A stretch of DNA of 64,000 nucleotides from assembly GCA_036405135.1 (NCBI GenBank), contig DASWYF010000013.1:186001-250000 (forward strand), given 5' to 3'. Of this stretch, positions 1 to 64,000 are shown one piece after another. Every line of letters starts with the position of its first letter. The stretch's first letter is position 1. The position numbers were made by a program, and so were the translations under genes. Under the pieces are notes generated by a model. The model saw only the letters and a list, made by a program, of their open reading frames with translations, made no database searches and was not told the origin of the DNA. The stretch is from Verrucomicrobiia bacterium. GTDB taxonomy: Bacteria > Verrucomicrobiota > Verrucomicrobiia > Limisphaerales > JAEYXS01.

Positions 1-32
1 CGGAGGCAAGCCTCCGCACTCCAAAGCAGGTA

Positions 33-57
33 AGAGCCTCCTCACGTCGGCTGCTAC
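33..57. repeat. Interspersed 25-bp extragenic repeat, copy 1
   Basis: A 25-bp sequence starting AGAGCCTCCTCACG and ending GGCTGCTAC. It recurs identically at 57620-57644, inside the phage-like element, and with three differences at 8152-8176. It lies just beyond the stop of the ceramidase-like gene. Function unknown; all three copies are extragenic. Confidence 0.8.
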
Positions 58-1478
58 TGTTTGAGCAGGTCCAACAGAGTCTCAGTGATCTTGGGGGCGG
101 CTTGGACTTCGAGGTAGCTGGATTTGGCGCGCCAGGTTTCGTAGCCGCCGAGTTCGTGGTGTTTCACGGTGGGGAGGTAGCCGTTGTAACCATTGGCGAG
201 GGAGACGGTGAAGGTTTGCTTCGCGGGGCTTTTTTCGCGCAGTTCGAGGCCGATCTCCACGAAGACTTCGCAAGGGATGGCGGTGATGCCGAGGTCCCCG
301 ATGCGCATGGCCTGCAAGATCGATTTCACTTCGGCAGGGTAATCGGCCATCTGGACGGTTTCGCGGGCGTAGATCTCTTCCATGGTGTCCATGCGCGGGA
401 GGCTGCGGGAGCGGGACATGATTTCTTTCGCACGGGTGACTTCTTCAGCATTGGGACGGCGCACGTCGAGGATGAGTTCTTTTTGTTTCACGCTGAGGGG
501 AACCCAGTCTTGGTATTGGATTTTCTTCAGGGCGGTCAGTGAGGCTTGCGCGACGGCGTCGGCGACGAGGCCGATCTGTTCGTAAGCAGCGCGCTTGGGA
601 GCGGGTTCGCGAAAGTTCACGTTGTTGATATTGCCGCTGGTGCCGTTGGAGAGGAGGGCGACGAAATCGGGTGAAGGGTTTTCGGCGGTGATGAGTTTCT
701 TCACGCGCTTGCAGAAGGCGCCGTAGTAATCCGCCGAGATATGGCCGCCACCGGTGCCGCCGACGTAGTGGAGGGAGTAGTTCGCATACAGGGCGATGGG
801 TTTGCCGTTGGTGCTGACGAGGGAGATGATGGAGACGACGGGATCAATGGGGCCGGAGGGTTCGATGAGGTCTTTGCTGGCACGCGGGGGATTCATCTTC
901 ACTTTGTCCACACCACCGAAGGGATTTTTGTAGAGGGCTTCGTTCTTCAGGAACCAACGACGGTTGAAGACTTGGTTGGGTTCCTCGGCAGAGGCCCAGC
1001 CGATGCGGGCGGGTTCGAGATTGTTCAAGGCGCGGCGAATGCCATCGGCGATGCGTTGCGCGAGGAATTTTCCATACTCAGCATCAGCATCGCTCTGAAA
1101 CACGCTGCCGCTCGTGGGCGCGGAATGGGTGTGGGTGGCGGACATCATCATGTTCTCCAGTGGCAGACCGGTGGCTTCATTCACCATCTTCTTGGCGGCA
1201 TCGAAGATTTCACGGGGGATCATGCAGCTATCGCACACGACGAGGACGAGCTTGGTCTGGCCGTCATCCAAGGCGAGGCAACGGGCGTGGAGTTCATCGT
1301 GGATGTGCGTGGCCTTGCCATCCTGCATGTTGCCGTTGATGGAGACGCCGAGGTGCGGCGTGATGTTGCTGGTGGCGGCTCCGGCGCGGAACTGGCGTTT
1401 GGGTGATACAGCGGGTTGGGCGAGTGCGGTGGTGATGAAGACGCAGATGGACAGTAGGATGAAGGAAAGGCGTTTCAT
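54..1478 (-). CDS. Secreted neutral/alkaline ceramidase-like protein
   Basis: 474 residues beginning with a clear signal peptide (MKRLSFILLSICVFITTALA, cleavage near AQP), so exported. The mature N-terminus reads RAGAATSNITP, followed by HDELHARCLALDDG and a metal-type SATHTHSAP motif near residue 115. This layout is typical of the 'neutral/alkaline non-lysosomal ceramidase' N-terminal family common in Verrucomicrobiota and Planctomycetota. That family hydrolyses the amide bond of ceramides, but most bacterial members annotated this way are uncharacterised, so the substrate is unknown. It lacks the C-terminal Ig-like domain of true ceramidases. It is divergent from the sulfatase cluster, across a 1-kb repeat-filled gap. 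Confidence 0.75.
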   Translation of the reverse strand: MKRLSFILLSICVFITTALAQPAVSPKRQFRAGAATSNITPHLGVSINGNMQDGKATHIHDELHARCLALDDGQTKLVLVVCDSCMIPREIFDAAKKMVNEATGLPLENMMMSATHTHSAPTSGSVFQSDADAEYGKFLAQRIADGIRRALNNLEPARIGWASAEEPNQVFNRRWFLKNEALYKNPFGGVDKVKMNPPRASKDLIEPSGPIDPVVSIISLVSTNGKPIALYANYSLHYVGGTGGGHISADYYGAFCKRVKKLITAENPSPDFVALLSNGTSGNINNVNFREPAPKRAAYEQIGLVADAVAQASLTALKKIQYQDWVPLSVKQKELILDVRRPNAEEVTRAKEIMSRSRSLPRMDTMEEIYARETVQMADYPAEVKSILQAMRIGDLGITAIPCEVFVEIGLELREKSPAKQTFTVSLANGYNGYLPTVKHHELGGYETWRAKSSYLEVQAAPKITETLLDLLKQ

Positions 1479-1593
1479 GGAGGGAGTTTAGGGAACTGAT
1501 GGAGAAATGTCTAATGACGAAATCCGAATGACGAAGGAATGAGCAATGACGAATGACCCATGAAATGGTTTTGCTACGTCGGACGTTCTCGGA

Positions 1594-1614
1594 CTGCCGG
1601 CTAGAATCCGGCAG
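1594..1614. repeat. GC-rich hairpin repeat (CTGCCGG...CCGGCAG), copy 1
   Basis: A 21-bp unit with 7-bp arms CTGCCGG/CCGGCAG and a 7-nt loop, usually followed by CACG. Further copies lie at 11379-11399, 23850-23870 (inverted) and 23969-23989, all extragenic. This is a REP-like interspersed palindrome of the host genome. Confidence 0.8.
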
Positions 1615-2387
1615 CACGGGGCGTCTGGTTTCATCGCTCTGGTTCGTAAGAAATGCGACAATTTTGTCTCCATGGAGCGCACCGAGCGCACCGAGCGCAC
1701 CGAAGACTAACGGAGGATCAAATAATCTGGCAGGATGCAGCCATGAAATTGAAATTTTGTTCGAGAATAGCGGGGAATAGTGAGGTTAAGGATAACGGTG
1801 GTTCACAGGAAAGGGCAGGGTGGGCGCGTGAGGAGGAATTCAGAATGAAGAAGCCGAAGTTCGGCCTCCCGAGAATGAAGAAAAGGGCGAACGGAAAACT
1901 TTTTGTGTGAACGCATTGGAACGTAGTGGAACGCAAGGTTAGCGGCGGACGAACGGTTCTGTCAGGGTTACTGGCGTGATAGGGAGAATTTTGTCTCCAT
2001 ATAGCGCAGGTAGCGCATATAGGCCTCACGGCGAGGATTGAGGTGTGACAGGATGACGGCATGAGAAAGGCGCGATTTTGTGCCGATATAGTCGATATAG
2101 CCGATGTAGTGATAACGGGAGTCGGTTTGGAGTGGTATGAGTGGAGGTATGAACAACGAGATGGAACAGGAGAAAGCAGAGGGAACGGAGGGTGGCTGGG
2201 GCCATGGAATGTTGCTGACGGTGGCGGGGCGGAGGGGCATGATGCGGCAGTTCACCGAAACCTTTAGGCCGTGCCCGGCGTCATTACTCAGGAGCCAAGT
2301 CATGAATATGGGGAATCAACGAAATCAAATGAGAGACGGTCTGAGATGGGCGGGTGTGAGTGTCAGCCTGTTTGGGGTACGTCAGGC

Positions 2388-2534
2388 ATTCTCACCCCTC
2401 ACCCCGGCCCAAAGCGGTGGGGGGAAACATCGAACATCCTACGTTCAACATCCAACTTCCAAAGATGGGGGCACCCCTCATCCTCAATCCTTCTCCCCTG
2501 CCGAAGTTCGGCTTCCCACAAGGGGAGAAGGAGG
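2388..2534. repeat. Composite interspersed repeat upstream of sulfatase
   Basis: Contains CTCACCCCTCACCCCGGCCC, a CATCGAACATCC...CAACATCC block like the one at 58527-58565, and TCCCCTGCCGAAGTTCGGCT followed by GGGGAGAAGGAGG. Related sequence occurs at 4178-4232, 19266-19306 and 29394-29441. The block is open in the sulfatase frame, so automatic gene calling would wrongly extend the protein upstream. Confidence 0.7.
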
Positions 2535-2559
2535 ATATTTGGCGTCTGCGGTCAATCAT

Positions 2560-4110
2560 GTGCGTTTTTGGTGTTTTGCAGTATTGCTGGCTTTTCTGAT
2601 GGGGCTGTCGGGCAAGGTGCAGGCGGCGGAGACGCGGCCGAATGTGCTGTTCATCATCTTTGATGATTGGGGGTGGCAGCATGCGGGGGCGTATGGTTGT
2701 GATTGGGTGAAGACGCCGAATTTTGATCGGATCGCGAAGGAAGGGATCTTGTTCAAGAATGCGTTCACGTCGAATCCGAAGTGCAGTCCGTGTCGCGCGA
2801 GCATTCTGACGGGGCGCAATACTTGGCAACTGGAGGAGGCGGTGAGTCATAATGGGTTGTTTCCGTCCAAGTTCGCGGTGTATCCGGATCTGCTGGAGGC
2901 GGCGGGCTATACGGTGGGGTTGACAGGGAAGGGTTGGGGGCCGGGTGATTTCAAGAGCACGGGGTTCAAGCGGAATCCGGCGGGACCGTCGTTTGATACG
3001 CACAAGATGGCGGAGGTGCCGGCGAGTGCGATCGGTCGGAATGATTACTCGAAGAACTTTGAGGCGTTCCTGGCGCAGCGGCCCAAGGACAAGCCGTTCA
3101 GTTTCTGGATGGGATTTCAGGAGCCGCATCGGGCGTATGAACTGAACTCGGGTGTGCGGTTGGGGAAGAAGTTGGAGGAGGTGAAGGTGCCCGCTTATCT
3201 GCCGGATACGCCGGTGGTGCGGGGGGATCTGGCAGATTACGCGATCGAGGTGGAGTATGCGGACGCGCATATCGGCAAGGCGTTGCAGGCGCTCGAAGCG
3301 GTGGGTGAGCTGGAGAATACGCTGATCATCGTGACGTCGGATCATGGGATGCCGTTTCCGTATGTGAAGGGGCAGATCCATGAGGATGGGTTTCATCTGC
3401 CGCTGGCGATGCGCTGGGGCAAGGGGATCAAGCCGGGGCGCGTGGTGGAGGATTTCATCAATGTGCGGGATTTTGCGCCGACATATCTGGAGTTGGCGGG
3501 GGTGAAGGTGCATCCGCAGATGACGGGCAAAAGTCTTACTAAGATTCTGCGCTCGGAGAAATCAGGGCAGATCGAGGCGGAGCGGAGTGTGATGCTGGTG
3601 GGGAAGGAACGGCATGATCTGGGGCGGCCGAATGATTGGGGTTATCCGGTGCGAGCCTTGCGCACGAAGGAGTATCTGTATGTGCATAACTATCATCCGG
3701 AGCGCTGGCCGGTGGGGAATCCGGAGACGGATTTCGGGAATTGCGATCCGGGTCCGAGCAAGGAAGTGATCAAGATGTTGGGCGGATATTATTACGAGCT
3801 GTGTTTCGGCAAGCGGTTGCCGGATGAGTTGTATCGGTTGACGGATGATCCGGAGTGCGTGCGGAATCTGGCGAATGACACGGCGTTCCAACCGGTCATG
3901 GAGGATATGCAGTATCGCATGCGGAACATGTTGCTGGCGGAGCAGGATCCACGGGCGTTGGGGAATGGGGCGATCTTTGATGCGTACAAGTACACGGCGG
4001 GTCGGCAGAAGGCGTATGATACGTGGCTGAAAGCGCAGGAGCCGAAGCTGGAGGAGATGATGAAGGCGAAGGCGGCGGAGGAGCCGAAGGGGAAGAAAAA
4101 GAAGCAGTGA
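2560..4110 (+). CDS. Secreted sulfatase (N-sulfoglucosamine sulfohydrolase-like)
   Basis: Formylglycine-dependent sulfatase that removes sulfate esters or N-sulfates from polysaccharides or glycans. From the GTG at 2560 it is about 516 residues: hydrophobic signal (FWCFAVLLAFLMGLSG), then RPNVLFIIFDDWGW with metal-binding D35/D36, then catalytic C75-S-P-C-R79 followed by ASILTGR. CxPxR is the motif recognised by formylglycine-generating enzyme. TSDHG near residue 265 is the second metal site. The frame stays open to 2137, but that stretch is interspersed repeat. A TTG at 2539, 4 nt after AAGGAGG, is an alternative start. The short CSPCRAS context resembles heparan N-sulfatases; substrate not determined. 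First gene of a rightward cluster ending at 8063. Confidence 0.88.
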   Translation: MRFWCFAVLLAFLMGLSGKVQAAETRPNVLFIIFDDWGWQHAGAYGCDWVKTPNFDRIAKEGILFKNAFTSNPKCSPCRASILTGRNTWQLEEAVSHNGLFPSKFAVYPDLLEAAGYTVGLTGKGWGPGDFKSTGFKRNPAGPSFDTHKMAEVPASAIGRNDYSKNFEAFLAQRPKDKPFSFWMGFQEPHRAYELNSGVRLGKKLEEVKVPAYLPDTPVVRGDLADYAIEVEYADAHIGKALQALEAVGELENTLIIVTSDHGMPFPYVKGQIHEDGFHLPLAMRWGKGIKPGRVVEDFINVRDFAPTYLELAGVKVHPQMTGKSLTKILRSEKSGQIEAERSVMLVGKERHDLGRPNDWGYPVRALRTKEYLYVHNYHPERWPVGNPETDFGNCDPGPSKEVIKMLGGYYYELCFGKRLPDELYRLTDDPECVRNLANDTAFQPVMEDMQYRMRNMLLAEQDPRALGNGAIFDAYKYTAGRQKAYDTWLKAQEPKLEEMMKAKAAEEPKGKKKKQ

Positions 4111-4177
4111 GATAAAAGAAGAAGATGAACACTCCTGGCAATCGAAAGCAGCGAACGATGTTGAGATCTGTGATGTT

Positions 4178-4232
4178 TTCTCACCCCTCACCGTCGGTCC
4201 CTCTCCCCGTTGAGGGGCGAGGGAGGTCTGCC
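4178..4232. repeat. Interspersed CTCACCCCTCACC repeat
   Basis: Reads CTCACCCCTCACCGTCGG then CCTCTCCCCGTTGAGGGGCG with inverted internal symmetry. It is followed by a GCGGCCGACTGAGGACAG block (about 4275-4315) that recurs in variant form near 12635-12665. It sits between the two sulfatase genes. Confidence 0.65.
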
Positions 4233-4325
4233 GAAGCCGTCATTGAGACCTGCGGCGATTTGTGCGTGCAGGTGCTTCGGCGGCGGCCGACTGAGGACAG
4301 CCGGCCCTACCTTGTTGGCTTGCGG

Positions 4326-6305
4326 ATGCTGGCGGCGATTGCGGTGTTCACTTTGATGCTCGGGGCCGTGAATGCACAAGCTGCGACAGGTGAACAGCCG
4401 AATGTGGTTTTGTTCCTGGTGGATGATATGGGGTGGATGGATTCGGGGGCTTACGGGAGCAAGTATTACGAGACGCCGAACATTGATAAATTCGCGAAGC
4501 GAGCGATGAGGTTCACGAACGCGTATTCGCAGCCGCTATGTTCGCCCACGCGGGCGAGTATTTTGACGGGGCAGTATTCGGCGCGTCATGGCATCACCAG
4601 CGCCACGGGGCATCAGCCACCGCAACCGGCGGGGCATAAGTTCATCGCGGAGGCGGGACCGGCAAATCAGGCGATGCTGTTGCCGGAGAGCAAAAACTTT
4701 TTTGAGCCGTCACAGGTCACGCTGGCGGAGACATTGAAAACAGCGGGGTATCGCACAGCGCATATCGGGAAGTGGCATTTGGGACTGACGCAACCGCATT
4801 GGCCGGAGCAGCAGGGATTTGATGTCACGTTTCATTGTCATCCTGACCCAGGCCCGCCGGGTGAGTATTTCTCGCCTTATGGAGTGAAGCCGGTGGGCGT
4901 TCCAGGCGGGCGCAATAAAGTGGGCAATATCACGGACGGGCCGGAGGGCGAATACATCGTGGACCGGCAGGCGACGGAGGCGGTGAAATTCATCCAGGGC
5001 AGCAAGGGCGGGCCGTTTTACTTGAACCTCTGGTGCTACGGTGTACACGGGCCTTGGGGGCATAAGGAGGAATACACGAAGTATTTTGCGACGAAGAAAG
5101 ACCCGACGGGGCGGCAGGGAAATCCGATCATGGCATCCATGCTGAAAAGTGTGGACGAATGCTTCGGGCGGATCGTGGATGAATTGGAGAAGCAGGGTGT
5201 GGCGGACAACACGGTCATCATCTTCTACTCGGACAATGGCGGGAATGTGCACAGCAATGTGCCCGCCACGGCGAAGACCGCCAAGGCGGAGAAGAGCAAG
5301 AGCGAGCTGCTGACGGACTGGCGCAAATGGGCGGGAGACAAACCGCCGACTATGAACACGCCGTTGCGCGATGGGAAAGGCACGCTCTATGAGGGCGGCA
5401 CGCGAGTGCCGCTGATGTGGGCGTGGGCGGGGAAAATCAAGCCGGGCACGATGAGTGAGGCCATCGTGGGGCCGATTGACGTGTATCCGACGGTGATTGA
5501 TCTGCTGGGCATCAAGAAGCCGGCTCAACAAGTGATGGACGGGGTGAGTTATGCGAAGGTGTTGAAGGGCGAGGGCAACTTGGAGCGCAAAGCGTATTTC
5601 AATTATCACCCACATGCGGGAGCGAATCGTGCAGGCGGTGTGTGGGTGCGGAGCGGGGATTTCAAACTGCTGCGGTGGTTTGGAAATCCGAATACGCATG
5701 AACTCTACAATCTGCGCGAGGATATCAGTGAGGCGAAAAACTTGGCGGAGGCGATGCCGGAGAAGGTGAAGGAGTTGAGCGCGTTGATCGATGGTTTTTT
5801 GAAGCACACGGGAGCGACATATCCGAGGCCGAATCCGGCTTATGCGGCGAAGCCTGCGGTGCCTGCGAAACCAGTGGCGGCGGATGATCTGCAAGGGTGG
5901 GTGCCGAAGGCGGTGAAGACATCGTTCAAGGACGGGGCATTGCATATCGAAGCGGATGGGCGTAATCCGTTCATTGCAACAGCACGGTTGGCGGCGTTGA
6001 AGTATGAAGGGGCGGTGAAGTTGAATCTGCGTTTACGCAGCGTCCAAGGGGGCGAGGGGAAGGTGCAATGGCGCACGACGGAGCAGGAGACGTTTCCGGC
6101 GGATGGGCAGGTCGTGACGTTTAAGGTGCCAGGTGGTGCGGGCTGGAATGAAGTGCCGGTGGCTTTGCCGGTAAGTGGGTCGATCGCTCATATGCGAGTC
6201 TATCTGCCCGCGCAGAATGGACCTGTGGACGTGGACTGGATACAGCTTGCGCCCGTAGAGAAGGGGAAAGGGATGACGTGGGATTTCGGTGGAGTGGTGA
6301 AATGA
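4326..6305 (+). CDS. Secreted type I sulfatase with C-terminal beta-sandwich extension
   Basis: About 659 residues from ATG 4326. Signal peptide MLAAIAVFTLMLGAVNAQA, then QPNVVLFLVDDMGW (D33/D34 metal ligands), C72-S-P-T-R76-ASILTGQ (formylglycine site), HIGKWHLG near residue 145 and YSDNGGN near 305 (second metal site). It ends the sulfatase fold with a NLAEAMPEKVKEL tail. The last ~150 residues, after an Ala/Pro-rich linker (AKPAVPAKPVA), look like an extra all-beta domain, perhaps carbohydrate-binding (inference). The open frame upstream to 4125 is repeat read-through. The stop overlaps the next ATG (ATGA), so the two are probably co-translated. Arylsulfatase A-like; substrate unknown. Confidence 0.88.
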   Translation: MLAAIAVFTLMLGAVNAQAATGEQPNVVLFLVDDMGWMDSGAYGSKYYETPNIDKFAKRAMRFTNAYSQPLCSPTRASILTGQYSARHGITSATGHQPPQPAGHKFIAEAGPANQAMLLPESKNFFEPSQVTLAETLKTAGYRTAHIGKWHLGLTQPHWPEQQGFDVTFHCHPDPGPPGEYFSPYGVKPVGVPGGRNKVGNITDGPEGEYIVDRQATEAVKFIQGSKGGPFYLNLWCYGVHGPWGHKEEYTKYFATKKDPTGRQGNPIMASMLKSVDECFGRIVDELEKQGVADNTVIIFYSDNGGNVHSNVPATAKTAKAEKSKSELLTDWRKWAGDKPPTMNTPLRDGKGTLYEGGTRVPLMWAWAGKIKPGTMSEAIVGPIDVYPTVIDLLGIKKPAQQVMDGVSYAKVLKGEGNLERKAYFNYHPHAGANRAGGVWVRSGDFKLLRWFGNPNTHELYNLREDISEAKNLAEAMPEKVKELSALIDGFLKHTGATYPRPNPAYAAKPAVPAKPVAADDLQGWVPKAVKTSFKDGALHIEADGRNPFIATARLAALKYEGAVKLNLRLRSVQGGEGKVQWRTTEQETFPADGQVVTFKVPGGAGWNEVPVALPVSGSIAHMRVYLPAQNGPVDVDWIQLAPVEKGKGMTWDFGGVVK

Positions 6306-6952
6306 ATATAACCGAAGATAATATGAGAAATCTATTCAAGATGGCGGTGGTAGCGGTGGTGTTCGCCGCAGTGAACGTGAATGCGGCGACGTTGGTGGAG
6401 GATCAATTCGATTCGCCGAAGAAGGAGGGGCGCGATCTGGCGGCGAATCGCGGCGACTGGAAGATCGAGAAGGGGGTTGCGACGGTGACGCAGGACGACA
6501 AGCTCTACGAGAAGAACAAGAATCATGGGCCGATCATGTGGTATGACGCGAAGTTCAAGGACGCGACGATCCGGTTCGCTTATAAGGCGGAGAAAGCGAA
6601 GCAGTTCGTGTTCACGCTGAACGATGACAAGGGGCATGTGTTCCGGTTCATCCAGAGCACGAACGGTCTTTCGGTGCGGACGTGGCTGGTGCAGGGCAAG
6701 GAGGGGAAGCCGGTGGAATTGATCGCGAAGGGGACGAAGACACCGACGTTGCCGGAAGGTAAATGGGTGGAGGCGGTGGTGAAGTTCGACGGGAAGAAGT
6801 GCGAACTGACGTTGGGAGATTTCAAACAGACGTTCGAGCATGAGGCGATCGCGAAGGAGAAGACGAAGATGGGATTGGGGTTTGCTTTTGGGACCTTGTC
6901 GGTGAAGGACGTGAAAATCGAAACGGTAGCCAAGACGGCGGCGATACAGTAG
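6302..6952 (+). CDS. Small secreted beta-sandwich protein (DUF1080/LamG-like)
   Basis: 216 residues from ATG 6302, which overlaps the sulfatase stop as ATGA; an internal ATG at 6323 would start directly with the signal peptide MRNLFKMAVVAVVFAAVNVNA. The mature part has alternating strands with features such as GDWKIEKGVATVTQ, KDATIRFAYKAEKAKQFVFTLND and WVEAVVKFDGKKCELTLGD. This pattern resembles concanavalin-like 3-keto-disaccharide hydrolase (DUF1080) or LamG folds, which are common beside sulfatases in PVC bacteria. No catalytic residues are recognised. It is probably co-expressed with the sulfatases and esterase in glycan use. Confidence 0.7.
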   Translation: MNITEDNMRNLFKMAVVAVVFAAVNVNAATLVEDQFDSPKKEGRDLAANRGDWKIEKGVATVTQDDKLYEKNKNHGPIMWYDAKFKDATIRFAYKAEKAKQFVFTLNDDKGHVFRFIQSTNGLSVRTWLVQGKEGKPVELIAKGTKTPTLPEGKWVEAVVKFDGKKCELTLGDFKQTFEHEAIAKEKTKMGLGFAFGTLSVKDVKIETVAKTAAIQ

Positions 6953-6968
6953 AAGAGGGAAATCCCTT

Positions 6969-8063
6969 ATGAAATCATTGATCGTGAATGGTGGTGTGGC
7001 GTTGGTATTGGCGCTGTTTTCCGCAGGGCAGGCGATTGCGGCGGATTTGGGGGCGTTGACACCGGAGCGGTTGGAGGAATTGCGGAAGCGTTATCCGGAA
7101 GCGGATTTGAACAAGGACGGCAAGCTGACGGTGGAGGAGGGAATGGCGTATTACACGCAGCGGACGAAGAAGAGTTCACCGACAACGAACAGCAAGTTGC
7201 CGAAGGCGGATTTCGCGAACGTAAAGTATGGGCCGCACGCGCGGAATGTGCTGGATATCTGGCAGGCGAAATCGGACAAGCCGACGCCGCTGGTGGTATT
7301 CATCCATGGTGGTGGATTTCGCGGCGGCGATAAGTCCGGTGCGAGTGCGGACATGATCAAGGCGTGCCATGAAAACGGCGTGTCCTACATGTCCATCAGC
7401 TATCGCTTCCTGCCGGATGCGCCGGTGCAGGACATCATGAGGGACTGCGCGCGGGCGATCCAGTTCGTGCGTTACAAGGCGAAGGAATACAGCATCGATC
7501 CGAAACGGATCGCGTCGTATGGCAGTTCGGCGGGCGCGGGGACATCGGTGTGGCTGGCGGTGCATGATGATCTGGCGGATCCAAAGAGCGAGGATCCGGT
7601 GTTGCGCGAGTCGTCGCGTTTGACGGCGGCGGGTTCGCTGAACGGACAGGCGACGTATGACTTGATCGAGTGGGAGGAGAAGATCGGGAAGTTCAAGGCG
7701 GATTGGTCAAGCGATCTGGAGGCGCAGGCGTTTTATCATCTGAAATCGCGCGAGGAAGTGGATGGCGAGAAGGGCCAGAAGATCCGGGCGGACGTGAGTA
7801 TGCTGAAGCTGGTGAGCAAGGGTGATGCGCCGGTGTTCATCTATTGCGCGAATGAGGGCGGTGAGCCGAAGGACCGCAATCATCTGCTGCATCATCCGAA
7901 GCACGCGACGGTGCTTAAGGAGTATTGTGACAAGGCGGGCGTGTCGGCGGAGATGTTCTTGATCAAGGCGGAGCCGAAGACGACGGGTAATTACAGCGAG
8001 GCGATGCGGAAGTTTTTCTTCAAGCATCTGGGGGTGGAGACGAAGGTGGCGAAGGGGGAGTAG
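6969..8063 (+). CDS. Secreted alpha/beta-hydrolase esterase with N-terminal EF-hand
   Basis: 364 residues. Signal peptide (residues 1-25, ending AIAA), then one EF-hand-like calcium loop D46-LNKDGKLTVE-E57, then an alpha/beta-hydrolase fold. The oxyanion motif HGGGF is at 113-117 and the nucleophile elbow GSSAG has Ser187. HGGG plus GxSxG is the hormone-sensitive-lipase/carbohydrate-esterase pattern, so it probably removes acyl groups from a glycan or small ester in the periplasm. Start ATG 6969 follows GGGAAATCCCTT, a weak ribosome site. Last gene of the cluster; a strong hairpin follows. Confidence 0.82.
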   Translation: MKSLIVNGGVALVLALFSAGQAIAADLGALTPERLEELRKRYPEADLNKDGKLTVEEGMAYYTQRTKKSSPTTNSKLPKADFANVKYGPHARNVLDIWQAKSDKPTPLVVFIHGGGFRGGDKSGASADMIKACHENGVSYMSISYRFLPDAPVQDIMRDCARAIQFVRYKAKEYSIDPKRIASYGSSAGAGTSVWLAVHDDLADPKSEDPVLRESSRLTAAGSLNGQATYDLIEWEEKIGKFKADWSSDLEAQAFYHLKSREEVDGEKGQKIRADVSMLKLVSKGDAPVFIYCANEGGEPKDRNHLLHHPKHATVLKEYCDKAGVSAEMFLIKAEPKTTGNYSEAMRKFFFKHLGVETKVAKGE

Positions 8064-8111
8064 GGAAGGTTGGCCGCAAAAGGCACAAGAGGCGCAAAGA
8101 TGGAGATATGA

Positions 8112-8138
8112 AAAATCCGCGTTGGTAACGCGGATTTT
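8112..8138. terminator. Bidirectional hairpin terminator between convergent genes
   Basis: Perfect 10-bp stem AAAATCCGCG / CGCGGATTTT with a 7-nt loop (TTGGTAA). It lies between the esterase (plus) and argH (minus), with A-rich and T-rich flanks. It fits an intrinsic terminator usable from both sides. Confidence 0.8.
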
Positions 8139-8151
8139 CAGTGGAGATGTT

Positions 8152-8176
8152 AGAGCCTCGTTACCTCGGCTGCTAC
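8152..8176. repeat. Interspersed 25-bp repeat, variant copy
   Basis: Matches the 25-bp repeat at 33-57 and 57620-57644 at 22 of 25 positions and ends in GGCTGCTAC. A GCCGATTCGGAAATCGGCGC palindrome follows at about 8192-8211. Confidence 0.7.
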
Positions 8177-8217
8177 ATAACGGGAGGGGTACGCCGATTC
8201 GGAAATCGGCGCTCCGC

Positions 8218-9621
8218 CTATGCCAGTTGCTTTTTCCAGCGCGCCAATTGTTTCTTCACTTCGCTGGTGCCGGGGGCACCGGTGATGGCGCGGCGGTCCA
8301 TGGCTTTCTGGAGGTTGAAGACATCGGCGACGTCTTTCGTGAACGTCTTGTCGATGGCTTGGAATTCTTTCACAGTGAGTTTGTCGAGCGGTTTGCCGGT
8401 CTTCTCGCTATGCGCGACAACGGCACCGACGACATGATGGGCCTGGCGGAAGGCCATGCCTTTCTTCACGAGATAATCCGCGAGATCGGTGGCAAGGAGC
8501 AGGGGATCGCTCGCTGCTTTCGCGCAGGCGGCTTTGTTCACGGTGGTGTTCGCGATCATCGCGGCGGTGAGACGCACGCAGGCGTGGACGGTGTCCGAGG
8601 TGTCGAAGAGACGTTCCTTGTCCTCTTGCAGATCGCGATTGTAGGTCATAGGCAGACCTTTCAGCAGAGTGAGCAGGGACATGAGATTCCCTACGACGCG
8701 GCCGGATTTGCCACGCGTGAGTTCGGCCACGTCGGGGTTCTTCTTCTGCGGCATCAGGGACGATCCCGTGGTGTAGGCATCGGCGATCTTGATGTAGCTG
8801 AACTCGGTGCTGAACCAGATGATGATGTCTTCCGACAGACGCGAGAGATGCACGGCGATGAGGGCGGCAGTGGAACAGAACTCCACCATGAAATCGCGAT
8901 CACTCACGCCATCCATGCTGTTCTGGGTGACGATGGGTTTATCATTCGCATCCACGAAGCCGAGTTGTTGCGCGACGAATTCGCGGTCGAGAGGCAAGGT
9001 GGAACCAGCGATCGCGCCGCTGCCGAGCGGGCAGACGTTCACGCGCTGGAAGCAATCTACCAAACGGCTATGATCGCGCTCCAACATTTCCGCGTAGGCG
9101 AGCAGGTGATGCGCGAAGTAAACGGGCTGGGCGCGTTGCAGATGCGTGTAGCCGGGAATGACGACATCGCTGTTCTTCGCACCAAGTTCCACGAGCGCTT
9201 TTTGTAAGCCGCGGATCTCTTGGCACAATTCGGCGATCTCATCGCGCACCCACATGCGGACGTCGAGGGCCACCTGGTCGTTGCGTGAGCGGGAGGTGTG
9301 CAGCTTGGCACCGGCGGGCACGCGCTTGGTCAGCTCGGCCTCGATGTTCATGTGCACGTCTTCGAGTTCTTCCTTCCACTCGAAACGGCCGTCATCAATC
9401 TCGCGCCCGATCTCTTCCAGACCCATCTTGATGGAGGCGAGTTCCAGCTCTGTGAGCACGCCGATCTTGCGCAGCATGGTGGCGTGGGCGATGGAGCCCA
9501 TGATGTCGTGACGCCAGAGCCGCCAGTCAAAGGAGATGGACTCCGAGAACTTGGCGACCTCGGCGGCGGGACCGCTGCCAAACCGGCCGGAACGGGAAAC
9601 GGGACTTTGCTTGCTGCTCAT
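8218..9621 (-). CDS. argH: Argininosuccinate lyase
   Basis: 467 residues, normal for the family. Catalyses the last step of arginine synthesis, argininosuccinate to arginine plus fumarate, in the cytoplasm as a homotetramer. The fumarase/aspartase superfamily signature GSSLMPQKKNPD is at about residues 283-294, with the flexible catalytic Ser. Also visible are TSRSRNDQVALDVRMW near 110 and GYTHLQRAQP near 160, which hold substrate-binding residues. Start ATG 9621. Other arginine genes are not nearby. Confidence 0.96.
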   Translation of the reverse strand: MSSKQSPVSRSGRFGSGPAAEVAKFSESISFDWRLWRHDIMGSIAHATMLRKIGVLTELELASIKMGLEEIGREIDDGRFEWKEELEDVHMNIEAELTKRVPAGAKLHTSRSRNDQVALDVRMWVRDEIAELCQEIRGLQKALVELGAKNSDVVIPGYTHLQRAQPVYFAHHLLAYAEMLERDHSRLVDCFQRVNVCPLGSGAIAGSTLPLDREFVAQQLGFVDANDKPIVTQNSMDGVSDRDFMVEFCSTAALIAVHLSRLSEDIIIWFSTEFSYIKIADAYTTGSSLMPQKKNPDVAELTRGKSGRVVGNLMSLLTLLKGLPMTYNRDLQEDKERLFDTSDTVHACVRLTAAMIANTTVNKAACAKAASDPLLLATDLADYLVKKGMAFRQAHHVVGAVVAHSEKTGKPLDKLTVKEFQAIDKTFTKDVADVFNLQKAMDRRAITGAPGTSEVKKQLARWKKQLA

Positions 9622-9742
9622 GTTCGTAACAAAAACGTGAGAGAGAATGTGCGTTCCAACTTGCGGAATGTCACGACGGAAAGGGGAGGGAGGTGAACCG
9701 CGAAATACGCTAAATACGCGAAAAAGGGATGGTGGGGAGACT

Positions 9743-9799
9743 GGACAGGCGAGGCGCCTGTCCCACTACAATGTGCTTTGTCAGCCGGGGGCGGCTGAC
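9743..9799. repeat. Two adjacent short palindromes
   Basis: GGACAGGC/GCCTGTCC (9743-9763) and GTCAGCCG/CGGCTGAC (9780-9799) are perfect 8-bp arms with 4-5 nt loops. They follow an ACCGCGAAATACGC-type repeat near 9695. They lie downstream of holB and upstream of argH, both minus; they could act as terminators without a U-tract or as REP-like repeats. Confidence 0.55.
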
Positions 9800-9804
9800 A
9801 GGTG

Positions 9805-10836
9805 CTACAGTTTCAGCTTCAACAAACCTACTTCGAGAGCCAGCGCTTCTTGCACGTTGGTGAAGAGGAGGCGTTGGAGGCGTTCCAAGTGTGTCAGGTT
9901 CGCGAGGGCGTCGGTGGGTTGCAGTTTTTGGGCGATGGCGGCGGTGACGGCTTGGTGTTGCGGGAAGGTGAGCAGGTCATCGCCTACGTTCACGGTTTGC
10001 AGCCAGACATCGCGGAGCCACCATTGCAGCGCGTTCAGCATCTCAGAGCGTTGACGGCGATACTCGGCCTCGATGGAGGCTTTCAGTTCATCTTCCCACT
10101 TTTCTTTGAGATCGGATTCCACGTCTGCGTAGCGGTTCAGCGGAGAGCGGGCGGTGAGCTGTTCTTCAATGACTTCTTTTGACGCGTTCAATTGGCCGAG
10201 CAAAGTGCCGAGCAAGCGGTAACGGGCAAGCAGGCCACCTTGCGCTTCGGAAACGGTGGTGGCGAAGGCATCCAGCCAGCCGAGTTGCGCTTCGGAGAAT
10301 TTCTGTCCACCGGTAGCAAAGGTGAGACGGATACAACGAGAGAGAATCGTATCTAGCAGGCGGCCGGGTTCGGTGGAGAGCAAGATGATGACGGATTTCT
10401 TGGGTGGCTCTTCCAGAGTTTTCAGGAACGCGTTCGCGGCCTGCACGTTCAGGCGGTCCGCGGCTACCAGCACGCCGATCTTGTATTCGGCCTCGGTGGG
10501 TTTGAGGTTCACCGTCTGGATGAGCTCGCGCACCTGATCCACGGAGATGATGCGCGTCTTGGATTCCGGGCGCAGCCATTGCACATCCGCGTGATTACCT
10601 TCCTGCACTTTGCGGCAGTTCACGCATTGCTCGCAGCAATCCAGCGGCAGGCCGTTAGCAGCGCGAGCGGGAGGGTTCTGGCAATTGAGCGTTTTGGCGA
10701 GGGTACGGGCGACGGCTTCGAGTTCTTCCAGTTGATCGCCGGTGAAAAGATAGGCATGGGCGAGCCGTCCGCGCTCCAGACTGCGCTGGAGCAGGGTGAC
10801 GACTTGCTGCTGTCCGCCAAACGACGCGAATGCCAT
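9805..10836 (-). CDS. holB: DNA polymerase III delta-prime subunit
   Basis: 343 residues. Clamp-loader subunit that, with delta and tau/gamma, opens and loads the beta clamp. The N-terminus FGGQQQVVTLLQRSLERGRLAHAYLF is typical. Walker A is degenerate (FTGDQLEEL, no GKT), as expected for delta-prime, which does not hydrolyse ATP. A zinc module uses C67/C68, C71 and C74 (CCEQCVNC) plus C52. The motif NAFLKTLEEPP and the SRC sequence (TILSRC) follow. It lies upstream of argH on the same strand, separated by repeat hairpins. The C-terminal collar domain is poorly conserved. Confidence 0.9.
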   Translation of the reverse strand: MAFASFGGQQQVVTLLQRSLERGRLAHAYLFTGDQLEELEAVARTLAKTLNCQNPPARAANGLPLDCCEQCVNCRKVQEGNHADVQWLRPESKTRIISVDQVRELIQTVNLKPTEAEYKIGVLVAADRLNVQAANAFLKTLEEPPKKSVIILLSTEPGRLLDTILSRCIRLTFATGGQKFSEAQLGWLDAFATTVSEAQGGLLARYRLLGTLLGQLNASKEVIEEQLTARSPLNRYADVESDLKEKWEDELKASIEAEYRRQRSEMLNALQWWLRDVWLQTVNVGDDLLTFPQHQAVTAAIAQKLQPTDALANLTHLERLQRLLFTNVQEALALEVGLLKLKL

Positions 10837-10909
10837 GGGAAAGGTTTAGGGGATAGAGGAGGAAACGTCCAGCAACGAAGCGTGTCGATTGAGTGAGGTT
10901 ATTTTGCCA

Positions 10910-11275
10910 TCAAGGGGCTTTGTCGATTTCGGTCGGGGCTGTGTTCGGCGCTATGCGCGGATCGGGGCCGAATTCATTACTGGCATCAGGCGGGATGAAA
11001 AGAAGCAATAGAACGGCGTAAGGAACGGCGAGGACACCGATGACGAACCAGCCTGAGTAGCCCATGTCATGAATGCGACGTACGCTCGGCGGTATGATGG
11101 CTGCTTTCAGCAGAAGAATTAAAACAGACAGATTGTAAACTGGATGCAGTTGAAGAGAGCTGAAGCCGACGGTGATCAAAACGAAGATCAAATAGATGAT
11201 GCAAAAGTGTATCCGGCGCATCCGCCCTTTCAGTGAGAAATACGACTTCCAATCCATGTCGTGGAATTCTTTCAA
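10910..11275 (-). CDS. DUF805 inner-membrane protein
   Basis: 121 residues. N-terminus WKSYFSLKGRMRRIHFCIIYLI is the characteristic DUF805 opening (soluble start, then RxxR before the first helix). Three or four hydrophobic segments follow (LIFVLITVGFSSLQL, LSVLILLLKAAI, WFVIGVLAVPYAVLLLLFIPP) with RRIHDMGYSGW between, another family hallmark. Function of DUF805 is unknown. ATG 11275 could be replaced by the in-frame ATG at 11257 (MDWKSYF). Confidence 0.75.
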   Translation of the reverse strand: MKEFHDMDWKSYFSLKGRMRRIHFCIIYLIFVLITVGFSSLQLHPVYNLSVLILLLKAAIIPPSVRRIHDMGYSGWFVIGVLAVPYAVLLLLFIPPDASNEFGPDPRIAPNTAPTEIDKAP

Positions 11276-11378
11276 AGCTTGTTTGCTGAAGCAACTCCCT
11301 TTCTGTCATCGGCAGAAGGCCGGGTGTGATTTCAAGCGGGGTGAGGGAAACGTAGTGGGCTACGGCGGACGTCGCGGA

Positions 11379-11399
11379 CTGCCGGCTGGAATCCGGCAG
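11379..11399. repeat. GC-rich hairpin repeat, copy 2
   Basis: CTGCCGG/CCGGCAG arms with a 7-nt loop, followed by CACG, as at 1594-1614. It lies between the DUF805 gene and the acpH-like gene. Confidence 0.8.
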
Positions 11400-11413
11400 C
11401 ACGAGGCAACGTG

Positions 11414-12016
11414 CTACGGCGAATCACCCCGGACATCACGCATGATTCTCTCTTGTAACTCGGGCATAAATTTCATGAAGTCAGATTCTAGCGCACCATA
11501 GCTTGTCCTCAGATCTTTAACTGAAGCATGAAGAGACATGGGGCGTTTCAGCCGTTCACTCAACCGGCCTGAGAGCCGTTCAAGGACATCCTCAATTCCA
11601 GCAATCTCGCGATAGGAGGAGAGCCAATCGTGCTCGATGATGCGTTCGAGGGTGATGCGCGCTTCTTCGGGCAGTGTTGGGATGAGGGGTTGGAACTCGG
11701 CGTAAGCGCTGTGGGTGAACTGTTCCAGTGGTGTGTCAGAAAACTGGCTCCAGTTGCGTGCGAGGAAATGGTCGTAGAAGACATCGATCAAAATACCGCT
11801 GAAGCGACGTTGTTCGGGTGAGATGAACGTGCGACTGTGTTTTACGAGGGGATGATTTTCCGTGAAGGCGTCGATGGCTTGGTGGCAGGTGACGCCGCGA
11901 AGGAAGGCGGGGCTCATCCGTTGGCGGTCAGCGCCCTTCACCTGATCAGCGAGCAGGTTGCCCAAGCGGAACTCGGTGTCCGGTTCCGAGAGGTAGAGGT
12001 GGGCGAGCCAGTTCAC
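11414..12016 (-). CDS. acpH: ACP phosphodiesterase-like protein (DUF479)
   Basis: 200 residues. The start MNWLAHLYLSEPDTEFRLGNLLAD and the segment GVTCHQAIDAFTENHPLV are diagnostic of the AcpH/DUF479 HD-like family. E. coli AcpH removes 4'-phosphopantetheine from acyl carrier protein. The metal ligand pattern (H in LAHL, D in NLLAD, H and D in CHQAIDAFT) is retained, as is GILIDVFYDHFLA. Activity is inferred from family; many homologues are untested. It starts 4 bp from the stop of the upstream toxin gene, so it may share its transcript. Confidence 0.85.
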   Translation of the reverse strand: MNWLAHLYLSEPDTEFRLGNLLADQVKGADRQRMSPAFLRGVTCHQAIDAFTENHPLVKHSRTFISPEQRRFSGILIDVFYDHFLARNWSQFSDTPLEQFTHSAYAEFQPLIPTLPEEARITLERIIEHDWLSSYREIAGIEDVLERLSGRLSERLKRPMSLHASVKDLRTSYGALESDFMKFMPELQERIMRDVRGDSP

Positions 12017-12019
12017 GGG

Positions 12020-12328
12020 TCAAAACTTAGGTTCTTGGCGCGCACCGTGACGCACATGCAGGATATCCACAGTCTTGGTTGCCTCAGTTACTTCGTAGAA
12101 GATACGATACGGACGCTGGATAGCTTCGCGAATATTGCCGTCAGTGCCACGCGGGTAGGTGGGACCAGCTAAGGGAAAAGTAGCCAGCATTTGAGCTCTA
12201 GCCATTATTTCCCGGCCGGTTTTATAGGCAGCATCAGGATTGTCAGCGGCGATGTAGTTGCACAGTTCCTCTAAATCGGAAACAGCTCGTGCAGACCAGA
12301 TTACTTTGAATTCCAGCGCGCTGCCCAT
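12020..12328 (-). CDS. RelE/ParE-family toxin
   Basis: 102 residues. FKVIWSARAVSDLEELCNYIAADNPDAA is the ParE/RelE N-terminal beta-helix pattern. PLAGPTYPRGTDGNIREAIQRPYRIFYEVTEATKTVDILHVRHGAR gives the C-terminal beta-sheet with the usual YRIFYxV and ILHVRHG motif. ParE members poison gyrase and RelE members cleave mRNA on the ribosome; sequence alone does not decide between them. It overlaps the upstream small gene by 28 bp, as in a toxin-antitoxin operon. Confidence 0.8.
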   Translation of the reverse strand: MGSALEFKVIWSARAVSDLEELCNYIAADNPDAAYKTGREIMARAQMLATFPLAGPTYPRGTDGNIREAIQRPYRIFYEVTEATKTVDILHVRHGARQEPKF

Positions 12329-12498
12329 GATTCGAACAGATTCTCCACCTCTTGATGATCTTTCTTCCGTCCCGCAGCGATGTCTTCGCGGCCTTGGCGT
12401 ATGGCGGCGAGAATCTGCAGTTCTTCCGTGATCTCATCCAGAGTGGCGTTCTCTGGCATCCGGTTCAGAACTTCAGCAACGGTTTGTTTATCCGTCAT
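12301..12498 (-). CDS. Probable antitoxin partner of ParE/RelE toxin
   Basis: 65 residues from ATG 12498 (MTDKQTVAEVLNRMPENATLDEITEELQIL). The open frame reaches further upstream, but that part is not protein-like. The pattern VxxxLxxMPExATLDEIxEELxxLxAIxxGxEDIAAGR is typical of small antitoxins with a short helical DNA-binding region and a C-terminal toxin-wrapping tail. Its end overlaps the toxin start by 28 bp, and antitoxin-first order is usual. Family is inferred mainly from context. Confidence 0.7.
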   Translation of the reverse strand: MTDKQTVAEVLNRMPENATLDEITEELQILAAIRQGREDIAAGRKKDHQEVENLFESWAARWNSK

Positions 12499-12741
12499 AA
12501 GATTACTTATAGCCTGCGGGATGCTTATGGGCAAGTGAGCAAGGGATATGGTGCTGATATGTAAAGAAGTGGCGGAGCATTTGTGAGCAGTTGTCGTCAT
12601 CAAGTGCTGTTGTTGTTCGGTTGCTCAGTTGCTTCGGCAGCGGCGCGCTGAGGACAGCACGCCCTACCTACTATAGGCTTGTTCATCACCTCAGTTTTCT
12701 GTGCGATTAAGAATCATTTGAATGAATGCCACTATGTCATC

Positions 12742-13116
12742 CTATGAGTTAATCGTTTTGGCACCCGTTATGAACGTTGCCTTCGTGATCTTCCCATTCT
12801 GCACTTCATAGATGGCGACGATCTCCAGTGTGCCTGGGCCTTCGGGGAAGGTGCGGGTGATGAGTTCGTGGTCGATGACGGTGTGGCCCATCACGATGCG
12901 GTTGAGGAGCTTGGCGTGGAGATTGGGCTCAGAGAAGCGGATGGTGAAGCGCTCGCGTAACTGGTCGTGGCCGCTGACGAGGAGTTTGTTCGGATACTCG
13001 AATTGTTGCGCGTCTTCGGCGTAGGTCGCGAGCAGGGCTTCGATGTCGTGGGCGTTGTAGGCGTCGAGCTGGCGTTGGACGACGGATTCGGGGCTTGAGT
13101 CGGAACTGGTGGACAT
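12742..13116 (-). CDS. NTF2-like/SnoaL-family protein
   Basis: About 124 residues from ATG 13116, preceded by AAAGGAAAAGTG; the in-frame ATG at 13137 has no such site. ESVVQRQLDAYNAHDIEALLATYAEDAQQFEYP is the usual SnoaL/NTF2 opening. The rest is a cone of beta strands (HELITRTFPEGPGTLEIVAIYEVQNGKITKATFITG). These folds host many enzymes or binding proteins, so no function is assigned. Apparently monocistronic. Confidence 0.75.
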   Translation of the reverse strand: MSTSSDSSPESVVQRQLDAYNAHDIEALLATYAEDAQQFEYPNKLLVSGHDQLRERFTIRFSEPNLHAKLLNRIVMGHTVIDHELITRTFPEGPGTLEIVAIYEVQNGKITKATFITGAKTINS

Positions 13117-13371
13117 CACTTTTCCTTTTGCGGGCAAGTTACTGAGCGCGTTCTGAATGGCAAGTTCTTCGATGAGTGAGTGCCGATGGCGGTGGAAAAC
13201 TTCAACTATTCGCCCCGGAAATTCGTATCAATAGGTATGGGCAAAACATCTGTCATCGGTTATGGTCATCTCAGTCAGCCGAGTTCCGTCTTTTGCGATG
13301 AGTTCGTGTCTTCATATGAAGACGATGAAAATTCTATCCGGAGAGGAACTTTGGCTGAGTTCAGGTGTTTG

Positions 13372-14076
13372 ATGAAGCCGCTTATGGCATCCGTTTCAGG
13401 GGCGTTAAGTCCGGTCGCCGTTTCTGCACCCCCAGTGCAGAAAGCGATGGTCTATGCCCCTGATAAGGCGACTGATCAGCAGGATCCCGATGCCATCCTG
13501 ATGCTCAGGGTGAAGGATGGGGATATGGTGGCTTTTGAGACGCTGGTGGAGCGTTATAAACAGCCTCTTATTAACCTCTTATACCGAACGTTGCCTGATG
13601 CCACCGAGGCGGAAGACTTGGCGCAAAATGTCTTTATCCAAGTTTATAAATCCGCTCATCGCTACGAAGCTTCTGCCCGGTTTTCCACTTGGCTTTTCAC
13701 CATTGCTAGGAACCTCTGCCTCAACGAGATACGCCGTCGCTCACGCCATCCCGCGGAGTCCATGGATGTGACGCATCCGGAGAATGAGGACCAGCCTTTG
13801 CGGCAGATCGAGGATGTGAAGCAGTTTGCTCCGCCGGATACGATGTTGCAGGGAGAATTGACCGATAAGGTGGAAGAGGCGATTGCGAGTCTGCCGGAGA
13901 ATCAGCGGACGGCGATGCTTTTGTGTCGTCAGGACGATTTATCGTATGACGATATCGCTAAAGTGCTGGGGTGTTCGCTGTCGGCGACCAAATCGCTGAT
14001 ACATCGGGCACGTGAGACACTGAAGCAGCGGTTAAAGCCTTACTTGAAGACGGGTTCATGGAAAGAAACCCTGTGA
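13372..14076 (+). CDS. ECF-type RNA polymerase sigma factor
   Basis: About 234 residues from ATG 13372. A TTG at 13351 behind GAGAGG is possible, and the frame is open to 13180. Sigma region 2 is DGDMVAFETLVERYKQPLINLLYR...DAEDLAQNVFIQVYKSAHRY...FSTWLFTIARNLCLNEIRRRSR. Region 4 is IASLPENQRTAMLLCRQDDLSYDDIAKVLGCSLSATKSLIHRARETLKQRL. Resembles SigE/RpoE-like ECF factors that direct envelope-stress genes. It is followed by a membrane anti-sigma candidate and a secreted repeat protein, the classical arrangement for control by sequestration. Confidence 0.9.
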   Translation: MKPLMASVSGALSPVAVSAPPVQKAMVYAPDKATDQQDPDAILMLRVKDGDMVAFETLVERYKQPLINLLYRTLPDATEAEDLAQNVFIQVYKSAHRYEASARFSTWLFTIARNLCLNEIRRRSRHPAESMDVTHPENEDQPLRQIEDVKQFAPPDTMLQGELTDKVEEAIASLPENQRTAMLLCRQDDLSYDDIAKVLGCSLSATKSLIHRARETLKQRLKPYLKTGSWKETL

Positions 14077-14124
14077 GCAGCGCAACTTTGAGTTAGCAGC
14101 GGTTTTTGATAGAAAGGTAAGTCG

Positions 14125-14664
14125 ATGAGCGAACACGAACAAAATGAACTGTGGGAAAAAAGCCTGCGGAGCCAACTGACGCCGGAAGAAAAGGGGCGGC
14201 TTGAGGCTCATTTGGCTGAGCGCCCCGATTTGCGCGTACAGTGGGAAGAGGAGATGGCCGTTTTCCAAGCCGTCCGGGAGATGCCGGATGCGCCGGTGTC
14301 ATCGAATTTCACCTCGCTCGTGATGCAAGCGGTGGCGGCGGAAGCCCGGCATGCGCAACGCATTGAAATGGCTGCCCATGAAGGCTTTTTTGTGTGGTTG
14401 CGGAAGCATTTTGCACAACTGGCGGTTTCCATGGTTGTAGTGACGGTGGCCGCAGTGCTCGCACTCAAAGTGCCGCATGCCACTTCGCCGCTGAGTGATT
14501 CCAGTCAGGAGATGGCCGAGCAGATCAAAGCCATGGCGGCTGTCACCCCCGTACCCCCGGTGGATGTATTGAAGGATTATGAAGCCATCCGGCGCATGAG
14601 CCAAACTCAGGTGGCCACCGGGCCGGATATAGAATTGGGTGCTTTGTTCGCCATCGCCGAGTAG
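14125..14664 (+). CDS. Probable membrane-anchored anti-sigma factor
   Basis: 179 residues. The N-terminal ~60 residues form a charged helical region (LWEKSLRSQLTPEEKGRLEAHLAERPDLRVQWEEE) like the cytoplasmic anti-sigma domain. A single transmembrane segment at about 97-116 (FAQLAVSMVVVTVAAVLALK) is followed by a ~60-residue periplasmic tail. There is no zinc-binding HxxxCxxC. Its position 48 bp after the sigma gene is the main evidence. Interaction with the sigma is inferred, not shown. Confidence 0.7.
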   Translation: MSEHEQNELWEKSLRSQLTPEEKGRLEAHLAERPDLRVQWEEEMAVFQAVREMPDAPVSSNFTSLVMQAVAAEARHAQRIEMAAHEGFFVWLRKHFAQLAVSMVVVTVAAVLALKVPHATSPLSDSSQEMAEQIKAMAAVTPVPPVDVLKDYEAIRRMSQTQVATGPDIELGALFAIAE

Positions 14665-14686
14665 GCTTTTACGGTAAGAAAATATT

Positions 14687-15751
14687 ATGTCCCGTCTTCT
14701 CCGCATCCTTTCGTTCGCCGCACTGAGTGTCGGCCAAGGGGTGCTTTGGGCGCAGACGGAACCTGCGGCTGGCCAAGATAAAGAGAATCAGCCCAAGGAG
14801 GAGCGGCGTTTTTCGCCAGTTGGTGAAAAAGGTCGTCCTCCGGGAGAACCGGGGAGGGGGGGGCGTGGTCCCCGGAATCCTGCAGATGAGTTCCGGTGGT
14901 CGATGGATGATTTTCGCTGGTTGTTGGCGATGACTGCCGAGGAGCGCGAAGCGGAGCTGGCGAACAAGTCTGAGTCTACACGTGCCAAGCTGCTGGCCAA
15001 ACTCAAGGAGTATGACGCGCTTTCACTGGAGGAGCAGGAACTGCGCATCCGGTCCACGGAATTGTTCTTCGACATGATGTTCCTGTTCGCGGCACCGCCG
15101 GAGAAACGTGCGGAAAAATTGCAGCGCATGCCGGAAGAACGACGGGTGTTGGTACAGGGCCGTTTGGAGCAATGGGACAAACTGTCACCTGAATTGCAGC
15201 AGGAGGTGGTAGAGCACCAGAGCACATTGCGCTATGTGGTCCGCGTGGAGGCGGCTCCTGCTGGAACCAAAGCAGATGTCTTTGCGGCCATGTCCCCTGA
15301 GCACCGCCAGCGGGTGGAGGCGGATATCCAAAAGATACAGGCTTTGCCCAAGGAAAAGCGTGAGCGGATGCTGGATAATTTTCATCGGATGTACGACCTG
15401 TCCGACAAGGAAAAGAAAGCCATCCTCGAGAAGCTGAACCAGACTGAACGTGCAAAGGTTCAGCAACGCATCGCTGAATATGAGAAACTTTCGCCGGATG
15501 AGCGCAAGAGATGCATGGATTCCGCACGGCGCTTCACCAATTTAAGCTCGGAGGATCAGGCCCGTTTTATGGAAGGTGCCGAGCGTTGGGAGAAGATGAG
15601 TGAGGATGAGCGCAACACTTGGCGCAATCTTGTCAAGCAAATGCCGCCGCTTCCGCCGGGCCTGAACAACCGACCGCCAGCGCTGCCCATGGCAAAGCCT
15701 GCATTGAATCCGCCGTCACATCTTCCCTCACCGCCTAGTCCGGCTCCGTAG
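14687..15751 (+). CDS. Secreted helical-repeat protein (DUF3106-like)
   Basis: 354 residues with signal peptide MSRLLRILSFAALSVGQGVLWA. After a Gly/Pro/Arg-rich stretch it carries tandem ~22-25-residue units of the form (Y/W)xxLSxExRxxxxxR (for example YDALSLEEQELRIR, LEQWDKLSPELQQEV, YEKLSPDERKRCMD, WEKMSEDERNTWRN). This resembles DUF3106 proteins found beside ECF sigma genes, and the helical hairpins recall CpxP/Spy-type periplasmic proteins, so a sensor role is conceivable (inference). The Pro-rich tail (PPLPPGLNNRPP...) is low complexity. The 3' end overlaps the convergent SRPBCC gene by 24 bp. Confidence 0.75.
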   Translation: MSRLLRILSFAALSVGQGVLWAQTEPAAGQDKENQPKEERRFSPVGEKGRPPGEPGRGGRGPRNPADEFRWSMDDFRWLLAMTAEEREAELANKSESTRAKLLAKLKEYDALSLEEQELRIRSTELFFDMMFLFAAPPEKRAEKLQRMPEERRVLVQGRLEQWDKLSPELQQEVVEHQSTLRYVVRVEAAPAGTKADVFAAMSPEHRQRVEADIQKIQALPKEKRERMLDNFHRMYDLSDKEKKAILEKLNQTERAKVQQRIAEYEKLSPDERKRCMDSARRFTNLSSEDQARFMEGAERWEKMSEDERNTWRNLVKQMPPLPPGLNNRPPALPMAKPALNPPSHLPSPPSPAP

Positions 15752-16243
15752 AGTTAACCCTGAGGGTTTGCTGTTCTGCTCCACCAGTTGAGCGAGCCGT
15801 TTCAACGTTTCTCCGCTTTTGACCTCGGCCTGTTGCTTCCGGAAACGTCCGAAGATTCGCATCAGCAGTTTTGCCCACCAGGAAATCGTTTTTTCTTTGG
15901 CGTAAATCTCCGTGAAACGCTCGATCTTCGTCCCTTTGACGATCGGGGACAGGGTGATGATCTCGGTTGATTCAGGGATTGATGGGTCGGTCTTTGACCT
16001 CATCTTGAAAACAATACGGCGGTGCTCCACGAATTCCGCCACCTCGGCGTTGTATTCATGTTCGCCACCGTTCTGACCCGCCAGAGTGACATCGAACTCG
16101 AAGTGTGGGCGAAATGGCCCTTGGGACTTCGGGAAGATGCGACGGATCGCCGGATTCCACCGCGGCAGCATCTCAGTGCTGGCAACGTATTGCCAGACGA
16201 AGGATGGCAAGCGGTGAATGATGCCTTCTTCCTTAACAGTCAT
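15728..16243 (-). CDS. SRPBCC-fold (START/Bet v1-like) protein
   Basis: 171 residues. The segment HRLPSFVWQYVASTEMLPRWNPAIRRI followed by beta strands (EFDVTLAGQNGGEHEYNAEVAEFVEHRRIVFKMRS, STEIITLSPIVKGTKIERFTEIY) and the final helix WWAKLLMRIFGRFRKQQAEVKSGETLKRLAQLVEQ matches the SRPBCC/polyketide-cyclase-like fold. It binds an unknown hydrophobic ligand or is regulatory. The last ~10 basic residues overlap the convergent gene by 24 bp, and the stop may be recently extended. Confidence 0.7.
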   Translation of the reverse strand: MTVKEEGIIHRLPSFVWQYVASTEMLPRWNPAIRRIFPKSQGPFRPHFEFDVTLAGQNGGEHEYNAEVAEFVEHRRIVFKMRSKTDPSIPESTEIITLSPIVKGTKIERFTEIYAKEKTISWWAKLLMRIFGRFRKQQAEVKSGETLKRLAQLVEQNSKPSGLTLRSRTRR

Positions 16244-16331
16244 CGCCTAACAATCTCACCTATCGGATGGAAAAAAGCAATTTCAAAAAATACCGGCCTG
16301 TTCTTTCGATTCATGGATGGCGGGAAAACCA

Positions 16332-17846
16332 TTAGCGTGCCGCCATGTTCAGGCGCAAGGTCGGCGGTGGGGCGGTGGGATGATAATTTCCAGCAAAGCC
16401 ATGCACCAGGCCGCTCGCAAGTCCCTTCAAGACAGTCTCGGAGGTTTCGCGCACGATGATCAGGGTCGCCTGGCCGTTGTGATCACTGTTGATGAATTCA
16501 GTCAGGGCAGGTGTGCTGATCACCCGCAAGCCGCTCGTCTCTTCTGGCTCGATGCTGAACGTGCCCAAGGGAACCGCGGCCGCCGAATCGATCTCGTTTC
16601 CTCCATTTCGATTCGCCGGCGCGTTATCCCAGATGATCTCATGTTCGGACCACTCATCCTGCGCTCCGTCCTTCAAGCCATACACAGTGAAGACGCAGGT
16701 GGGCAGGCGTGAAGCGAAGCCATAACCGGTCGGCTCAAATGTCAAGGCCAGTGCGGCATTCTCCACCTTTTGCCCTTTGATGGTGCTGAGGTCGAAGCTG
16801 AAGTAAGCCTTCCGCCGGTAACCGGGTGTGTGCGTGTTCTTCACCAGCATCAGGGAATCCGAATGATGATTCTCTGTGCCTTGGGAGAAGACGTATGAGG
16901 TACGACCACGACCTGAAGCCGTGGTAAGTGTGACTGTGCCTGCCGGCTGATTGGCCGCTGTGTTTTCACGCGTGGCCCGATCGGCTTCTACGAAGGAAGT
17001 GTTCCGTGCTGCCACTGCTTGCCGGTTCAACACGGCGTTTTCACCAGTGGTCAGGCGCAGGTTCTCGCCGCTCTGGCGATGACGCACCTCCACTTCGCCA
17101 TCGAAGACTTGCACGTGGGCCTTGCCGTCTGCACCCGCGCTGATGCCGAATTCCGTGCCGTGATCGATGATTTTGGCATTGGCCGTTTCCACGGTGAAGC
17201 CCACCGCTTGTTTCGGCACATGCGCGGTGAGCATACCACGATGAAGTATGCAGAGATCCTTGTTCACGATCTCCAGAACAGCAGGGGCCTCAAGCGTGAT
17301 GGTAGCGCCAGATTCAAAGCGCAATGTGGCCAGCCCATAGGTGAGCGAAAGTTTCCCCGCTGTGAGCCGGGCTCCTTCCGCTGTGGGCAAAGCAGAACTT
17401 TCCCAACGGCAACCGCGGGTCTGCGTCAGGGTCGCGACGACGGGCGGTGTGACGATGGCAGCTTGAGGGGCGGGGTGTTCGTGTTTGGCCAGGCTGATGC
17501 CCAAGCCGATACCGGTGGCCAATACCGCGATGCTTGCCGCAGCCGCCAACCAGACAGCGTTCTTTTTCCAGGGCGAGGGCAGGGGAACGACCTTGCTCTC
17601 AGTAGGAGACTCCAATCCAGCCAAGGAAGCGGCAAGTTGATCCGGCAAAGTTTGTTGACCGATGCGACCGCTCTCCCAATGCAGGCCAGCGTGCAATTGC
17701 AGATGCTCCACCACGTAACGGCGCGCGGTAGCTGATTCCCGCACGAGCACTTCCAGCCGCGCGGATTGGTCCGGCGTCAACTGCTGTTCCACCAGCCGTT
17801 CACACAGCTCGTGCAGTTCCTCAGGTTGCTTCGGGTTCATAGTCAT
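16332..17846 (-). CDS. FecR-domain membrane protein with C-terminal DNRLRE domain
   Basis: 504 residues. N-terminal ~90: HELCERLVEQQLTPDQSARLEVLVRESATARRYVVEHLQLHAGLHW, an anti-sigma-like helical region. Transmembrane helix at about 96-118. FecR domain about 140-290 (TAGKLSLTYGLATLRFESGATITLEAPAVLEI, VETANAKIIDHGTEFGIS, VQVFDGEVEVRH). Residues ~310-500 form a DNRLRE/CBM96-like beta domain (TSYVFSQG, RRKAYFSFDLSTIKG, VENAALALTFEPT). The usual role is to sequester the cognate ECF sigma until a surface signal arrives. Its start overlaps the sigma gene by 26 bp, so coupled translation is likely. The DNRLRE domain may sense a cell-surface or extracellular polymer (inference). Confidence 0.85.
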   Translation of the reverse strand: MTMNPKQPEELHELCERLVEQQLTPDQSARLEVLVRESATARRYVVEHLQLHAGLHWESGRIGQQTLPDQLAASLAGLESPTESKVVPLPSPWKKNAVWLAAAASIAVLATGIGLGISLAKHEHPAPQAAIVTPPVVATLTQTRGCRWESSALPTAEGARLTAGKLSLTYGLATLRFESGATITLEAPAVLEIVNKDLCILHRGMLTAHVPKQAVGFTVETANAKIIDHGTEFGISAGADGKAHVQVFDGEVEVRHRQSGENLRLTTGENAVLNRQAVAARNTSFVEADRATRENTAANQPAGTVTLTTASGRGRTSYVFSQGTENHHSDSLMLVKNTHTPGYRRKAYFSFDLSTIKGQKVENAALALTFEPTGYGFASRLPTCVFTVYGLKDGAQDEWSEHEIIWDNAPANRNGGNEIDSAAAVPLGTFSIEPEETSGLRVISTPALTEFINSDHNGQATLIIVRETSETVLKGLASGLVHGFAGNYHPTAPPPTLRLNMAAR

Positions 17847-18363
17847 CGGCTTTCTTCAGGGAACGGGTCACACACTCGTGCAAATTCTTGCGGATACGGC
17901 TGAGCAGGCGGTAAACGGCACCTTCGGTCTTCTGGGTCTGCTCGGCGATGTCATCGATCTCCGCGCCTTCGTGATAGCGCAAATTCAATATCTGGCGATG
18001 TTCGGCATCCAGCTTGCCCATGCATTGGGTGAGCAACTGCCGCTGCACTTCCAGCGCCTCATCATTGCTCTCCACCTCGGAGGCGATGATTTCCAGAAAC
18101 TCATCTGACACCTGCAACTGGTTCTTCTTCTGGCGCTTGCGATAGGTGAGCACCTGATGAAAAGCGATCTTGCGCGCCCACGCACCGAAGTTCGTGCCCG
18201 GCTGGAACTGGTCGAAACACCGCCACATCACCAGCTTGCTCTGCTGGAGGATATCCTCGGCGTCCTGCGGGCGCGGCACCAGCGTCATCACATACAACGC
18301 CAGCGACCGCTCGATGCTGGAGAGCTGGACGATGAACAATTCGGTTTTATCAGGTGCCGACAT
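17821..18363 (-). CDS. ECF sigma factor, Rhodopirellula/Verrucomicrobium type
   Basis: 180 residues. FIVQLSSIERSLALYVMTLVPRPQDAEDILQQSKLVMWRCFDQFQPGTNFGAWARKIAFHQVLTYRKRQKK is the region 2 of the PVC-specific ECF subfamily. Region 4 follows (MGKLDAEHRQILNLRYHEGAEIDDIAEQTQKTEGAVYRLLSRIRKNLHECV). Members sit next to FecR-type membrane proteins and are thought to control sets of surface or catabolic genes. The 3' end overlaps the FecR gene. Start ATG 18363 has no clear ribosome site. Confidence 0.9.
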   Translation of the reverse strand: MSAPDKTELFIVQLSSIERSLALYVMTLVPRPQDAEDILQQSKLVMWRCFDQFQPGTNFGAWARKIAFHQVLTYRKRQKKNQLQVSDEFLEIIASEVESNDEALEVQRQLLTQCMGKLDAEHRQILNLRYHEGAEIDDIAEQTQKTEGAVYRLLSRIRKNLHECVTRSLKKADDYEPEAT

Positions 18364-18452
18364 GGTGGCTATTCAGGAGATTAAGTCCGAAAAGGCGGGT
18401 TTTGGACAGCTCGGAATGAACGTTTTTGCCCGTTACTGCTCCAATGTTCTGT

Positions 18453-19151
18453 ATGAAAAAACCGACTAAGGCCGGGATGATCTCTTTTTGGAAGAAGGAA
18501 CTGCTGCCCTTGCTCATCATGGCCTTGGTGCTGTTCGCCTTCCGCTCGGCGGTGGCAGATTGGTATGATGTGCCGACGGGCTCCATGAAACCGACCATCC
18601 TCGAAGGCGACCGCGTGTTCGTCCACAAGACGGCGTATGATCTGAAAGTGCCGTTCACCAAATGGCATCTGGCCGAGTGGGGCAATCCGAAACGTGGCGA
18701 CATCGTGGTGTGTTTCTCGCCAGAAGACGGGATACGATTGGTGAAGCGCGTGGTTGCTGTGCCGGGTGATCGCATTGAGCTGACCGGCAATCGTTTATTT
18801 GTGAATGGCGTAGCGGCTGAATACGGGCCGTTGGAGTCAGACGTAATCAAGGATATGCCCACACAGGAGGTGCTACATTACCAGTTCGCAGAAGAAACAG
18901 TGGCCGGACGATCGCATCCCGTGATGTTCATTCCTGCGGTTCAGTCGCACAATTCTTTCCCGGAGCAAACCGTGCCCGCCGGTCAGTATTTCATGATGGG
19001 TGATAATCGTGATAACAGCAAAGACTCGCGCTACTTCGGCTACGTGCCGCGCAAAGAAATCATGGGCGAGGCGGTTGGTATTGCGATCTCCTTTGAAAAA
19101 GACGCGTGGTTCAAAGCACGCTGGAGCCGGTTCTTTTCAGAACTGCCATAG
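18453..19151 (+). CDS. lepB: Signal peptidase I
   Basis: About 232 residues from ATG 18453 (MKKPTKAG); the frame is open to 18426. One transmembrane anchor at about 17-36 (LPLLIMALVLFAFRS). Catalytic Ser44 in PTGSMKPT and catalytic Lys98 in RLVKRVVAVPGD form the Ser-Lys dyad; GDNRDNSKDSRYFGYVPRKEIMGEA is box E. Cleaves signal peptides of Sec-exported proteins at the outer face of the inner membrane. A roughly 45-residue insertion before the GDNRDNS box lengthens it modestly. Divergent from the sigma/FecR pair. Confidence 0.93.
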   Translation: MKKPTKAGMISFWKKELLPLLIMALVLFAFRSAVADWYDVPTGSMKPTILEGDRVFVHKTAYDLKVPFTKWHLAEWGNPKRGDIVVCFSPEDGIRLVKRVVAVPGDRIELTGNRLFVNGVAAEYGPLESDVIKDMPTQEVLHYQFAEETVAGRSHPVMFIPAVQSHNSFPEQTVPAGQYFMMGDNRDNSKDSRYFGYVPRKEIMGEAVGIAISFEKDAWFKARWSRFFSELP

Positions 19152-19265
19152 GAGCGTGGCCGCCCGCCCCGTGCCGCTAGGTCGGGGTCCTCGGCCACAG
19201 CAACGGGCATAAAGCCTGTCATGAACTTTGGTGCGTGAACCACCAAGAGACGCGTCCATATGTTC

Positions 19266-19306
19266 TCTCTCACCCCTCAACGGGGAGAGGGCAGGGGTGA
19301 GGGGTG
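19266..19306. repeat. Interspersed CTCACCCCT inverted repeat
   Basis: CTCACCCCT and AGGGGTGAG arms flank CAACGGGGAGAGGGC. Related copies are at 2388-2534, 4178-4232 and 29394-29441. It lies between lepB and the metallophosphoesterase gene (convergent), so it could also act as a hairpin end. Confidence 0.7.
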
Positions 19307-19390
19307 AGTCGCAACACAGGGTATTCTAATCCATTCAACAATTTTGAAATATCCAGCATCTGTCGGTACGGAGCAGGCCATCACACTCCT

Positions 19391-20101
19391 TCACAGTGGC
19401 ACCCTCAAAATCCTCTGCCCAAAGATCGCGCACGCGTGAGTGAAGCTTATGCCTTCCAACAGTGGCGAAAGAAACGGCTGCTTCCCTACAGTGCAACCAT
19501 TCGCCCAATATGAAAACGCAGGCAGCACGACCGCTCGATCACTGAACAGAAAGCAAGGACAACGCGCTTCCGAGGTGACGCCATCGCCCAAGGACAACGT
19601 CGGATGCTCATGTCCCATGATAAGTGTGAGTGACTCATCGGTGCCATCTACAGCGCGTGAATCATCACCATGCAGCAGAAGAAATTTTCCCACCTGTAAT
19701 TTCCTCTGAACTGAAACCGATGTAGGCAAACTCGTGAGATTGCGTTCCAGCAGATGATCGTGATTACCCAGCAGTAAAGTGAGCTGAGAACGCTGGGACA
19801 GCTCATTGATCAAGCGATCCAACTCCGTGCGCACTTCTGGTAAAGACACAGTGCCATGCACGATGTCACCTAGTATGACGACACGTTCCGGTTGATAATC
19901 CTCCTGCAATTCCAGCAGCCGCTCCACAGTGTCTTCCTCGCGGCTCACCGGCAGCAATTGACCGCGACTGCGATGTGCCCACACATAACCGAGATGCAGG
20001 TCGGCAACCGCTAACAGCTTGTGTTCAGGCAGCCAAAGCGCACGACGGCTATCCGCAGTGATCGAAGGCGAGAGGGGGAGCGATTGCATCTTACTCGTCA
20101 T
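19391..20101 (-). CDS. Metallophosphoesterase (COG1407/PdeM-like)
   Basis: About 236 residues from ATG 20101, which overlaps the dnaE end by 11 bp; an ATG at 20089 is an alternative. Metal motifs in order: VADLHLGYVWAHRSRG (motif I), VILGDIVHGT (motif II), LLLGNHDHLLE (motif III), LLHGDD and MGHEHP (motifs IV-V). This order and the N-terminal ALWLPEHKLLAVADLHLG match the COG1407 phosphoesterases, some of which are linked to DNA ligase-associated repair. Substrate unknown. Overlap with dnaE suggests a shared transcript. Confidence 0.83.
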   Translation of the reverse strand: MTSKMQSLPLSPSITADSRRALWLPEHKLLAVADLHLGYVWAHRSRGQLLPVSREEDTVERLLELQEDYQPERVVILGDIVHGTVSLPEVRTELDRLINELSQRSQLTLLLGNHDHLLERNLTSLPTSVSVQRKLQVGKFLLLHGDDSRAVDGTDESLTLIMGHEHPTLSLGDGVTSEARCPCFLFSDRAVVLPAFSYWANGCTVGKQPFLSPLLEGISFTHACAIFGQRILRVPL

Positions 20102-23100
20102 CACCGCCACCCGCATTGGCGTAACTCTTCTTCTCCCACGGCTTCTTCTCGCGCTCAGGCAGCTTGGTGTCCACCTTCACGTAGTAAGACTCTTCGCCCA
20201 GCATGTCGTTCACGGCTTGCTCGAATTCATTCGAGGGCGCGACGAAATAGCGGTCATGTGTCTCGATGAAGATCACCGCTCCGCTCGGATCGCGGAAGCA
20301 GAGGAAGAGGGGAGTGCGACCTTTGTTCGCTTCCACCAGTCGCCGCACATCATCCAATTTCTCTAACGTGAGATGCGCCATCTGCAAGCGCAGGTGAACC
20401 TGCTTCGTGTACTTACGCGGAGCCACTTCGATGGGCATGATCTCCGTTGGGAAAATCTTCGGCTTGTCCTCGCCGTTGTTCACTTCACCGATGACGAGAA
20501 TGACGGCGTTCTGCTTCAGGTGATCGCGGAACTTGTCGTAATTGTCATTCATGCAGAGGATCTGCGCGCTGCTGGCAGTATCCTCCAAGGTGACCATCGC
20601 GTAAGGCTTGCCGGATTTCTTCGAGAAGCCCTGTTGCACCGCGGTGATCATGCCGCCGAGACGGCTCATGCTCTTGGCGGGCAATTGGGTGGCCTCAGTA
20701 AGCGTGCAGAGCGTGTAACGCTCCAGCATCTTCGCATACGGCGTGAGCGGATGGCCGGTGACATAGAAACCGAGCAAATCCTTCTCCGCTTGCAAGAGTT
20801 CGCTCTGCGGCCATTCCGGCAATTTGGCAAGAGACTCCGGCATGGCCGTCGTCGTGTCCTCCGCCATCATGCCGAAGAGGGAGACTTGACCCTTGGCTTT
20901 GTCTGAAGCTGCGCTGGCCGCGCGGGTGAGACTGAATTCAATCTGTGAGAACAGCGTCGCGCGCGTTTCACCGAAACAATCGCAACCGCCGCACTTGATC
21001 AGCGCTTCCAGCACCTTGCGGTTCACCGTGCGCGTATCCACGCGCTGGCACATCTCGCCGAGCGTCTTGAATTTATCTCCTTCGGCACGCGCCTTGAGGA
21101 TGCTTTGCACCGCCACTTCGCCGACGCCTTTGATCGCCGCGAGACCGAAGCGGATGACGGTGCCTCCGCGTGCAGGCGCGAAGTAGAGGCTGCTCTCGTT
21201 CACATCCGGCGCGAGCACCTCGATGCCCATGCTGCGGGCCTCGGCGATGAACTGACTGAGCTTCGCCGTATCGCTCATGTCGTTTGTCATCATGGCGCAG
21301 AAGAACTCGACCGGATAATTCGCCTTCAGATACGCCGTCTGATACGCCACGACGGCGTAGGCGGCCGCGTGTGATTTGTTGAAGCCGTAACCGGCAAACT
21401 TCTCCAGCAAGTCGAACACCTGGTTCGCCTTGTCCGCCGCGATGCCGTTCTTTTCCTTCGCACCATTGACGAACAGCGCGCGATGCTTCTGCATCTCCTC
21501 GATCTTCTTCTTGCCCATCGCGCGACGCAGCAAGTCAGCGCCGCCGAGTGTGTAACCGGCGAGGATCTGCGCGGCTTGCATCACCTGCTCCTGGTAGATG
21601 AGCACACCGTAGGTTTCCTTCGAGATGCCTTCCAGCAGCGCGTGTGGATACTCGACTTCCTTGCGCCCGTGACGGCGCTCAATGAAGTCCGGGATCAGGT
21701 CCATGGGGCCGGGGCGATAGAGCGCCACGAGTGCCGTGATGTGCTCCACGGAAGCGATCTGGAAGCGACGGCACAGATCGCGCATGCCACCAGACTCAAG
21801 CTGGAACACGCCGAGCGTATTCGCCTTGTTCAACAGGTCGTAAGCCTTCGCATCATCGAGATGGAGCGTGTCCACGTCGATGGTGATGCCCTTGGTCTGC
21901 TTCACCATGTCGCACGTATTGCGAATGACGGTGAGCGTTTTTAGACCGAGGAAGTCCATCTTCAGCAGGCCGAGGTCGCCTACCGGGTTCATCGCGTACT
22001 GCGTGACCATCGTTCCGTCATCATCCTGTTTGACGGGCAGGAGATTGATGAGCGGCTCGGGGCCGATCACGACAGCGGCGGCGTGAATGGAGGAATTGCG
22101 CGTGATATCTTCCAGCACGAAACCCGTATCGATCAATTCACGCGTTACCTCTTCGGACTCGTATGCCTGCTTCAGATCGGCGGATTGCTCCAACGCCTTC
22201 TTCAGGTCCATCTTGAGCTCGTTCGGGATCATCTTGGCGAGGCGATCGCACTCGCCGTAGCTCAGACCCATGACGCGACCGACATCGCGCACCACGGACT
22301 TCGCACCCATCGTACCGAAGGTGATGATCTGCGCCACGCAATCACGACCATACTTCTGGCGCACGTATTCGATCACGTCCGCACGACGGTCATCCGCGAA
22401 ATCGATATCGATATCCGGCGGGTTCACGCGTTCGGGATTCAGGAAGCGCTCGAACAGCAGGCCGTAACGGATGGGATCGACGTTCGCGATGTCCAACAGA
22501 TACGTGACCATGGAACCTGCGGCACTACCACGCGCCACGCACGCGACACCCATCTTGCGGCCTTCCAAAACGAAATCAGCCACGATGAGAAAGTAATCCA
22601 CGAAACCGGTCTTCAAGATCACCGCCATCTCGATCTGCACGCGGTCAATCACGTCCTTGATGGCCGCGGCCACGGAAGGCAATTGATGCAAGCTGGTATC
22701 AGGTGATGCGCTCTTCTCCGCTTCGAACTTCGCGAAATCCAGCGTGGGCAGACGTTTCGGCTCCTGGATGGATTCGATGATGAAATCAGACCCCTCAGCA
22801 CGGGCCTGCAACGTGTAACGGCGGTTCAGGCCGTTGGCGAGCAGCAGACGCAGATAACCTTCGCGCGTGTAATGCTCCGGCGGGTTGAAGACGGGGTAGT
22901 GCAGGTCGCCGAACTTGATGTCGAGATTGCACTTCTCGGCGACTTCCAGCGTGTTCTTTACCGCTTCCGGAGTTTCGGTGAAGCGTGCATGCATCTCCTC
23001 GGCGGAGCGCAGGAAGAATTGCTCCTGCACATACTGCATGCGCTTCGTATCGCTGAGCAGGTTTTGATTGCCGATGCAGATGAGGCAGTCATGCGCGTGA

Positions 23101-23756
23101 GAATGTTCCTTCTTCACGTAATGCACGTCATTCGTCGCGACGAGCTTCAGGTCGAATTCCTTGGCCCACGGGATCAGCAGGCGGTTCACTTTGGCCTGTT
23201 CGGAGATGCCGTGGTTCTGGAGTTCGAGATAGAAATTCTCCGGCCCAAGCGTCTGCTTGAACCAGTCGATGGAAGCGCGGGCCTTGTCCGGCTGATCGTG
23301 GATGATGTGCTGGCAGATCTCGCTGGCGAGACAGCCGGAAAGGGCGATGATGCCTTCCTTGTGCTCCGCGAGCAGATCCTTGTCGATGCGCGGCTTGTAG
23401 TAGAACCCGTCGATGTAAGCGAGGCTCACCATCTTGACGAGATTCTTGTAGCCTTGCTGATCCTTCGCCAGCAGCACGAGATGGTTATAGACTTCCTTGC
23501 CGCCGCCACTCGCTTTTTTCTCCGTGCGCTTGCCGGGAGCCACATACACCTCGCACCCGATGATGGGCTTGATGCCTTTCTTCCTCGCGGCCTGATAAAA
23601 ATCGATCGCACCGAACATGTTCCCGTGATCGGTGATGGCGAGAGAGGAGAACTTCAACTCGTGGGCACGGTCCATCAGCCGGTCTAGCCGGCAGGCACCA
23701 TCGAGCAAGGAGTACTCGGTGTGCAGATGGAGATGGACATATTCCGCATGCGACAT
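20091..23756 (-). CDS. dnaE: DNA polymerase III alpha subunit
   Basis: 1221 residues, slightly longer than E. coli DnaE (1160). Main replicative polymerase. N-terminal PHP domain ([25 protein letters not shown]) retains many metal-ligand His. The catalytic Asp cluster DIDIDF is at about residues 447-452, preceded by [19 protein letters not shown]. Helix-hairpin-helix ([15 protein letters not shown]) and OB-fold ([29 protein letters not shown]) domains follow. Start ATG 23756 gives [12 protein letters not shown]. Confidence 0.97.
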
Positions 23757-23849
23757 GCCCGGGAATGTAAGGGCGGGTGAGGGCCCTGCGCAAGTGAAGG
23801 GGCAGGGATGTTATTCACAATGAGAGATGAGTAATGCGCCAGCAAAGTG

Positions 23850-23870
23850 CTGCCGGATTCCAGCCGGCAG
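23850..23870. repeat. GC-rich hairpin repeat, copy 3 (inverted)
   Basis: CTGCCGGATTCCAGCCGGCAG, the reverse orientation of the unit at 11379-11399, preceded by GTG. Confidence 0.8.
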
Positions 23871-23968
23871 TAAAGGGGCATTGTAAACAAGGCGGCATTT
23901 GAATGATTAAGCCGGATATGACTATCCGTCAGGATTTCGAGCAGCGTGTTTCGTCGGGCGCCAATATC

Positions 23969-23989
23969 CTGCCGGCTGGAATCCGGCAG
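23969..23989. repeat. GC-rich hairpin repeat, copy 4
   Basis: Same orientation and sequence as the copy at 11379-11399 and again followed by CACG. Confidence 0.8.
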
Positions 23990-24103
23990 CACGGGCTTTA
24001 TGTCCGCGCGAACAGCATTGTATAAAACTGTCATGATCTTGATTAAAGCCACCCATTTTCCACTGTTTACATCGGAAACTTCTCTGATACCTTGCGCGGC
24101 TCT

Positions 24104-25801
24104 GTGAAAAACGCGGAAACAAAACAGCAGCAGCCGATCCGGGTGGGCCTCATCTCGCTCGGTTGCGCGAAGAACTTGGTGGATGCCGAGATCATGCTCG
24201 GCACCCTGATGAAAGACGGCGTGGAGATCACCAATCAGGCCGAGTCGGCCGATGTGGTGGTGGTGAACACGTGCTCCTTCATCGATGCTGCGCAGGAGGA
24301 GAGCGTCGATACCATCCTCGAATCCGTGGAAGTCCGAGAAGCGAACAATCGCGGCCAGGCGCTCATCGTTTCCGGCTGTCTCTCCCAACGTTTCCGCGAT
24401 GATCTGCCGAAGCTGTTCCCGGAAGTGGACGCCTTCATGGGCATCGATCAAGTGGCGCAGGTGACGGACATCGTGAAGACCGCGCTGAGCCGTCGCGAAG
24501 AGAAGATCGCCACGGGCCAACCGCTCAAGCGCGCTTCCAAAAAGAAAGTTTCCTCCAAGCTCGCGGAACTCGATGCCAAGAAGCCGCACGATCATCACGC
24601 GGATGAAGCCGTGACGCGTGGCACGGACAAGTTCGGTAAATCGAAGCAAGTCATCGCGCTCACGCCAACAGCACCCGCGGTTCCGGCAGGCCCTTTGATG
24701 GATGTCACAGCGCGTCCGGTTTACATCCCTGATTTCGGCACGCCACGTTTTCGCCTCACGCCGAAACATTTCGCGTATGTGAAGATCGCCGAGGGGTGCA
24801 ATCATCCGTGCAGCTTCTGCATCATCCCGCGCATGCGCGGTTCGCATCGCAGCCGCACGCAAGCAGACGTCGTGGCTGAGGTGAAAGAGCTCGTCAAAGA
24901 GGGCGTGAAGGAGATCAACCTCATCTCGCAGGATTCCACTTACTACGGCTTGGACCTGCGGGCGAATCATTCGCGTGCAATCTCTTCTCCGGAAAAATTT
25001 AACGCGGCTGCGAAGGCATTGCCCGCTGATGCGACCACGCTTTGCTCGCTGTTGCGCGAATTGAATTCGATCAAGGGTGATTTCTGGATCCGCCTGCTCT
25101 ACACGCATCCGGCGCATTGGACGGATGAACTCATCCAAACCATCGCGGAGTGCAAGAAAGTGGTGCGCTACGTGGACATGCCCTTGCAGCACATCCAGCA
25201 GAACATGCTGGAGCGCATGCGCCGCGAAACGTCCGAGCAGTACATCGTGGATCTCATCGCGAAGATCCGTAAAGGCATCCCGGGCATCGCCATCCGCACG
25301 ACGTTCATCGTGGCGTTCCCCGGTGAGACGGAAGCTTATTTCGACCGTTTGCTCGAGTTCATCCACGAGACGAAGTTCGAGCGCATGGGTGTGTTCACTT
25401 ATTCGCAAGAAGAGGGAACCATCGCCGGTAAGATGGCGGGCCAGATCACGGAGAAGGTGAAGCAGAAACGTCGTGAACGCTCGATGGCCGCCCAACTCGA
25501 AGTGGCGCGAGCCGTCTCCGAGAGTTTCGTCGGCAAGACCATCAAGGTGCTCATCGAAGGCGAAGCGAGTGCGAAGGAGCTTCAAGGCGCGAAGATCAGT
25601 TCGTGGGAACACGGCTTGATCCGCAGCGATGACGAGCAAAACGCATTGCCGAAGGGCCGTTACCTCATCGCGCGCGGTGAAGCGGACGCGCCGGACATCG
25701 ACGGTCGCGTGTATGTGCGCGGCAAGCTGCCGATCGGTGAATTCGCGAAGGTGAAGGTGATCGGGCATACGGATTACGACCTGATTGCGGAACCGGCGTA
25801 A
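24104..25801 (+). CDS. rimO: Ribosomal protein S12 methylthiotransferase, with linker insertion
   Basis: Radical-SAM methylthiotransferase that adds a methylthio group to an Asp of ribosomal protein S12. From GTG 24104 it is ~565 residues; typical RimO is ~440. The N-terminal MTTase domain has Cys21, Cys57 and Cys92 for the second cluster (SLGCAKN, NTCSF, GCLSQR). The radical-SAM motif CNHPCSFC is at about 232-239. A TRAM domain ends the protein. About 80 extra residues (roughly 130-210, Lys/Ala/Pro-rich with HDHH) separate the first two domains, and another ~25 lie near 300-325. TTG 24092 is an alternative start. Confidence 0.92.
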   Translation: MKNAETKQQQPIRVGLISLGCAKNLVDAEIMLGTLMKDGVEITNQAESADVVVVNTCSFIDAAQEESVDTILESVEVREANNRGQALIVSGCLSQRFRDDLPKLFPEVDAFMGIDQVAQVTDIVKTALSRREEKIATGQPLKRASKKKVSSKLAELDAKKPHDHHADEAVTRGTDKFGKSKQVIALTPTAPAVPAGPLMDVTARPVYIPDFGTPRFRLTPKHFAYVKIAEGCNHPCSFCIIPRMRGSHRSRTQADVVAEVKELVKEGVKEINLISQDSTYYGLDLRANHSRAISSPEKFNAAAKALPADATTLCSLLRELNSIKGDFWIRLLYTHPAHWTDELIQTIAECKKVVRYVDMPLQHIQQNMLERMRRETSEQYIVDLIAKIRKGIPGIAIRTTFIVAFPGETEAYFDRLLEFIHETKFERMGVFTYSQEEGTIAGKMAGQITEKVKQKRRERSMAAQLEVARAVSESFVGKTIKVLIEGEASAKELQGAKISSWEHGLIRSDDEQNALPKGRYLIARGEADAPDIDGRVYVRGKLPIGEFAKVKVIGHTDYDLIAEPA

Positions 25802-25838
25802 CTTGCCAAGTGTTACCGGCTTGGCTATCTTGACGACT

Positions 25839-26060
25839 ATGAGCAAAGCTGAAATTTTGAGCGAGCTGCCCAAACTGGATGTGCGGGAGCGGGCTGAAAT
25901 TTTCGCCAGACTTTGCGAGCTCGAAGAATCCACTTCGGTTCCCACTGCGGAAGAACGCGCCATCTTGGATAAAGAATGGGAAGATTTTAAAAGAGATGGT
26001 GACAAAGGAACTCCTTTGCACGAGGTGGAGGCTCTCTTGCGTCGGGGACGTGGAAAATGA
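25839..26060 (+). CDS. Addiction-module antitoxin
   Basis: 73 residues from ATG 25839 (MSKAEILSELPKLDVRERAEIFARLCELEE). The pattern ILxELPKLxxxERxEIxxRLxELE...TPLHEVEALLRR fits the 'putative addiction module component' antitoxin family. Its stop overlaps the next ATG (ATGA), so toxin translation is coupled to antitoxin translation. Confidence 0.8.
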   Translation: MSKAEILSELPKLDVRERAEIFARLCELEESTSVPTAEERAILDKEWEDFKRDGDKGTPLHEVEALLRRGRGK

Positions 26061-26350
26061 AGTGGCAAGTCAGCCTTCGCTCGCGAGCTTTGGATGACAT
26101 TGCTTCGGCAAGAGAGTGGTATGACGAGCGTGTACCCGGCCTTGGTGATGATTTTGCCGCCGAAGTTCTTCACGGGTTCTATTATCTTTCTGAATTCGGT
26201 GACATACGGCCCAGATACTACGGCGAATTCCGACAGTTGCTCGTGAAACGGTTTCCTTATAAAATATTCTTTCTTTTCGATGGTGAAGCCGTCGTTGTCT
26301 TCCGCGTTCTTCATGCAAAACAGGACCATTCTCGTCATTTACTTGAATAG
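26057..26350 (+). CDS. RelE/ParE-family toxin
   Basis: 97 residues. SLRSRALDDIASAREWYDERVPGLGDDFAAEVL and YYGEFRQLLVKRFPYKIFFLFDGEAVVVFRVLHAKQDHSRHL are the classical ParE/RelE-superfamily N- and C-terminal blocks. Starts inside the antitoxin stop codon. Target (gyrase or ribosome-bound mRNA) cannot be told from sequence alone. Confidence 0.85.
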   Translation: MKWQVSLRSRALDDIASAREWYDERVPGLGDDFAAEVLHGFYYLSEFGDIRPRYYGEFRQLLVKRFPYKIFFLFDGEAVVVFRVLHAKQDHSRHLLE

Positions 26351-26395
26351 CGCCATTGAACCTCCGCCATATCAGGTCTAGACTGGCGACGCTTA

Positions 26396-26986
26396 ATGAA
26401 TTTACCGAACAAACTCACGCTCTCCCGGATGGTGATGACCCTCGCCTTCCTGATCGTGGTGTTTTCGCACATGCGTTGGTATCAGACCATCGCCTTGGTC
26501 ATCTTCAGCATCGCCAGCCTCACGGATTACTTCGATGGCAAGATCGCGCGTGAGAAGAAACTCATCACGAATTTCGGTATCCTCATGGACCCGCTGGCGG
26601 ACAAGATACTTGTCTGCTCCGCGTTCATCGCTTTCGTGGAATTGCAATGGATGGCTGCGTGGATGGTCGTCGTGGTCGTCGCCCGTGAACTCACCATCAC
26701 CGGCCTGCGCCTGCTTGCCGCCTCGAAGAATGTCGTGATGGCCGCTGAACGTTACGGCAAGCACAAGACCATCTCGCAGATCGTGGCGGTGATCGCCATT
26801 TTGATCTTTCACGCCCATGATAGCTGGGGCGTGATCGGTGAATTCTTCAGCTTCAACCTGCTCGGCTTCGGCCCTTGGATTCAATGGTTCAGCACCTTGG
26901 CCAAGTGGGTCGCCGTGATCCTCACGTTCTACTCCGGCAGCGTGTATCTGTGGAAAAACCGTGAGTTGTTGTTGAAGGACATGTAA
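26396..26986 (+). CDS. pgsA: CDP-diacylglycerol-glycerol-3-phosphate 3-phosphatidyltransferase
   Basis: 196 residues, multi-pass inner-membrane enzyme making phosphatidylglycerol phosphate. Start MNLPNKLTLSRM is characteristic. The CDP-alcohol motif D-x2-DG-x2-AR-x8-G-x3-D-x3-D is complete in SLTDYFDGKIAREKKLIT and NFGILMDPLADK (about residues 44-70). About four or five hydrophobic helices. It is followed 13 bp later by pgpA, the next enzyme of the pathway, so the two form an operon. Confidence 0.93.
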   Translation: MNLPNKLTLSRMVMTLAFLIVVFSHMRWYQTIALVIFSIASLTDYFDGKIAREKKLITNFGILMDPLADKILVCSAFIAFVELQWMAAWMVVVVVARELTITGLRLLAASKNVVMAAERYGKHKTISQIVAVIAILIFHAHDSWGVIGEFFSFNLLGFGPWIQWFSTLAKWVAVILTFYSGSVYLWKNRELLLKDM

Positions 26987-26999
26987 GGAGGCGAATACG

Positions 27000-27644
27000 A
27001 TGGCTTGCTTGCTCGCCATGTCATCCATTTCAGGAACGTTGGTAGAAATGTCCGCCGTCCTCTTGATCTGCTCGTTTATCCATCTACTTTGTACTTTTAA
27101 TGCCATCCAAAAAGGGAACTCTGCATATGGCAGATTTCTCAATGGTTTCATAATTTGGCTCGCCCGCGGGTTTAATTCTGGATTGCTACCAAAAGGCCCG
27201 GGGACTTGGGGATCGATCGTGGGTGTTCTTTGGACGATGGTGCTTATCTTTCCCGCACGGCTGGACATTTTCCTGTTAGGCACGTTATTGGGCATTCCGG
27301 CCTCCATCTGGATCTGCGAACGCGCCGAGAAAATCCTGAATCAGCACGATCCTTCCTCCGTGGTCCTGGATGAGATCATCGCTTTGCCCATCTGCTTCCT
27401 GCCGTGGGTGATCTTTTTGTGGAAACCTGCTCAAACGATGCCCGCCATCAGCGATTTCTTCACGGGCAACAACTGGCTCGGCGTCCTCGCCATCTTCGGC
27501 CTGTTCCGTCTGTTTGATATTTGGAAACCCGGCCCTATCGGCAAGATCCAAAATCTCAAAGGTGGCCTTGGCGTGACTGCGGATGACGTCCTTGCCGGAA
27601 TCGCTACGGCCTTGATTGTGGCAACATTTCTTGCCTTTTGTTGA
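27000..27644 (+). CDS. pgpA: Phosphatidylglycerophosphatase A
   Basis: 214 residues. Dephosphorylates phosphatidylglycerol phosphate to phosphatidylglycerol. Family motifs: PKGPGTWGSIVGVLW (about 62-76) and HDPSSVVLDEIIALPICFLP (about 118-137, acidic metal site), then RLFDIWKPGPIGKIQNLKGGLGVTADDVLAGI. Start ATG 27000 has AAGGAGG at 26986-26992, which overlaps the pgsA stop. The N-terminal ~55 residues are hydrophobic and longer than in E. coli PgpA. Confidence 0.88.
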   Translation: MACLLAMSSISGTLVEMSAVLLICSFIHLLCTFNAIQKGNSAYGRFLNGFIIWLARGFNSGLLPKGPGTWGSIVGVLWTMVLIFPARLDIFLLGTLLGIPASIWICERAEKILNQHDPSSVVLDEIIALPICFLPWVIFLWKPAQTMPAISDFFTGNNWLGVLAIFGLFRLFDIWKPGPIGKIQNLKGGLGVTADDVLAGIATALIVATFLAFC

Positions 27645-27821
27645 TTCGCCCGGTTTTTCCCTTTCAATCTCTATAAATGAAGCTAATATTGCGCCCATGG
27701 TGCCACCGGAAGACACACCTTGGCGCAAAGGACCGGCTGGATTGGACATTCCTTCCATGCCTTCGTCTTTTTCCGTCGCTTTCACTTCAGTAAGCCTCCT
27801 GTTACGCCGTTATTAGATGCC

Positions 27822-28190
27822 ATGGATCAGGAAGATGCCATCATCTCCAAGCGCGAGGGCCTCATTTACGAGGTCCTGATACCGGCTGTTTGGACCTCCG
27901 GCATCGCACCGCTGGCCATCCTCCTTGTCTCCCTGTTCCCGTTCGCTTTTCACCGGGCATGGTGGGAATTGATCTTTCCCATCCTCGCCGTCATCTACGT
28001 CTACAAGTGGAACAAACAGATCCGCACCAAACTGTTCCTCTACAATTTCGATCTCAGCTCCCGCCTCACTAAGGACCACACCGATGAACTCGACAAGTGG
28101 GGCGAGAAAAGCTTCTACCTGTTTCTCGGCAGCCTCATCGCACTGACCATCGTCACCACGTTGCTGCTCCTGTTGTTCACCGCGCTATAA
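27822..28190 (+). CDS. Hypothetical inner-membrane protein
   Basis: About 122 residues from ATG 27822 (MDQEDAIISKREG). The frame opens at 27720, but the upstream part is not protein-like. Hydrophobic segments at about 18-36, 42-54 (IFPILAVIYVYKW) and 98-119 suggest three transmembrane helices. Between them is a conserved-looking soluble helix (RLTKDHTDELDKWGEKS). No family recognised. It overlaps the convergent SGNH gene by 6 bp. Confidence 0.55.
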   Translation: MDQEDAIISKREGLIYEVLIPAVWTSGIAPLAILLVSLFPFAFHRAWWELIFPILAVIYVYKWNKQIRTKLFLYNFDLSSRLTKDHTDELDKWGEKSFYLFLGSLIALTIVTTLLLLLFTAL

Positions 28191-29306
28191 TCCCAGAGCC
28201 TTCCGCACCACTGGCTCGATCACTTCCGCCTGCCGCCAGAATCCCAAGTCCGATGGATGCGACCCATCCGCCGTCGCTTCGGAATCACTACCCAACAACT
28301 GCTCACCCTCGATGTAGCTCAGGCCCGTCATCCCTTCCTTCACCAATTTCTCGTAAGCCTTCTTGAACTCAACGCGGCTTCCGTCATTGCGATCCCGTCG
28401 ACTCTGCAAGAACGGCGCATCTCCGTAAGTACGATCCTCGATGAGCACCATCGGCACCTTCGGTTTCGCCTCGCGCAACTTGCGGATGAAATTCTCCGCG
28501 CGCTCTTTTACCAACGTCGGCACCATGTTCGGTAACGCATCGATCACATACACCGATGGATCAAGCTCGGTAAGCAATGATGCGATTTCCGGCTCCATCA
28601 ACGCATTCCCTGAGAACCCCAGGTTGATGAACGGCTTGTTCAATCGCCGCGCGATGATCGCCGGATGCGTCATGCCCGGTCGTGATGCGCTCGCGCCATG
28701 CACGATGGATGTCCCGTAAAACACTACCGGCTTCTCCGTCCGCGGCGGCTGCGCCACGAACCAATTCCCCGCGTTCACGCCGAACTCCAGCGATTCCACA
28801 CCGTTGTAGAGCGGCAGATACGCCATGTAGCCGCGATACCCTGGCTTCAATCCACCCACCAACACCACATCTACATCCTGCTTTTCCGGCCGCGTGCAAG
28901 CCACCCAGCTCCAGCGCCCATCCGGCAATTGCCCGTAAAGATCCACACCGCTCACACCCATCGCGGACATGTTCGAGATGGCGATCTTCGCATTGGAGAG
29001 CTTATAACGCACCTTGATCGTCGGGCTGTCCGTCGCGAAACGCACCACCATGCCCGAGGAATTGCGGCTCAAGTTCCACACCACATCGCGCACCACACCC
29101 TTCGCCTTCGCAGGCAATCGGTCGTAATACTTCTCCGTATCCTTCCACCCTTTGCCTTCAATACCCCAATCCTTCGCATTATACCAATGCACCCCTTCTT
29201 CCACCTTCGGCGTCAGATGAGTGGCCTGCGCCATCGCCTCGCCACCCAGCCACCGCGCCGTCGCCAGTGAAACAATCCCACCCGCAATAAATTCTCTCCG
29301 ATTCAT
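28185..29306 (-). CDS. Secreted SGNH/GDSL hydrolase with N-terminal GxDLY domain
   Basis: 373 residues. N-terminus MNRREFIAGGIVSLATARWLGGEAMA looks like a twin-arginine-type (RR, 'REFI') signal. Residues ~30-190 form a beta domain with GVDLYGQ near 120. The SGNH domain follows: Ser200 in VVFYGTSIVHG, the Gly/Asn block GFSGN (230-234) and the Asp347/His350 pair in DGSHPSDLG. Such enzymes deacylate glycans or other esters. The next gene on the strand is also a twin-arginine protein, which fits extracellular carbohydrate catabolism. Confidence 0.85.
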   Translation of the reverse strand: MNRREFIAGGIVSLATARWLGGEAMAQATHLTPKVEEGVHWYNAKDWGIEGKGWKDTEKYYDRLPAKAKGVVRDVVWNLSRNSSGMVVRFATDSPTIKVRYKLSNAKIAISNMSAMGVSGVDLYGQLPDGRWSWVACTRPEKQDVDVVLVGGLKPGYRGYMAYLPLYNGVESLEFGVNAGNWFVAQPPRTEKPVVFYGTSIVHGASASRPGMTHPAIIARRLNKPFINLGFSGNALMEPEIASLLTELDPSVYVIDALPNMVPTLVKERAENFIRKLREAKPKVPMVLIEDRTYGDAPFLQSRRDRNDGSRVEFKKAYEKLVKEGMTGLSYIEGEQLLGSDSEATADGSHPSDLGFWRQAEVIEPVVRKALGL

Positions 29307-29393
29307 ACATCTTCCTATTCTTTTAATCCTGCCAACCCGCCACGAACTACCCAGCGGGTAAAACTACACCGCAACGCCTCACCACCCTCGCCC

Positions 29394-29441
29394 ATGAGAA
29401 GCCGAACTTCGGCAGGGGAGAGGGCCGGGGTGAGGGGTGCC
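29394..29441. repeat. Interspersed repeat (AAGCCGAACTTCGGC ... GGGTGAGGGGTG)
   Basis: Reverse orientation of the block at 2388-2534 (TCCCCTGCCGAAGTTCGGCT). It lies between the SGNH and Gfo/Idh genes. The inner GCCGAACTTCGGC is itself palindromic. Confidence 0.7.
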
Positions 29442-29456
29442 CGGCTTTCAAAAGTT

Positions 29457-30830
29457 TCATCCCTTCCTCGTCAGCCCCTTCATCTCCCAACCCGCACGAT
29501 ACTTATGATGCACATGTGCATCCGCTTCCTTGTTCTTCTTGAACTCCATCTTCTTCGAGTTCCACTCCAGCTTCTGGTTCGGGAAATAGATCGCCACCGT
29601 CCCGAGCAGAACTGTCTCCGTCAGCGGACCAGAATAATCAAAACTCCCCGTCGCCATCCCTTCACCTTTGCACGCCTCCGTCCACTGCTGATAATGATTA
29701 TCACCCGGCACCTCCTCCAGCTTCACGTCCTGCGCATCCTTGCCCAGCAGACGCGGCTTGCCGCCATGCGGGCAGAGCAGGGTGCCTTTCTCGCCGATTA
29801 ACAAACAGCCGTTATCTGTCAGCTTCTCACCCTCTGGCAATGGTGCCAGTTCCAGCGCGGGCTTCTTCCCGCCATCATACCACGTCATCGTGATATCACC
29901 CTTTGTGAACTTCGTTTTCTTAAATTTATAATGGATCACCTCGCTGCTCGGGAACATCTCGCCATTGCACTTCTCGCCCTCATACCACACGAGCGTCGGC
30001 GCATCGAGATCAAGACTCCAGAATACCGGATCGATGATATGGCACCCCATGTCACCCAATGCCCCCACGCCGAAATCCACAAACCCGCGCCAGTTGAAAG
30101 AGTGATACGGCGCCTTCACTGCCTGCTTCTTCCCATCCTTCTCGATCTCCCGCGCTCCCACATATGGACGATCCTTCGCCACGCCCAGCCACAGATCCCA
30201 CTTCAGATAATCCGGCACCGGATCGGAACCCGTCGGCCGCTCGCCACCCTGTGGCCAGATCGGCCGGTTCGACCACGCATGCGCCTCCTTCACCTTGCCA
30301 ATTACACCCGTCTGCACTGCTTTGACGAGTGAGCGATACCCTGTGTGACTGTGATTCTGATTCCCCATCTGGGAGACGATCTTGTATTTCCGCGCCGCCT
30401 CCGTGAGTACGCGAGATTCATAGATCGTGTGCGAGAGCGGTTTCTGCACATACACATGCTTGCCCAGCTCCATCGCAGCCAGAGCCACCGGCGCATGCAT
30501 ATGATCCGGCGTGGAGATCGTCACACCCTCGATATCTTTTTGCTCCAGCAACTTCCGCCAGTCGTGATACGTCTTCGCACCGGGATAAGACTTCGCCGCG
30601 CTTTGCAGCGTGCGATCATCCACATCACAGATCGCCACCACATTATTGTTCACACTCGTCTCGCGGATATCACCCGCGCCTTTCCCGCCCACGCCCACGC
30701 CTGCCAGGTTCAACCGCTTCATCGGTGAAGCCGCCCGCGTGATCGCCGGAAAACCCAGCGTGCTCACGGCAGCAGAAGTGACCGCCAAACCTTTGAGAAA
30801 ACGACGACGAGATGTCAGATGATGATTCAT
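29457..30830 (-). CDS. Twin-arginine-exported Gfo/Idh/MocA-family oxidoreductase
   Basis: 457 residues from ATG 30830 (MNHHLTSRRRFLKGLAVTSA). SRRRFLKG is a clear Tat signal motif, expected for an enzyme exported with bound NAD(P). Rossmann motif LAGVGVGGKGAGD, then VAICDVDDR, then VYVQKPLSHTIYES holding the catalytic Lys of the Gfo/Idh family. The C-terminal alpha/beta domain contains GVGALGDMGCHIIDPVFWSLDL. Homologues convert sugars or inositols; substrate unknown. The frame extends upstream to 30974, but only the 30830 start gives the signal peptide. Confidence 0.88.
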   Translation of the reverse strand: MNHHLTSRRRFLKGLAVTSAAVSTLGFPAITRAASPMKRLNLAGVGVGGKGAGDIRETSVNNNVVAICDVDDRTLQSAAKSYPGAKTYHDWRKLLEQKDIEGVTISTPDHMHAPVALAAMELGKHVYVQKPLSHTIYESRVLTEAARKYKIVSQMGNQNHSHTGYRSLVKAVQTGVIGKVKEAHAWSNRPIWPQGGERPTGSDPVPDYLKWDLWLGVAKDRPYVGAREIEKDGKKQAVKAPYHSFNWRGFVDFGVGALGDMGCHIIDPVFWSLDLDAPTLVWYEGEKCNGEMFPSSEVIHYKFKKTKFTKGDITMTWYDGGKKPALELAPLPEGEKLTDNGCLLIGEKGTLLCPHGGKPRLLGKDAQDVKLEEVPGDNHYQQWTEACKGEGMATGSFDYSGPLTETVLLGTVAIYFPNQKLEWNSKKMEFKKNKEADAHVHHKYRAGWEMKGLTRKG

Positions 30831-31272
30831 AGTGTGTGTGCTATGCGCTGAAAAAGGGACGTTCCCGCCAGCATGTGGATTCGGATAAAATTTCCCAAGC
30901 GAAAATTCCTCCACGAAGCCCTCTTTTATGTCCCGCAACTCCCTCATTAAAACCTTATCTCCTTTAGTGCGCACTTCGCGCTATTGATTTTCTTTTACTC
31001 CAATCTATTCAAGTCGTCAATAAATATTTGAAATAAAAATGTAATTTTTGATATTTAAAGCGCAATAAATGCGTATGTATCTGTGGTGCAAACACTCCCG
31101 GATTATAGTTATGCACCGCCCTCTTGGGCTCAATCCCCAATAAATGAACGTCTAAGTGCAGGTTGGCAGTCAGTCGTGTTACCGACTGGTGGTCGACAGC
31201 CTGATAGTAAACACTTTTGCTGTTGCTCCTCACCACCAACGCTGAGCAATCTCATTCAGCCAAGCTATCCCA
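30831..31272. other. AT-rich divergent intergenic region
   Basis: 442 bp between the divergent oxidoreductase and SMI1/KNR4 genes. 30985-31085 is strongly AT-rich (runs such as AATAAATATTTGAAATAAAA) and is the likely promoter area. Around 31165-31203 an imperfect inverted repeat (CAGTCAGTCG...CGACTGGTGG) is present. No convincing gene. Confidence 0.55.
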
Positions 31273-32256
31273 ATGAAGGACCAGATTTCAGTCACTATTG
31301 CTGGTCATCACACGCCTCTCGTTCTTTCTTCTCGCGGACCAATCATGTCGGAAACCGATATCGTTCAATTCGAGGCGGCGCTTCGCTTTACGCTTCCGCC
31401 TGACTATCGGGAATTTTTGTTGCGTTACAATGGTGGTCAACCTGTCGTTGGTGTGGTGAATGGGCGGGATGACGATCCCCATACACCCTATGCTTATGGA
31501 GATGCCGTAAGCATCTTTCTTCAGTTGTCGAATTCTCGGGAAGCGGTCCCTGAATATCATTTAAAAGTCGAAGCGAGCGATTGCTTAAATCTTCCCCCTT
31601 ATGCTTTGCCGATTGCAGAAGATGATGGAGGCAATTGCTTCGTCTTGGAACTTGGGCCGAAATCTTACTGTGTCCGTTTCGTCTGCCATGAACATTTGGA
31701 AGAGCCCTATGAGCATCACCGAATTGTGGCTGATAATTTTTTGGATCTGCTATTGCGTATCAGGCCAGTAGCGGAGGAAGAGGCTCTGAAAAAAGCGGAA
31801 GCCTTGGCGGTACGTCTAGCGTTGGCGGAAGGCAGGTTTCCCGCCAAATTAGAAAAGCAATGTGCTGCCGTGAGTCGCAAAGCCCCGGCGATCCGTTCAT
31901 GGATCAGGGTTCTGACTCTGCGAATATTCGATGCCAAAGGTTACTTTGCCATCCATGATGACGAGCATTCCTTTGCCCTGCTCGATCTGGCCTTCTGGCT
32001 ATACGAAAATGCACGCCCTGAAGAGCGGGCGACTCAATGGACTGAAATGGCCACGCTCATCAAAAGTTGGTGGCAGGAGGACGATGAATCCTTTGGTCTG
32101 AACGGTTATGCTCCCGGCTTCTTGCAAGACTGGTGGCAGCATCGACTTCAAAGCGGCCTGTTAGTTGGCAACTCTGAGCTGGCAAGATTGGCGGCCCACG
32201 CTTCGATTGATCTGATGAAGAAATGGCAGACGCTTTTGGTGCAAGAGGAAAACTAG
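31273..32256 (+). CDS. SMI1/KNR4-family protein
   Basis: 327 residues; ATG 31345 (MSETDIVQFEAAL) is an alternative start. Residues ~25-160 carry the SMI1/KNR4 (SUKH) pattern: VQFEAALRFTLPPDYREFLLRYNGGQPVVGVVNG, LPIAEDDGGNCFVLELGPKSYCVRFVCHEH. The C-terminal ~150 residues are helical and unassigned. In bacteria this fold is frequent among immunity proteins of contact-dependent or polymorphic toxin systems, but no toxin gene is adjacent, so that role is not claimed. Confidence 0.8.
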   Translation: MKDQISVTIAGHHTPLVLSSRGPIMSETDIVQFEAALRFTLPPDYREFLLRYNGGQPVVGVVNGRDDDPHTPYAYGDAVSIFLQLSNSREAVPEYHLKVEASDCLNLPPYALPIAEDDGGNCFVLELGPKSYCVRFVCHEHLEEPYEHHRIVADNFLDLLLRIRPVAEEEALKKAEALAVRLALAEGRFPAKLEKQCAAVSRKAPAIRSWIRVLTLRIFDAKGYFAIHDDEHSFALLDLAFWLYENARPEERATQWTEMATLIKSWWQEDDESFGLNGYAPGFLQDWWQHRLQSGLLVGNSELARLAAHASIDLMKKWQTLLVQEEN

Positions 32257-32646
32257 AGCGTTTTTTAAATGATGTAGCTGTGTGGAACGAAGCTTTTTGG
32301 GTTGTGGTAAAGCTTTGGCGAAGGAGCGCGTTCCCCGTCGCGCAGGTCGTCGACCTGCCGCATGTCCTGCGATTGCGGTGATGTCGCCGCTGTCAGTCGG
32401 CAGAACGTTCAAAAGCAAGAGTGGCCTTCTATTCGCCAATACACTGCGGAGCGCGGAACTCCGACCCGCAGCAACTCCCCTAACCACCGTTGATATAAAC
32501 ACGCTAAAACGCTTCACGTCCCAAGCTTCTCCGTCTCCATTCGCCTGACCCCATTCGGTTGAAAACCTCATTTCAAACTGGCCATCATCGCGCCGTTAAA
32601 TAACCTCTCTTAAGATCCTGATTATCCGAACGATTGGAGAAAGCCC
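32257..32646. other. Repeat-containing intergenic region
   Basis: 390 bp. Contains a GTCGCGCAGGTCGTCGACC block and a CCGCAGCAACTCCCCTAACC ... CATTCGCCTGACCCCATTCG block that recurs at about 35030-35140 in variant form. No convincing gene or terminator. Confidence 0.5.
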
Positions 32647-33594
32647 ATGCTCGCCCCGCAATTTCCTCACGTCTGCACACAGATCGCCGGTCGCAGCATT
32701 GATGACTTCTACGCCGCCTTCCCGCGCGATGCCGCGCAAAACACTGAGCCCACCGTCATTGCCCGTTGGCATCAGGGCGGTTGGCATTTCATCACCCGCG
32801 TGCCTGGATTTCTTCATGCCAAGATGCATGCTGATCGGGATAACCGCCTTTGGATCTGCAACGGTGATGAACTCATCTGCTACACACCGGATGGCGGGCG
32901 GAAACTCGCTTACCCTTTGCGTGAACCCATCCGTGCGGATGGTCTGGCCGAAGGGGCAGGGGACACATGGAGCATACTCCATAGCTCTAACAAACTTCTC
33001 ACCATCGACGGCAATTCCCAATCTACCACCACGCTCTCTTCCATCGGAGACCTGACCGTCCTCAGTGCAGATGATTCTGGCCGCTTTTGGGCAGGTGGCA
33101 ACAGCCGCTCCTTGTTCTCCCGTATCGGTGATGGAGCGGAAAGCCCGCTATTGATCGGCTTCGATGGCGAAACCAAAAAGAAGATTTCCATCCCCAAGAG
33201 TGAAGGCGGTATCAACATTCTGCTCAACCACTCCAACGGAGAACTCTACGTCTCTATTTCTAAAGGCCCAATCTTCCACGCAAACGCCAAAGCTCTCTGG
33301 TCCAAGGAAGCCAAGTTGCAACCGCTCTCTCCGCTGGAAGGCGTGAGCGAACTGGCGGATGATCTCCAGGAAGGGCTCTATGCTCTTAATGCAAATCAGC
33401 TACACCATCTGCCTGCCGGACAATCCGCCTGGACATCTCAACGCATCAAGATTGATGGAAACCGGTGCACTCTTCGCTGTGTCTGTGCCTTCTCCGATGG
33501 TCTCGCCGTAGGCACATATAACGGCGTTATCATCGGCCCGAAATGGCACCCCCTTCCATTGATAGACGAAACATGGTATGCCCGAAATCCATAG
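32647..33594 (+). CDS. Hypothetical protein, probably a beta-propeller
   Basis: 315 residues, no signal peptide, no family recognised. Repeated short strand motifs of the type (D/N)xxxRLWICNGDELICYT, GDLTVLSADDSGRFWAGGNS, NSNGELYVSISKGP and EGLYALNANQLHHL suggest 4-6 blades of a propeller fold. GTG/TTG alternatives are not needed; ATG 32647 is plausible. No obvious operon partner. Confidence 0.5.
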   Translation: MLAPQFPHVCTQIAGRSIDDFYAAFPRDAAQNTEPTVIARWHQGGWHFITRVPGFLHAKMHADRDNRLWICNGDELICYTPDGGRKLAYPLREPIRADGLAEGAGDTWSILHSSNKLLTIDGNSQSTTTLSSIGDLTVLSADDSGRFWAGGNSRSLFSRIGDGAESPLLIGFDGETKKKISIPKSEGGINILLNHSNGELYVSISKGPIFHANAKALWSKEAKLQPLSPLEGVSELADDLQEGLYALNANQLHHLPAGQSAWTSQRIKIDGNRCTLRCVCAFSDGLAVGTYNGVIIGPKWHPLPLIDETWYARNP

Positions 33595-33888
33595 CCTCAA
33601 TAGGTAACGATTTTGTGTCTCCCCGTTCGCGTATTCCGCGTATTTCGCGGTTAACCGATCTTCTTCCCCATCCACAGTTGAAGCTTTTCTGATGTTTGGA
33701 GCTTTAGATTGTTATTTTTCCCACTTCAAAATTTCCCTATCCGTGTCTTTCCGTGTTCCATCTATGGCTAACATCCTTTGTTCCACTTTGTGCCACCCCG
33801 TCAACTTGACCTCTAGAGATATCACGCGTATCTAAAACGCCGTTGTGCCGAAGGTTTGATCGCCACCTTTTTTCAAAGACACAAAACT

Positions 33889-34986
33889 ATGCTCCGTTCA
33901 CTCCTCCTTGTTGTCCTGTTCTCCGTCTCCACCGCTTTTGCCCAGCAGGTCACCCCGCGTGATCAAATGGTCATAGATTCTTACCTCGAAGCCTTCGGCA
34001 AAGCCCCTTCTGATGGCGAACGCAAATACTGGACTGGCCGCACCGACTGGCAGAACAAGACCGTCCTCGTGGACATGCACCGCCAATATCTGAAGAGCAA
34101 TGAAGCCGCTGCGAAAGAAGCGATCACGTTCTCTTACATCCACGTCTTCAATCGCAGTGCCACGCCCACGGAGATTTCCATGCACCTCGCCACCGTGCGC
34201 CAAGGCACCACCAGCGCCGAGCTGCAGAAAACCCTGCGGGATCTTAAATCCAAGCAATCCCAGCAGGCGAACAAACCGCACAAAGACAACTTCGAGAAAA
34301 ACTATTCTCGCGATTGCGCGCCCTGCGCCGATGCCTGGGTGGGCGAAGTCTATTACAAGATCTGGGGCGTGCCTGCTTCACTCACTGGGGGACAGAACGA
34401 TGCCTGCAACATCAAGCTCTGGAATAACGGCAACTGGTCCAGCAAAGACCAGCTCACCAGCTTCATCCGCAACAAATACACCGGCGCATGTGACAAAGGC
34501 GTTGCCTATGTCTTCATCAAACCCGAGAACGTGAACTTCGGCCTCGGCACCGCTGGTCACATCGGCTGGGGATTCCAACTCTCCGATGGCTCCTTCTACG
34601 GCGGTGCCACCGAGAATTACGCCAAGGGCGACTTCCGCACCTACTGGGTCAACGCCGGTGATGACAATGATTTCTGGGCCGAGAAATTCGATACCAACGA
34701 CCAGATGTACAAGAAAATGAAATCCCTCGGCTATACCCAGTATAAGATGCTGCTGGTGGATAACCCTACGGTCCTCAAGGCCAAACTCCGCACCGAAGAG
34801 ATCCAGATGAAAGGCTTCCAAGGCATCTCCAACAACTGCCTCGACCACACCTATCAAGTCCTTGAAGCCTACGGCATCCACTGGACCAAACTCCCCGCAC
34901 GCCAGGTCTTCCCGTTCCCGAATAAGTGGTTCAACGAGTTCTACAAAAACTCCCACGGCAACGGCACCTACGGCCATAACATGTGA
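33889..34986 (+). CDS. Secreted DUF4214-like protein with possible permuted Cys/His peptidase domain
   Basis: 365 residues from ATG 33889 (MLRSLLLVVLFSVSTAFA signal peptide). Residues ~20-105 resemble DUF4214-type repeats: DQMVIDSYLEAFGKAPSDGERKYWTGR, ITFSYIHVFNRSATPTEIS. The C-terminal half has a CAPCAD pair near 143 and a likely catalytic His224 (GHIGWGFQL) preceding Cys317 (GISNNCLDHTYQVLEAYG). His before Cys is the order of circularly permuted NlpC/P60-like hydrolases, but this is inference; no family was firmly recognised. Confidence 0.55.
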   Translation: MLRSLLLVVLFSVSTAFAQQVTPRDQMVIDSYLEAFGKAPSDGERKYWTGRTDWQNKTVLVDMHRQYLKSNEAAAKEAITFSYIHVFNRSATPTEISMHLATVRQGTTSAELQKTLRDLKSKQSQQANKPHKDNFEKNYSRDCAPCADAWVGEVYYKIWGVPASLTGGQNDACNIKLWNNGNWSSKDQLTSFIRNKYTGACDKGVAYVFIKPENVNFGLGTAGHIGWGFQLSDGSFYGGATENYAKGDFRTYWVNAGDDNDFWAEKFDTNDQMYKKMKSLGYTQYKMLLVDNPTVLKAKLRTEEIQMKGFQGISNNCLDHTYQVLEAYGIHWTKLPARQVFPFPNKWFNEFYKNSHGNGTYGHNM

Positions 34987-35048
34987 TGGAGCGCCGGCCT
35001 CCGGCCCGGCATTGGAGCGCGGCTCTCCGAGCCGCAGCAACTCCCCTT

Positions 35049-35105
35049 AGCACCGCTGGCGGAAATAATTTAACACGCCACAACTGCCAGCGGTGCTCTT
35101 TCTTT
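35049..35105 (+). terminator. Long-stem hairpin terminator candidate
   Basis: 12-bp perfect arms AGCACCGCTGGC (35049-35060) and GCCAGCGGTGCT (35086-35097) with a 25-nt loop, followed by CTTTCTTTCCC. It lies downstream of the 33889 gene and is part of a repeat block similar to 32455-32560. Confidence 0.6.
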
Positions 35106-35214
35106 CCCCCCTCCATTCGCCTGCCCCATTCGGTTGATAAATCCCTCGGTAAAGAAGTAGAGCCTTCCCCCCATTTGCGAATCGTTCTAGCGCCTTCTAG
35201 GTTTCTTCATCCGT

Positions 35215-35979
35215 ATGAAAACCGCTGACGAACAGATCCGCGCCTGCTACGCCGCCTACGAGAACAAAGACCGCGCCGCTATCGAAGCGCTCCTCACCGA
35301 TGACTTTACCTTCAGCAGCCCACTCGATGACAACATTGATCGCCAGACCTATTTCAAGCGCTGTTGGCCGAACAGCGAGCACTTGGACAAATTTCACATT
35401 CTGCAGCTCTTCACTCAAGGCCCGTATGCGTTCGTCCGCTACGAATGCCAGCCCAAAGGTCAGCCCAAATTCCAGAACACCGAGTTCTTCACCCTCGAAG
35501 GCGATAAGATCAAACACGTGGACGTCTACTTCGGTTCCGAGACCGCGGAGTCTGCTGCCGAGGAAGAAATCCGTTCCGTAGTCGAAGCTTGGGCCGAAGG
35601 CATCCGCCAGAAAAACGTCGAAGCCGTCGCGATCCACTTCGCGCCTGACCACGTCGCCTTCTACCTTGCTCCACCTTTAGTAGCCGATGAACCCATACGC
35701 CAAAATCTCGCTGACTGGTTCGCCACCTTTACCGGCCCCATCGGTTATGAGATCCGCGATCTCAAGATCGTGACCAGTGGCGACCTCGCGTGTTGCTACA
35801 GTCTCAATCACCTCACCGGTACCAAGACCGATGGCCAAAAACCAGATGTCTGGTTCCGCGAAACCCTCTGCCTCCGTAAAATCAAAGGCAAATGGCGCAT
35901 CATCCACGCGCACGAATCTGTTCCTTTTTACATGGATGGCAGCTACAAAGCCGCTGTCGATCTGAAGCCCAATTCCTGA
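35215..35979 (+). CDS. Tandem NTF2-like (SnoaL) protein
   Basis: 254 residues with two consecutive NTF2-like domains: EQIRACYAAYENKDRAAIEALLTDDFTFSSP (domain 1, ~5-110) and EEIRSVVEAWAEGIRQKNVEAVAIHFAPDHVAFY (domain 2, ~115-245). The latter ends with KGKWRIIHAHESVPFYMDG, the classical SnoaL/SgcJ tail. No signal peptide. Function unknown; a duplication/fusion of a small dimeric fold. Confidence 0.75.
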   Translation: MKTADEQIRACYAAYENKDRAAIEALLTDDFTFSSPLDDNIDRQTYFKRCWPNSEHLDKFHILQLFTQGPYAFVRYECQPKGQPKFQNTEFFTLEGDKIKHVDVYFGSETAESAAEEEIRSVVEAWAEGIRQKNVEAVAIHFAPDHVAFYLAPPLVADEPIRQNLADWFATFTGPIGYEIRDLKIVTSGDLACCYSLNHLTGTKTDGQKPDVWFRETLCLRKIKGKWRIIHAHESVPFYMDGSYKAAVDLKPNS

Positions 35980-36261
35980 TCCAAAACGCTTCATCACCTC
36001 TACATTTCTCCGCAACCGCCTCAGCTCCTTGACGTTCCGCGACTACATTTATCAGCGTCCATTTCCCTTGCGCGTTTTGGGCGGGAAGGCTTATTCTGTA
36101 AATGGCTTCAAAACCTTTGCTGCACGGCGGTGTTTCACTCACTAGCTCCGCCACCAGATAAGGCGAAGTCAAAACGTCTCTTGGGATGGGATGACGTGCC
36201 TGTAGTTCCTTCCCGTCTCCTCCAGACGCAGCCGTAAACGCAGTCAAAAGAAAGGACTCGT

Positions 36262-36615
36262 ATGGCAGCGCGACTCGTGACTGAAGACTGGCTATTCGCC
36301 CAGCCGACCTTGAACGGTTCGGTCCTCGCCGTGGACCTGTTTCTCAATAACGGCCAACACGCCCGCTTGGATGTCATTCCATGGCTGGACCTCGTATCTG
36401 GTAACCCTGATCAATTCCCCGAGATCATCATCACGGCAGAAAGCAGCGGGGAAGATTTTCACGGCCACGCCGCCCATCACCGCTGGCTCGCGCGCCCGCC
36501 GCGCCGTCACTGTGAATGGAGCAAGGTGCAGCTAGATGAACGCCTCGTCACCCAGATCAACGAAAAACTAAGCCGATCCATCAACACCTGCTTTGAGCAA
36601 AGACCCGTGGCGTGA
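36262..36615 (+). CDS. Hypothetical protein
   Basis: 117 residues, no signal peptide or membrane segment. Beta-rich N-terminus (GSVLAVDLFLNNGQHARLDVIPWLDL) and a HGHAAHHRWL His cluster near 67-75. ATG 36262 follows GAAAGGACTCGT. Family not recognised. Confidence 0.45.
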   Translation: MAARLVTEDWLFAQPTLNGSVLAVDLFLNNGQHARLDVIPWLDLVSGNPDQFPEIIITAESSGEDFHGHAAHHRWLARPPRRHCEWSKVQLDERLVTQINEKLSRSINTCFEQRPVA

Positions 36616-36700
36616 GGTGAGGTTTAAGTTGCTTCGTAGCCGCCGACATTAGTCGGCGCTGACCTTTCTTATTGGTCTGAACCTCCACCTGTTGTAACCG

Positions 36701-37243
36701 TCACTTCTTCTTCGGCTGCTGCGTAGGCGGTTGCGGTTGCTGCTGATGTGTCGGCGGAGGCGGCAACGGCAGTGTCGGTCCTGGCGATTTCTTCGGCCCC
36801 TGATACAATCCCGGTCCCAGATCTTGCAGCGGGTCCTGCTTCTTCTCCGCGTTCCGCCGGATCGCCCAGATGCCTACGCCCACCAGCACGGCGAGGACCA
36901 CGATCGGCAAGATAAGCTTCCACGGCAAACGAGAGAGCAGGAAGAGCACCTTGTCCACCGGTCCATTCGCCTGACCGGTCAGCTTCGGTGGCGCATTGAA
37001 ATTCTGCGTGCCTGCCAGTTCCGCATTGAGCTGGTTCATCAGAGCCGTCTCATCCAGCTTCAGCAACTTGCCCAATGTCCGCACAAATCCACGGATATAC
37101 ACCGGCGCGGCGAAGTAATCGTAATTTCCCTCTTCCAAGGCGCGCACATGATCGCCCTTGAGCTTGGTGATATCGGCTACTTCCGTGACGGAAAGGCCAC
37201 GGGCTTCGCGAGCGGTGCGTAACTGTTCAGCAACTGACGGCAT
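36701..37243 (-). CDS. RodZ-like helix-turn-helix membrane protein
   Basis: 180 residues. Residues 1-70 are a RodZ-type HTH (VAEQLRTAREARGLSVTEVADITKLKGDHVRALEEGNYDYF, then PVYIRGFVRTLGKLLKLD). Transmembrane helix at about 109-128, then only a short Pro/Gln-rich tail (PLPPPPTHQQQPQPP). RodZ links MreB filaments to the envelope in cell-shape control. The periplasmic beta domain of full RodZ is absent. Monocistronic as far as visible. Confidence 0.8.
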   Translation of the reverse strand: MPSVAEQLRTAREARGLSVTEVADITKLKGDHVRALEEGNYDYFAAPVYIRGFVRTLGKLLKLDETALMNQLNAELAGTQNFNAPPKLTGQANGPVDKVLFLLSRLPWKLILPIVVLAVLVGVGIWAIRRNAEKKQDPLQDLGPGLYQGPKKSPGPTLPLPPPPTHQQQPQPPTQQPKKK

Positions 37244-37539
37244 ACGAATAAAACATTAGCTAACGGTCATATCCTCGCAAATGCAATGCCGGAAATGGTC
37301 CTAGCCAACATAGCCGTCCCGCATGCGGGATAACGAGGCGGAACTGGCGGAAATAAACTTCAAATCCCAAGCTCCAAACACCAGATAATCGCCAAACTTC
37401 AAAACGAACAATTATCAGCGGCAGCCAATTTGATGTTTTACTCATTGAAGTTTCTCTGGAGCTTGGATCTTTGGATTTGGGATTTAAGCAAATCTCCTTG
37501 CCGCCTTCCTCAAACGGTTGAAAATCATCAGACATTTCC

Positions 37540-40083
37540 ATGCGTATCCTTAAGTCTCTCATCCTGTCGCTGACGTTCTTGTGCTGCGCCTTGTCCACCC
37601 GCGCCAACGTCGCCACCGGCAAAGCCGCCACGCCCGCTTCCAATCTAACAGTGCCTGCTGGCTTCAAAGCCGAACTCGTCCGCTCCGCCTTGCCCGTGGA
37701 AGGCTCATGGGTTTGCATGACCATTGATGACAAAAGCCGCCTCATCATCTCACCGCAAGACGTTCTGCGCCGCGATGGAGCAGGGAAGGTGGGGGAAGGC
37801 GGGCTGCTGCGCATGACGTTGGGTAGCGATGGCAACGTCACCCTCGTCGAACGCATCGAACTCCCCGTTGGCAGCGCGATGGGCCTGCTCTACGCCTTCA
37901 ATAGCCTCTACGTCAGCGGTGAAGGCGCCGACGGCACCGGCCTCTATCGTCTCACCGATACGAATCAGGATGATAAATACGACAAGGTCGAATTCCTGAA
38001 ACGCTTCGAAGGCACCTTCCGCCCCAATGCCAATGGTGAACATGGCCCGCACGCCATCGTGCTCGGCCTGGATAATCACCTCTACATCATCAATGGCAAC
38101 GAAGTGAAACCACCATCACCGCTTAGCCTCACGTCTCCGCATAAGAACTATGATGAAGATCAATTGTTACCGCAGTTGGTCTGGCCCGCGAATTATACCT
38201 GGGCGAATGGCCCAGCGTCTGGTGGCTATGTGGTGCGCACGGATAAAGACGGCAAAGAGTGGACACTCATTGCCGGTGGCTTACGCAATGCCTACGACCT
38301 CGCCTTCAATCGCGATGGCGAGATGTTCACCTTTGATAGCGACATGGATTGGGACGATGGCGCGCCGTGGTATCGCCCCACGCGCGTGAATCATCTTGTC
38401 TCCGGCGGCGAATACGGCTGGCGCAAAGGCTCCGGCAAATGGCCCGATCATTATCCCGATAGTGTGCGCTCCACCTTGGACATCGGCCGCAGTTCACCCA
38501 CTGGCGTGAAGTTCGGCTACGATGCCGCCTTCCCGCGCAATTACCGCATGGCGCTCTATCTCTGCGATTGGGCCTTCGGCACCATCTACGCCGTGCAATT
38601 CACGCCGAGCGGCGCGAGCTACAAGGCGAAAGCTGAACCCTTCGTCACCGGCCGTCCACTGAACGTCACGGATATGGAATTCGGCAAAGATGGCGCGATG
38701 TATTTCATCACTGGCGGACGCGGCACACAATCCGGTCTCTATCGTGTGACTTATACGGAGCCCGTTCCGAAAGTCCTGCCCAAGTGGGGCATGCCCGAAC
38801 AAGATGGCAGCAAACAACGCGCGCTCCGTCGCGAGCTCGAAGCCCTCCATGGTAAGGCTGATCCGAAATGCATTGAGACCCTCTGGCCGCATCTGGATAG
38901 CGGTGATCGCACCATCCGCTACGCCGCCCGCATCGCCCTCGAATGGCAGGATCCGAAACTATGGCAATCGCGTGCGCTGAGTGAAACCAATGCGAACGCC
39001 GGTCTCGCCGCCTTGCTCGCACTCGCCCGCACTACGACGAAAGACATTCAACCCGATTTGCTGAAAGCCCTCGCCAAGTGGCCGCTCGATACGCTCAGCG
39101 AAGAACAGAAGCTGGATAAACTACGCGTCATCGAAGTGAGTTTCATCCGCCAGGGCAAACCCGCTGAAGCACTGCGCAATCTCGCCATCGAAAAACTCGG
39201 TCGCCAATATCCTTCCGCCAGCGATGCTTATAATCGTGAACTCTGCAGCCTGCTCGTTTATCTCGAAGCACCCGATGTGGTGGAGAAAACCGTGAAGCTG
39301 CTACTCTCCTCTAAATCACAAGAAGAACAGATTCACTACGCCTTCGCGCTGCGCTTGATGAAGCCGGGTTGGAATGACGCGCTACGCAAACAATACTTCG
39401 CCTGGTTCCCGCAAGCCGCTGCGAACTATCACGGCAGCAGCAAAGTCCTCAGCTTCCTCGCCGACATCCGCACCGATGCCGTGAAGACCTTGAGCGATGT
39501 CGAACAAGTTTCCCTGAAAGCATTAGTGGAAGCACCACTCGTCACTGCTTCAATTCCCGTCAATATTCCCACAAAAGATTTTGTGAAAGAATGGAAGCTC
39601 GAAGAGCTCGTACCGCATCTCGATGCGGTTTCGCGTGGACGCTCATTTGAAAAAGGGAAAGCCGCGTATCTCGCCTCGCAATGCGTCATGTGTCATCGCC
39701 TCGGAAGCATCGGTGGGGCAGTGGGACCAGACATCACTGCGGCAGGCAGCCGTTACACGCGCTACGATCTGCTGGAAGCGATTGTGAATCCTTCGAAAGT
39801 AGTTCCCGATATGTTCCAGAACGTCACCGTATTCACGCGCGATGGTGAAGATCACACAGGCCGTATTCTTTCTGAAGATGCGAACAAAGTCGTGTTGCAA
39901 CCGAATCCACTCACTCCGGGAAAAATTGAAATCCTCAAAACGAACATCACGAAACAGGAACGCTCAAAACTTTCACCGATGCCGGAAGGACTCATCAACG
40001 TCCTCACGCGCGAAGAAATTCTCGATCTGCTTGCCTACATCGAGAGTGCTGGCAGTCAGAACTATCCCTCGTTTCAGAAGTGA
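37540..40083 (+). CDS. PVC-type beta-propeller/HEAT/c-type haem protein
   Basis: 847 residues, secreted (MRILKSLILSLTFLCCALSTRA). Residues ~40-410 form a six-bladed beta-propeller (glucose-dehydrogenase/NHL-like: GLYRLTDTNQDDKYDKVEFL, HGPHAIVLGLDNHLYIINGN, GGLRNAYDLAFNRDGEMFTFDSDMDWD). About 430-690 are helical repeats. The C-terminal haem domain carries C715-V-M-C718-H719 with downstream GPDITAAGSRYTRYDLLEAIVNPSKVV, the PVC-specific haem-binding domain. Probably a periplasmic redox enzyme acting on sugars or alcohols; substrate unknown. Last ordinary chromosomal gene before the element. Confidence 0.9.
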   Translation: MRILKSLILSLTFLCCALSTRANVATGKAATPASNLTVPAGFKAELVRSALPVEGSWVCMTIDDKSRLIISPQDVLRRDGAGKVGEGGLLRMTLGSDGNVTLVERIELPVGSAMGLLYAFNSLYVSGEGADGTGLYRLTDTNQDDKYDKVEFLKRFEGTFRPNANGEHGPHAIVLGLDNHLYIINGNEVKPPSPLSLTSPHKNYDEDQLLPQLVWPANYTWANGPASGGYVVRTDKDGKEWTLIAGGLRNAYDLAFNRDGEMFTFDSDMDWDDGAPWYRPTRVNHLVSGGEYGWRKGSGKWPDHYPDSVRSTLDIGRSSPTGVKFGYDAAFPRNYRMALYLCDWAFGTIYAVQFTPSGASYKAKAEPFVTGRPLNVTDMEFGKDGAMYFITGGRGTQSGLYRVTYTEPVPKVLPKWGMPEQDGSKQRALRRELEALHGKADPKCIETLWPHLDSGDRTIRYAARIALEWQDPKLWQSRALSETNANAGLAALLALARTTTKDIQPDLLKALAKWPLDTLSEEQKLDKLRVIEVSFIRQGKPAEALRNLAIEKLGRQYPSASDAYNRELCSLLVYLEAPDVVEKTVKLLLSSKSQEEQIHYAFALRLMKPGWNDALRKQYFAWFPQAAANYHGSSKVLSFLADIRTDAVKTLSDVEQVSLKALVEAPLVTASIPVNIPTKDFVKEWKLEELVPHLDAVSRGRSFEKGKAAYLASQCVMCHRLGSIGGAVGPDITAAGSRYTRYDLLEAIVNPSKVVPDMFQNVTVFTRDGEDHTGRILSEDANKVVLQPNPLTPGKIEILKTNITKQERSKLSPMPEGLINVLTREEILDLLAYIESAGSQNYPSFQK

Positions 40084-40272
40084 TCAGACAATAAGATCAT
40101 AATAATATTTAAAAATAATTATAAAAATTATTTCCGAAGTAAATCGAATGGCTTTCTAAGTGGTTGGTTGACAGATTATTGGGGTGAGTTTTCCGGGTTT
40201 GGTTGTGCCTAGGGGTTGTGCCTTTTCATGCTGATTTGGACACATGGACGGAACTCCTTTGCATTCAAATTG

Positions 40273-40285
40273 TTATAAAAGATAG
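40273..40285. promoter_or_regulatory. Palindromic element operator, degenerate copy
   Basis: TTATA-AAA-GATAG matches CYAYA-AAA-TRTRG at 11 of 13 positions. Its centre (40279) is 17 bp from that of the better copy at 40290-40302, the same spacing as the pair at 54262-54291. Confidence 0.5.
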
Positions 40286-40289
40286 TTGA

Positions 40290-40302
40290 CCATAAAATGT
40301 GG
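40290..40302. promoter_or_regulatory. Palindromic element operator before primase gene
   Basis: CCATA-AAA-TGTGG, full match to CYAYA-AAA-TRTRG. The similarity to the 54335 copy continues downstream: 18 of 21 bases match (GTGGAATTGAGG here, ATGGAACTGAGG there). It lies 55 bp before the primase ATG. Confidence 0.65.
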
Positions 40303-40357
40303 AATTGAGGCGGGACGGTGATCTTGGCGGTTCACCGGCCGGTCAGGGACGCAGGAA

Positions 40358-43300
40358 ATGAACAAATATCAGCAGGCAAAAGCGAAGCTACCACTTCGCA
40401 AATTGATGGAGCAGTATGGCGATGCTCCGGGGAATGGAAGCTGGGCTTCCATGCCGCGTTGTCCCTTCTGCGGGAAGAAGGGAAGTGCCGGGGTTTTTGA
40501 GTCCAAGGGCACGGAGTTCTTCAAATGCTTCAAGACGGATTGTCCTTCCGGTACGGCGGGTGAGAACAATGCCGTCTCTGAAATCGGTTATGTCGCGATC
40601 AAAGAAAGCCTCAGTGCCGAGGCGGCGAAGGGCGAGGCCGCACCGGCCTACAAGCGTTATCTTGAGCTGGCGGGGTTATGGGAGGAGCCGAAGGCCAAGA
40701 CGGCCAAGCCAGGTGCCGCGAAGTTCACCGAAGAGCAGGTGACGGAAGCGCTCGAGATCATCCGTTCGGAGCAGAAGGCGAGCGTGTCGTTGCTGCAGCG
40801 CAGGATGAAGCTAGGTTACACGCTCTGTGCGATGATCATGGATGAACTGGAACGGCGGCATGTGGTCGGCCCGTCGAAGGGTTCGGAGCCGCGTGACATC
40901 CTGCTCGAGAATCCAGTCATCAAAGACAATTTGCCGGAAGGTGTTCCTGCGCCTACTCCGGTTCCGCCAGAGGCAGCGTCGTCTGGTAGTGGCGACGCTG
41001 CCTCATCTGGCGTGAGAAAAGAGGACAAGGCACCGTTGCAAAGCAGCATGCCGCGTCCGTTGGATGTGGTGGATGCGGGCAGTGTGCCGCCGGAGGATGT
41101 GGTGCCGGATGCGGAAGGCGGCGAGGGAGATGATCAGGGCTTGGTGGTGTTGCGGCGGTTCTACAGCCAGCTTGTATTGCGACCAGAGGATCTGGAATCG
41201 ATCATGGCCAAGCGCGGACTCTCGGAGAGCGCGTGTGTGTCCTACGGATTCCGCAGCAACGGGCAGAGCAATCTGGACATCCTGCACGGTTTGCGGGGTG
41301 AGTTCCCGGAAGAAGCTTTGATAGCGAGCGGGCTGTTCCTTGCTGATGAACGGCAGTATGATCTCAAGCCCAACTCGCAATTCTACGGTTACGGAATGGC
41401 GGGCAAGGATGCGCAGGGCAATGAGGTGTGGGAATGGAACAATCCAATCCTGATACCTTATTGGGATGCCAGTGGTCGTCTAATCTATCTGCGACCGCAC
41501 AAGGGCGGCGTCAAAGGTTTTGGTTCGCGCCTGTATGTGGCGCGAGCGGGCGGTGTGATGGACAACCGCCGGTTTGAAACGCTCGTCATCTGTGAGGGTG
41601 AGTTCAAGGCCGATGCCGGTGATTTTGTTTTCAGCGGGAGCAAGGTGGGTTGGTGTGCGTTGCCGGGGATATCGCAGTCGAAGAACCCGGCGGTGTGGAG
41701 TGCGTTGATCGCGTATATCCGTGAGGTGAATCCCAAGCATGTCATCGTGGGGTTCGACTCGGAAGAGAAGGGAGATCCGGCACTGGCGAGTTTCAAGCCG
41801 GACAAGAAGAAGCGTTACGATGCGATCATCTGGGCGCGTTATCTGGCGGAGAAGCTGGCGCGTGACGGTTGGGACGGGCGCGTGTGTCTGCTGCCGAAAG
41901 AGTGGCGCGATGAGAAGGGCAAGGCGGACTGGGACGGTGTGCTTGCCCGCTGGCTGAAAGAGGAGAAGCCGCTGGAACAGATCCGCCACGAGTGGTCCGG
42001 TCTTTTGCGCGTGTCGCCACGGGCGGCGGATTTCCGGCAGCGTGGCCTGTTCGACAATGAAGATGAGCGCATCATCCGCAACGGGTTGATGCAGCTCTGG
42101 TATAAACCGGCGCTGCCTCATGCGGGCGACCGGGAAAGACGACTGGCGCAAAAGCTGAAACGGCTGGCGAACACCACGTTGAAATACACACCGGGAGTAG
42201 AGTGGCTGGCGGAGAAGTATCATGAAGTGGTGGGCTGGTATTACACGCTCAAGGATGTGCCGGAGAAGCGACGTATCTCGTTGCAAAAGGAACTGGTCAA
42301 GGCACGCAAGGAAGAGCGGTGGGATGAGGTTTGGTTTCTGGATCTCCAGCTCGAGGGCATCCCGGCCCAAGTGGCGGATTTCCGCATGGACCTGCGGCAT
42401 GTGTTGGTGAGGTCGAACGGCAAGCGCGATCGTATCTTGGACATCCGTAATGCGCAGGGGGAGAAAGTGCGCCGGGCGGCGCTCGATGCGAGGAGCATGG
42501 TGCGTCCTTCGGAATTCCGCGAGTGGCTGGGCAACACGAAGAACCTGACATGGATGGCGGGCGAACGAGAGCTGCAGGCGTTGCAACGTGATCTGAACCA
42601 TGCGGCGTTGGATCTGGAAGTGCATGAGGTTCCGTTCTACGGGTTCCACGAGGCCAGCGGTGTCTGGTTCGCGGGTGATTGTGCGGTGACGCCCGAAGGT
42701 GATTTCCTGCGGCCTGATAATGACGGTGTGTTCTGGTATGACGGGCTGGGTTATCTCGTCCCGGACAAGGACGAGGAAAATGAAACCTTCCGACAGAAGG
42801 CTCCGACATGGCGACCGGAGTTGAACATCGCCGAGATGAAATTCGAATACTCGGGATTGAGCCTGTTTCCGGGAGAAGATCCAGACAGCCTTGGTGACTG
42901 GCCAGCTACACAGAAGCTGGGCCGCTACTTCCGGGAATTTACGGAACGGATGCGCGAGACGCTGGGTGGTTATGAATCTTACATGGCGGTGGGCATGATG
43001 CTCGCGTATGCGGCGGCACCGGAAATCTTCCGGCAGTATGGCGGGTTCCCCGGTTTGTGGGTTCACGGCCAGATGGGGCAGGGCAAGACGAGCATCACGC
43101 GCTGGCTGATGGACATGCATGGCTTCTCGCTCAAGGAAGGGTTGAACCTGCGCACGGCTTGTACGCAAGTGGGCATGCTCATCGCGGCCCAGCAATACTC
43201 CAACCTTGGCGTGTGGTTTGAAGAATTTCGCAATGGAACGGTGGACAGCGGGCGAGAAGGTGTGCTGCATGCGTCATTCAACCGCGACCGGCAATCGAAG

Positions 43301-44242
43301 AAAACGGCTGACGGCCGGCAGCGTCAGATCCGGTCGTCATTTCTGGTGACGGGTGAATCCACCTGCTCGGATGCGGCTACGCGTGATCGTTACGCGCATG
43401 TGTTCGTGAGTGAGCCGCGGCGCAAGGGCCAGCATCGCGAATGGTTTGAACGCAACCGCGACCGGCTGGTGCTGTTCTTCCGGGAGGTCCTGCGAAACCG
43501 GAAAGAGTTTGCGGCCTCGGTCTTGCGCGAGATGAAAAGCTGGATGGCGTTGCCGGATCTGAAATCGCTAAAGGACCGTCCACGCTTGGTGCATGGTGTG
43601 GCGCATGCCGGATTCCGGGCAGCAGTGGCCATGTTCCAAAGCCATGCGCCGGATGAGATGATGGACTTCCGCAACTTCCTGTTCGGCCATTCAGTGACGG
43701 CCACCGAGGATGTGCAGAGCCGGGTGAACATCAATGTGTTCATGCAGCATATCATCAGTGCCTATCAGCGGGGGGTGTTCGGGGAAACGGAGAATGACAA
43801 GAAGCGTTACTTCAAGGTGAAGACGACGCCGGTGGCGCATCCGCCCAATGCACCGAAACAAGGGGCGTGGATGAACTATCACCTGTATCTGAATCATCTG
43901 CTGGTGGTGGATACGTTGTCGGAGCATCTGCGCCGATCGGGCCGGACAGTGCCGCTGGAGATCAGCGACTTGCGCGACCAGCTCGCGCAGAATGAATTCT
44001 GGGTGGGGCCTTCCACCCAGCGGTTTGCCGGGAAAAACTCCAAGTGCTGGGAGATCGACTTAGACCGGTTCCCGGATCTGGGTTACAAGTTTGTCGATGA
44101 GGAGGAACTGGAGGCCAGCCGTTGGCGAGATTCGGCCCACGGGCCTATGCGCGTGGTGTCGGATGACTGGGTAGATCCACGCAAGGGCTCGCTCTTCTCG
44201 ATCGTGGAGGAGTTGTCAAACGACCAGCAGACTTTGGCCTGA
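40358..44242 (+). CDS. Primase-helicase with embedded FtsK-gamma-like winged helix
   Basis: 1294 residues, replication protein of the element. CHC2-type zinc finger with Cys35, Cys38, Cys57 and Cys62. Residues 123-183 closely resemble the FtsK gamma winged helix (FTEEQVTEALEIIRSEQ, KASVSLLQRRMKLGYTLCAM, IMDELERRHVVGPSKGSEPR). A Pro/Ser linker (195-260) follows. A TOPRIM-like core has Glu413 in LVICEGEFKADAG and Asp467 in VGFDSEE. The C-terminal P-loop ATPase has WVHGQMGQGKTS (about 901-912), LGVWFEEFRN as Walker B-like (950-959) and SSFLVTGEST. Order primase-then-helicase resembles phage primase-helicases with a DUF927-like ATPase, but it is much longer. Start overlaps the TGA of a 20-codon leader frame. 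Confidence 0.85.
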   Translation: MNKYQQAKAKLPLRKLMEQYGDAPGNGSWASMPRCPFCGKKGSAGVFESKGTEFFKCFKTDCPSGTAGENNAVSEIGYVAIKESLSAEAAKGEAAPAYKRYLELAGLWEEPKAKTAKPGAAKFTEEQVTEALEIIRSEQKASVSLLQRRMKLGYTLCAMIMDELERRHVVGPSKGSEPRDILLENPVIKDNLPEGVPAPTPVPPEAASSGSGDAASSGVRKEDKAPLQSSMPRPLDVVDAGSVPPEDVVPDAEGGEGDDQGLVVLRRFYSQLVLRPEDLESIMAKRGLSESACVSYGFRSNGQSNLDILHGLRGEFPEEALIASGLFLADERQYDLKPNSQFYGYGMAGKDAQGNEVWEWNNPILIPYWDASGRLIYLRPHKGGVKGFGSRLYVARAGGVMDNRRFETLVICEGEFKADAGDFVFSGSKVGWCALPGISQSKNPAVWSALIAYIREVNPKHVIVGFDSEEKGDPALASFKPDKKKRYDAIIWARYLAEKLARDGWDGRVCLLPKEWRDEKGKADWDGVLARWLKEEKPLEQIRHEWSGLLRVSPRAADFRQRGLFDNEDERIIRNGLMQLWYKPALPHAGDRERRLAQKLKRLANTTLKYTPGVEWLAEKYHEVVGWYYTLKDVPEKRRISLQKELVKARKEERWDEVWFLDLQLEGIPAQVADFRMDLRHVLVRSNGKRDRILDIRNAQGEKVRRAALDARSMVRPSEFREWLGNTKNLTWMAGERELQALQRDLNHAALDLEVHEVPFYGFHEASGVWFAGDCAVTPEGDFLRPDNDGVFWYDGLGYLVPDKDEENETFRQKAPTWRPELNIAEMKFEYSGLSLFPGEDPDSLGDWPATQKLGRYFREFTERMRETLGGYESYMAVGMMLAYAAAPEIFRQYGGFPGLWVHGQMGQGKTSITRWLMDMHGFSLKEGLNLRTACTQVGMLIAAQQYSNLGVWFEEFRNGTVDSGREGVLHASFNRDRQSKKTADGRQRQIRSSFLVTGESTCSDAATRDRYAHVFVSEPRRKGQHREWFERNRDRLVLFFREVLRNRKEFAASVLREMKSWMALPDLKSLKDRPRLVHGVAHAGFRAAVAMFQSHAPDEMMDFRNFLFGHSVTATEDVQSRVNINVFMQHIISAYQRGVFGETENDKKRYFKVKTTPVAHPPNAPKQGAWMNYHLYLNHLLVVDTLSEHLRRSGRTVPLEISDLRDQLAQNEFWVGPSTQRFAGKNSKCWEIDLDRFPDLGYKFVDEEELEASRWRDSAHGPMRVVSDDWVDPRKGSLFSIVEELSNDQQTLA

Positions 44243-44251
44243 TCTGATTAT

Positions 44252-44264
44252 CCATAAAATATAG
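44252..44264. promoter_or_regulatory. Palindromic element operator after primase gene
   Basis: CCATA-AAA-TATAG, full match to the consensus. Placed 10 bp after the primase stop and 12 bp before ATG 44277, where it could drive or block transcription of the following run of small genes. A half-site-like CTATG follows at 44268. Confidence 0.65.
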
Positions 44265-44276
44265 AGACTATGTAAA

Positions 44277-44483
44277 ATGAGTTCAAAGCCCCGACATAGA
44301 TGGTTGAAGCTGAAGGTCGGCAAAGTTTTCGAGCTGGTCGGCGAGCGTGGCTGGATCTGGGTGGGACTGCCCGGCGGCACGCCGACGCATCTGCGCCGCC
44401 CGGACGGCCGCATGTATAAGACCAATCTGCGGCGGGGCTTTTGTGAAATGATCCGTGATGAAGCGAGGGAGGCAAAGGAATGA
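44277..44483 (+). CDS. Small hypothetical protein
   Basis: 68 residues, basic (pI high), with WLKLKVGKVFELVGERGWIWVGLPGGTPTHLRRPDGRMYKT suggesting a small beta barrel. No family recognised. The stop overlaps the next ATG (ATGA). Confidence 0.6.
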   Translation: MSSKPRHRWLKLKVGKVFELVGERGWIWVGLPGGTPTHLRRPDGRMYKTNLRRGFCEMIRDEAREAKE

Positions 44484-44944
44484 AAGCGAACCAGATCAAT
44501 GCAGCGGGTGTCTTCGTGGATGAACTTTTCCGCTGGCCCCACTACCGAGATCCGCACACCGCGAGAGTGGGCGCGAAGCATGGAGACATGTGGTGCCATC
44601 TCTGGTGTCTGCCGGGGCATGAGGAAGCCTTGCATGAAGTCGCGCAGGCGATCGGCATGAAGTCCGCGTGGTTCCAGAACAAACCTTTTCACCCGCATTA
44701 CGACCTGGTGCCGCCGCGTCGAGAGGCAGCGGTGAAGCTCGGGGTGCGCACGGTGATGGCTCCGAACCTGCGCCGACAGATCGCAACGGAATGGAAAGGG
44801 CGTGCCTGGCGCATCGGCGAAGTGTTGGGCGCGCCGACAGCACCAGCGGGCATGGTGTTCGTGGCGGTGGAAGTGGGACTGGAGGGGGAGATCATCCGCG
44901 TGAACATGGAGCCGCTGAATGATGGGAAGAGGTTTTTAGATTAG
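44480..44944 (+). CDS. DUF4031 domain protein
   Basis: 154 residues. VFVDELFRWPHYR, GDMWCHLWCLPGHEEALHEVAQAIGMKSAWFQ and PFHPHYDLVPPRREAAVKLGVRTV (residues ~11-92) match the DUF4031 pattern, a short domain frequent in phages and actinobacteria with unknown function. The C-terminal ~60 residues are unassigned. Translationally coupled to the preceding gene. Confidence 0.75.
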   Translation: MKANQINAAGVFVDELFRWPHYRDPHTARVGAKHGDMWCHLWCLPGHEEALHEVAQAIGMKSAWFQNKPFHPHYDLVPPRREAAVKLGVRTVMAPNLRRQIATEWKGRAWRIGEVLGAPTAPAGMVFVAVEVGLEGEIIRVNMEPLNDGKRFLD

Positions 44945-44975
44945 CCACAGATGAACACAGACAACCACAGATTAG
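44943..44975. repeat. ACACAGAT-type repeat
   Basis: AGCCACAGATGAACACAG then ACAACCACAGATTAG. The start codon called for the next gene (44951) lies inside it, so the first residues of that protein would be repeat-encoded. Confidence 0.75.
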
Positions 44976-45220
44976 AGCAGGATGCGGCGTTCAGGCTGGA
45001 GATGAACGAGGCACTGTTGTCGCTCGATGAGGAAAGGATCCGCGGCGTGGTGCGGAAGTGGAACGGGGTGGAGATGCCGAAGCATCAGACGGCGTTCTGG
45101 GGTGCGGTGCATAAGGGCATCACGGCGAACACGACCTTGCCGCTCGATTTCAGGAAGCAGAGCAAGGAGTGGCTGACGTTAAAAGGATTTCAAAGTTGGG
45201 ATGATGGGGAACTCGGTTAA
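44951..45220 (+). CDS. Small hypothetical phage-type protein
   Basis: 89 residues from ATG 44951; ATG 45002 (MNEALLSLDEERIRGVVRKWNG) is at least as likely, because residues 1-10 derive from an ACACAGAT repeat. Core: MPKHQTAFWGAVHKGITANTTLPLDFRKQSKEWLTLKGFQSWDDG. Family not recognised, though the layout recalls small helper genes of phages. Confidence 0.6.
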   Translation: MNTDNHRLEQDAAFRLEMNEALLSLDEERIRGVVRKWNGVEMPKHQTAFWGAVHKGITANTTLPLDFRKQSKEWLTLKGFQSWDDGELG

Positions 45221-45232
45221 CACACAAAAATT

Positions 45233-46999
45233 ATGAGTGAAGAACATAAGATCGCACTGACTGTAGGCATTCTGCTGTTAGTTTCTGGAACTGCGCTGGC
45301 CACTTGGATGTGGCCGCGGCGGAAGGAAGAAAGTGGTGTTGAGGTGAAGTTGGATCCCGATGCCCGTGTGGAACCCTTTCAGAATGGTGAAAGAGAACTG
45401 GCCGGACTGCTGGCTGAGGTGAGTACGGGCAGTAGTATTACGCTGGATCCAGAAATTAGAACCATTGATTTGGAAGCGGAGAAACTGGCGCGGGAGACGT
45501 GGGCGAAAATACTGCCGCCCGAACAAGTGGAGGAGGCGGTGCGTGATTCCATGATCGCCGCTCAAATGGCCGCTGAGGCTACGAGTGTGAAGATCCCGTT
45601 TAGCCGCGTGTTGAGCGCGATGGTGGCGACGTATCGCTTGGGGAAGGAAGCGCCAAGGACTAAAGCGAAACTTTTGGAGGAGTTGAAGAAGATTGATGGT
45701 GCAATGGAGATCACGCAGCAGAGGTTTGCTGAGTTAGGGAGGGCACTGCTTGTGCCGGTGGATAATCCTGCTGGGACTGATTTCGTGACAACGGTGTTGG
45801 ATGAAGTGGAGAAAGAAAATGAGGCGTTGAAGTCGGTGGTGCGGATGATGGAGGTGGAGCGGTATCGGGCGCAGGTGGCGGTGAAACGGTTGTTGGTGAC
45901 GTATGCCCGTCAATTGCACGGCGACTGGTATGAGGCGACGGCAAGGGACTGCGGGCTGCTGCTGGATGCGATCGGGCACATCATCGAACCAGAGAAGGTC
46001 GAGATGGGTGACGCAGTGAGTGAGCAGGCGCGCATCGTTCTCAAGGCATTGCAGACAGAAGAGGAGGCGTGTCGCGAGGTGTGGTACCAGAAGTCGCGAG
46101 TGTTCGAGATCCAGAAGGCGGTGCGCAAACTGGTGAACGCGCATCGTGAAGTGATCACCGAAGATGAGTTTCATGACGTGACGGTGGCTTGTTGTTTCCT
46201 CTTGGAAAAGGGTGGTCAGATCTGCGCGCCGGTCGCGCCGAAGCGGCCCAATGATGAAGGGTTTCTTCGTATGCCTACGGCTGCGGAGGATGAGATCGTG
46301 GAGGAGGTTGTGCGGCTGGTGAACGGCGTGGTGGTGACGCGACAGGAAACGCGGATGGCACGTTGCTGCTTCGGCAGTGGCCTGGGTTCACAGCATCGTT
46401 GCGCGAAGCCCGCGGTGTGGGTGGCGACGTTTGAAGGCAAGCGGACGAAATTGGTCTGGTGCCATGAACACAAGGTAGAACCGCTGGTGGCGATACAGGG
46501 AGAGTCGCACGGGGTGGAGTTGATCGAAAACAAGCAAGCGCCGGATGGGACGGCCACGCGGCCTTATCTGAATCTCAATGAAGGACCGGTAACGCCGTCT
46601 TGCCCGCACTGTGAAGCGATTCATATGGAGTTATCGGACGGTGTCTCTCCGGCACACTACGTTTGCCCGGCCTGCAATGGCTGCCTTGTGGACGGGGTGT
46701 TTCATCCGGTGGCGACCAAGTCGCCAGTGCAGGAGTCATGTGAGTGTGCGCTGTGGGTGAGAATGGATCTGAACCCGAAGTATATCACCAAGCATCATCC
46801 GAACTGCCTGCGCTACTTCGACTCATTGATGGATGTGTGGAAGATCACGGGTGAGGGAGTGCCGACGCATTATGTGGGCACGAAGTCCCAGGCGGAAGAG
46901 ATCGCCAAGATGGAGGAGGGAGAAATGCCGCTGACGATCACGCCGGAGAAGATGCACCGTGAGGTGTTTGAAAACCTGCCGGATTTCAAGGGGTTTTGA
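45233..46999 (+). CDS. Large hypothetical protein with N-terminal membrane anchor and Cys-rich C-terminus
   Basis: 588 residues. One transmembrane helix at 6-27 (IALTVGILLLVSGTALATWMW). Long helical/coiled central part (~60-340, Glu/Lys-rich). C-terminal third has several Cys/His clusters: CCFGSGLGSQHRCAKPAVW...WCHEHK (~380-420), CPHCEAIHMEL...YVCPACNGCLVDG (~455-485) and CECALWVRMDLN...HHPNCLRY (~505-530), probably zinc-binding. The RCAKPAVW...WCHEHK block recurs in the 55397 protein. No family recognised. Confidence 0.65.
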   Translation: MSEEHKIALTVGILLLVSGTALATWMWPRRKEESGVEVKLDPDARVEPFQNGERELAGLLAEVSTGSSITLDPEIRTIDLEAEKLARETWAKILPPEQVEEAVRDSMIAAQMAAEATSVKIPFSRVLSAMVATYRLGKEAPRTKAKLLEELKKIDGAMEITQQRFAELGRALLVPVDNPAGTDFVTTVLDEVEKENEALKSVVRMMEVERYRAQVAVKRLLVTYARQLHGDWYEATARDCGLLLDAIGHIIEPEKVEMGDAVSEQARIVLKALQTEEEACREVWYQKSRVFEIQKAVRKLVNAHREVITEDEFHDVTVACCFLLEKGGQICAPVAPKRPNDEGFLRMPTAAEDEIVEEVVRLVNGVVVTRQETRMARCCFGSGLGSQHRCAKPAVWVATFEGKRTKLVWCHEHKVEPLVAIQGESHGVELIENKQAPDGTATRPYLNLNEGPVTPSCPHCEAIHMELSDGVSPAHYVCPACNGCLVDGVFHPVATKSPVQESCECALWVRMDLNPKYITKHHPNCLRYFDSLMDVWKITGEGVPTHYVGTKSQAEEIAKMEEGEMPLTITPEKMHREVFENLPDFKGF

Positions 47000-47043
47000 A
47001 TTTGGCCGATGAAGGCCAATTAACAACAAAAAGGAAGAACGGT

Positions 47044-47490
47044 ATGATGAGAGCAAAACTGCTGGTGACGAGTGTGGTGGTGACACAAAACGAGGCGAAG
47101 GAAACTGTCAGTGAAGAGCTGAAGATGATTCCGGTTGGGCCGAAGGGGCCGTATCCGCCTGATGGCAGCGATGAGAACAACACTTACGCGAAGTTTAGTC
47201 CGTCGGGTGATCTGCGTTTGGTGGTGATGAACCCCGCATTGTTTGGCCGGGTAAAAGAGGGCCAGGAATATTATCTGGACTTCACCGCCATCAAGAAGCT
47301 GGAGGAGTGGCAGGAGCGGGTGATTGAAGAGCAGTTGGCATTGGATGAGCGCCGACTGGCGCTGGACAAGTATATGGACAGTCCGGCGTTTGAGAAGTTG
47401 GGTGAGGAGGAAAAGTCGCTGTTGTTTAAGCAGAAGAAAACAATGGTGGCGTATTCCAAGGCATTAGGGGAACGCATCGCGAAGTTCTGA
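47044..47490 (+). CDS. Hypothetical protein with C-terminal coiled coil
   Basis: 148 residues from ATG 47044 (second ATG 47047), preceded by AAAAAGGAAGAACGGT. N-terminal beta part (AKLLVTSVVVTQNEAKETVSEELKMIPVGPKGPYPPDGSDENNTYAKFSPSGDLRLVVMNPALFG) and a charged helical tail. The beta part is reminiscent of small phage proteins that carry 'YAKFSPSG' motifs, but I cannot assign it. Confidence 0.6.
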   Translation: MMRAKLLVTSVVVTQNEAKETVSEELKMIPVGPKGPYPPDGSDENNTYAKFSPSGDLRLVVMNPALFGRVKEGQEYYLDFTAIKKLEEWQERVIEEQLALDERRLALDKYMDSPAFEKLGEEEKSLLFKQKKTMVAYSKALGERIAKF

Positions 47491-47530
47491 GCGCACCAGG
47501 CCGGGGCGCGACGGGATACGCGCAGTTTTT

Positions 47531-47562
47531 CAACCACAGATGGACACAGATTCACACAGATG
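47531..47562. repeat. ACACAGAT-type repeat with embedded start codon
   Basis: AACCACAGATGGACACAGA followed by TTCACACAGATG. The final ATG is the start of the next gene, which has no Shine-Dalgarno. Confidence 0.75.
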
Positions 47563-47814
47563 AAAAAGACCATTGAACAGAAGGTGCAGGTGGGGCCGCG
47601 GACGTCTTTGGTGGAGACGGAGATGGTTTGCACGGGATGTGTGCATTTGAAGATCCGTCTGGAGCGTCCGGCGCGCAAGGATGAGGAGGCGGAGTGGAAC
47701 TACGAATGCCTGCATCCTGATGTGGAGGTGGCGTGGATGGGGATCAGTGCGGAACCGCCGAGCTGTCCGGGGCGTTGTCCGGAGAGGAAATCGAACAAGA
47801 AGGCGACGCCATGA
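47560..47814 (+). CDS. Small Cys-rich hypothetical protein
   Basis: 84 residues. MVCTGCVHLKIRLER (CxxC), YECLHPDVE and SCPGRCPERK suggest a small zinc-binding fold. Start is the last ATG of an ACACAGAT repeat. The stop overlaps the ASCH gene start (ATGA). Confidence 0.6.
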   Translation: MKKTIEQKVQVGPRTSLVETEMVCTGCVHLKIRLERPARKDEEAEWNYECLHPDVEVAWMGISAEPPSCPGRCPERKSNKKATP

Positions 47815-48254
47815 GCGAGATATTGGAAATACGTTTTGCTTTGAGCGTGCGGCAGCCTTGGGCGTGGTTGATCGTGAACGGTTTCAAGGATGTCGAGAAT
47901 CGGCTGTGGCAGACGTTCATGCGCGGGCCGCGTTTCATCCACACCGGGAAGGTGATGAAGGAGGAGGAATACAACGACTGCTATTTCTTCTTGGAAGAAC
48001 ACTTCCCGCATATCCGGCTGCCGCGGGCGCAGGACCTGCCGTTGGGTGGGATCGTGGGCATCGCCAGCATCACTGATTGTGTCACCCGATCGAACTCAAA
48101 ATGGTTCGTGGGTGATTACGGTTTTTTGATGGAGGACCAGCAGCCGTGTGAATTCATCCCGTGCAAGGGGGAGAAGGGATTCTTCCGTCCGTGTCATGAG
48201 GGCGGAAGTTATGTGACGGCGAGTGATCTGAAATTTTTGAAGAAGGCGGCGTAA
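47811..48254 (+). CDS. ASCH-domain protein
   Basis: 147 residues from ATG 47811. ALSVRQPWAWLIVNGFKDVENRLWQTFMRGPRFIHTGK is the ASCH signature (SVRQPWA...K.VENR). LPLGGIVGIASITDCV follows. The ASCH domain, related to PUA, binds RNA and in some members cleaves modified nucleosides. Common in phages. The N-terminal extension of the open frame is read-through of the preceding gene. Confidence 0.85.
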   Translation: MSEILEIRFALSVRQPWAWLIVNGFKDVENRLWQTFMRGPRFIHTGKVMKEEEYNDCYFFLEEHFPHIRLPRAQDLPLGGIVGIASITDCVTRSNSKWFVGDYGFLMEDQQPCEFIPCKGEKGFFRPCHEGGSYVTASDLKFLKKAA

Positions 48255-48264
48255 CTGGATTTTT

Positions 48265-48296
48265 TAACCACAGATTCACACTGATAAACACAGATG
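48265..48296. repeat. ACACAGAT-type repeat with embedded start codon
   Basis: TTAACCACAGATTCACACTG then ATAAACACAGATG, the last ATG being the start of the 48294 gene. Confidence 0.75.
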
Positions 48297-48668
48297 AAAA
48301 CGACGATACCGAAGGCGCAATATCAGGTGGGGCAAAGGGTTTGGGTGAAGCAGGTGGAGATGGGTTTTCCGCCTTACTTCGAGGCGGTGATCTGTGGGGT
48401 GCATGCAGACCGGCATGGGCATCTGGATTACACGGTGGAGGAAGACGATGGGATGCGGACGGATGGGTATGGTGAGGATTGGATAATGGAGGCCAGTGCG
48501 GCGCAACCCGTAGAGGCAGCAGTTGCCGAGGAGGAATCCAAGCAGTGGCAAGAGGGAATGGGTGATGAGCCGATCAAACTGGAGGCGACGGGCGGGTGTG
48601 CGGTGATGATCGCTCTGATGGTGGGCTTCTGTATCGCGATGTTTTTGTGTGCGCTATCGAGGTGGTGA
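48294..48668 (+). CDS. Hypothetical protein with C-terminal membrane helix
   Basis: 124 residues. N-terminal beta domain (YQVGQRVWVKQVEMGFPPYFEAVICGVHADRHGHLDYTVEEDDG), acidic linker, then one transmembrane helix at about 101-121 (CAVMIALMVGFCIAMFLCALS). No family recognised. ATG at the end of the repeat. Confidence 0.6.
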   Translation: MKTTIPKAQYQVGQRVWVKQVEMGFPPYFEAVICGVHADRHGHLDYTVEEDDGMRTDGYGEDWIMEASAAQPVEAAVAEEESKQWQEGMGDEPIKLEATGGCAVMIALMVGFCIAMFLCALSRW

Positions 48669-48670
48669 CA

Positions 48671-48910
48671 ATGAAACGAAAACTCAAGAAATGGTGGGAT
48701 GGGTTTGTAGGACGGCGTCGTGTCCGCTTGAGGGCGTTGCGGGCGGTGCGGCGTCAACAGGAACGGCAGCGTGCCATCCGGGAATTGGACGCGTTGGAGG
48801 CGGAGCTGTTGGCGATGTATGACAGCCTGCCGACCGGACACAGGGAGAGAGTGAGTCTCAACAATGATATTTTCCGCCTCCGTTCAATGCGGGTCATGGC
48901 CGGGCTTTAA
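48671..48910 (+). CDS. Small basic coiled-coil protein
   Basis: 79 residues from ATG 48671, 2 bp after the preceding stop. Very Arg-rich helical sequence (RRRVRLRALRAVRRQQERQRAIRELDALEAELLAMYDSL). No family recognised; could bind nucleic acid (inference). Confidence 0.55.
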   Translation: MKRKLKKWWDGFVGRRRVRLRALRAVRRQQERQRAIRELDALEAELLAMYDSLPTGHRERVSLNNDIFRLRSMRVMAGL

Positions 48911-48918
48911 CTGAAATA

Positions 48919-48939
48919 GACGGGATGGACGGGATGGAC
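48919..48939. repeat. GACGGGATGGAC direct repeat
   Basis: Two 10-bp units (GACGGGATGG) followed by AC. A related degenerate block lies at 62629-62658. Extragenic. Confidence 0.6.
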
Positions 48940-48955
48940 ATTGAGAAATAATTTT

Positions 48956-50029
48956 ATGGCGAAATATACGAAGATCCAGTGGTGTCACTACACGTTGAAC
49001 TTCCGCATCGGTTGCGCGAAGAAGTCTATCTGTTGCGCGAGGTGTTATGCGGCGTTGATGGACCGTCGCCGCTTCAGCAAGACGTTGCCGGGTTGCAGCA
49101 AGGAGAAACCGATATCGCATTGGGGCGCGAATGCTCCACGCCATGTGGTGAGCGCGCAGACGACGAAGGAAGTTTACCGGTGGAATGCGTATGCGGAGAC
49201 ACATCCGTGGACTTGTTCGGGGTGCAGTGAGGAGAAGGATGAGATGTTTGGTTACACGGGAGATGATGCGCTGAAGTTTGACTACGTGTGCCCCAAGTGC
49301 CACTCGTCACTCGATAGCAGTCCGCGTCGGGTGTTCGTGGGTTCGATGTTCGATTGGGCGGAAGAGGTCTATACGACCGAGGAAAGGGACGCGTGGTTTG
49401 AGGTGATGGAGAAATGCACCCACCTGCGGTTCATGCTGCTGACCAAGCGAGGGAAGGTGATGCGCGAGTACCTGACGTATCGCTATGAAGGCGGTCCGGT
49501 GCCGGGTCACTTGTGGATCGGGTGGAGCTGGCAGCCGGATTTCCCGGCGGAGATTGATGATCTGCTGGCGGTGAAGGCAAAGGTGCGGTTTGTAAGCGCC
49601 GAGCCTTTGCTGGGGCCGTTAGGTGAACCGATGGGTGAGGCGCGCAAGGGGTTGAGTGCGGCACAAATCGAGCATGAGCAGATGAAGTGGCTAGAGAAAA
49701 TCTACCAGGTGGAGTTGTTGATATTGGGTGGAGAATCGGGTGATGAGAATGAAGATCCGCGTATGTGTCATGAGGATTGGTTGCGTTGGGCTGTGGCGGG
49801 GGCATTTGCGGCGTGCGTGAAAGTGTTCGTCAAGCAGATGGGGAGCTACGCGGTGCGCGATGATTCGGCTGTTATACCGGAGGCGAGTGAGGATGTGGTG
49901 GATCCAGCGGACATCGCGAGATGGGAGTTCAACCGGCGCAATCATCGGGTGCGTTACAAGCATCCAAAGGGAGGCGATATCAACGAGTGGCCGGAGGAGT
50001 TGCAGGTGCAGGAGATGCCGGGTTTTTAA
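48956..50029 (+). CDS. Phage Gp37/Gp68-family (DUF5131) protein with zinc-ribbon insertion
   Basis: 357 residues from ATG 48956. TKIQWCHYTLNFRIGCAKKSICCARCYA has the C-x6-C-x2-C cluster-type motif of DUF5131, a family related to radical-SAM enzymes and frequent in phages. RRVFVGSMFDW, FMLLTKRG and WIGWS...AEPLLG are further family blocks. An additional CSGCSEEK...YVCPKCHSS (CxxC/CxxC, about 92-121) sits between the first motif and RRVFVGSMFDW and looks like a zinc ribbon. Biochemical function unknown. Confidence 0.83.
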   Translation: MAKYTKIQWCHYTLNFRIGCAKKSICCARCYAALMDRRRFSKTLPGCSKEKPISHWGANAPRHVVSAQTTKEVYRWNAYAETHPWTCSGCSEEKDEMFGYTGDDALKFDYVCPKCHSSLDSSPRRVFVGSMFDWAEEVYTTEERDAWFEVMEKCTHLRFMLLTKRGKVMREYLTYRYEGGPVPGHLWIGWSWQPDFPAEIDDLLAVKAKVRFVSAEPLLGPLGEPMGEARKGLSAAQIEHEQMKWLEKIYQVELLILGGESGDENEDPRMCHEDWLRWAVAGAFAACVKVFVKQMGSYAVRDDSAVIPEASEDVVDPADIARWEFNRRNHRVRYKHPKGGDINEWPEELQVQEMPGF

Positions 50030-50101
50030 CCACAGACCGGTAGCACCGGTGGCAAACACAGATAAACACAGATTTTTTAAACCACAGAATACACAGAAAT
50101 T
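50030..50101. repeat. Composite ACACAGAT-type repeat
   Basis: AACCACAGACCGGTAGCACC...AAACACAGATAAACACAGAT...AAACCACAGAATACACAG, followed by AAATTATG where the next gene starts. Contains ACCGGT twice. Confidence 0.7.
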
Positions 50102-50512
50102 ATGATCAAAGCATGGAAGGTAGTGAATGAAGGAGGCTACGAGGAAAACGCGGCAATCGTGTTCGTGGAGAGTCGAGGTAAAGCCAAAGGTGCTGTGCAT
50201 CGGACGGATGGTTTTGATTGTGAGTTTGGACAGATCCGCGCTACCCGCTGTCCCGAGGCGGACAAGTATGCAGCGACGTATCCGCATTGTGTGGTGGATT
50301 GGAATGATGCGGCAGGTTTGAGGATCTATCGCGAGTTGGAATGGCAACTCTTTGAGTCGGACAGTTGTGACAAGTGCGGTAAGTTCGAATCGGAGAAATT
50401 GCCGGAGAGCAAATTGGAGACTGTGCCGGTGGAAGATCAAGAGTGGGATGTGTGTAAAGAATGTTGTGAGGCGATGACCAAAGAAGCTTCGTTGCTGGAG
50501 GTAAAGGCTTAG
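50102..50512 (+). CDS. Hypothetical protein with CxxC/CxxC zinc motif
   Basis: 136 residues. N-terminal beta part (AWKVVNEGGYEENAAIVFVESRGKAKGAVHRTDG) and CDKCGKFESEK...VCKECCEAM (about 89-123), probably a zinc-ribbon. WKVVNE at the start recalls small phage proteins. No family assigned. Confidence 0.6.
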   Translation: MIKAWKVVNEGGYEENAAIVFVESRGKAKGAVHRTDGFDCEFGQIRATRCPEADKYAATYPHCVVDWNDAAGLRIYRELEWQLFESDSCDKCGKFESEKLPESKLETVPVEDQEWDVCKECCEAMTKEASLLEVKA

Positions 50513-50543
50513 CCACAGATTCACACGGATGAAGGAGGATGAT

Positions 50544-50969
50544 ATGTTGAAGTTGAAGACATTTGAAATTAAGGAAGGGATGGAGTTGGTGTGTGACACG
50601 TTGCGGTGGGATGAAGGGTGGGAGTTTGACTGTCCCTCGATGATGATCTCGCCGGTGATCCGATGTTTTGAAGATGGCCGGCATCATGAGTCCATACGCG
50701 AGGAAGTTCTAATCAATGGAATCGTGAAAGGAGCTATCAAGGATGAGAATTTCGAAGAGACGTGGGGATGGAGAGGTTTTAAGCTGCCAGTGTTGAAGAG
50801 GAGATTTCGTGAAGCCTTGGCAGGCAAAAAATTTCCCAAAGCAAATTACAAAGCCGAGCGTGTCGTGGTGAAGATCGTAAAGGATGATCGTGGCGAATTG
50901 ATTTGGGAGGAGATCAAACCAACGGAAAATGCAACGGCTCGAGGGGACTCTCGCCCTACCGGAGTTTGA
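50544..50969 (+). CDS. Hypothetical protein
   Basis: 141 residues from ATG 50544, which has AAGGAGG at 50531-50537; the ATG at 50529 ends an ACACGGAT repeat and lacks such a site. Beta-rich, charged, with CPSMMISPVIRCFEDGRHHES and WRGFKLPVLKRRFREAL. The end runs through a short GCTCGAGGGGACTCTCGCCC block. No family recognised. Confidence 0.55.
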   Translation: MLKLKTFEIKEGMELVCDTLRWDEGWEFDCPSMMISPVIRCFEDGRHHESIREEVLINGIVKGAIKDENFEETWGWRGFKLPVLKRRFREALAGKKFPKANYKAERVVVKIVKDDRGELIWEEIKPTENATARGDSRPTGV

Positions 50970-50971
50970 GG

Positions 50972-51190
50972 ATGAACGGATTCTGTCCAGTTTGTGGGGG
51001 TGAGAACCGTCCGGGGCAGGGCAGGTGTCATCGTTGTCATCGGCTCGCCGAGGCGTACCGGCGCGACAAGGTGAAGCGGGAGCTGGTGGGGATGAGGAAG
51101 ATGCGGGCGGATGCATGGAAGATGGAGCTGGCGAAGTGGAGGCCGCTGACGACGCGGGATTATTCGATCACATTTTATCAGGGGATGTAA
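50972..51190 (+). CDS. Small zinc-ribbon protein
   Basis: 72 residues from ATG 50972. CPVCGGENRPGQGRCHRCH (CxxC...CxxC, residues 5-23), then a basic helix and TTRDYSITFYQGM. Overlaps the upstream extension of the next open frame, which is not its true start. No known family. Confidence 0.6.
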   Translation: MNGFCPVCGGENRPGQGRCHRCHRLAEAYRRDKVKRELVGMRKMRADAWKMELAKWRPLTTRDYSITFYQGM

Positions 51191-51204
51191 CCAAGGAAAA
51201 AGAT

Positions 51205-54200
51205 ATGAGCAGTTCTTCAGTATTGGTGCAGGTGTCCACGCCCCCGCGGGGCAGTGGTGTGCAGGCGGCGGTGACCTTCGCGGCGAAGTCGATGAGCCTC
51301 ACGACATCATGGGGGGTGAATCCTGCCGAGGCCCGCATCACGTATGTCGGAACCAGCGGTGTGCCTGCGCCGGTGACAGCGGGTGCGTTGATGCGGATCC
51401 AGTTGGCGGGGAGGATCTACTGGGGCATCTGCCGCACGGACAATGCGGTAGAGGGGACGAATGGGCGCGAGCGCACGGTGCAGTTCGTGGACATGCGCCA
51501 TTTCTTGGAGAAGGACACGGTGTTCGGCATGTTCAACATGACGGACATCCGCATGGTGGGTGATGTGCGCGTGAAGCGCTACTGGCATATCCTGCCGGCA
51601 GACATCAAGACCGGCATCAAGACCTTCACGACACAGCCGAAGTCGGCGGCGCAAATCATCTACCTGCTGCTCACTGCGCCCACGGTGAACAGTCCTTGGT
51701 ATAATGGAGTTTCGCCGGTGGTGTATCACACGGACCAGATCACGCAACCGGTGTTCGGGATCAACTGCGAGAGCGGCAAGACCTTGGGTTCGGTGCTGGC
51801 GGAGATCTGCCGCAAGCAGGGCATGACGTTCACGGTGACGAGTTCCGACCTCAATCCGTATCAGCTTTTCTTTGTGAGGAAGGGTGAAGGGCTTTTTCCG
51901 GTTTTTCCCAATGGCAAGATCTATCCGCCGGACAGTTCGCCGCGGCGTGATGGTTTCGCGTTGACGGACAATCCCACACTGGCGCGCATCGTGGGCGGGA
52001 GGAACATCTACCAGGTGTTCAACGTGGCGATGCAACCTGACTGGAATGTGCAATGGCAGGGGTTCGCGGATTTTGATAACTTCGTGGACGATGTGTATCT
52101 GCGACTGGCGACGGAAACGGATTTCGGAGCGGGCGCGACTTTTGTGGGGAAGGGCACGCGGTATAGGGACATCCTCGATGATCCGTCCCGCCCGACGACG
52201 AACCAACGGCTGGTTGGTCGGCAGTTGGCGCGTGCGCGTGCGCTGGTGATGACTGTGGGGGAGTATGCGGCCTTGCGCGAAGATGTGGATTTCAGTGACT
52301 ACCGGCTTTTCTCCGGGCGTTCGCGTATGACGATGCCGGTGGCGCTGTATGTCTCGCAGCTCGTGTTCCGGGCGTATCGTCCCCCCGCGACGATGACGTG
52401 GGGTGGCATCTCGAGGCCGCTGACATCCTTGACCATGGCGGGCAAGATGCTGGTAGCGGTGGCGTATGATCCGGCGACGGGACGAATGGAACCGGATCAT
52501 GAAAAGCCGCTTGAAGGCAACGGCTATGTGCTGGCCCGAGGGTATCAAGTGGGAGCGGATCTGTTTGAGGCGGTCAGGCCGGAACGGTTCGACCTGACGC
52601 GCTGGCGCGAGACGCAGGACGTGTGGCAGCCGGTGGGGATGCAGGTGGATTCGTCGGGTGAAGATGGTGATTTCATCCTGCTCGATTCACCGGTCATCCG
52701 ATCGGTCGACCTGGTGCAGGCGAAGAACGGGCATATCGTTTACAAGGCCAATCCGACGATCACGGTGGCGGAGATCCGGGCGACCTTGTGCTTTGAAGCG
52801 GAACGGTTCTTCTGGGAGGAAGGGGATGGCGATGCGCAAGTGAACCATTCGGAGCCGGGCCTGTTCCGGGAGTGTGTGGTGATGAATGGAGCGGTGACAG
52901 AACTCGCGTATGCCGATGGTCGCACGGCCAGCCAGAAAGCAAGCCTGATCGCGGAAAGCCTGTTGAATCAGGATGCGATATTTCGCTCGGGCGGATTTGA
53001 ACGGCCCTTGGTGACGGGAGTGACGACCTTGCCGCTGAACCCGATGTATGACCGCATCACGATCACGCTGGATATGTCCGGCCTGAAAGAGACGGTGGAT
53101 TACACGAACCAGCGCGAGCCGCAGAACTACGAACTCGAAAGCGACTTTGACCGGCGCTCGATGGAGAAGAGTCTGCTCCCGGGGCAAGGTGAACTCATGG
53201 AGACGGCGCGCAAGTATGAGAAGATCGCGGCGGCGTTGCGGCTCGATCCCTTCATGCGGAGCGAGATGAAGAAGAGTTATCCGGGGAATGCACCGGGCAA
53301 TCTGGGCACGACGACCACGACCTCCTCGGTCTACGTGGCGGGCAACCATGAGGAGACACTGCCCGCGGGCGAACTGGCCTGGGTGGAGGAGAAGGCCGAG
53401 GACCGGGCGAACTCGACGGCGGGGGCGATTCGTGATGTGCGGGAGACGCAGATCCCTTTCGGTGTGGTCTTGCGGGAAGGGGAAAAGACGAACCGGGAAT
53501 TGCGGGTGCAGACCGGCGGCGAGGCATTGGTGCGGTTGATGGTGCCGCAGGGAGAGCCGGGACGGATGATCGCTTCCGGCGCTCCGGTGTTCGCGCATTA
53601 TGTGCCACCGAGCGAGACGGTGGACGGCGGTGGTATGGTGACGCTTTGGGAGCAGGGATCGATCAGTCAGGAGGATTGGATCATCGGTCGACTGATGGAA
53701 GACGTGGCGCTGGTGCCGGAGTATGGCGAGACCAAACTGGTGCGGGTGTGGCTGGAAGCGCCGAGAAAGGTGCCGTGCTTCTGGGCCAAGCTGGTAGAAC
53801 TGGGCGAGGTGTTCATGCGGGTGCAGGCGGTGTGGGACAACAAGGAATATGTGGTGATGAAACCGCCCGCATTGTGGACCACGGAAACGAATCTGGCGTA
53901 TTCCGAAGCACTGGACACCATGCTGGCCGAGTATACCGGCAAGCAGACGCGCATGGTGACATTCCCGCCCGCGAGCGCGGAGCGGAAGCAGATCATCCAT
54001 CCGCCCTATCTGACCATCGAGGAAGGGGTGTTCATCCAGACGCTGATCTTGGTGCAACGCCGCGATGAGGTGAACAACTCGGAGGCGGTTCCGGCAGGGT
54101 ATCACGGCGACGACATCGACGACTGGTGGTACAAATCACTGGAAGGGGTGGGTGGACGTGGAACATATCATCCGGTGAACCTGGTGGATGCCAACGCACA

Positions 54201-54246
54201 CGACCGGCGCTGGGAATTCTCCCACGAAGAAGTGGTGAATTCCTAA
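51205..54246 (+). CDS. Large possible phage tail/baseplate-hub-like protein
   Basis: 1013 residues from ATG 51205 (AAGGAAAAAG before it); the frame opens at 51025. N-terminal ~400: RIQLAGRIYWGICRTDNAVEGTNGRERTVQFVDMRHFLEKD and LGSVLAEICRKQGMTFTVTSSDLNPYQLFFVRKGEG have the flavour of baseplate hub/tail-receptor proteins (gp27-like). YRDILDDPSRPTTNQRLVG and LYVSQLVFRAYRPP follow. C-terminal part (~700-1013) includes a Thr/Ser hinge and all-beta segments. Tail assignment is an inference; the length would fit. It is the largest gene after the primase. Confidence 0.5.
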   Translation: MSSSSVLVQVSTPPRGSGVQAAVTFAAKSMSLTTSWGVNPAEARITYVGTSGVPAPVTAGALMRIQLAGRIYWGICRTDNAVEGTNGRERTVQFVDMRHFLEKDTVFGMFNMTDIRMVGDVRVKRYWHILPADIKTGIKTFTTQPKSAAQIIYLLLTAPTVNSPWYNGVSPVVYHTDQITQPVFGINCESGKTLGSVLAEICRKQGMTFTVTSSDLNPYQLFFVRKGEGLFPVFPNGKIYPPDSSPRRDGFALTDNPTLARIVGGRNIYQVFNVAMQPDWNVQWQGFADFDNFVDDVYLRLATETDFGAGATFVGKGTRYRDILDDPSRPTTNQRLVGRQLARARALVMTVGEYAALREDVDFSDYRLFSGRSRMTMPVALYVSQLVFRAYRPPATMTWGGISRPLTSLTMAGKMLVAVAYDPATGRMEPDHEKPLEGNGYVLARGYQVGADLFEAVRPERFDLTRWRETQDVWQPVGMQVDSSGEDGDFILLDSPVIRSVDLVQAKNGHIVYKANPTITVAEIRATLCFEAERFFWEEGDGDAQVNHSEPGLFRECVVMNGAVTELAYADGRTASQKASLIAESLLNQDAIFRSGGFERPLVTGVTTLPLNPMYDRITITLDMSGLKETVDYTNQREPQNYELESDFDRRSMEKSLLPGQGELMETARKYEKIAAALRLDPFMRSEMKKSYPGNAPGNLGTTTTTSSVYVAGNHEETLPAGELAWVEEKAEDRANSTAGAIRDVRETQIPFGVVLREGEKTNRELRVQTGGEALVRLMVPQGEPGRMIASGAPVFAHYVPPSETVDGGGMVTLWEQGSISQEDWIIGRLMEDVALVPEYGETKLVRVWLEAPRKVPCFWAKLVELGEVFMRVQAVWDNKEYVVMKPPALWTTETNLAYSEALDTMLAEYTGKQTRMVTFPPASAERKQIIHPPYLTIEEGVFIQTLILVQRRDEVNNSEAVPAGYHGDDIDDWWYKSLEGVGGRGTYHPVNLVDANAHDRRWEFSHEEVVNS

Positions 54247-54261
54247 TTATTTTGGGAAATT

Positions 54262-54274
54262 CCACAAAATATAG
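54262..54274. promoter_or_regulatory. Palindromic element operator, copy A
   Basis: CCACA-AAA-TATAG, full match to CYAYA-AAA-TRTRG. First of a pair whose centres (54268 and 54285) are 17 bp apart. Confidence 0.65.
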
Positions 54275-54278
54275 TTTT

Positions 54279-54291
54279 CTATAAAATATGG
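54279..54291. promoter_or_regulatory. Palindromic element operator, copy B
   Basis: CTATA-AAA-TATGG, full match. Second of the pair with 54262-54274. Confidence 0.65.
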
Positions 54292-54318
54292 TTGCAAGTG
54301 TGCAAGCAGTCTGAGAAT

Positions 54319-54334
54319 TGTTCCACGTAGAACA
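54319..54334. promoter_or_regulatory. parS-like palindrome
   Basis: TGTTCCACGTAGAACA. It differs at one position from the perfect palindrome TGTTCCACGTGGAACA and at two from the B. subtilis-type parS TGTTCCACGTGAAACA. It ends one base before the next operator. No ParB gene is visible in the window. Confidence 0.45.
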
Positions 54335-54347
54335 CTATAAAATATGG
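54335..54347. promoter_or_regulatory. Palindromic element operator overlapping a start codon
   Basis: CTATA-AAA-TATGG. Its ATG is the predicted start of the next gene, as the GTG in the 40290 copy starts a 20-codon frame. Similarity to the 40290 copy extends to 21 bases (18 identical). Confidence 0.65.
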
Positions 54348-55039
54348 AACTGAGGTTTCCAACCGATGTCGAGCGGACGCATGAATACCAGTTGCTGGAG
54401 GCACTGGTGGGCGAGGAGAAGGCGGCCCGCTACTTTCTGCGGCTCTGGGTGCATCTGGGGTATAGCGCACCGACCACGGGTAACGTGGGGTTCATGCCGG
54501 AGGAAACCGCTCCTTTGCTGGCGAAGAGTCTGGGGGTGCAGGCGGAAGATCTGGTGAAGGTGTTGCTCGGGTCTAAATGGCTGGTGGTGGGGCAGGGTGG
54601 TTGGAACTGCCTGCGCTTCGGTATGCTGAACACGCATCTCAAGCCGGGGTTCAAGACGCAGCATTCGAAGGGTGGGCACGGCAAGGCGTTTCATTCGCGC
54701 CAGAGGCAGATCCGCGGTGAGGTGGCGATGCAGAGCCTGCTGATGCCGGCGGATATGTTCCGGCGGCGGGATGGGCAGGCGCTGACGCCGGAGGAGATCC
54801 AGCGGGTCATGTTGTTGGTGCGGTCGCTGGACAATGCCTTGGGCCGGGTGCAGCAGCGGCTGAACCACGAATACACGGAAGGGATGATCGCGGATGCGTA
54901 TGACCTGCAAGCCGACCTGACGGACGATCAGTTGAACCAGTTGGTGATGCTGGTCTTCAATCACCGGGACCATCCGGCGATGCCCAAGACGGCGGAGCAG
55001 CTTTTGCCGGAGGCGAAGATCCTGAGCGAGAAACTCTGA
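54344..55039 (+). CDS. Hypothetical winged-helix-like protein
   Basis: 231 residues starting MELRFPTDVERTHEYQLLEALVGEEKAARYFLRLWVHLGY. No ribosome site; the ATG lies within the operator, so a leaderless message or a downstream start (next Met at residue 50) is possible. Residues ~15-90 (LLAKSLGVQAEDLVKVLLGSKWLVVGQGGWNCLRF) resemble the N-terminal winged helix of phage replication/replisome-organiser proteins, without a firm match. The C-terminal part is helical. Sitting on four regulatory motifs, it may be a regulator or replication factor (inference). Confidence 0.6.
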   Translation: MELRFPTDVERTHEYQLLEALVGEEKAARYFLRLWVHLGYSAPTTGNVGFMPEETAPLLAKSLGVQAEDLVKVLLGSKWLVVGQGGWNCLRFGMLNTHLKPGFKTQHSKGGHGKAFHSRQRQIRGEVAMQSLLMPADMFRRRDGQALTPEEIQRVMLLVRSLDNALGRVQQRLNHEYTEGMIADAYDLQADLTDDQLNQLVMLVFNHRDHPAMPKTAEQLLPEAKILSEKL

Positions 55040-55061
55040 TAAAGAATCATTAAGGGGAGAC

Positions 55062-55340
55062 ATGAAGAGCGTAACTAAGAAACCAGCCTCGTGTCGGGCA
55101 AAGTGGGAACTGCTTTCGCATGATCTGTTGGGTTGCCGTGTGCTTCATGAGGGAAGTTGGAAGTGGGTGACGGGTGCGCGACGTCCGGTTTATCCGGCTG
55201 GTAAGAAGTCTTCCAAGCCTCGGAAGGATATTTGCTTCCGTCTTTTTCATACACCCACCAAGCGTGAGGAATGGTTTGGACCGGCTCCATTGTTTCATGA
55301 AGTGCAATGGCCTGAAGAAACGCCCGTGGGGGCTGTCTGA
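55062..55340 (+). CDS. Small hypothetical protein
   Basis: 92 residues. AKWELLSHDLLGCRVLHEGSWKWVTGARRPVYPAGKKSSKPRK, then HTPTKREEWFGPAPLF. ATG 55062 follows GGGGAGAC. Basic, beta-rich, family not recognised. Confidence 0.55.
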   Translation: MKSVTKKPASCRAKWELLSHDLLGCRVLHEGSWKWVTGARRPVYPAGKKSSKPRKDICFRLFHTPTKREEWFGPAPLFHEVQWPEETPVGAV

Positions 55341-55396
55341 ACCAAAGGAACAAGAGGGGATAAGGCGGCGTATAAGCCGGTATTTTTCTGAGAGCA

Positions 55397-55903
55397 ATGA
55401 GTGCAGATAAACATGAAATGTGGCGGGTGTTGGAGTGTCAGTTCGGCAAGCTGACGGGGCAGGTATGTGCGGGCGCTCCGAAGTGGGGGCACGTTTTTAA
55501 AGGCGAGCCGAAGCCGATGGCTTATTGCGAGGCGCACAAGCCGGATGTCAGCCAGATGATTGATCCGGCTGGCAGTCATGTAATAGAAGAGATTGAGGGG
55601 ATTTTTCCTTGGCCGACTGCGGGCGGTATCTGGATGGGTTACATCGATGGTGGTATCGGCTGGATGCCGATGCAAGCGATGGAGTTGAAAGACGATTTGC
55701 CTTCGGTGGAGCAAATGAGATTGGAGAAGGATAATCCTTTGACCGCTCCACCTCGCGCAACCTTGGCGATCACAGCGCAATTTCCCCAGCCAGATGGATG
55801 CTGGCCGTATCTGTTTCCGGGGAATCATCCGGTGAAGGCGTGGCGGCTGCCGGTGGGTGATGAGTTGTCGCGAGCGAAGAAATTCTTAGGGGTGAAGGAA
55901 TAG
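55397..55903 (+). CDS. Hypothetical protein with RC...WCxxHK-type zinc motif
   Basis: 168 residues. LECQFGKLTGQVCAGAPKWGHVFKGEPKPMAYCEAHKPD (about 12-50) parallels the Cys/His block of the 45233 protein (SQHRCAKPAVW...WCHEHKVE). The remaining WPTAGGIWMGYIDGGIGWMPM and AITAQFPQPDGCWPYLFPGNHPVKAW look like two small beta units. First of a tightly packed run of genes. Confidence 0.6.
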   Translation: MSADKHEMWRVLECQFGKLTGQVCAGAPKWGHVFKGEPKPMAYCEAHKPDVSQMIDPAGSHVIEEIEGIFPWPTAGGIWMGYIDGGIGWMPMQAMELKDDLPSVEQMRLEKDNPLTAPPRATLAITAQFPQPDGCWPYLFPGNHPVKAWRLPVGDELSRAKKFLGVKE

Positions 55904-55905
55904 AG

Positions 55906-56124
55906 ATGGGGCGAAAGAAGAGCAGGCAGGAGCGGGAAGATGATGAGGCGAACCTGTTCGCGATGTGCCTGCTGATGCCGGAAGAGATGGTGAAAGAAGA
56001 GATCGCCAAGCTTGGTGTGTTCGATGTGAACGATGACAGGAAGATGAAGAAGCTGGCGAAGATTTTTGAAGTGTCGGAAACGATGATGGCCTTGCGGATT
56101 GCGCAGATATTTGAATTCCCATGA
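55906..56124 (+). CDS. Orphan C-terminal fragment of ImmA/IrrE-type peptidase
   Basis: 72 residues. EREDDEANLFAMCLLMPEEMVKEEIAKLGVFDVNDDRKMKKLAKIFEVSETMMALRIAQI is the part that follows the catalytic helix in ImmA/IrrE proteins: the third metal-ligand Glu region (EREANxFAxxLLMP) and the helix LAKxFxVSxxAMxxRL. The HExxH segment is absent and there is no room for it upstream; the gene starts 2 bp after the previous stop with a good context. Loss of catalysis is therefore certain if this is the whole protein. Stop overlaps the next ATG (ATGA). Confidence 0.7.
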   Translation: MGRKKSRQEREDDEANLFAMCLLMPEEMVKEEIAKLGVFDVNDDRKMKKLAKIFEVSETMMALRIAQIFEFP

Positions 56125-56561
56125 ACCAAGCAGAAGAAAATTACGGCAAGCTGTTCAAAGCGGCAGAGCGGAAGAATTACGACAACCTGCTATTTGAAGC
56201 GACTGTCAAGATGCTGCTCCCTTGCGGTTCTGTGATTGAGGCGAAATTAGGCAGGGCTACCGTACGAGGTGAAGTGATCGGTTATCAGTTCAACGGGACG
56301 GATGTGATTATCCGTAATTTAAAGACTGAGAAACGCCGTGATGTGCATGTGGGTTATTACGGCATCGGATCGGTTAAAATTATCTCGGTGCCGGAAAAGG
56401 TTAAGCTGGATTTGGAGGCGTGGTGGAAGGAATTGCAACCGATGTTTCGCATTCCGTTTGGGGATGCGAACGAAGCGGATGTGCGGGATTTCCAATGGGC
56501 CTATGATCAGGGGCTTTCTCCGATCGAGACGTTGGTGCAACTGCTGGAGGATGAACGATGA
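56121..56561 (+). CDS. Hypothetical protein
   Basis: 146 residues. Beta-rich first half (KMLLPCGSVIEAKLGRATVRGEVIGYQFNGTDVIIRNLKTEKRRDVHVGYYGIGSVKII) like a small barrel, then WWKELQPMFRIPFGDANEADVRDFQWAYDQGLSPIETLVQLLEDE. Coupled on both sides by ATGA overlaps to the ImmA fragment and the TrpF-like gene. Confidence 0.55.
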   Translation: MNQAEENYGKLFKAAERKNYDNLLFEATVKMLLPCGSVIEAKLGRATVRGEVIGYQFNGTDVIIRNLKTEKRRDVHVGYYGIGSVKIISVPEKVKLDLEAWWKELQPMFRIPFGDANEADVRDFQWAYDQGLSPIETLVQLLEDER

Positions 56562-57406
56562 AACCGAGAATCACGTTGACGGGGGTGGATGAGAGCACCT
56601 CTGCGGACACCTTGTTCCGGTTAGCGGCGCATGCGGAGATTGGATTTCTGTTCACACTCAATCCGGAAGGGCGCAAGCGGTATCCCTCGTTGGACTGGAT
56701 CCGTGAAAATGCGATGAACGCAACATGGGTGGCTTTGCACGTCTGCGGGCGTGAAGCGCGCCAAATGCTGGTGGATCCACCGGACAACTGTTCCATGCTC
56801 TTCCAGCGGTTTCAGAGAATTCAGGTCAACGGCCAGGTGAGTGAGGAAGAGTTGAAGCGGATCTGTGCGGCTTATCCGCTCACTGAGATCATCACCCAGC
56901 ACAAGGGTAATGACGCGTTGTTAAAGGTGCCTTTGCCTAACCATTCCATTCTGGTGGATGCCAGCGGTGGAAGAGGAATCAGGCCGGCTGAATGGACTAA
57001 GCTGGAGACGTATAAGAAGACGGGATATGCGGGTGGTCTGGGCGCGGAAAATATCTGTGATGAATGGGCTAAAATCCGTCCCCTTGCCCGTATAGGTTGC
57101 TGGTTGGATATGGAGTCCAAACTCCGTGATGCGAACGATTCCTTTAGTGAGGAGCGAGCGGTTGCTGTGTTGAAAGCTTTAAATTACGAGGTGGATTTTC
57201 CGTTGGCTTTATCAGCTATGCCCCTGTTGAAGCTCAGCAGAGAGGAGTGGTTAAAGCGGTGTGCGGCCAGATTGATGGAGCGTGCTGCGTTGAATGCTGC
57301 TGATGCGATGGGGATTGCTGAATCGAATCTGGAAAGTGATCCGTCTGCGCTGGAGGAAAGCCCGGAGGACATTGCGGATGAGGAGTTGTCCCGGTGGGGA
57401 GAGTGA
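56558..57406 (+). CDS. TrpF-like TIM-barrel protein
   Basis: 282 residues. Residues 1-205 follow the phosphoribosylanthranilate isomerase pattern: beta1 PRITLTGVDESTSADTLFR, the phosphate-site loops D134-ASGGRG-140 and A158-GGLGAENI, and D184-MESKLRD matching the 'DVSSGVE' strand. The catalytic Cys of beta1 (KICG) is replaced by Thr8. A ~75-residue C-terminal helical tail (MPLLKLSREEWLKRCAARLMERAALNAADAMG) is extra. Enzymatic PRAI activity is unlikely; it may bind a phosphorylated ligand or NAD-like compound (inference). No trp genes nearby. Overlaps the previous gene by ATGA. Confidence 0.6.
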   Translation: MKPRITLTGVDESTSADTLFRLAAHAEIGFLFTLNPEGRKRYPSLDWIRENAMNATWVALHVCGREARQMLVDPPDNCSMLFQRFQRIQVNGQVSEEELKRICAAYPLTEIITQHKGNDALLKVPLPNHSILVDASGGRGIRPAEWTKLETYKKTGYAGGLGAENICDEWAKIRPLARIGCWLDMESKLRDANDSFSEERAVAVLKALNYEVDFPLALSAMPLLKLSREEWLKRCAARLMERAALNAADAMGIAESNLESDPSALEESPEDIADEELSRWGE

Positions 57407-57422
57407 ACCACGTGAATAGGCT

Positions 57423-57599
57423 ATGAATGAAGAGGAAATCAAGCCGGACAAGGACGTCCAAGTGCCAGAGTATGAGAAGTTGCTGGAGCCCGGTGGTATT
57501 AAGGGCGGATGTCTGGCGGTGTCCTTTTTTCTGCTGTTGGGTGCTTTGGTTGGCGCCCCATTGGTATGCCTCTATGCAGTGATAGCCAATAGCAAATAG
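57423..57599 (+). CDS. Small single-helix membrane protein
   Basis: 58 residues (MNEEEIKPDKDVQVPEYEKL...), with one transmembrane helix near 33-55 (SFFLLLGALVGAPLVCLYAVI). Starts 17 bp after the TrpF-like gene; no ribosome site is evident. Small size makes it tentative, but its frame and hydrophobic end are convincing. Confidence 0.5.
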   Translation: MNEEEIKPDKDVQVPEYEKLLEPGGIKGGCLAVSFFLLLGALVGAPLVCLYAVIANSK

Positions 57600-57619
57600 A
57601 CGATCACCGAGGAGGGGTT

Positions 57620-57644
57620 AGAGCCTCCTCACGTCGGCTGCTAC
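57620..57644. repeat. Interspersed 25-bp repeat, copy 3 (in element)
   Basis: Identical over 25 bp to 33-57, which is in ordinary chromosome. Immediately followed by GAATTAT and the DHH gene start. Confidence 0.85.
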
Positions 57645-57651
57645 GAATTAT

Positions 57652-58527
57652 ATGAAAAAATACGTTTTGTATCACAAGGGGTGCATGGATGGGTTTGGGG
57701 CGGCGTTGTGTGCCTGGCTCAAGTTCGGGGATGAGGCGACGTATATCCCGTGCAGTAATGATGACAAGGTGCTGCCGGAGATGGAGGACGGGAGCGAGGT
57801 TTATATCTTGGATTTTTCTTTCTCGCGTCAGGTGCTACTGGATTTGGCTTTTCGGATGAAGTCGTTGCTGGTGTTGGATCATCATAAGACGGCGCGTGAG
57901 GCGTTACAGGGTTTGGATTTTGCGTGGTTCAGTAAAGAGAACAGCGGAGCGGTGATGGCGTGGAGGCATTTCCATAAATATCATCCGATTCCTTTGCTGA
58001 TCCAATACATCGAGGACCGTGATCTTTGGGCGTGGAAGCTGCCGAACAGTCGCGGGGTCAATGCGGTGTTGGGGACTTATCCGATGGAGTTTCCCGTGTG
58101 GCACAGCCTGTTGACTGGTATGCATTTCAGTTCCAGGAAGCTTGAAGGAGAGGGGGAAGTTGCGTGGCGGATGATCGAGCAGGCGGTGAAGCGGCAGTGT
58201 GGACAGAGTTCTGTGCATGTGGCGAGGTTTGCGCCGGGTGAGAAAAAGATCGAGCTGATGGCGGTCACACCGGCTTGCCCGTCGCTGGTGGCGAAGAGTT
58301 TTGGGATTCATTTCGTGCCGGTGGTGAACGCGACTGCCTACGTGGATGAGGTGGCGGAAGAACTGATCCGGCAGTATGAGTGGGCTCCGTTCGTGGGGGT
58401 GTATCAGCAGCGGGCGAATGGCAAGACGAAGTGGAGCCTGCGGTCGCGGGAGGGGTTTGATTGTCTGCCGATCGCGGAGGCGTTTGGTGGGGGAGGGCAT
58501 GAGCGGGCGTGTGGGTTTATCGCATAG
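57652..58527 (+). CDS. DHH-family phosphoesterase
   Basis: 291 residues. YHKGCMDGFGAALCAW (motif I, D13), ILDFSF (D54), VLDHHKTA (DHH, 76-78), then a D in YIEDRDLWAW, and AFGGGGHERACGF (DHHA1 motif, about 277-288). This is the DHH/DHHA1 fold of exopolyphosphatases, nanoRNases and RecJ relatives that hydrolyse phosphodiesters or phosphoanhydrides using Mn. Compact size fits nanoRNase/oligonucleotide phosphatase types; substrate unknown. Frequent in phages. Confidence 0.88.
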   Translation: MKKYVLYHKGCMDGFGAALCAWLKFGDEATYIPCSNDDKVLPEMEDGSEVYILDFSFSRQVLLDLAFRMKSLLVLDHHKTAREALQGLDFAWFSKENSGAVMAWRHFHKYHPIPLLIQYIEDRDLWAWKLPNSRGVNAVLGTYPMEFPVWHSLLTGMHFSSRKLEGEGEVAWRMIEQAVKRQCGQSSVHVARFAPGEKKIELMAVTPACPSLVAKSFGIHFVPVVNATAYVDEVAEELIRQYEWAPFVGVYQQRANGKTKWSLRSREGFDCLPIAEAFGGGGHERACGFIA

Positions 58528-58565
58528 GGAAACATCGAACATCCAACGTCCAACATCGAACGTCC
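58527..58565. repeat. CATCGAACATCCAACGTCC-type repeat
   Basis: A tandem ACATCGAACATCCAACGTCC / AACATCGAACGTCC block, similar to that at about 2426-2457. It precedes another ACACAGA-type unit at 58580-58618. Confidence 0.65.
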
Positions 58566-58589
58566 AGAGAGGGGAAAGGTTAGCCATAG

Positions 58590-58937
58590 ATGAACACAGA
58601 AACACACGGATGCACGGAGGGGGCGAACTTCAGGGAGTTCGAACTGGGGAAGATTATTGGGGCGGTGAAAGGTTTCGCGCCGGTGGAACCGCAGATTGTG
58701 GGCGTGGTGTGTTCGCCGGTGGGGTTTCGGAAAATCACTGAGGATTTTCAGGCGATGAAGCCGACGAGTATCGAGTTGCTTCGATTGGGTGGCGCGAGGG
58801 TTGATGCGCCTTTGTTAATGGGAATGGAGATCCACGAGATGCGGGGGCAGGAAGTGGAGTGCCTGGCGTTTTATGATCGGGAGAAAATGCGGGAGTATTT
58901 GGATGGCGGCAAGCCGATGACAATAGCGGAGGCGTAG
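58590..58937 (+). CDS. Hypothetical protein
   Basis: 115 residues from ATG 58590, but the first ~10 residues (MNTETHGCTEG) are encoded by ACACAGA-type repeat, so the start could be later, near FRELGKII. Core FAPVEPQIVGVVCSPVGFRKITEDFQAMKPTSIELLRLGGARVDAPLLMGMEIHEMRGQEVECLAFYDREKMREYL. No family recognised. Confidence 0.5.
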   Translation: MNTETHGCTEGANFREFELGKIIGAVKGFAPVEPQIVGVVCSPVGFRKITEDFQAMKPTSIELLRLGGARVDAPLLMGMEIHEMRGQEVECLAFYDREKMREYLDGGKPMTIAEA

Positions 58938-58951
58938 AAGTTGGGAATTTT

Positions 58952-58986
58952 TTAGCCACAGATGAACACAGATTTACACAGATAAT
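58952..58986. repeat. ACACAGAT-type repeat before start codon
   Basis: AGCCACAGATGAACACAG then ATTTACACAGATAAT directly followed by the start codon of the next gene. No Shine-Dalgarno. Confidence 0.75.
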
Positions 58987-59313
58987 ATGGAGAAGAATTT
59001 TCAGCTTGGGGAGAAAGTGTATGTGATGCGATGCGTGCGCCCGGGTGAGGGCGGGTTGCTTTGTGATCTGAAATATTCGGAGGCCATCGTGGTGGATGCC
59101 GGTGGTGGATGTTCTTCCAAACTGTATTGTAAGGATTCTGGCGCGGTGGGGTTTATCCATCATTCCATCATCTTCCGTGATCCGGTGACTTTGATGCAGG
59201 TAGGGATAGAGCAGATGAAGGCCATGGTCGCGAAGCAGGTGGACTATATCGCGGCACAGGAAGCGAAGTTGAAGCCGTATCTGCCGCCGCAAGAGAAGAA
59301 GGAGGGGGAATAG
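58987..59313 (+). CDS. Hypothetical protein
   Basis: 108 residues. N-terminal KVYVMRCVRPGEGGLLCDLKYSEAIVVDAGGGCSSKLYCKDSGAVGFIHHSIIFRDPVTL looks like a small beta barrel, with a coiled C-terminus (MKAMVAKQVDYIAAQEAKLKPYLPPQEKK). Start is 4 bp after an ACACAGAT repeat end. No family recognised. Confidence 0.55.
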   Translation: MEKNFQLGEKVYVMRCVRPGEGGLLCDLKYSEAIVVDAGGGCSSKLYCKDSGAVGFIHHSIIFRDPVTLMQVGIEQMKAMVAKQVDYIAAQEAKLKPYLPPQEKKEGE

Positions 59314-59314
59314 T

Positions 59315-59773
59315 ATGTTGCCGGTGAAGTTTGAGGGAATGAATCATGTGTTGGGTGCGCCGGAGGGGATGCATAATTGCTCGCCACTGGCAGTCTATAC
59401 GAATTTCCGAGCGTGCATCTCGGTGTGGGAACTGACGGATGAAGAGGTGGAGAAGATCGTGCGTGGGCGTCGGATCGCACTGGGAGTGTATTCCGGAGTG
59501 AGCCAACCAGCGGTGCATTTGCAGGCGCTGGATGCGGCAGAGTCGCCGTGGCTGCCGCCGCTGGAGGAGATAAGCGTGGAGCCAGATTCTCAAGTGCAGA
59601 TGTCGCAGGAGGATCTGAATTCCTTGCCGCCGTCCATGACGGTGCAGTGCAAACATTGCCGCTCGATCCGGGCGTTTCATCTGCGGCCCACGATGCAGTG
59701 TCCGATCTATGGCAAGGGGACGTTGACGGGATTTGGACCCCGGGCGTTTGAGGCGGCGGAGGTGGAGTTATGA
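59315..59773 (+). CDS. Hypothetical protein, tandem paralogue 1
   Basis: 152 residues. Shares with the following gene NFRACISVWELTDEEVEKIVRGRRIALGVYSGVSQPAVHLQAL (their VYRLNEAELSRLVRSGRLAISLHTGTSFPLHEVQVL) and a C-terminal Cys cluster (CKHCRSIRAFHLRPTMQCPI). Probably zinc-binding. It starts 1 bp after the preceding stop and ends overlapping the next ATG. Confidence 0.6.
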   Translation: MLPVKFEGMNHVLGAPEGMHNCSPLAVYTNFRACISVWELTDEEVEKIVRGRRIALGVYSGVSQPAVHLQALDAAESPWLPPLEEISVEPDSQVQMSQEDLNSLPPSMTVQCKHCRSIRAFHLRPTMQCPIYGKGTLTGFGPRAFEAAEVEL

Positions 59774-60240
59774 CGCCAGAGAAATTTGCGGAGGCGAATC
59801 TGACTTTGAAGACGGTCGAGCATGGGGGCCTCGAGGTGCAGGTGCCGGCACACACGAATCGCTTCGTTTGCACGGTGGTTTACCGGTTGAATGAGGCGGA
59901 GCTTTCGCGGCTGGTGCGCTCGGGCCGTCTCGCCATCTCGCTTCATACGGGGACCAGCTTTCCGCTGCATGAGGTGCAGGTGCTGGACAAAGACTCATCG
60001 CCGCAATTGGAAGGGATGAAGGCTTGCGAGTTGAACGAGCCGGTGCCGTTCACGCCGACCGCCTATAAAAACCTGACGGTGGATAGCAGTCGGCCGTTGT
60101 GCCGGTTGTGTGATCGTCCATACGGATTGCATTCCCAAATCACGCATCAGTGTCCGAAGGTGCGTCCGGTGGAACATGATGAGACGGGGTTGATTTTGCT
60201 GACGGGATTTTTGGCGGCGGTGTATGAGCCGAAGGTTTAA
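59770..60240 (+). CDS. Hypothetical protein, tandem paralogue 2
   Basis: 156 residues. Same organisation as its neighbour: N-terminal CTVVYRLNEAELSRLVRSGRLAISLHTG, middle, then C-terminal CRLCDRPYGLHSQITHQCPKVRP and LLTGFLAAVYEP (neighbour: LTGFGPRAFEA). It evidently arose by tandem duplication. Function unknown. Confidence 0.6.
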   Translation: MTPEKFAEANLTLKTVEHGGLEVQVPAHTNRFVCTVVYRLNEAELSRLVRSGRLAISLHTGTSFPLHEVQVLDKDSSPQLEGMKACELNEPVPFTPTAYKNLTVDSSRPLCRLCDRPYGLHSQITHQCPKVRPVEHDETGLILLTGFLAAVYEPKV

Positions 60241-60271
60241 CCACAGATGGCCGCAGATTAACACAGATAAT
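60240..60271. repeat. ACACAGAT-type repeat before start codon
   Basis: ACCACAGATGGCCGCAG then ATTAACACAGATAAT, followed directly by ATG of the next gene at 60272, as at 58987. Confidence 0.75.
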
Positions 60272-60490
60272 ATGAATGTTGAAACGGGAGAGATTAAAGA
60301 GTTTCCGGCGGGCGAAGAACCCAAAGGGCCATGGGTTAAGATTGCGAACCGTCCGGATCCAACATGCAAGAAGTGTCTTGGCACCGGTTCAACGCGCCGA
60401 CTGGTGAAGCAGTCGGGTCGCCGAGGTGCGATCGGATATAAGCAAGTTCCTTGCGCCTGTGTGAATCCATTCACGGCGGACAAATTATAA
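60272..60490 (+). CDS. Small Cys-rich hypothetical protein
   Basis: 72 residues from ATG 60272 (MNVETGEIKEFPAGEEPKGPWVKI). CKKCLGTGSTRRL...VPCACVN resembles half of a DnaJ-type zinc finger (CxxCxGxG). Stop is adjacent to the methyltransferase ATG. No firm family. Confidence 0.6.
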   Translation: MNVETGEIKEFPAGEEPKGPWVKIANRPDPTCKKCLGTGSTRRLVKQSGRRGAIGYKQVPCACVNPFTADKL

Positions 60491-61267
60491 ATGTTGCGGC
60501 CGTATTACAGTGACGAGCAGGTGACGCTTTACCATGGGAACATGGAAGAGGTGCTGCCGCAGTTGCCGATGGCGGATTGCATCGTGACGGACAGCACGTA
60601 CGGCGAGACGGCACTGGAATGGGACAGGTGGGTGGATGATTGGCCCTCGATCGTGGCGCGCAACCTGAAGCGTACCGGGAGCATGTGGTGTTTCGGTTCT
60701 TTCCGCATGTTCACGTCGCACTGGGCGGAATTCGAGAAAGCTTTCGACCAGGTGCAGGACCGGGTGTGGGAAAAGCAGAACGGGAGTTCGTTCATGACGG
60801 ACCGCTTTCGTCGGGTGCATGAGTTCATGGTCCATTTCCGGCATCGGAATGTGAAGTGGGAAGAAGTGTTCCACAACGACAAGTCTTTGAAAGAGTCTGG
60901 TGGAGTGAGGAAGCGGATCTATCGCCAGCACAAACCCAAGCATTTCAACGGCTATGGACCGGCCTTGTATCAGAGCGATGACAATGGAACCCGGCTAGCA
61001 CGGTCGGTGGTGTACATGAAGAATTGTCATGGCGCTGCCATCAATGAGACGGAGAAGCCAGTGGGGTTGGTGCGTCCGCTCATCGAGTATTCGTGTCCGG
61101 TGGGGGGGCTGATGATCGACTGCTTCAGCGGCAGTGGTTCGCATCTGGTGGCAGCCAGGCAACTGGGCATCCGCTCGATCGGCATCGAGAAGCGCGAGAG
61201 CCAGTGCGAAAAAGCAGTGAAGCGATTGCGGGAAGAACAGGAACTGAATCTGGCTCCGGCGGCGTAA
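60491..61267 (+). CDS. Beta-class DNA methyltransferase with altered DPPY motif
   Basis: 258 residues. Catalytic motif IV comes first (IVTDSTYGETALEWDRW, D34-S-T-Y37) and SAM motif I last (MIDCFSGSGS, F212-G-G), the order of the beta class of N4-cytosine or N6-adenine methyltransferases. NETEKPVGLVRPLI is motif X-like, close to SCPVGGL. Normally motif IV is DPPY; here P-P is S-T. SMWCFGSFRMF, RFRRVHE and the EKPVGL block agree with phage-type orphan methyltransferases. No restriction partner is visible. Confidence 0.83.
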   Translation: MLRPYYSDEQVTLYHGNMEEVLPQLPMADCIVTDSTYGETALEWDRWVDDWPSIVARNLKRTGSMWCFGSFRMFTSHWAEFEKAFDQVQDRVWEKQNGSSFMTDRFRRVHEFMVHFRHRNVKWEEVFHNDKSLKESGGVRKRIYRQHKPKHFNGYGPALYQSDDNGTRLARSVVYMKNCHGAAINETEKPVGLVRPLIEYSCPVGGLMIDCFSGSGSHLVAARQLGIRSIGIEKRESQCEKAVKRLREEQELNLAPAA

Positions 61268-61277
61268 GGAATTTGAT

Positions 61278-62018
61278 ATGAACGAAAAGAATGTAGCGGT
61301 GATCATCCCGTGTTATCAGCAAGTGCATCATCTGAAAAGGTGCCTTGCTTCCGTGATTCCCCAGCTCGGGGAAGGGGATGAACTGTTTCTCTGCATCGAC
61401 AGTGCGGACGAGACGTTGGGAGATCCAGAAGACCGGCAGAAGGTGAACCGGTTGCTCGAGACGGCCCGTGAGTTGAGTCCGGCGAAGGTCAAGCTGGTGG
61501 AGAGTCCGTATCGGATGGGGGTTTCCCTGATGCGCGACTTGGGGGCGAGAGAGGCCAAGGCGCCATGGTTGAAGTTTTTGGATGCGGACGATTTTCTTGC
61601 GCCGCTGGCGTTGAACTTTTTCAGGGCGGTGAAGCTGCAGGAGGCGACGCGGGTGTTCTATGGCCAGCAGGTGATGGTGAGGGACAACGTGCCGATGGAA
61701 GTGCGCCTGTCTGATATGACGGTGATCGAGCGGCGCAATCCGTTGCTGGTGTGCCCGACGTTCATCCGTCGTGATGCGTTTGAGGAGGTGGGGCGGTTTG
61801 ATGGTGAAATCGAATTTGAAGAGGACTGGGATCTGTGGCTGCGGGTCTGGCAGACGTGGGGATTGGGCGTGGTGCAATCGTTCCCGGTGCCCATAGGCTA
61901 TTACTGCATCCACAAAGAGGAGCGGGAGCAGAAGGAAAAGGAGCGGTGTCGCACGACGCGAGGCATGGATGTGCGGCAGTGGTTCGCGATGAAGTATAAG
62001 ATCCAGCCGCTGAGATAA
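61278..62018 (+). CDS. GT2-family glycosyltransferase
   Basis: 246 residues, GT-A fold. VAVIIPCYQQVHHLKRCLASVIPQL is the family N-terminus and the DXD motif is LKFLDADDF (D102, D104). The acceptor region is FIRRDAFEEVGRFDGEIEFEEDWDLWLRVWQTWG. No membrane segments, so cytoplasmic. It follows the DNA methyltransferase by 10 bp and has no cell-envelope neighbours, so DNA or phage-structure glycosylation is conceivable (inference). Confidence 0.85.
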   Translation: MNEKNVAVIIPCYQQVHHLKRCLASVIPQLGEGDELFLCIDSADETLGDPEDRQKVNRLLETARELSPAKVKLVESPYRMGVSLMRDLGAREAKAPWLKFLDADDFLAPLALNFFRAVKLQEATRVFYGQQVMVRDNVPMEVRLSDMTVIERRNPLLVCPTFIRRDAFEEVGRFDGEIEFEEDWDLWLRVWQTWGLGVVQSFPVPIGYYCIHKEEREQKEKERCRTTRGMDVRQWFAMKYKIQPLR

Positions 62019-62032
62019 CCTTTTTTATTTAA

Positions 62033-62065
62033 CCACAGATGGACACAGAGAAACACGGATGGAAA
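62033..62065. repeat. ACACAGAT-type repeat
   Basis: TTTAACCACAGATGGACACAG then AGAAACACGGATGG. The next gene starts 17 bp later with its own AAGGATAAG site. Confidence 0.7.
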
Positions 62066-62081
62066 TGGATAAGGATAAGCG

Positions 62082-62357
62082 ATGAGTGTGCATGTGGTGC
62101 CAAATAACGATGACCGGCAGCATTCGGCGGTGAGTTGCTGGTGTGATCCGAAGATTGAATACCTCGATCCTGAGAATGGAATGCCTTATGAGAAAGGCCC
62201 GCTAGTGACGCATAATTCAATGGATTGCAGGGAGTCAGTGGAGCGGTTATTAAAAGAGGGTGTGGACAAAGATAAGGACTGGGCCTGTGTGTCAGTTGAA
62301 GACGGGGTGTATGATGAGAGCCATCGGTTTCCGATGGAGATGAAAGCGGAGAGTTGA
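62082..62357 (+). CDS. Hypothetical protein
   Basis: 91 residues. VVPNNDDRQHSAVSCWCDPKIEYLDPENGMPYEKGPLVTHNSMDCRESVERLLKEG. Start has AAGGATAAGCG before it. CxC and a Cys/His cluster hint at metal binding. Family not recognised. Confidence 0.55.
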   Translation: MSVHVVPNNDDRQHSAVSCWCDPKIEYLDPENGMPYEKGPLVTHNSMDCRESVERLLKEGVDKDKDWACVSVEDGVYDESHRFPMEMKAES

Positions 62358-62405
62358 ACCGCGAACTGGTTGCACCAGAGGCCAACACTAACTACGCGAA
62401 CGAGT

Positions 62406-62648
62406 ATGGGCAGAGGAAAAAAGATTTTTGATTCGGTGGATATGGTGGATACGTCGGGGTTTACCTCGGGTAAGACGAAGACGTTTTTTGATCTGCATTT
62501 TGGGCCGTTGGAGGAGGCGTTGCCGGTCGTTGATGTGGGCGGGTTGAAGATCGAGAGAAATCCCTATATGCCGAAAGACGGTTTTATGGTGGTGAGCGGG
62601 ACGGGTGAGGTGGTGATAGGTAAGTTGAGACAGGATGGACAGGATTGA
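62406..62648 (+). CDS. Hypothetical protein
   Basis: 80 residues from ATG 62406 (MGRGKKIFDSVDMVDTSGFTSGKTKTFFDLHFG); the frame opens at 62370, in a repeat region. Acidic centre, ending in a GACAGGATGGAC repeat that supplies the last residues. Family not recognised. Confidence 0.5.
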   Translation: MGRGKKIFDSVDMVDTSGFTSGKTKTFFDLHFGPLEEALPVVDVGGLKIERNPYMPKDGFMVVSGTGEVVIGKLRQDGQD

Positions 62649-62708
62649 CGAGATGGACTGAAGCGAGGACGAGGACGAGATTGATGGCGGGAGGAGAGAG
62701 CAGGAATT

Positions 62709-63929
62709 GTGGCGGGCAAGAATGATGGAGACAGGACAGAAAATCTTTTTGATGCGAAAGTAAAGAAGCCAGTAGCGGCGGTGCCGCTGCCGGTTGTGGC
62801 TGCATCTGCGCCGGTCGGCGACAAGCGACTGGCGGAGTATTTTCCTCCGGGTGTGCGCGAGCCATGGCGGGTGGAGCGGTTTGATCTGCTGGCCGCTGAG
62901 TTTGAACTGGAGGAGGGGGAGGTGCCGTCCTGGCACGAAGTCATTCACACGTTCGCGCGTACGTGGTTGATCGTGCGCCGTCTTTATGGCGTGCAGCCGG
63001 TGTTGCTGCCGATGAATGCGAGTGCGGGGGATTACAAGCTCTCCACCATGGCAGAATTGCGGGAGGAGTTAGGTATCTCACAGGACCAGTTAAGGCAGGA
63101 AATTTTGGCGGGAGTGCAGCTTTGGAAGAAGTTCAAGGTGCAGGCGACCGCGCCGGTGGTGGTGGAAGCCAAGCCGCCGGATCAGCCGGTGAATACGCTG
63201 CTGGCGGAAGAACAGATGCTCGAGAGGCATGGTTTTCCCGACCGCATGTTCACGGTGAAGGACCGCAAGCCGGAGGAGAATAGGACGGAGAAGATTTGGT
63301 TTGCGGGAAAGGTTTCGCCATGGCGACCGATGTTGGAGCATCCGGTGGCGGGTGAGATCGCCCGGGAGGCGTTGCAGTGCCTGCTCCTGCAAAAGCGGGT
63401 GGAAGAGAAGATGTATGAGGCGGAGCCTTTGACGCTCGAATACGACAAGGCGAAGAACGAAAAGACCCGCTTGCTGGAGCAGTATAACAAATTGGTGGAG
63501 TCACTGAACAACCTGATGCCGTTCGCCAAGATGGTGGCGCACTCGCAGGACCAGCGGAGCATCCTCAACCTGATCATACAGGGCTGCCAGCAATACTATG
63601 CCGATGGTGAAAACACGATCCTCGATGGCATGAACACGGGGATGGAGATCGAGTGTTTGTTGCGCATGAGCCAGCAGATGCCAGATCCGCGTTATCGGGC
63701 GGACATCGTGGTGATGGTGAACTCGGCACGGGCGGGACTGTTCAATCCGAAATGGACATCGACCATATCGCATCGTTCGTTGAAACGGGTGCAGGAAGCC
63801 TGGCGGGAAACTTACAAGATGCTCGCCAAGGGCGATGAGATTCCGGACCTGTTGAGCGATGATCCGAAGGCGGGTGAGTATCATGACCTCGCCATGGGTG
63901 AAGCGCCGAAGAAAGAAGTGAAGGACTAG
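62709..63929 (+). CDS. Hypothetical phage-type protein (possible terminase small subunit)
   Basis: 406 residues from GTG 62709 with GGAGGAGA at 62690-62697. Helical. An HTH-like stretch lies near KLSTMAELREELGISQDQLRQEI (~115-137) and a coiled coil near 238-270 (YDKAKNEKTRLLEQYNKLVESLNN). Being followed at once by the possible large terminase start, a small-terminase or packaging role is conceivable, but no motif proves it. The C-terminal ~200 residues have no family I recognise. Confidence 0.55.
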   Translation: MAGKNDGDRTENLFDAKVKKPVAAVPLPVVAASAPVGDKRLAEYFPPGVREPWRVERFDLLAAEFELEEGEVPSWHEVIHTFARTWLIVRRLYGVQPVLLPMNASAGDYKLSTMAELREELGISQDQLRQEILAGVQLWKKFKVQATAPVVVEAKPPDQPVNTLLAEEQMLERHGFPDRMFTVKDRKPEENRTEKIWFAGKVSPWRPMLEHPVAGEIAREALQCLLLQKRVEEKMYEAEPLTLEYDKAKNEKTRLLEQYNKLVESLNNLMPFAKMVAHSQDQRSILNLIIQGCQQYYADGENTILDGMNTGMEIECLLRMSQQMPDPRYRADIVVMVNSARAGLFNPKWTSTISHRSLKRVQEAWRETYKMLAKGDEIPDLLSDDPKAGEYHDLAMGEAPKKEVKD

Positions 63930-63958
63930 CCGGTAGGGGGAGGAGATCCAGAGGATGA

Positions 63959-64000
63959 GTGCCTGATATTTATGTGCCCGCCATTCCAGCGCGACTGAAG
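63959..64000 (+). CDS. Partial open frame at window edge (possible terminase large subunit)
   Basis: 14 codons from GTG 63959: VPDIYVPAIPARLK, cut by the window end. Preceded by GGGGGAGGAGATCCAGAGG. Only the reading frame, spacing (29 bp after the previous stop) and position after a small-terminase-like gene support it; the product is a guess. Confidence 0.35.
   Translation, partial: MPDIYVPAIPARLK

Follow-up and report, generated by a model that had tools for sequence, protein, structure and literature searches.

What is a relative of the tryptophan enzyme TrpF doing in a prophage, with no tryptophan genes for company and without the cysteine that TrpF uses in catalysis? The question is raised by a 282-amino acid coding sequence, taken from the list of open reading frames and supported by homologous relatives, at positions 56558-57406 on the plus strand of a 64,000-nucleotide stretch of DNA (hereafter the window), which spans bases 186001-250000 of a 357.5-kb contig from a Verrucomicrobiia bacterium. 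The initial annotation, made from the letters alone, saw in this gene a TrpF-like TIM barrel with an intact phosphoribose site and changed chemistry, and proposed a new ligand, perhaps a nucleotide or NAD-related metabolite used in counter-defence.

A TrpF-like barrel gene within a prophage

The ATG of the barrel gene is preceded at a distance of 7 nucleotides by a GGAGG ribosome-binding site (56546-56550; this and all other features of the gene and its immediate neighbors are on the plus strand). The gene overlaps by four base pairs (ATGA) with an upstream open reading frame (56121-56561) that belongs to no Pfam family, and a DHH/DHHA1 phosphoesterase-like gene (57652-58527) lies downstream. 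A chromosomal gene stops at position 40083, to the left of a prophage whose left part (40358-64000, plus strand) begins with a DNA primase gene and carries genes for ASCH, DUF5131, DHH phosphoesterase, DNA methylase and glycosyltransferase proteins. The element runs past the window edge, where genes for a tail tape-measure protein, a C5 methyltransferase and a serine integrase are found. From this setting we place the barrel gene in the accessory part of the prophage, which agrees with its earlier assignment to a mobile element. No tryptophan genes are nearby, as had also been noted, and the host carries its own single trpF, intact and with the KICG motif, on a separate contig.

By conventional membership scores, the window protein is not recognized as a TrpF. 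Its Pfam PRAI score is 11.8 bits, under the gathering cut-off of 22.7, its NCBIfam match to TrpF is likewise below threshold, and a PHROGs search returned no match. However, a few relatives (two were counted) do exceed the Pfam cut-off, and profile-profile alignment of the family against 13 real TrpFs gives a probability of 96.3% in local mode and 97.9% over full length. AlphaFold2, run with 73 family sequences, models residues 1-210 (56558-57187) with confidence as a barrel of eight strands (pLDDT of about 96), and the eight best Foldseek matches to this model in the PDB are all TrpFs, led by 1v5x (E=3.5e-8; TM score of 0.72 on the target). Profile alignments, structural ranks and the relatives that pass the Pfam cut-off together indicate that the likeness to TrpF goes beyond chance, and fold prediction and profile alignment thus agree on the TrpF-like TIM barrel that was originally proposed. 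A Foldseek search of a viral library gave no good match for the barrel model. We conclude that the window protein is a relative of TrpF that falls short of TrpF membership and is not itself a TrpF.

The barrel is followed in the window protein by a C-terminal tail (residues 211-282; 57188-57403) that is modeled as low-confidence helices with block pLDDT values of 54-75. This tail of about 75 residues had been singled out earlier as an added feature, and it is indeed present, but it is peculiar to this copy rather than common to the family. Close relatives terminate at or soon after the barrel, three of them (L016, L018 and L019) directly after it, and the one exception (L020) carries a long extension that is unrelated.

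Residues kept, lost and gained across an unnamed family

More than 160 relatives of the window protein are encoded by phages, huge phages, megaplasmids and chromosomes. Protein searches matched two huge-phage genomes (635 and 735 kb), one Microcystis phage and 15 large plasmids. Scans of viral and genome contigs with the single protein found nothing, whereas alignment-based scans of the same contigs located relatives on at least 118 viral contigs, 80 of which were fetched, and on 80 bacterial genome contigs. Among 388 genomes of the host phylum, only the one that carries the window has a full-length member. Ten weaker matches in the phylum were set aside, as those with a recognizable open reading frame are true TrpFs, several of them beside trpB (the best match, G016, lies outside that set). 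The open-licence literature yielded no earlier description of the family, nor anything on PRAI with auxiliary metabolic genes or on DUF5131 with phage. These proteins are so far unnamed, widespread relatives of TrpF, and their recognition opens a way into the function of a gene that counts as ‘unknown’ in huge phages and megaplasmids. One Polaromonas plasmid protein (L015:4902-5741) resembles the barrel over its first 70 or so residues, beyond which its sequence is HTH/MerR-like; it is probably a recombined remnant.

Conservation was counted over 169 usable family sequences and reaches at least 95% at 24 positions. These include T8, D11, E27, H61, C63, R87, Q89, N91, Q114, D134, S136, D184, E186 and R190, whose conservation forms the pattern of an active site, along with G9, L31, G64, L132, G138, G140, G156, G159, G160 and W182. 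In TrpF, Asp126 is the general acid, a cysteine is the general base, and Arg36 forms a salt bridge with Glu184 (PMC9088769). The mapping of TrpF residues onto the family is more certain for strands 6-8 than for strands 1-5, and side-chain placement is derived from sequence and strand register.

Much of the TrpF site (PF00697, PRAI; Thermotoga maritima 1NSJ and Thermus 1V5X) is retained. The strand-6 general acid is represented by Asp134, which aligns with the aspartate matching T. maritima D126 and is present in 169 of 169 members, and the SGGxG loop after this strand is also kept (56957-56977, including Asp134). Likewise common to TrpF and the family are the AGGLG phosphate-binding motif of strand 7 (residues 158-162; 57029-57043), the arginine after strand 2 (Arg41, equivalent to Arg36 of TrpF; 56678-56680), the glutamine of strand 4 and the aspartate of strand 8, which maps to Asp184.

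Other positions have changed. The cysteine of the strand-1 KICG motif aligns with Thr8 (56579-56581), and threonine occupies this position in 162 of the 169 members, including the window copy, so that the substitution first noticed in a single sequence is real. The QxH motif of strand 4 maps to Q89xN91, with asparagine in place of histidine. In strand 8, the DVSSGVE of TrpF is replaced by D184-x-E186-xxx-R190 (57107-57127), such that SSGVE has become ExxxR, with E186 and R190 conserved and DMESKLR as the reading in the window copy. Finally, the family has a new conserved pair, His61-x-Cys63, at the end of strand 3 (56738-56746), where His61 is found in all 169 members and Cys63 in 167, and where TrpF has valine at the corresponding positions.

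If the protein were a divergent but genuine TrpF that isomerizes phosphoribosylanthranilate, its fold, D134, R41 and the strand-7 motif would be as expected. We nonetheless consider this exceedingly improbable, given the near-universal loss of the catalytic cysteine, the altered strand-8 loop, the missed Pfam cut-off, the trpF gene that the host already has, and a setting that lacks any trp genes. Rather, since the acid is retained and a new conserved nucleophile/base pair has appeared, we infer an enzyme with altered chemistry or an altered substrate, not a decayed TrpF. TrpF and HisA are textbook models of enzyme function change, and a relocated cysteine in a natural TrpF-related family with more than 160 members would offer a ready case of active-site migration.

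HisA has an aspartate at the strand-1 position where this family has threonine. Although HisA and PriA share the general barrel and are phosphoribosyl isomerases by type of chemistry (PMC9088769), they are absent from the significant PDB fold matches of the window model. The phosphoribose site, described earlier as intact, is only partly so. The DASGGRG, AGGLGAEN and DMES segments named at that time are all present, and the loops of strands 6 and 7 are kept, but in strand 8 the SSGVE loop has given way to ExxxR, and this alteration makes phosphate binding uncertain.

A chromosomal clade in nucleoside-catabolism loci

A lead on the substrate comes from one chromosomal clade of 32 proteobacterial members (tree support of 1.0). 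A gene for a nucleoside-catabolism enzyme or transporter is present in 31 of its 32 loci, versus 0 of 43 other genome loci (Fisher p=3e-20, a value that ignores relatedness), and the remaining clade locus, on a short contig, shows only a LacI regulator. Pfam families at these loci include inosine-uridine (IU) nucleoside hydrolase, PfkB kinase, adenosine deaminase and ADP-ribosylglycohydrolase, together with NupC or a BMP-type ABC importer, purine permease, and GntR/LacI regulators. In many cases the gene for NupC, the nucleoside hydrolase, the PfkB kinase or the purine permease directly adjoins or overlaps the barrel gene. A profile of this clade aligns with TrpF at 95.5% probability, and a second AlphaFold2 model, made for a clade member (pLDDT of 94.7), again has TrpFs as its top PDB matches. 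Proteins of this sister clade are a constant component of nucleoside-catabolism loci in Proteobacteria, and their recognition exposes a missing, unannotated part of such loci in Duganella, Collimonas, Caulobacter, Rhizobium and others. One open reading frame that appeared to fuse the barrel to a nucleoside hydrolase (L172) was rejected as an artefact of masked bases (a run of X) and a frame change.

Members of this clade carry characteristic changes, with S33 replaced by D, position 48 by R, G137 by F and A158 by S. Arg41, which the mobile copies keep, is leucine or proline in most clade members (leucine in 27 of 32). A polar core that remains constant while positions 33, 41, 48, 137 and 158 vary is the pattern expected if the same chemistry acts on different ligands, and we read the clade substitutions as suggesting another ligand on a common chemistry. 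A simple ribose-5-phosphate isomerase is less likely, because 10 of the 12 clade-bearing genomes examined already have RpiA and such an activity would be redundant there; the true substrate may thus be more unusual than ribose 5-phosphate.

These observations favor the hypothesis, to which we assign a probability of roughly 0.55, that the family comprises enzymes whose substrate, a ribosyl or phosphoribosyl compound, arises as nucleosides or nucleotides are turned over, with D134 as the acid and C63/H61 or E186 as the base. According to this model, a TrpF-like ancestral barrel would have retained its general-acid aspartate and the ligand loops of strands 6 and 7, exchanged the general-base cysteine of strand 1 for threonine, acquired Cys63 and His61 at the catalytic end of strand 3, and rebuilt the strand-8 loop around a conserved glutamate and arginine. 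The substrate would be a ribosyl or ribose 5-phosphate-bearing compound released in nucleoside or nucleotide turnover, and the simplest reaction would be ring opening followed by aldose-ketose isomerization, as in TrpF and HisA. Our choice of exact substrate is a guess.

The same gene neighborhoods could also accommodate a phosphoribosyl N-glycosidase or lyase, which would open a nucleoside 5'-phosphate or phosphoribosyl-base and cleave it to ribose 5-phosphate and base, in concert with the nucleoside hydrolases and PfkB kinases that co-occur with the barrel. We regard this alternative as unlikely, although certain members appear to speak for it. On an Azonexus plasmid and in Rhodocyclaceae (L009:9986-11593 and L183), the barrel runs on into a C-terminal extension, and the Azonexus version of this extension bears a weak resemblance to nucleoside 2-deoxyribosyltransferase. 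However, this match (E=0.018) does not reach the cut-off, a PDB sequence search with the extension came back empty, and the apparent fusion is a weak hint at most. We know of no TrpF-fold enzyme with such an activity.

The association with nucleoside loci bears as well on the earlier proposal of a new ligand, which for this barrel is probable. A link to nucleosides or nucleotides is upheld by the loci in which the sister clade is embedded, but the suggestion of an NAD-related ligand is weak, its counterpart in the data being the ADP-ribosylglycohydrolase gene of four chromosomal clade loci (L145, L137, L158 and L159). In the Rhizobium example (L145:955-2019), this gene lies within a nucleoside-import and -catabolism locus.

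Neighborhoods of the phage and plasmid copies

Unlike its sister clade, the window copy is not part of a nucleoside-catabolism operon. Seven marker nucleoside enzymes and transporters were sought near 94 phage and plasmid members and in the window prophage, and none was found. The context is confined to the chromosomal clade, and so the extension of a nucleoside function to the mobile copies, which share with the window copy the retention of Arg41, is indirect.

No gene partner is conserved among the phage and plasmid copies. Their 245 near-neighbor genes include, by Pfam family, RNA ligase (3), HAD_SAK_2 (3), Thg1 and RlaP, which would be consistent with a place in phage nucleic-acid repair or modification metabolism, such as RNA-repair ligation or base modification, in which case the nucleoside operon would be a secondary application. 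This reading appears quite unlikely, as the Pfam content of these neighbors differs little from that of 125 far genes from the same loci, among which RNA ligase and the poly(A)-polymerase head also occur, such that the RNA-repair association shows no convincing excess. A link to DUF5131 was also rejected: clustering placed this family within about 8 kb in 9 loci, mostly kilobases away and in no operon.

The role in counter-defence that had been envisaged finds no backing, since PADLOC has no match for the barrel protein and no defence partners are recognized among the families of the 245 near neighbors. The same results bear on the idea of a non-catalytic sponge or sensor that binds a ribosyl signal molecule to oppose host defence. 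Spread over phages and plasmids and the loss of the TrpF base would suit such a binder, but the conserved set of acid, histidine, cysteine, glutamate and arginine speaks for catalysis and the chromosomal clade is metabolic, which leaves this idea very doubtful.

We return to catalysis on ribosyl compounds when considering what mobile elements might gain. Copies in phages and megaplasmids could recycle or detoxify ribosyl compounds during the breakdown of host nucleic acids, although this role is again a guess. The fuller account, in which a TrpF-like barrel with a rebuilt strand-8 loop, and with its cysteine shifted to strand 3 from its former place on strand 1, would perform an undescribed ribose or phosphoribose step in nucleoside breakdown that phages and megaplasmids use to exploit nucleosides or nucleotides released in the infected host, is put forward tentatively, at somewhat less than even odds.

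Several other genes of the window prophage deserve mention. Its primase gene (40358-44242) encodes a 1294-amino acid protein that unusually combines a phage DNA primase-like sequence with, close to the N-terminus, an FtsK gamma domain (PF09397; E=3e-18). An ASCH-domain gene is located at 47811-48254, and ASCH-like genes also lie near some relatives of the barrel gene, for example on a Teredinibacter plasmid. The DUF5131 gene (48941-50029) matched two PADLOC candidate models. A family-2 glycosyltransferase gene (61278-62018), confirmed by Pfam, accompanies the DNA methylases of the prophage, and three further open reading frames of this element, at 71848-73329, 95235-96575 and 97302-98591 in coordinates extended beyond the window, look glycosyltransferase-like by eye.
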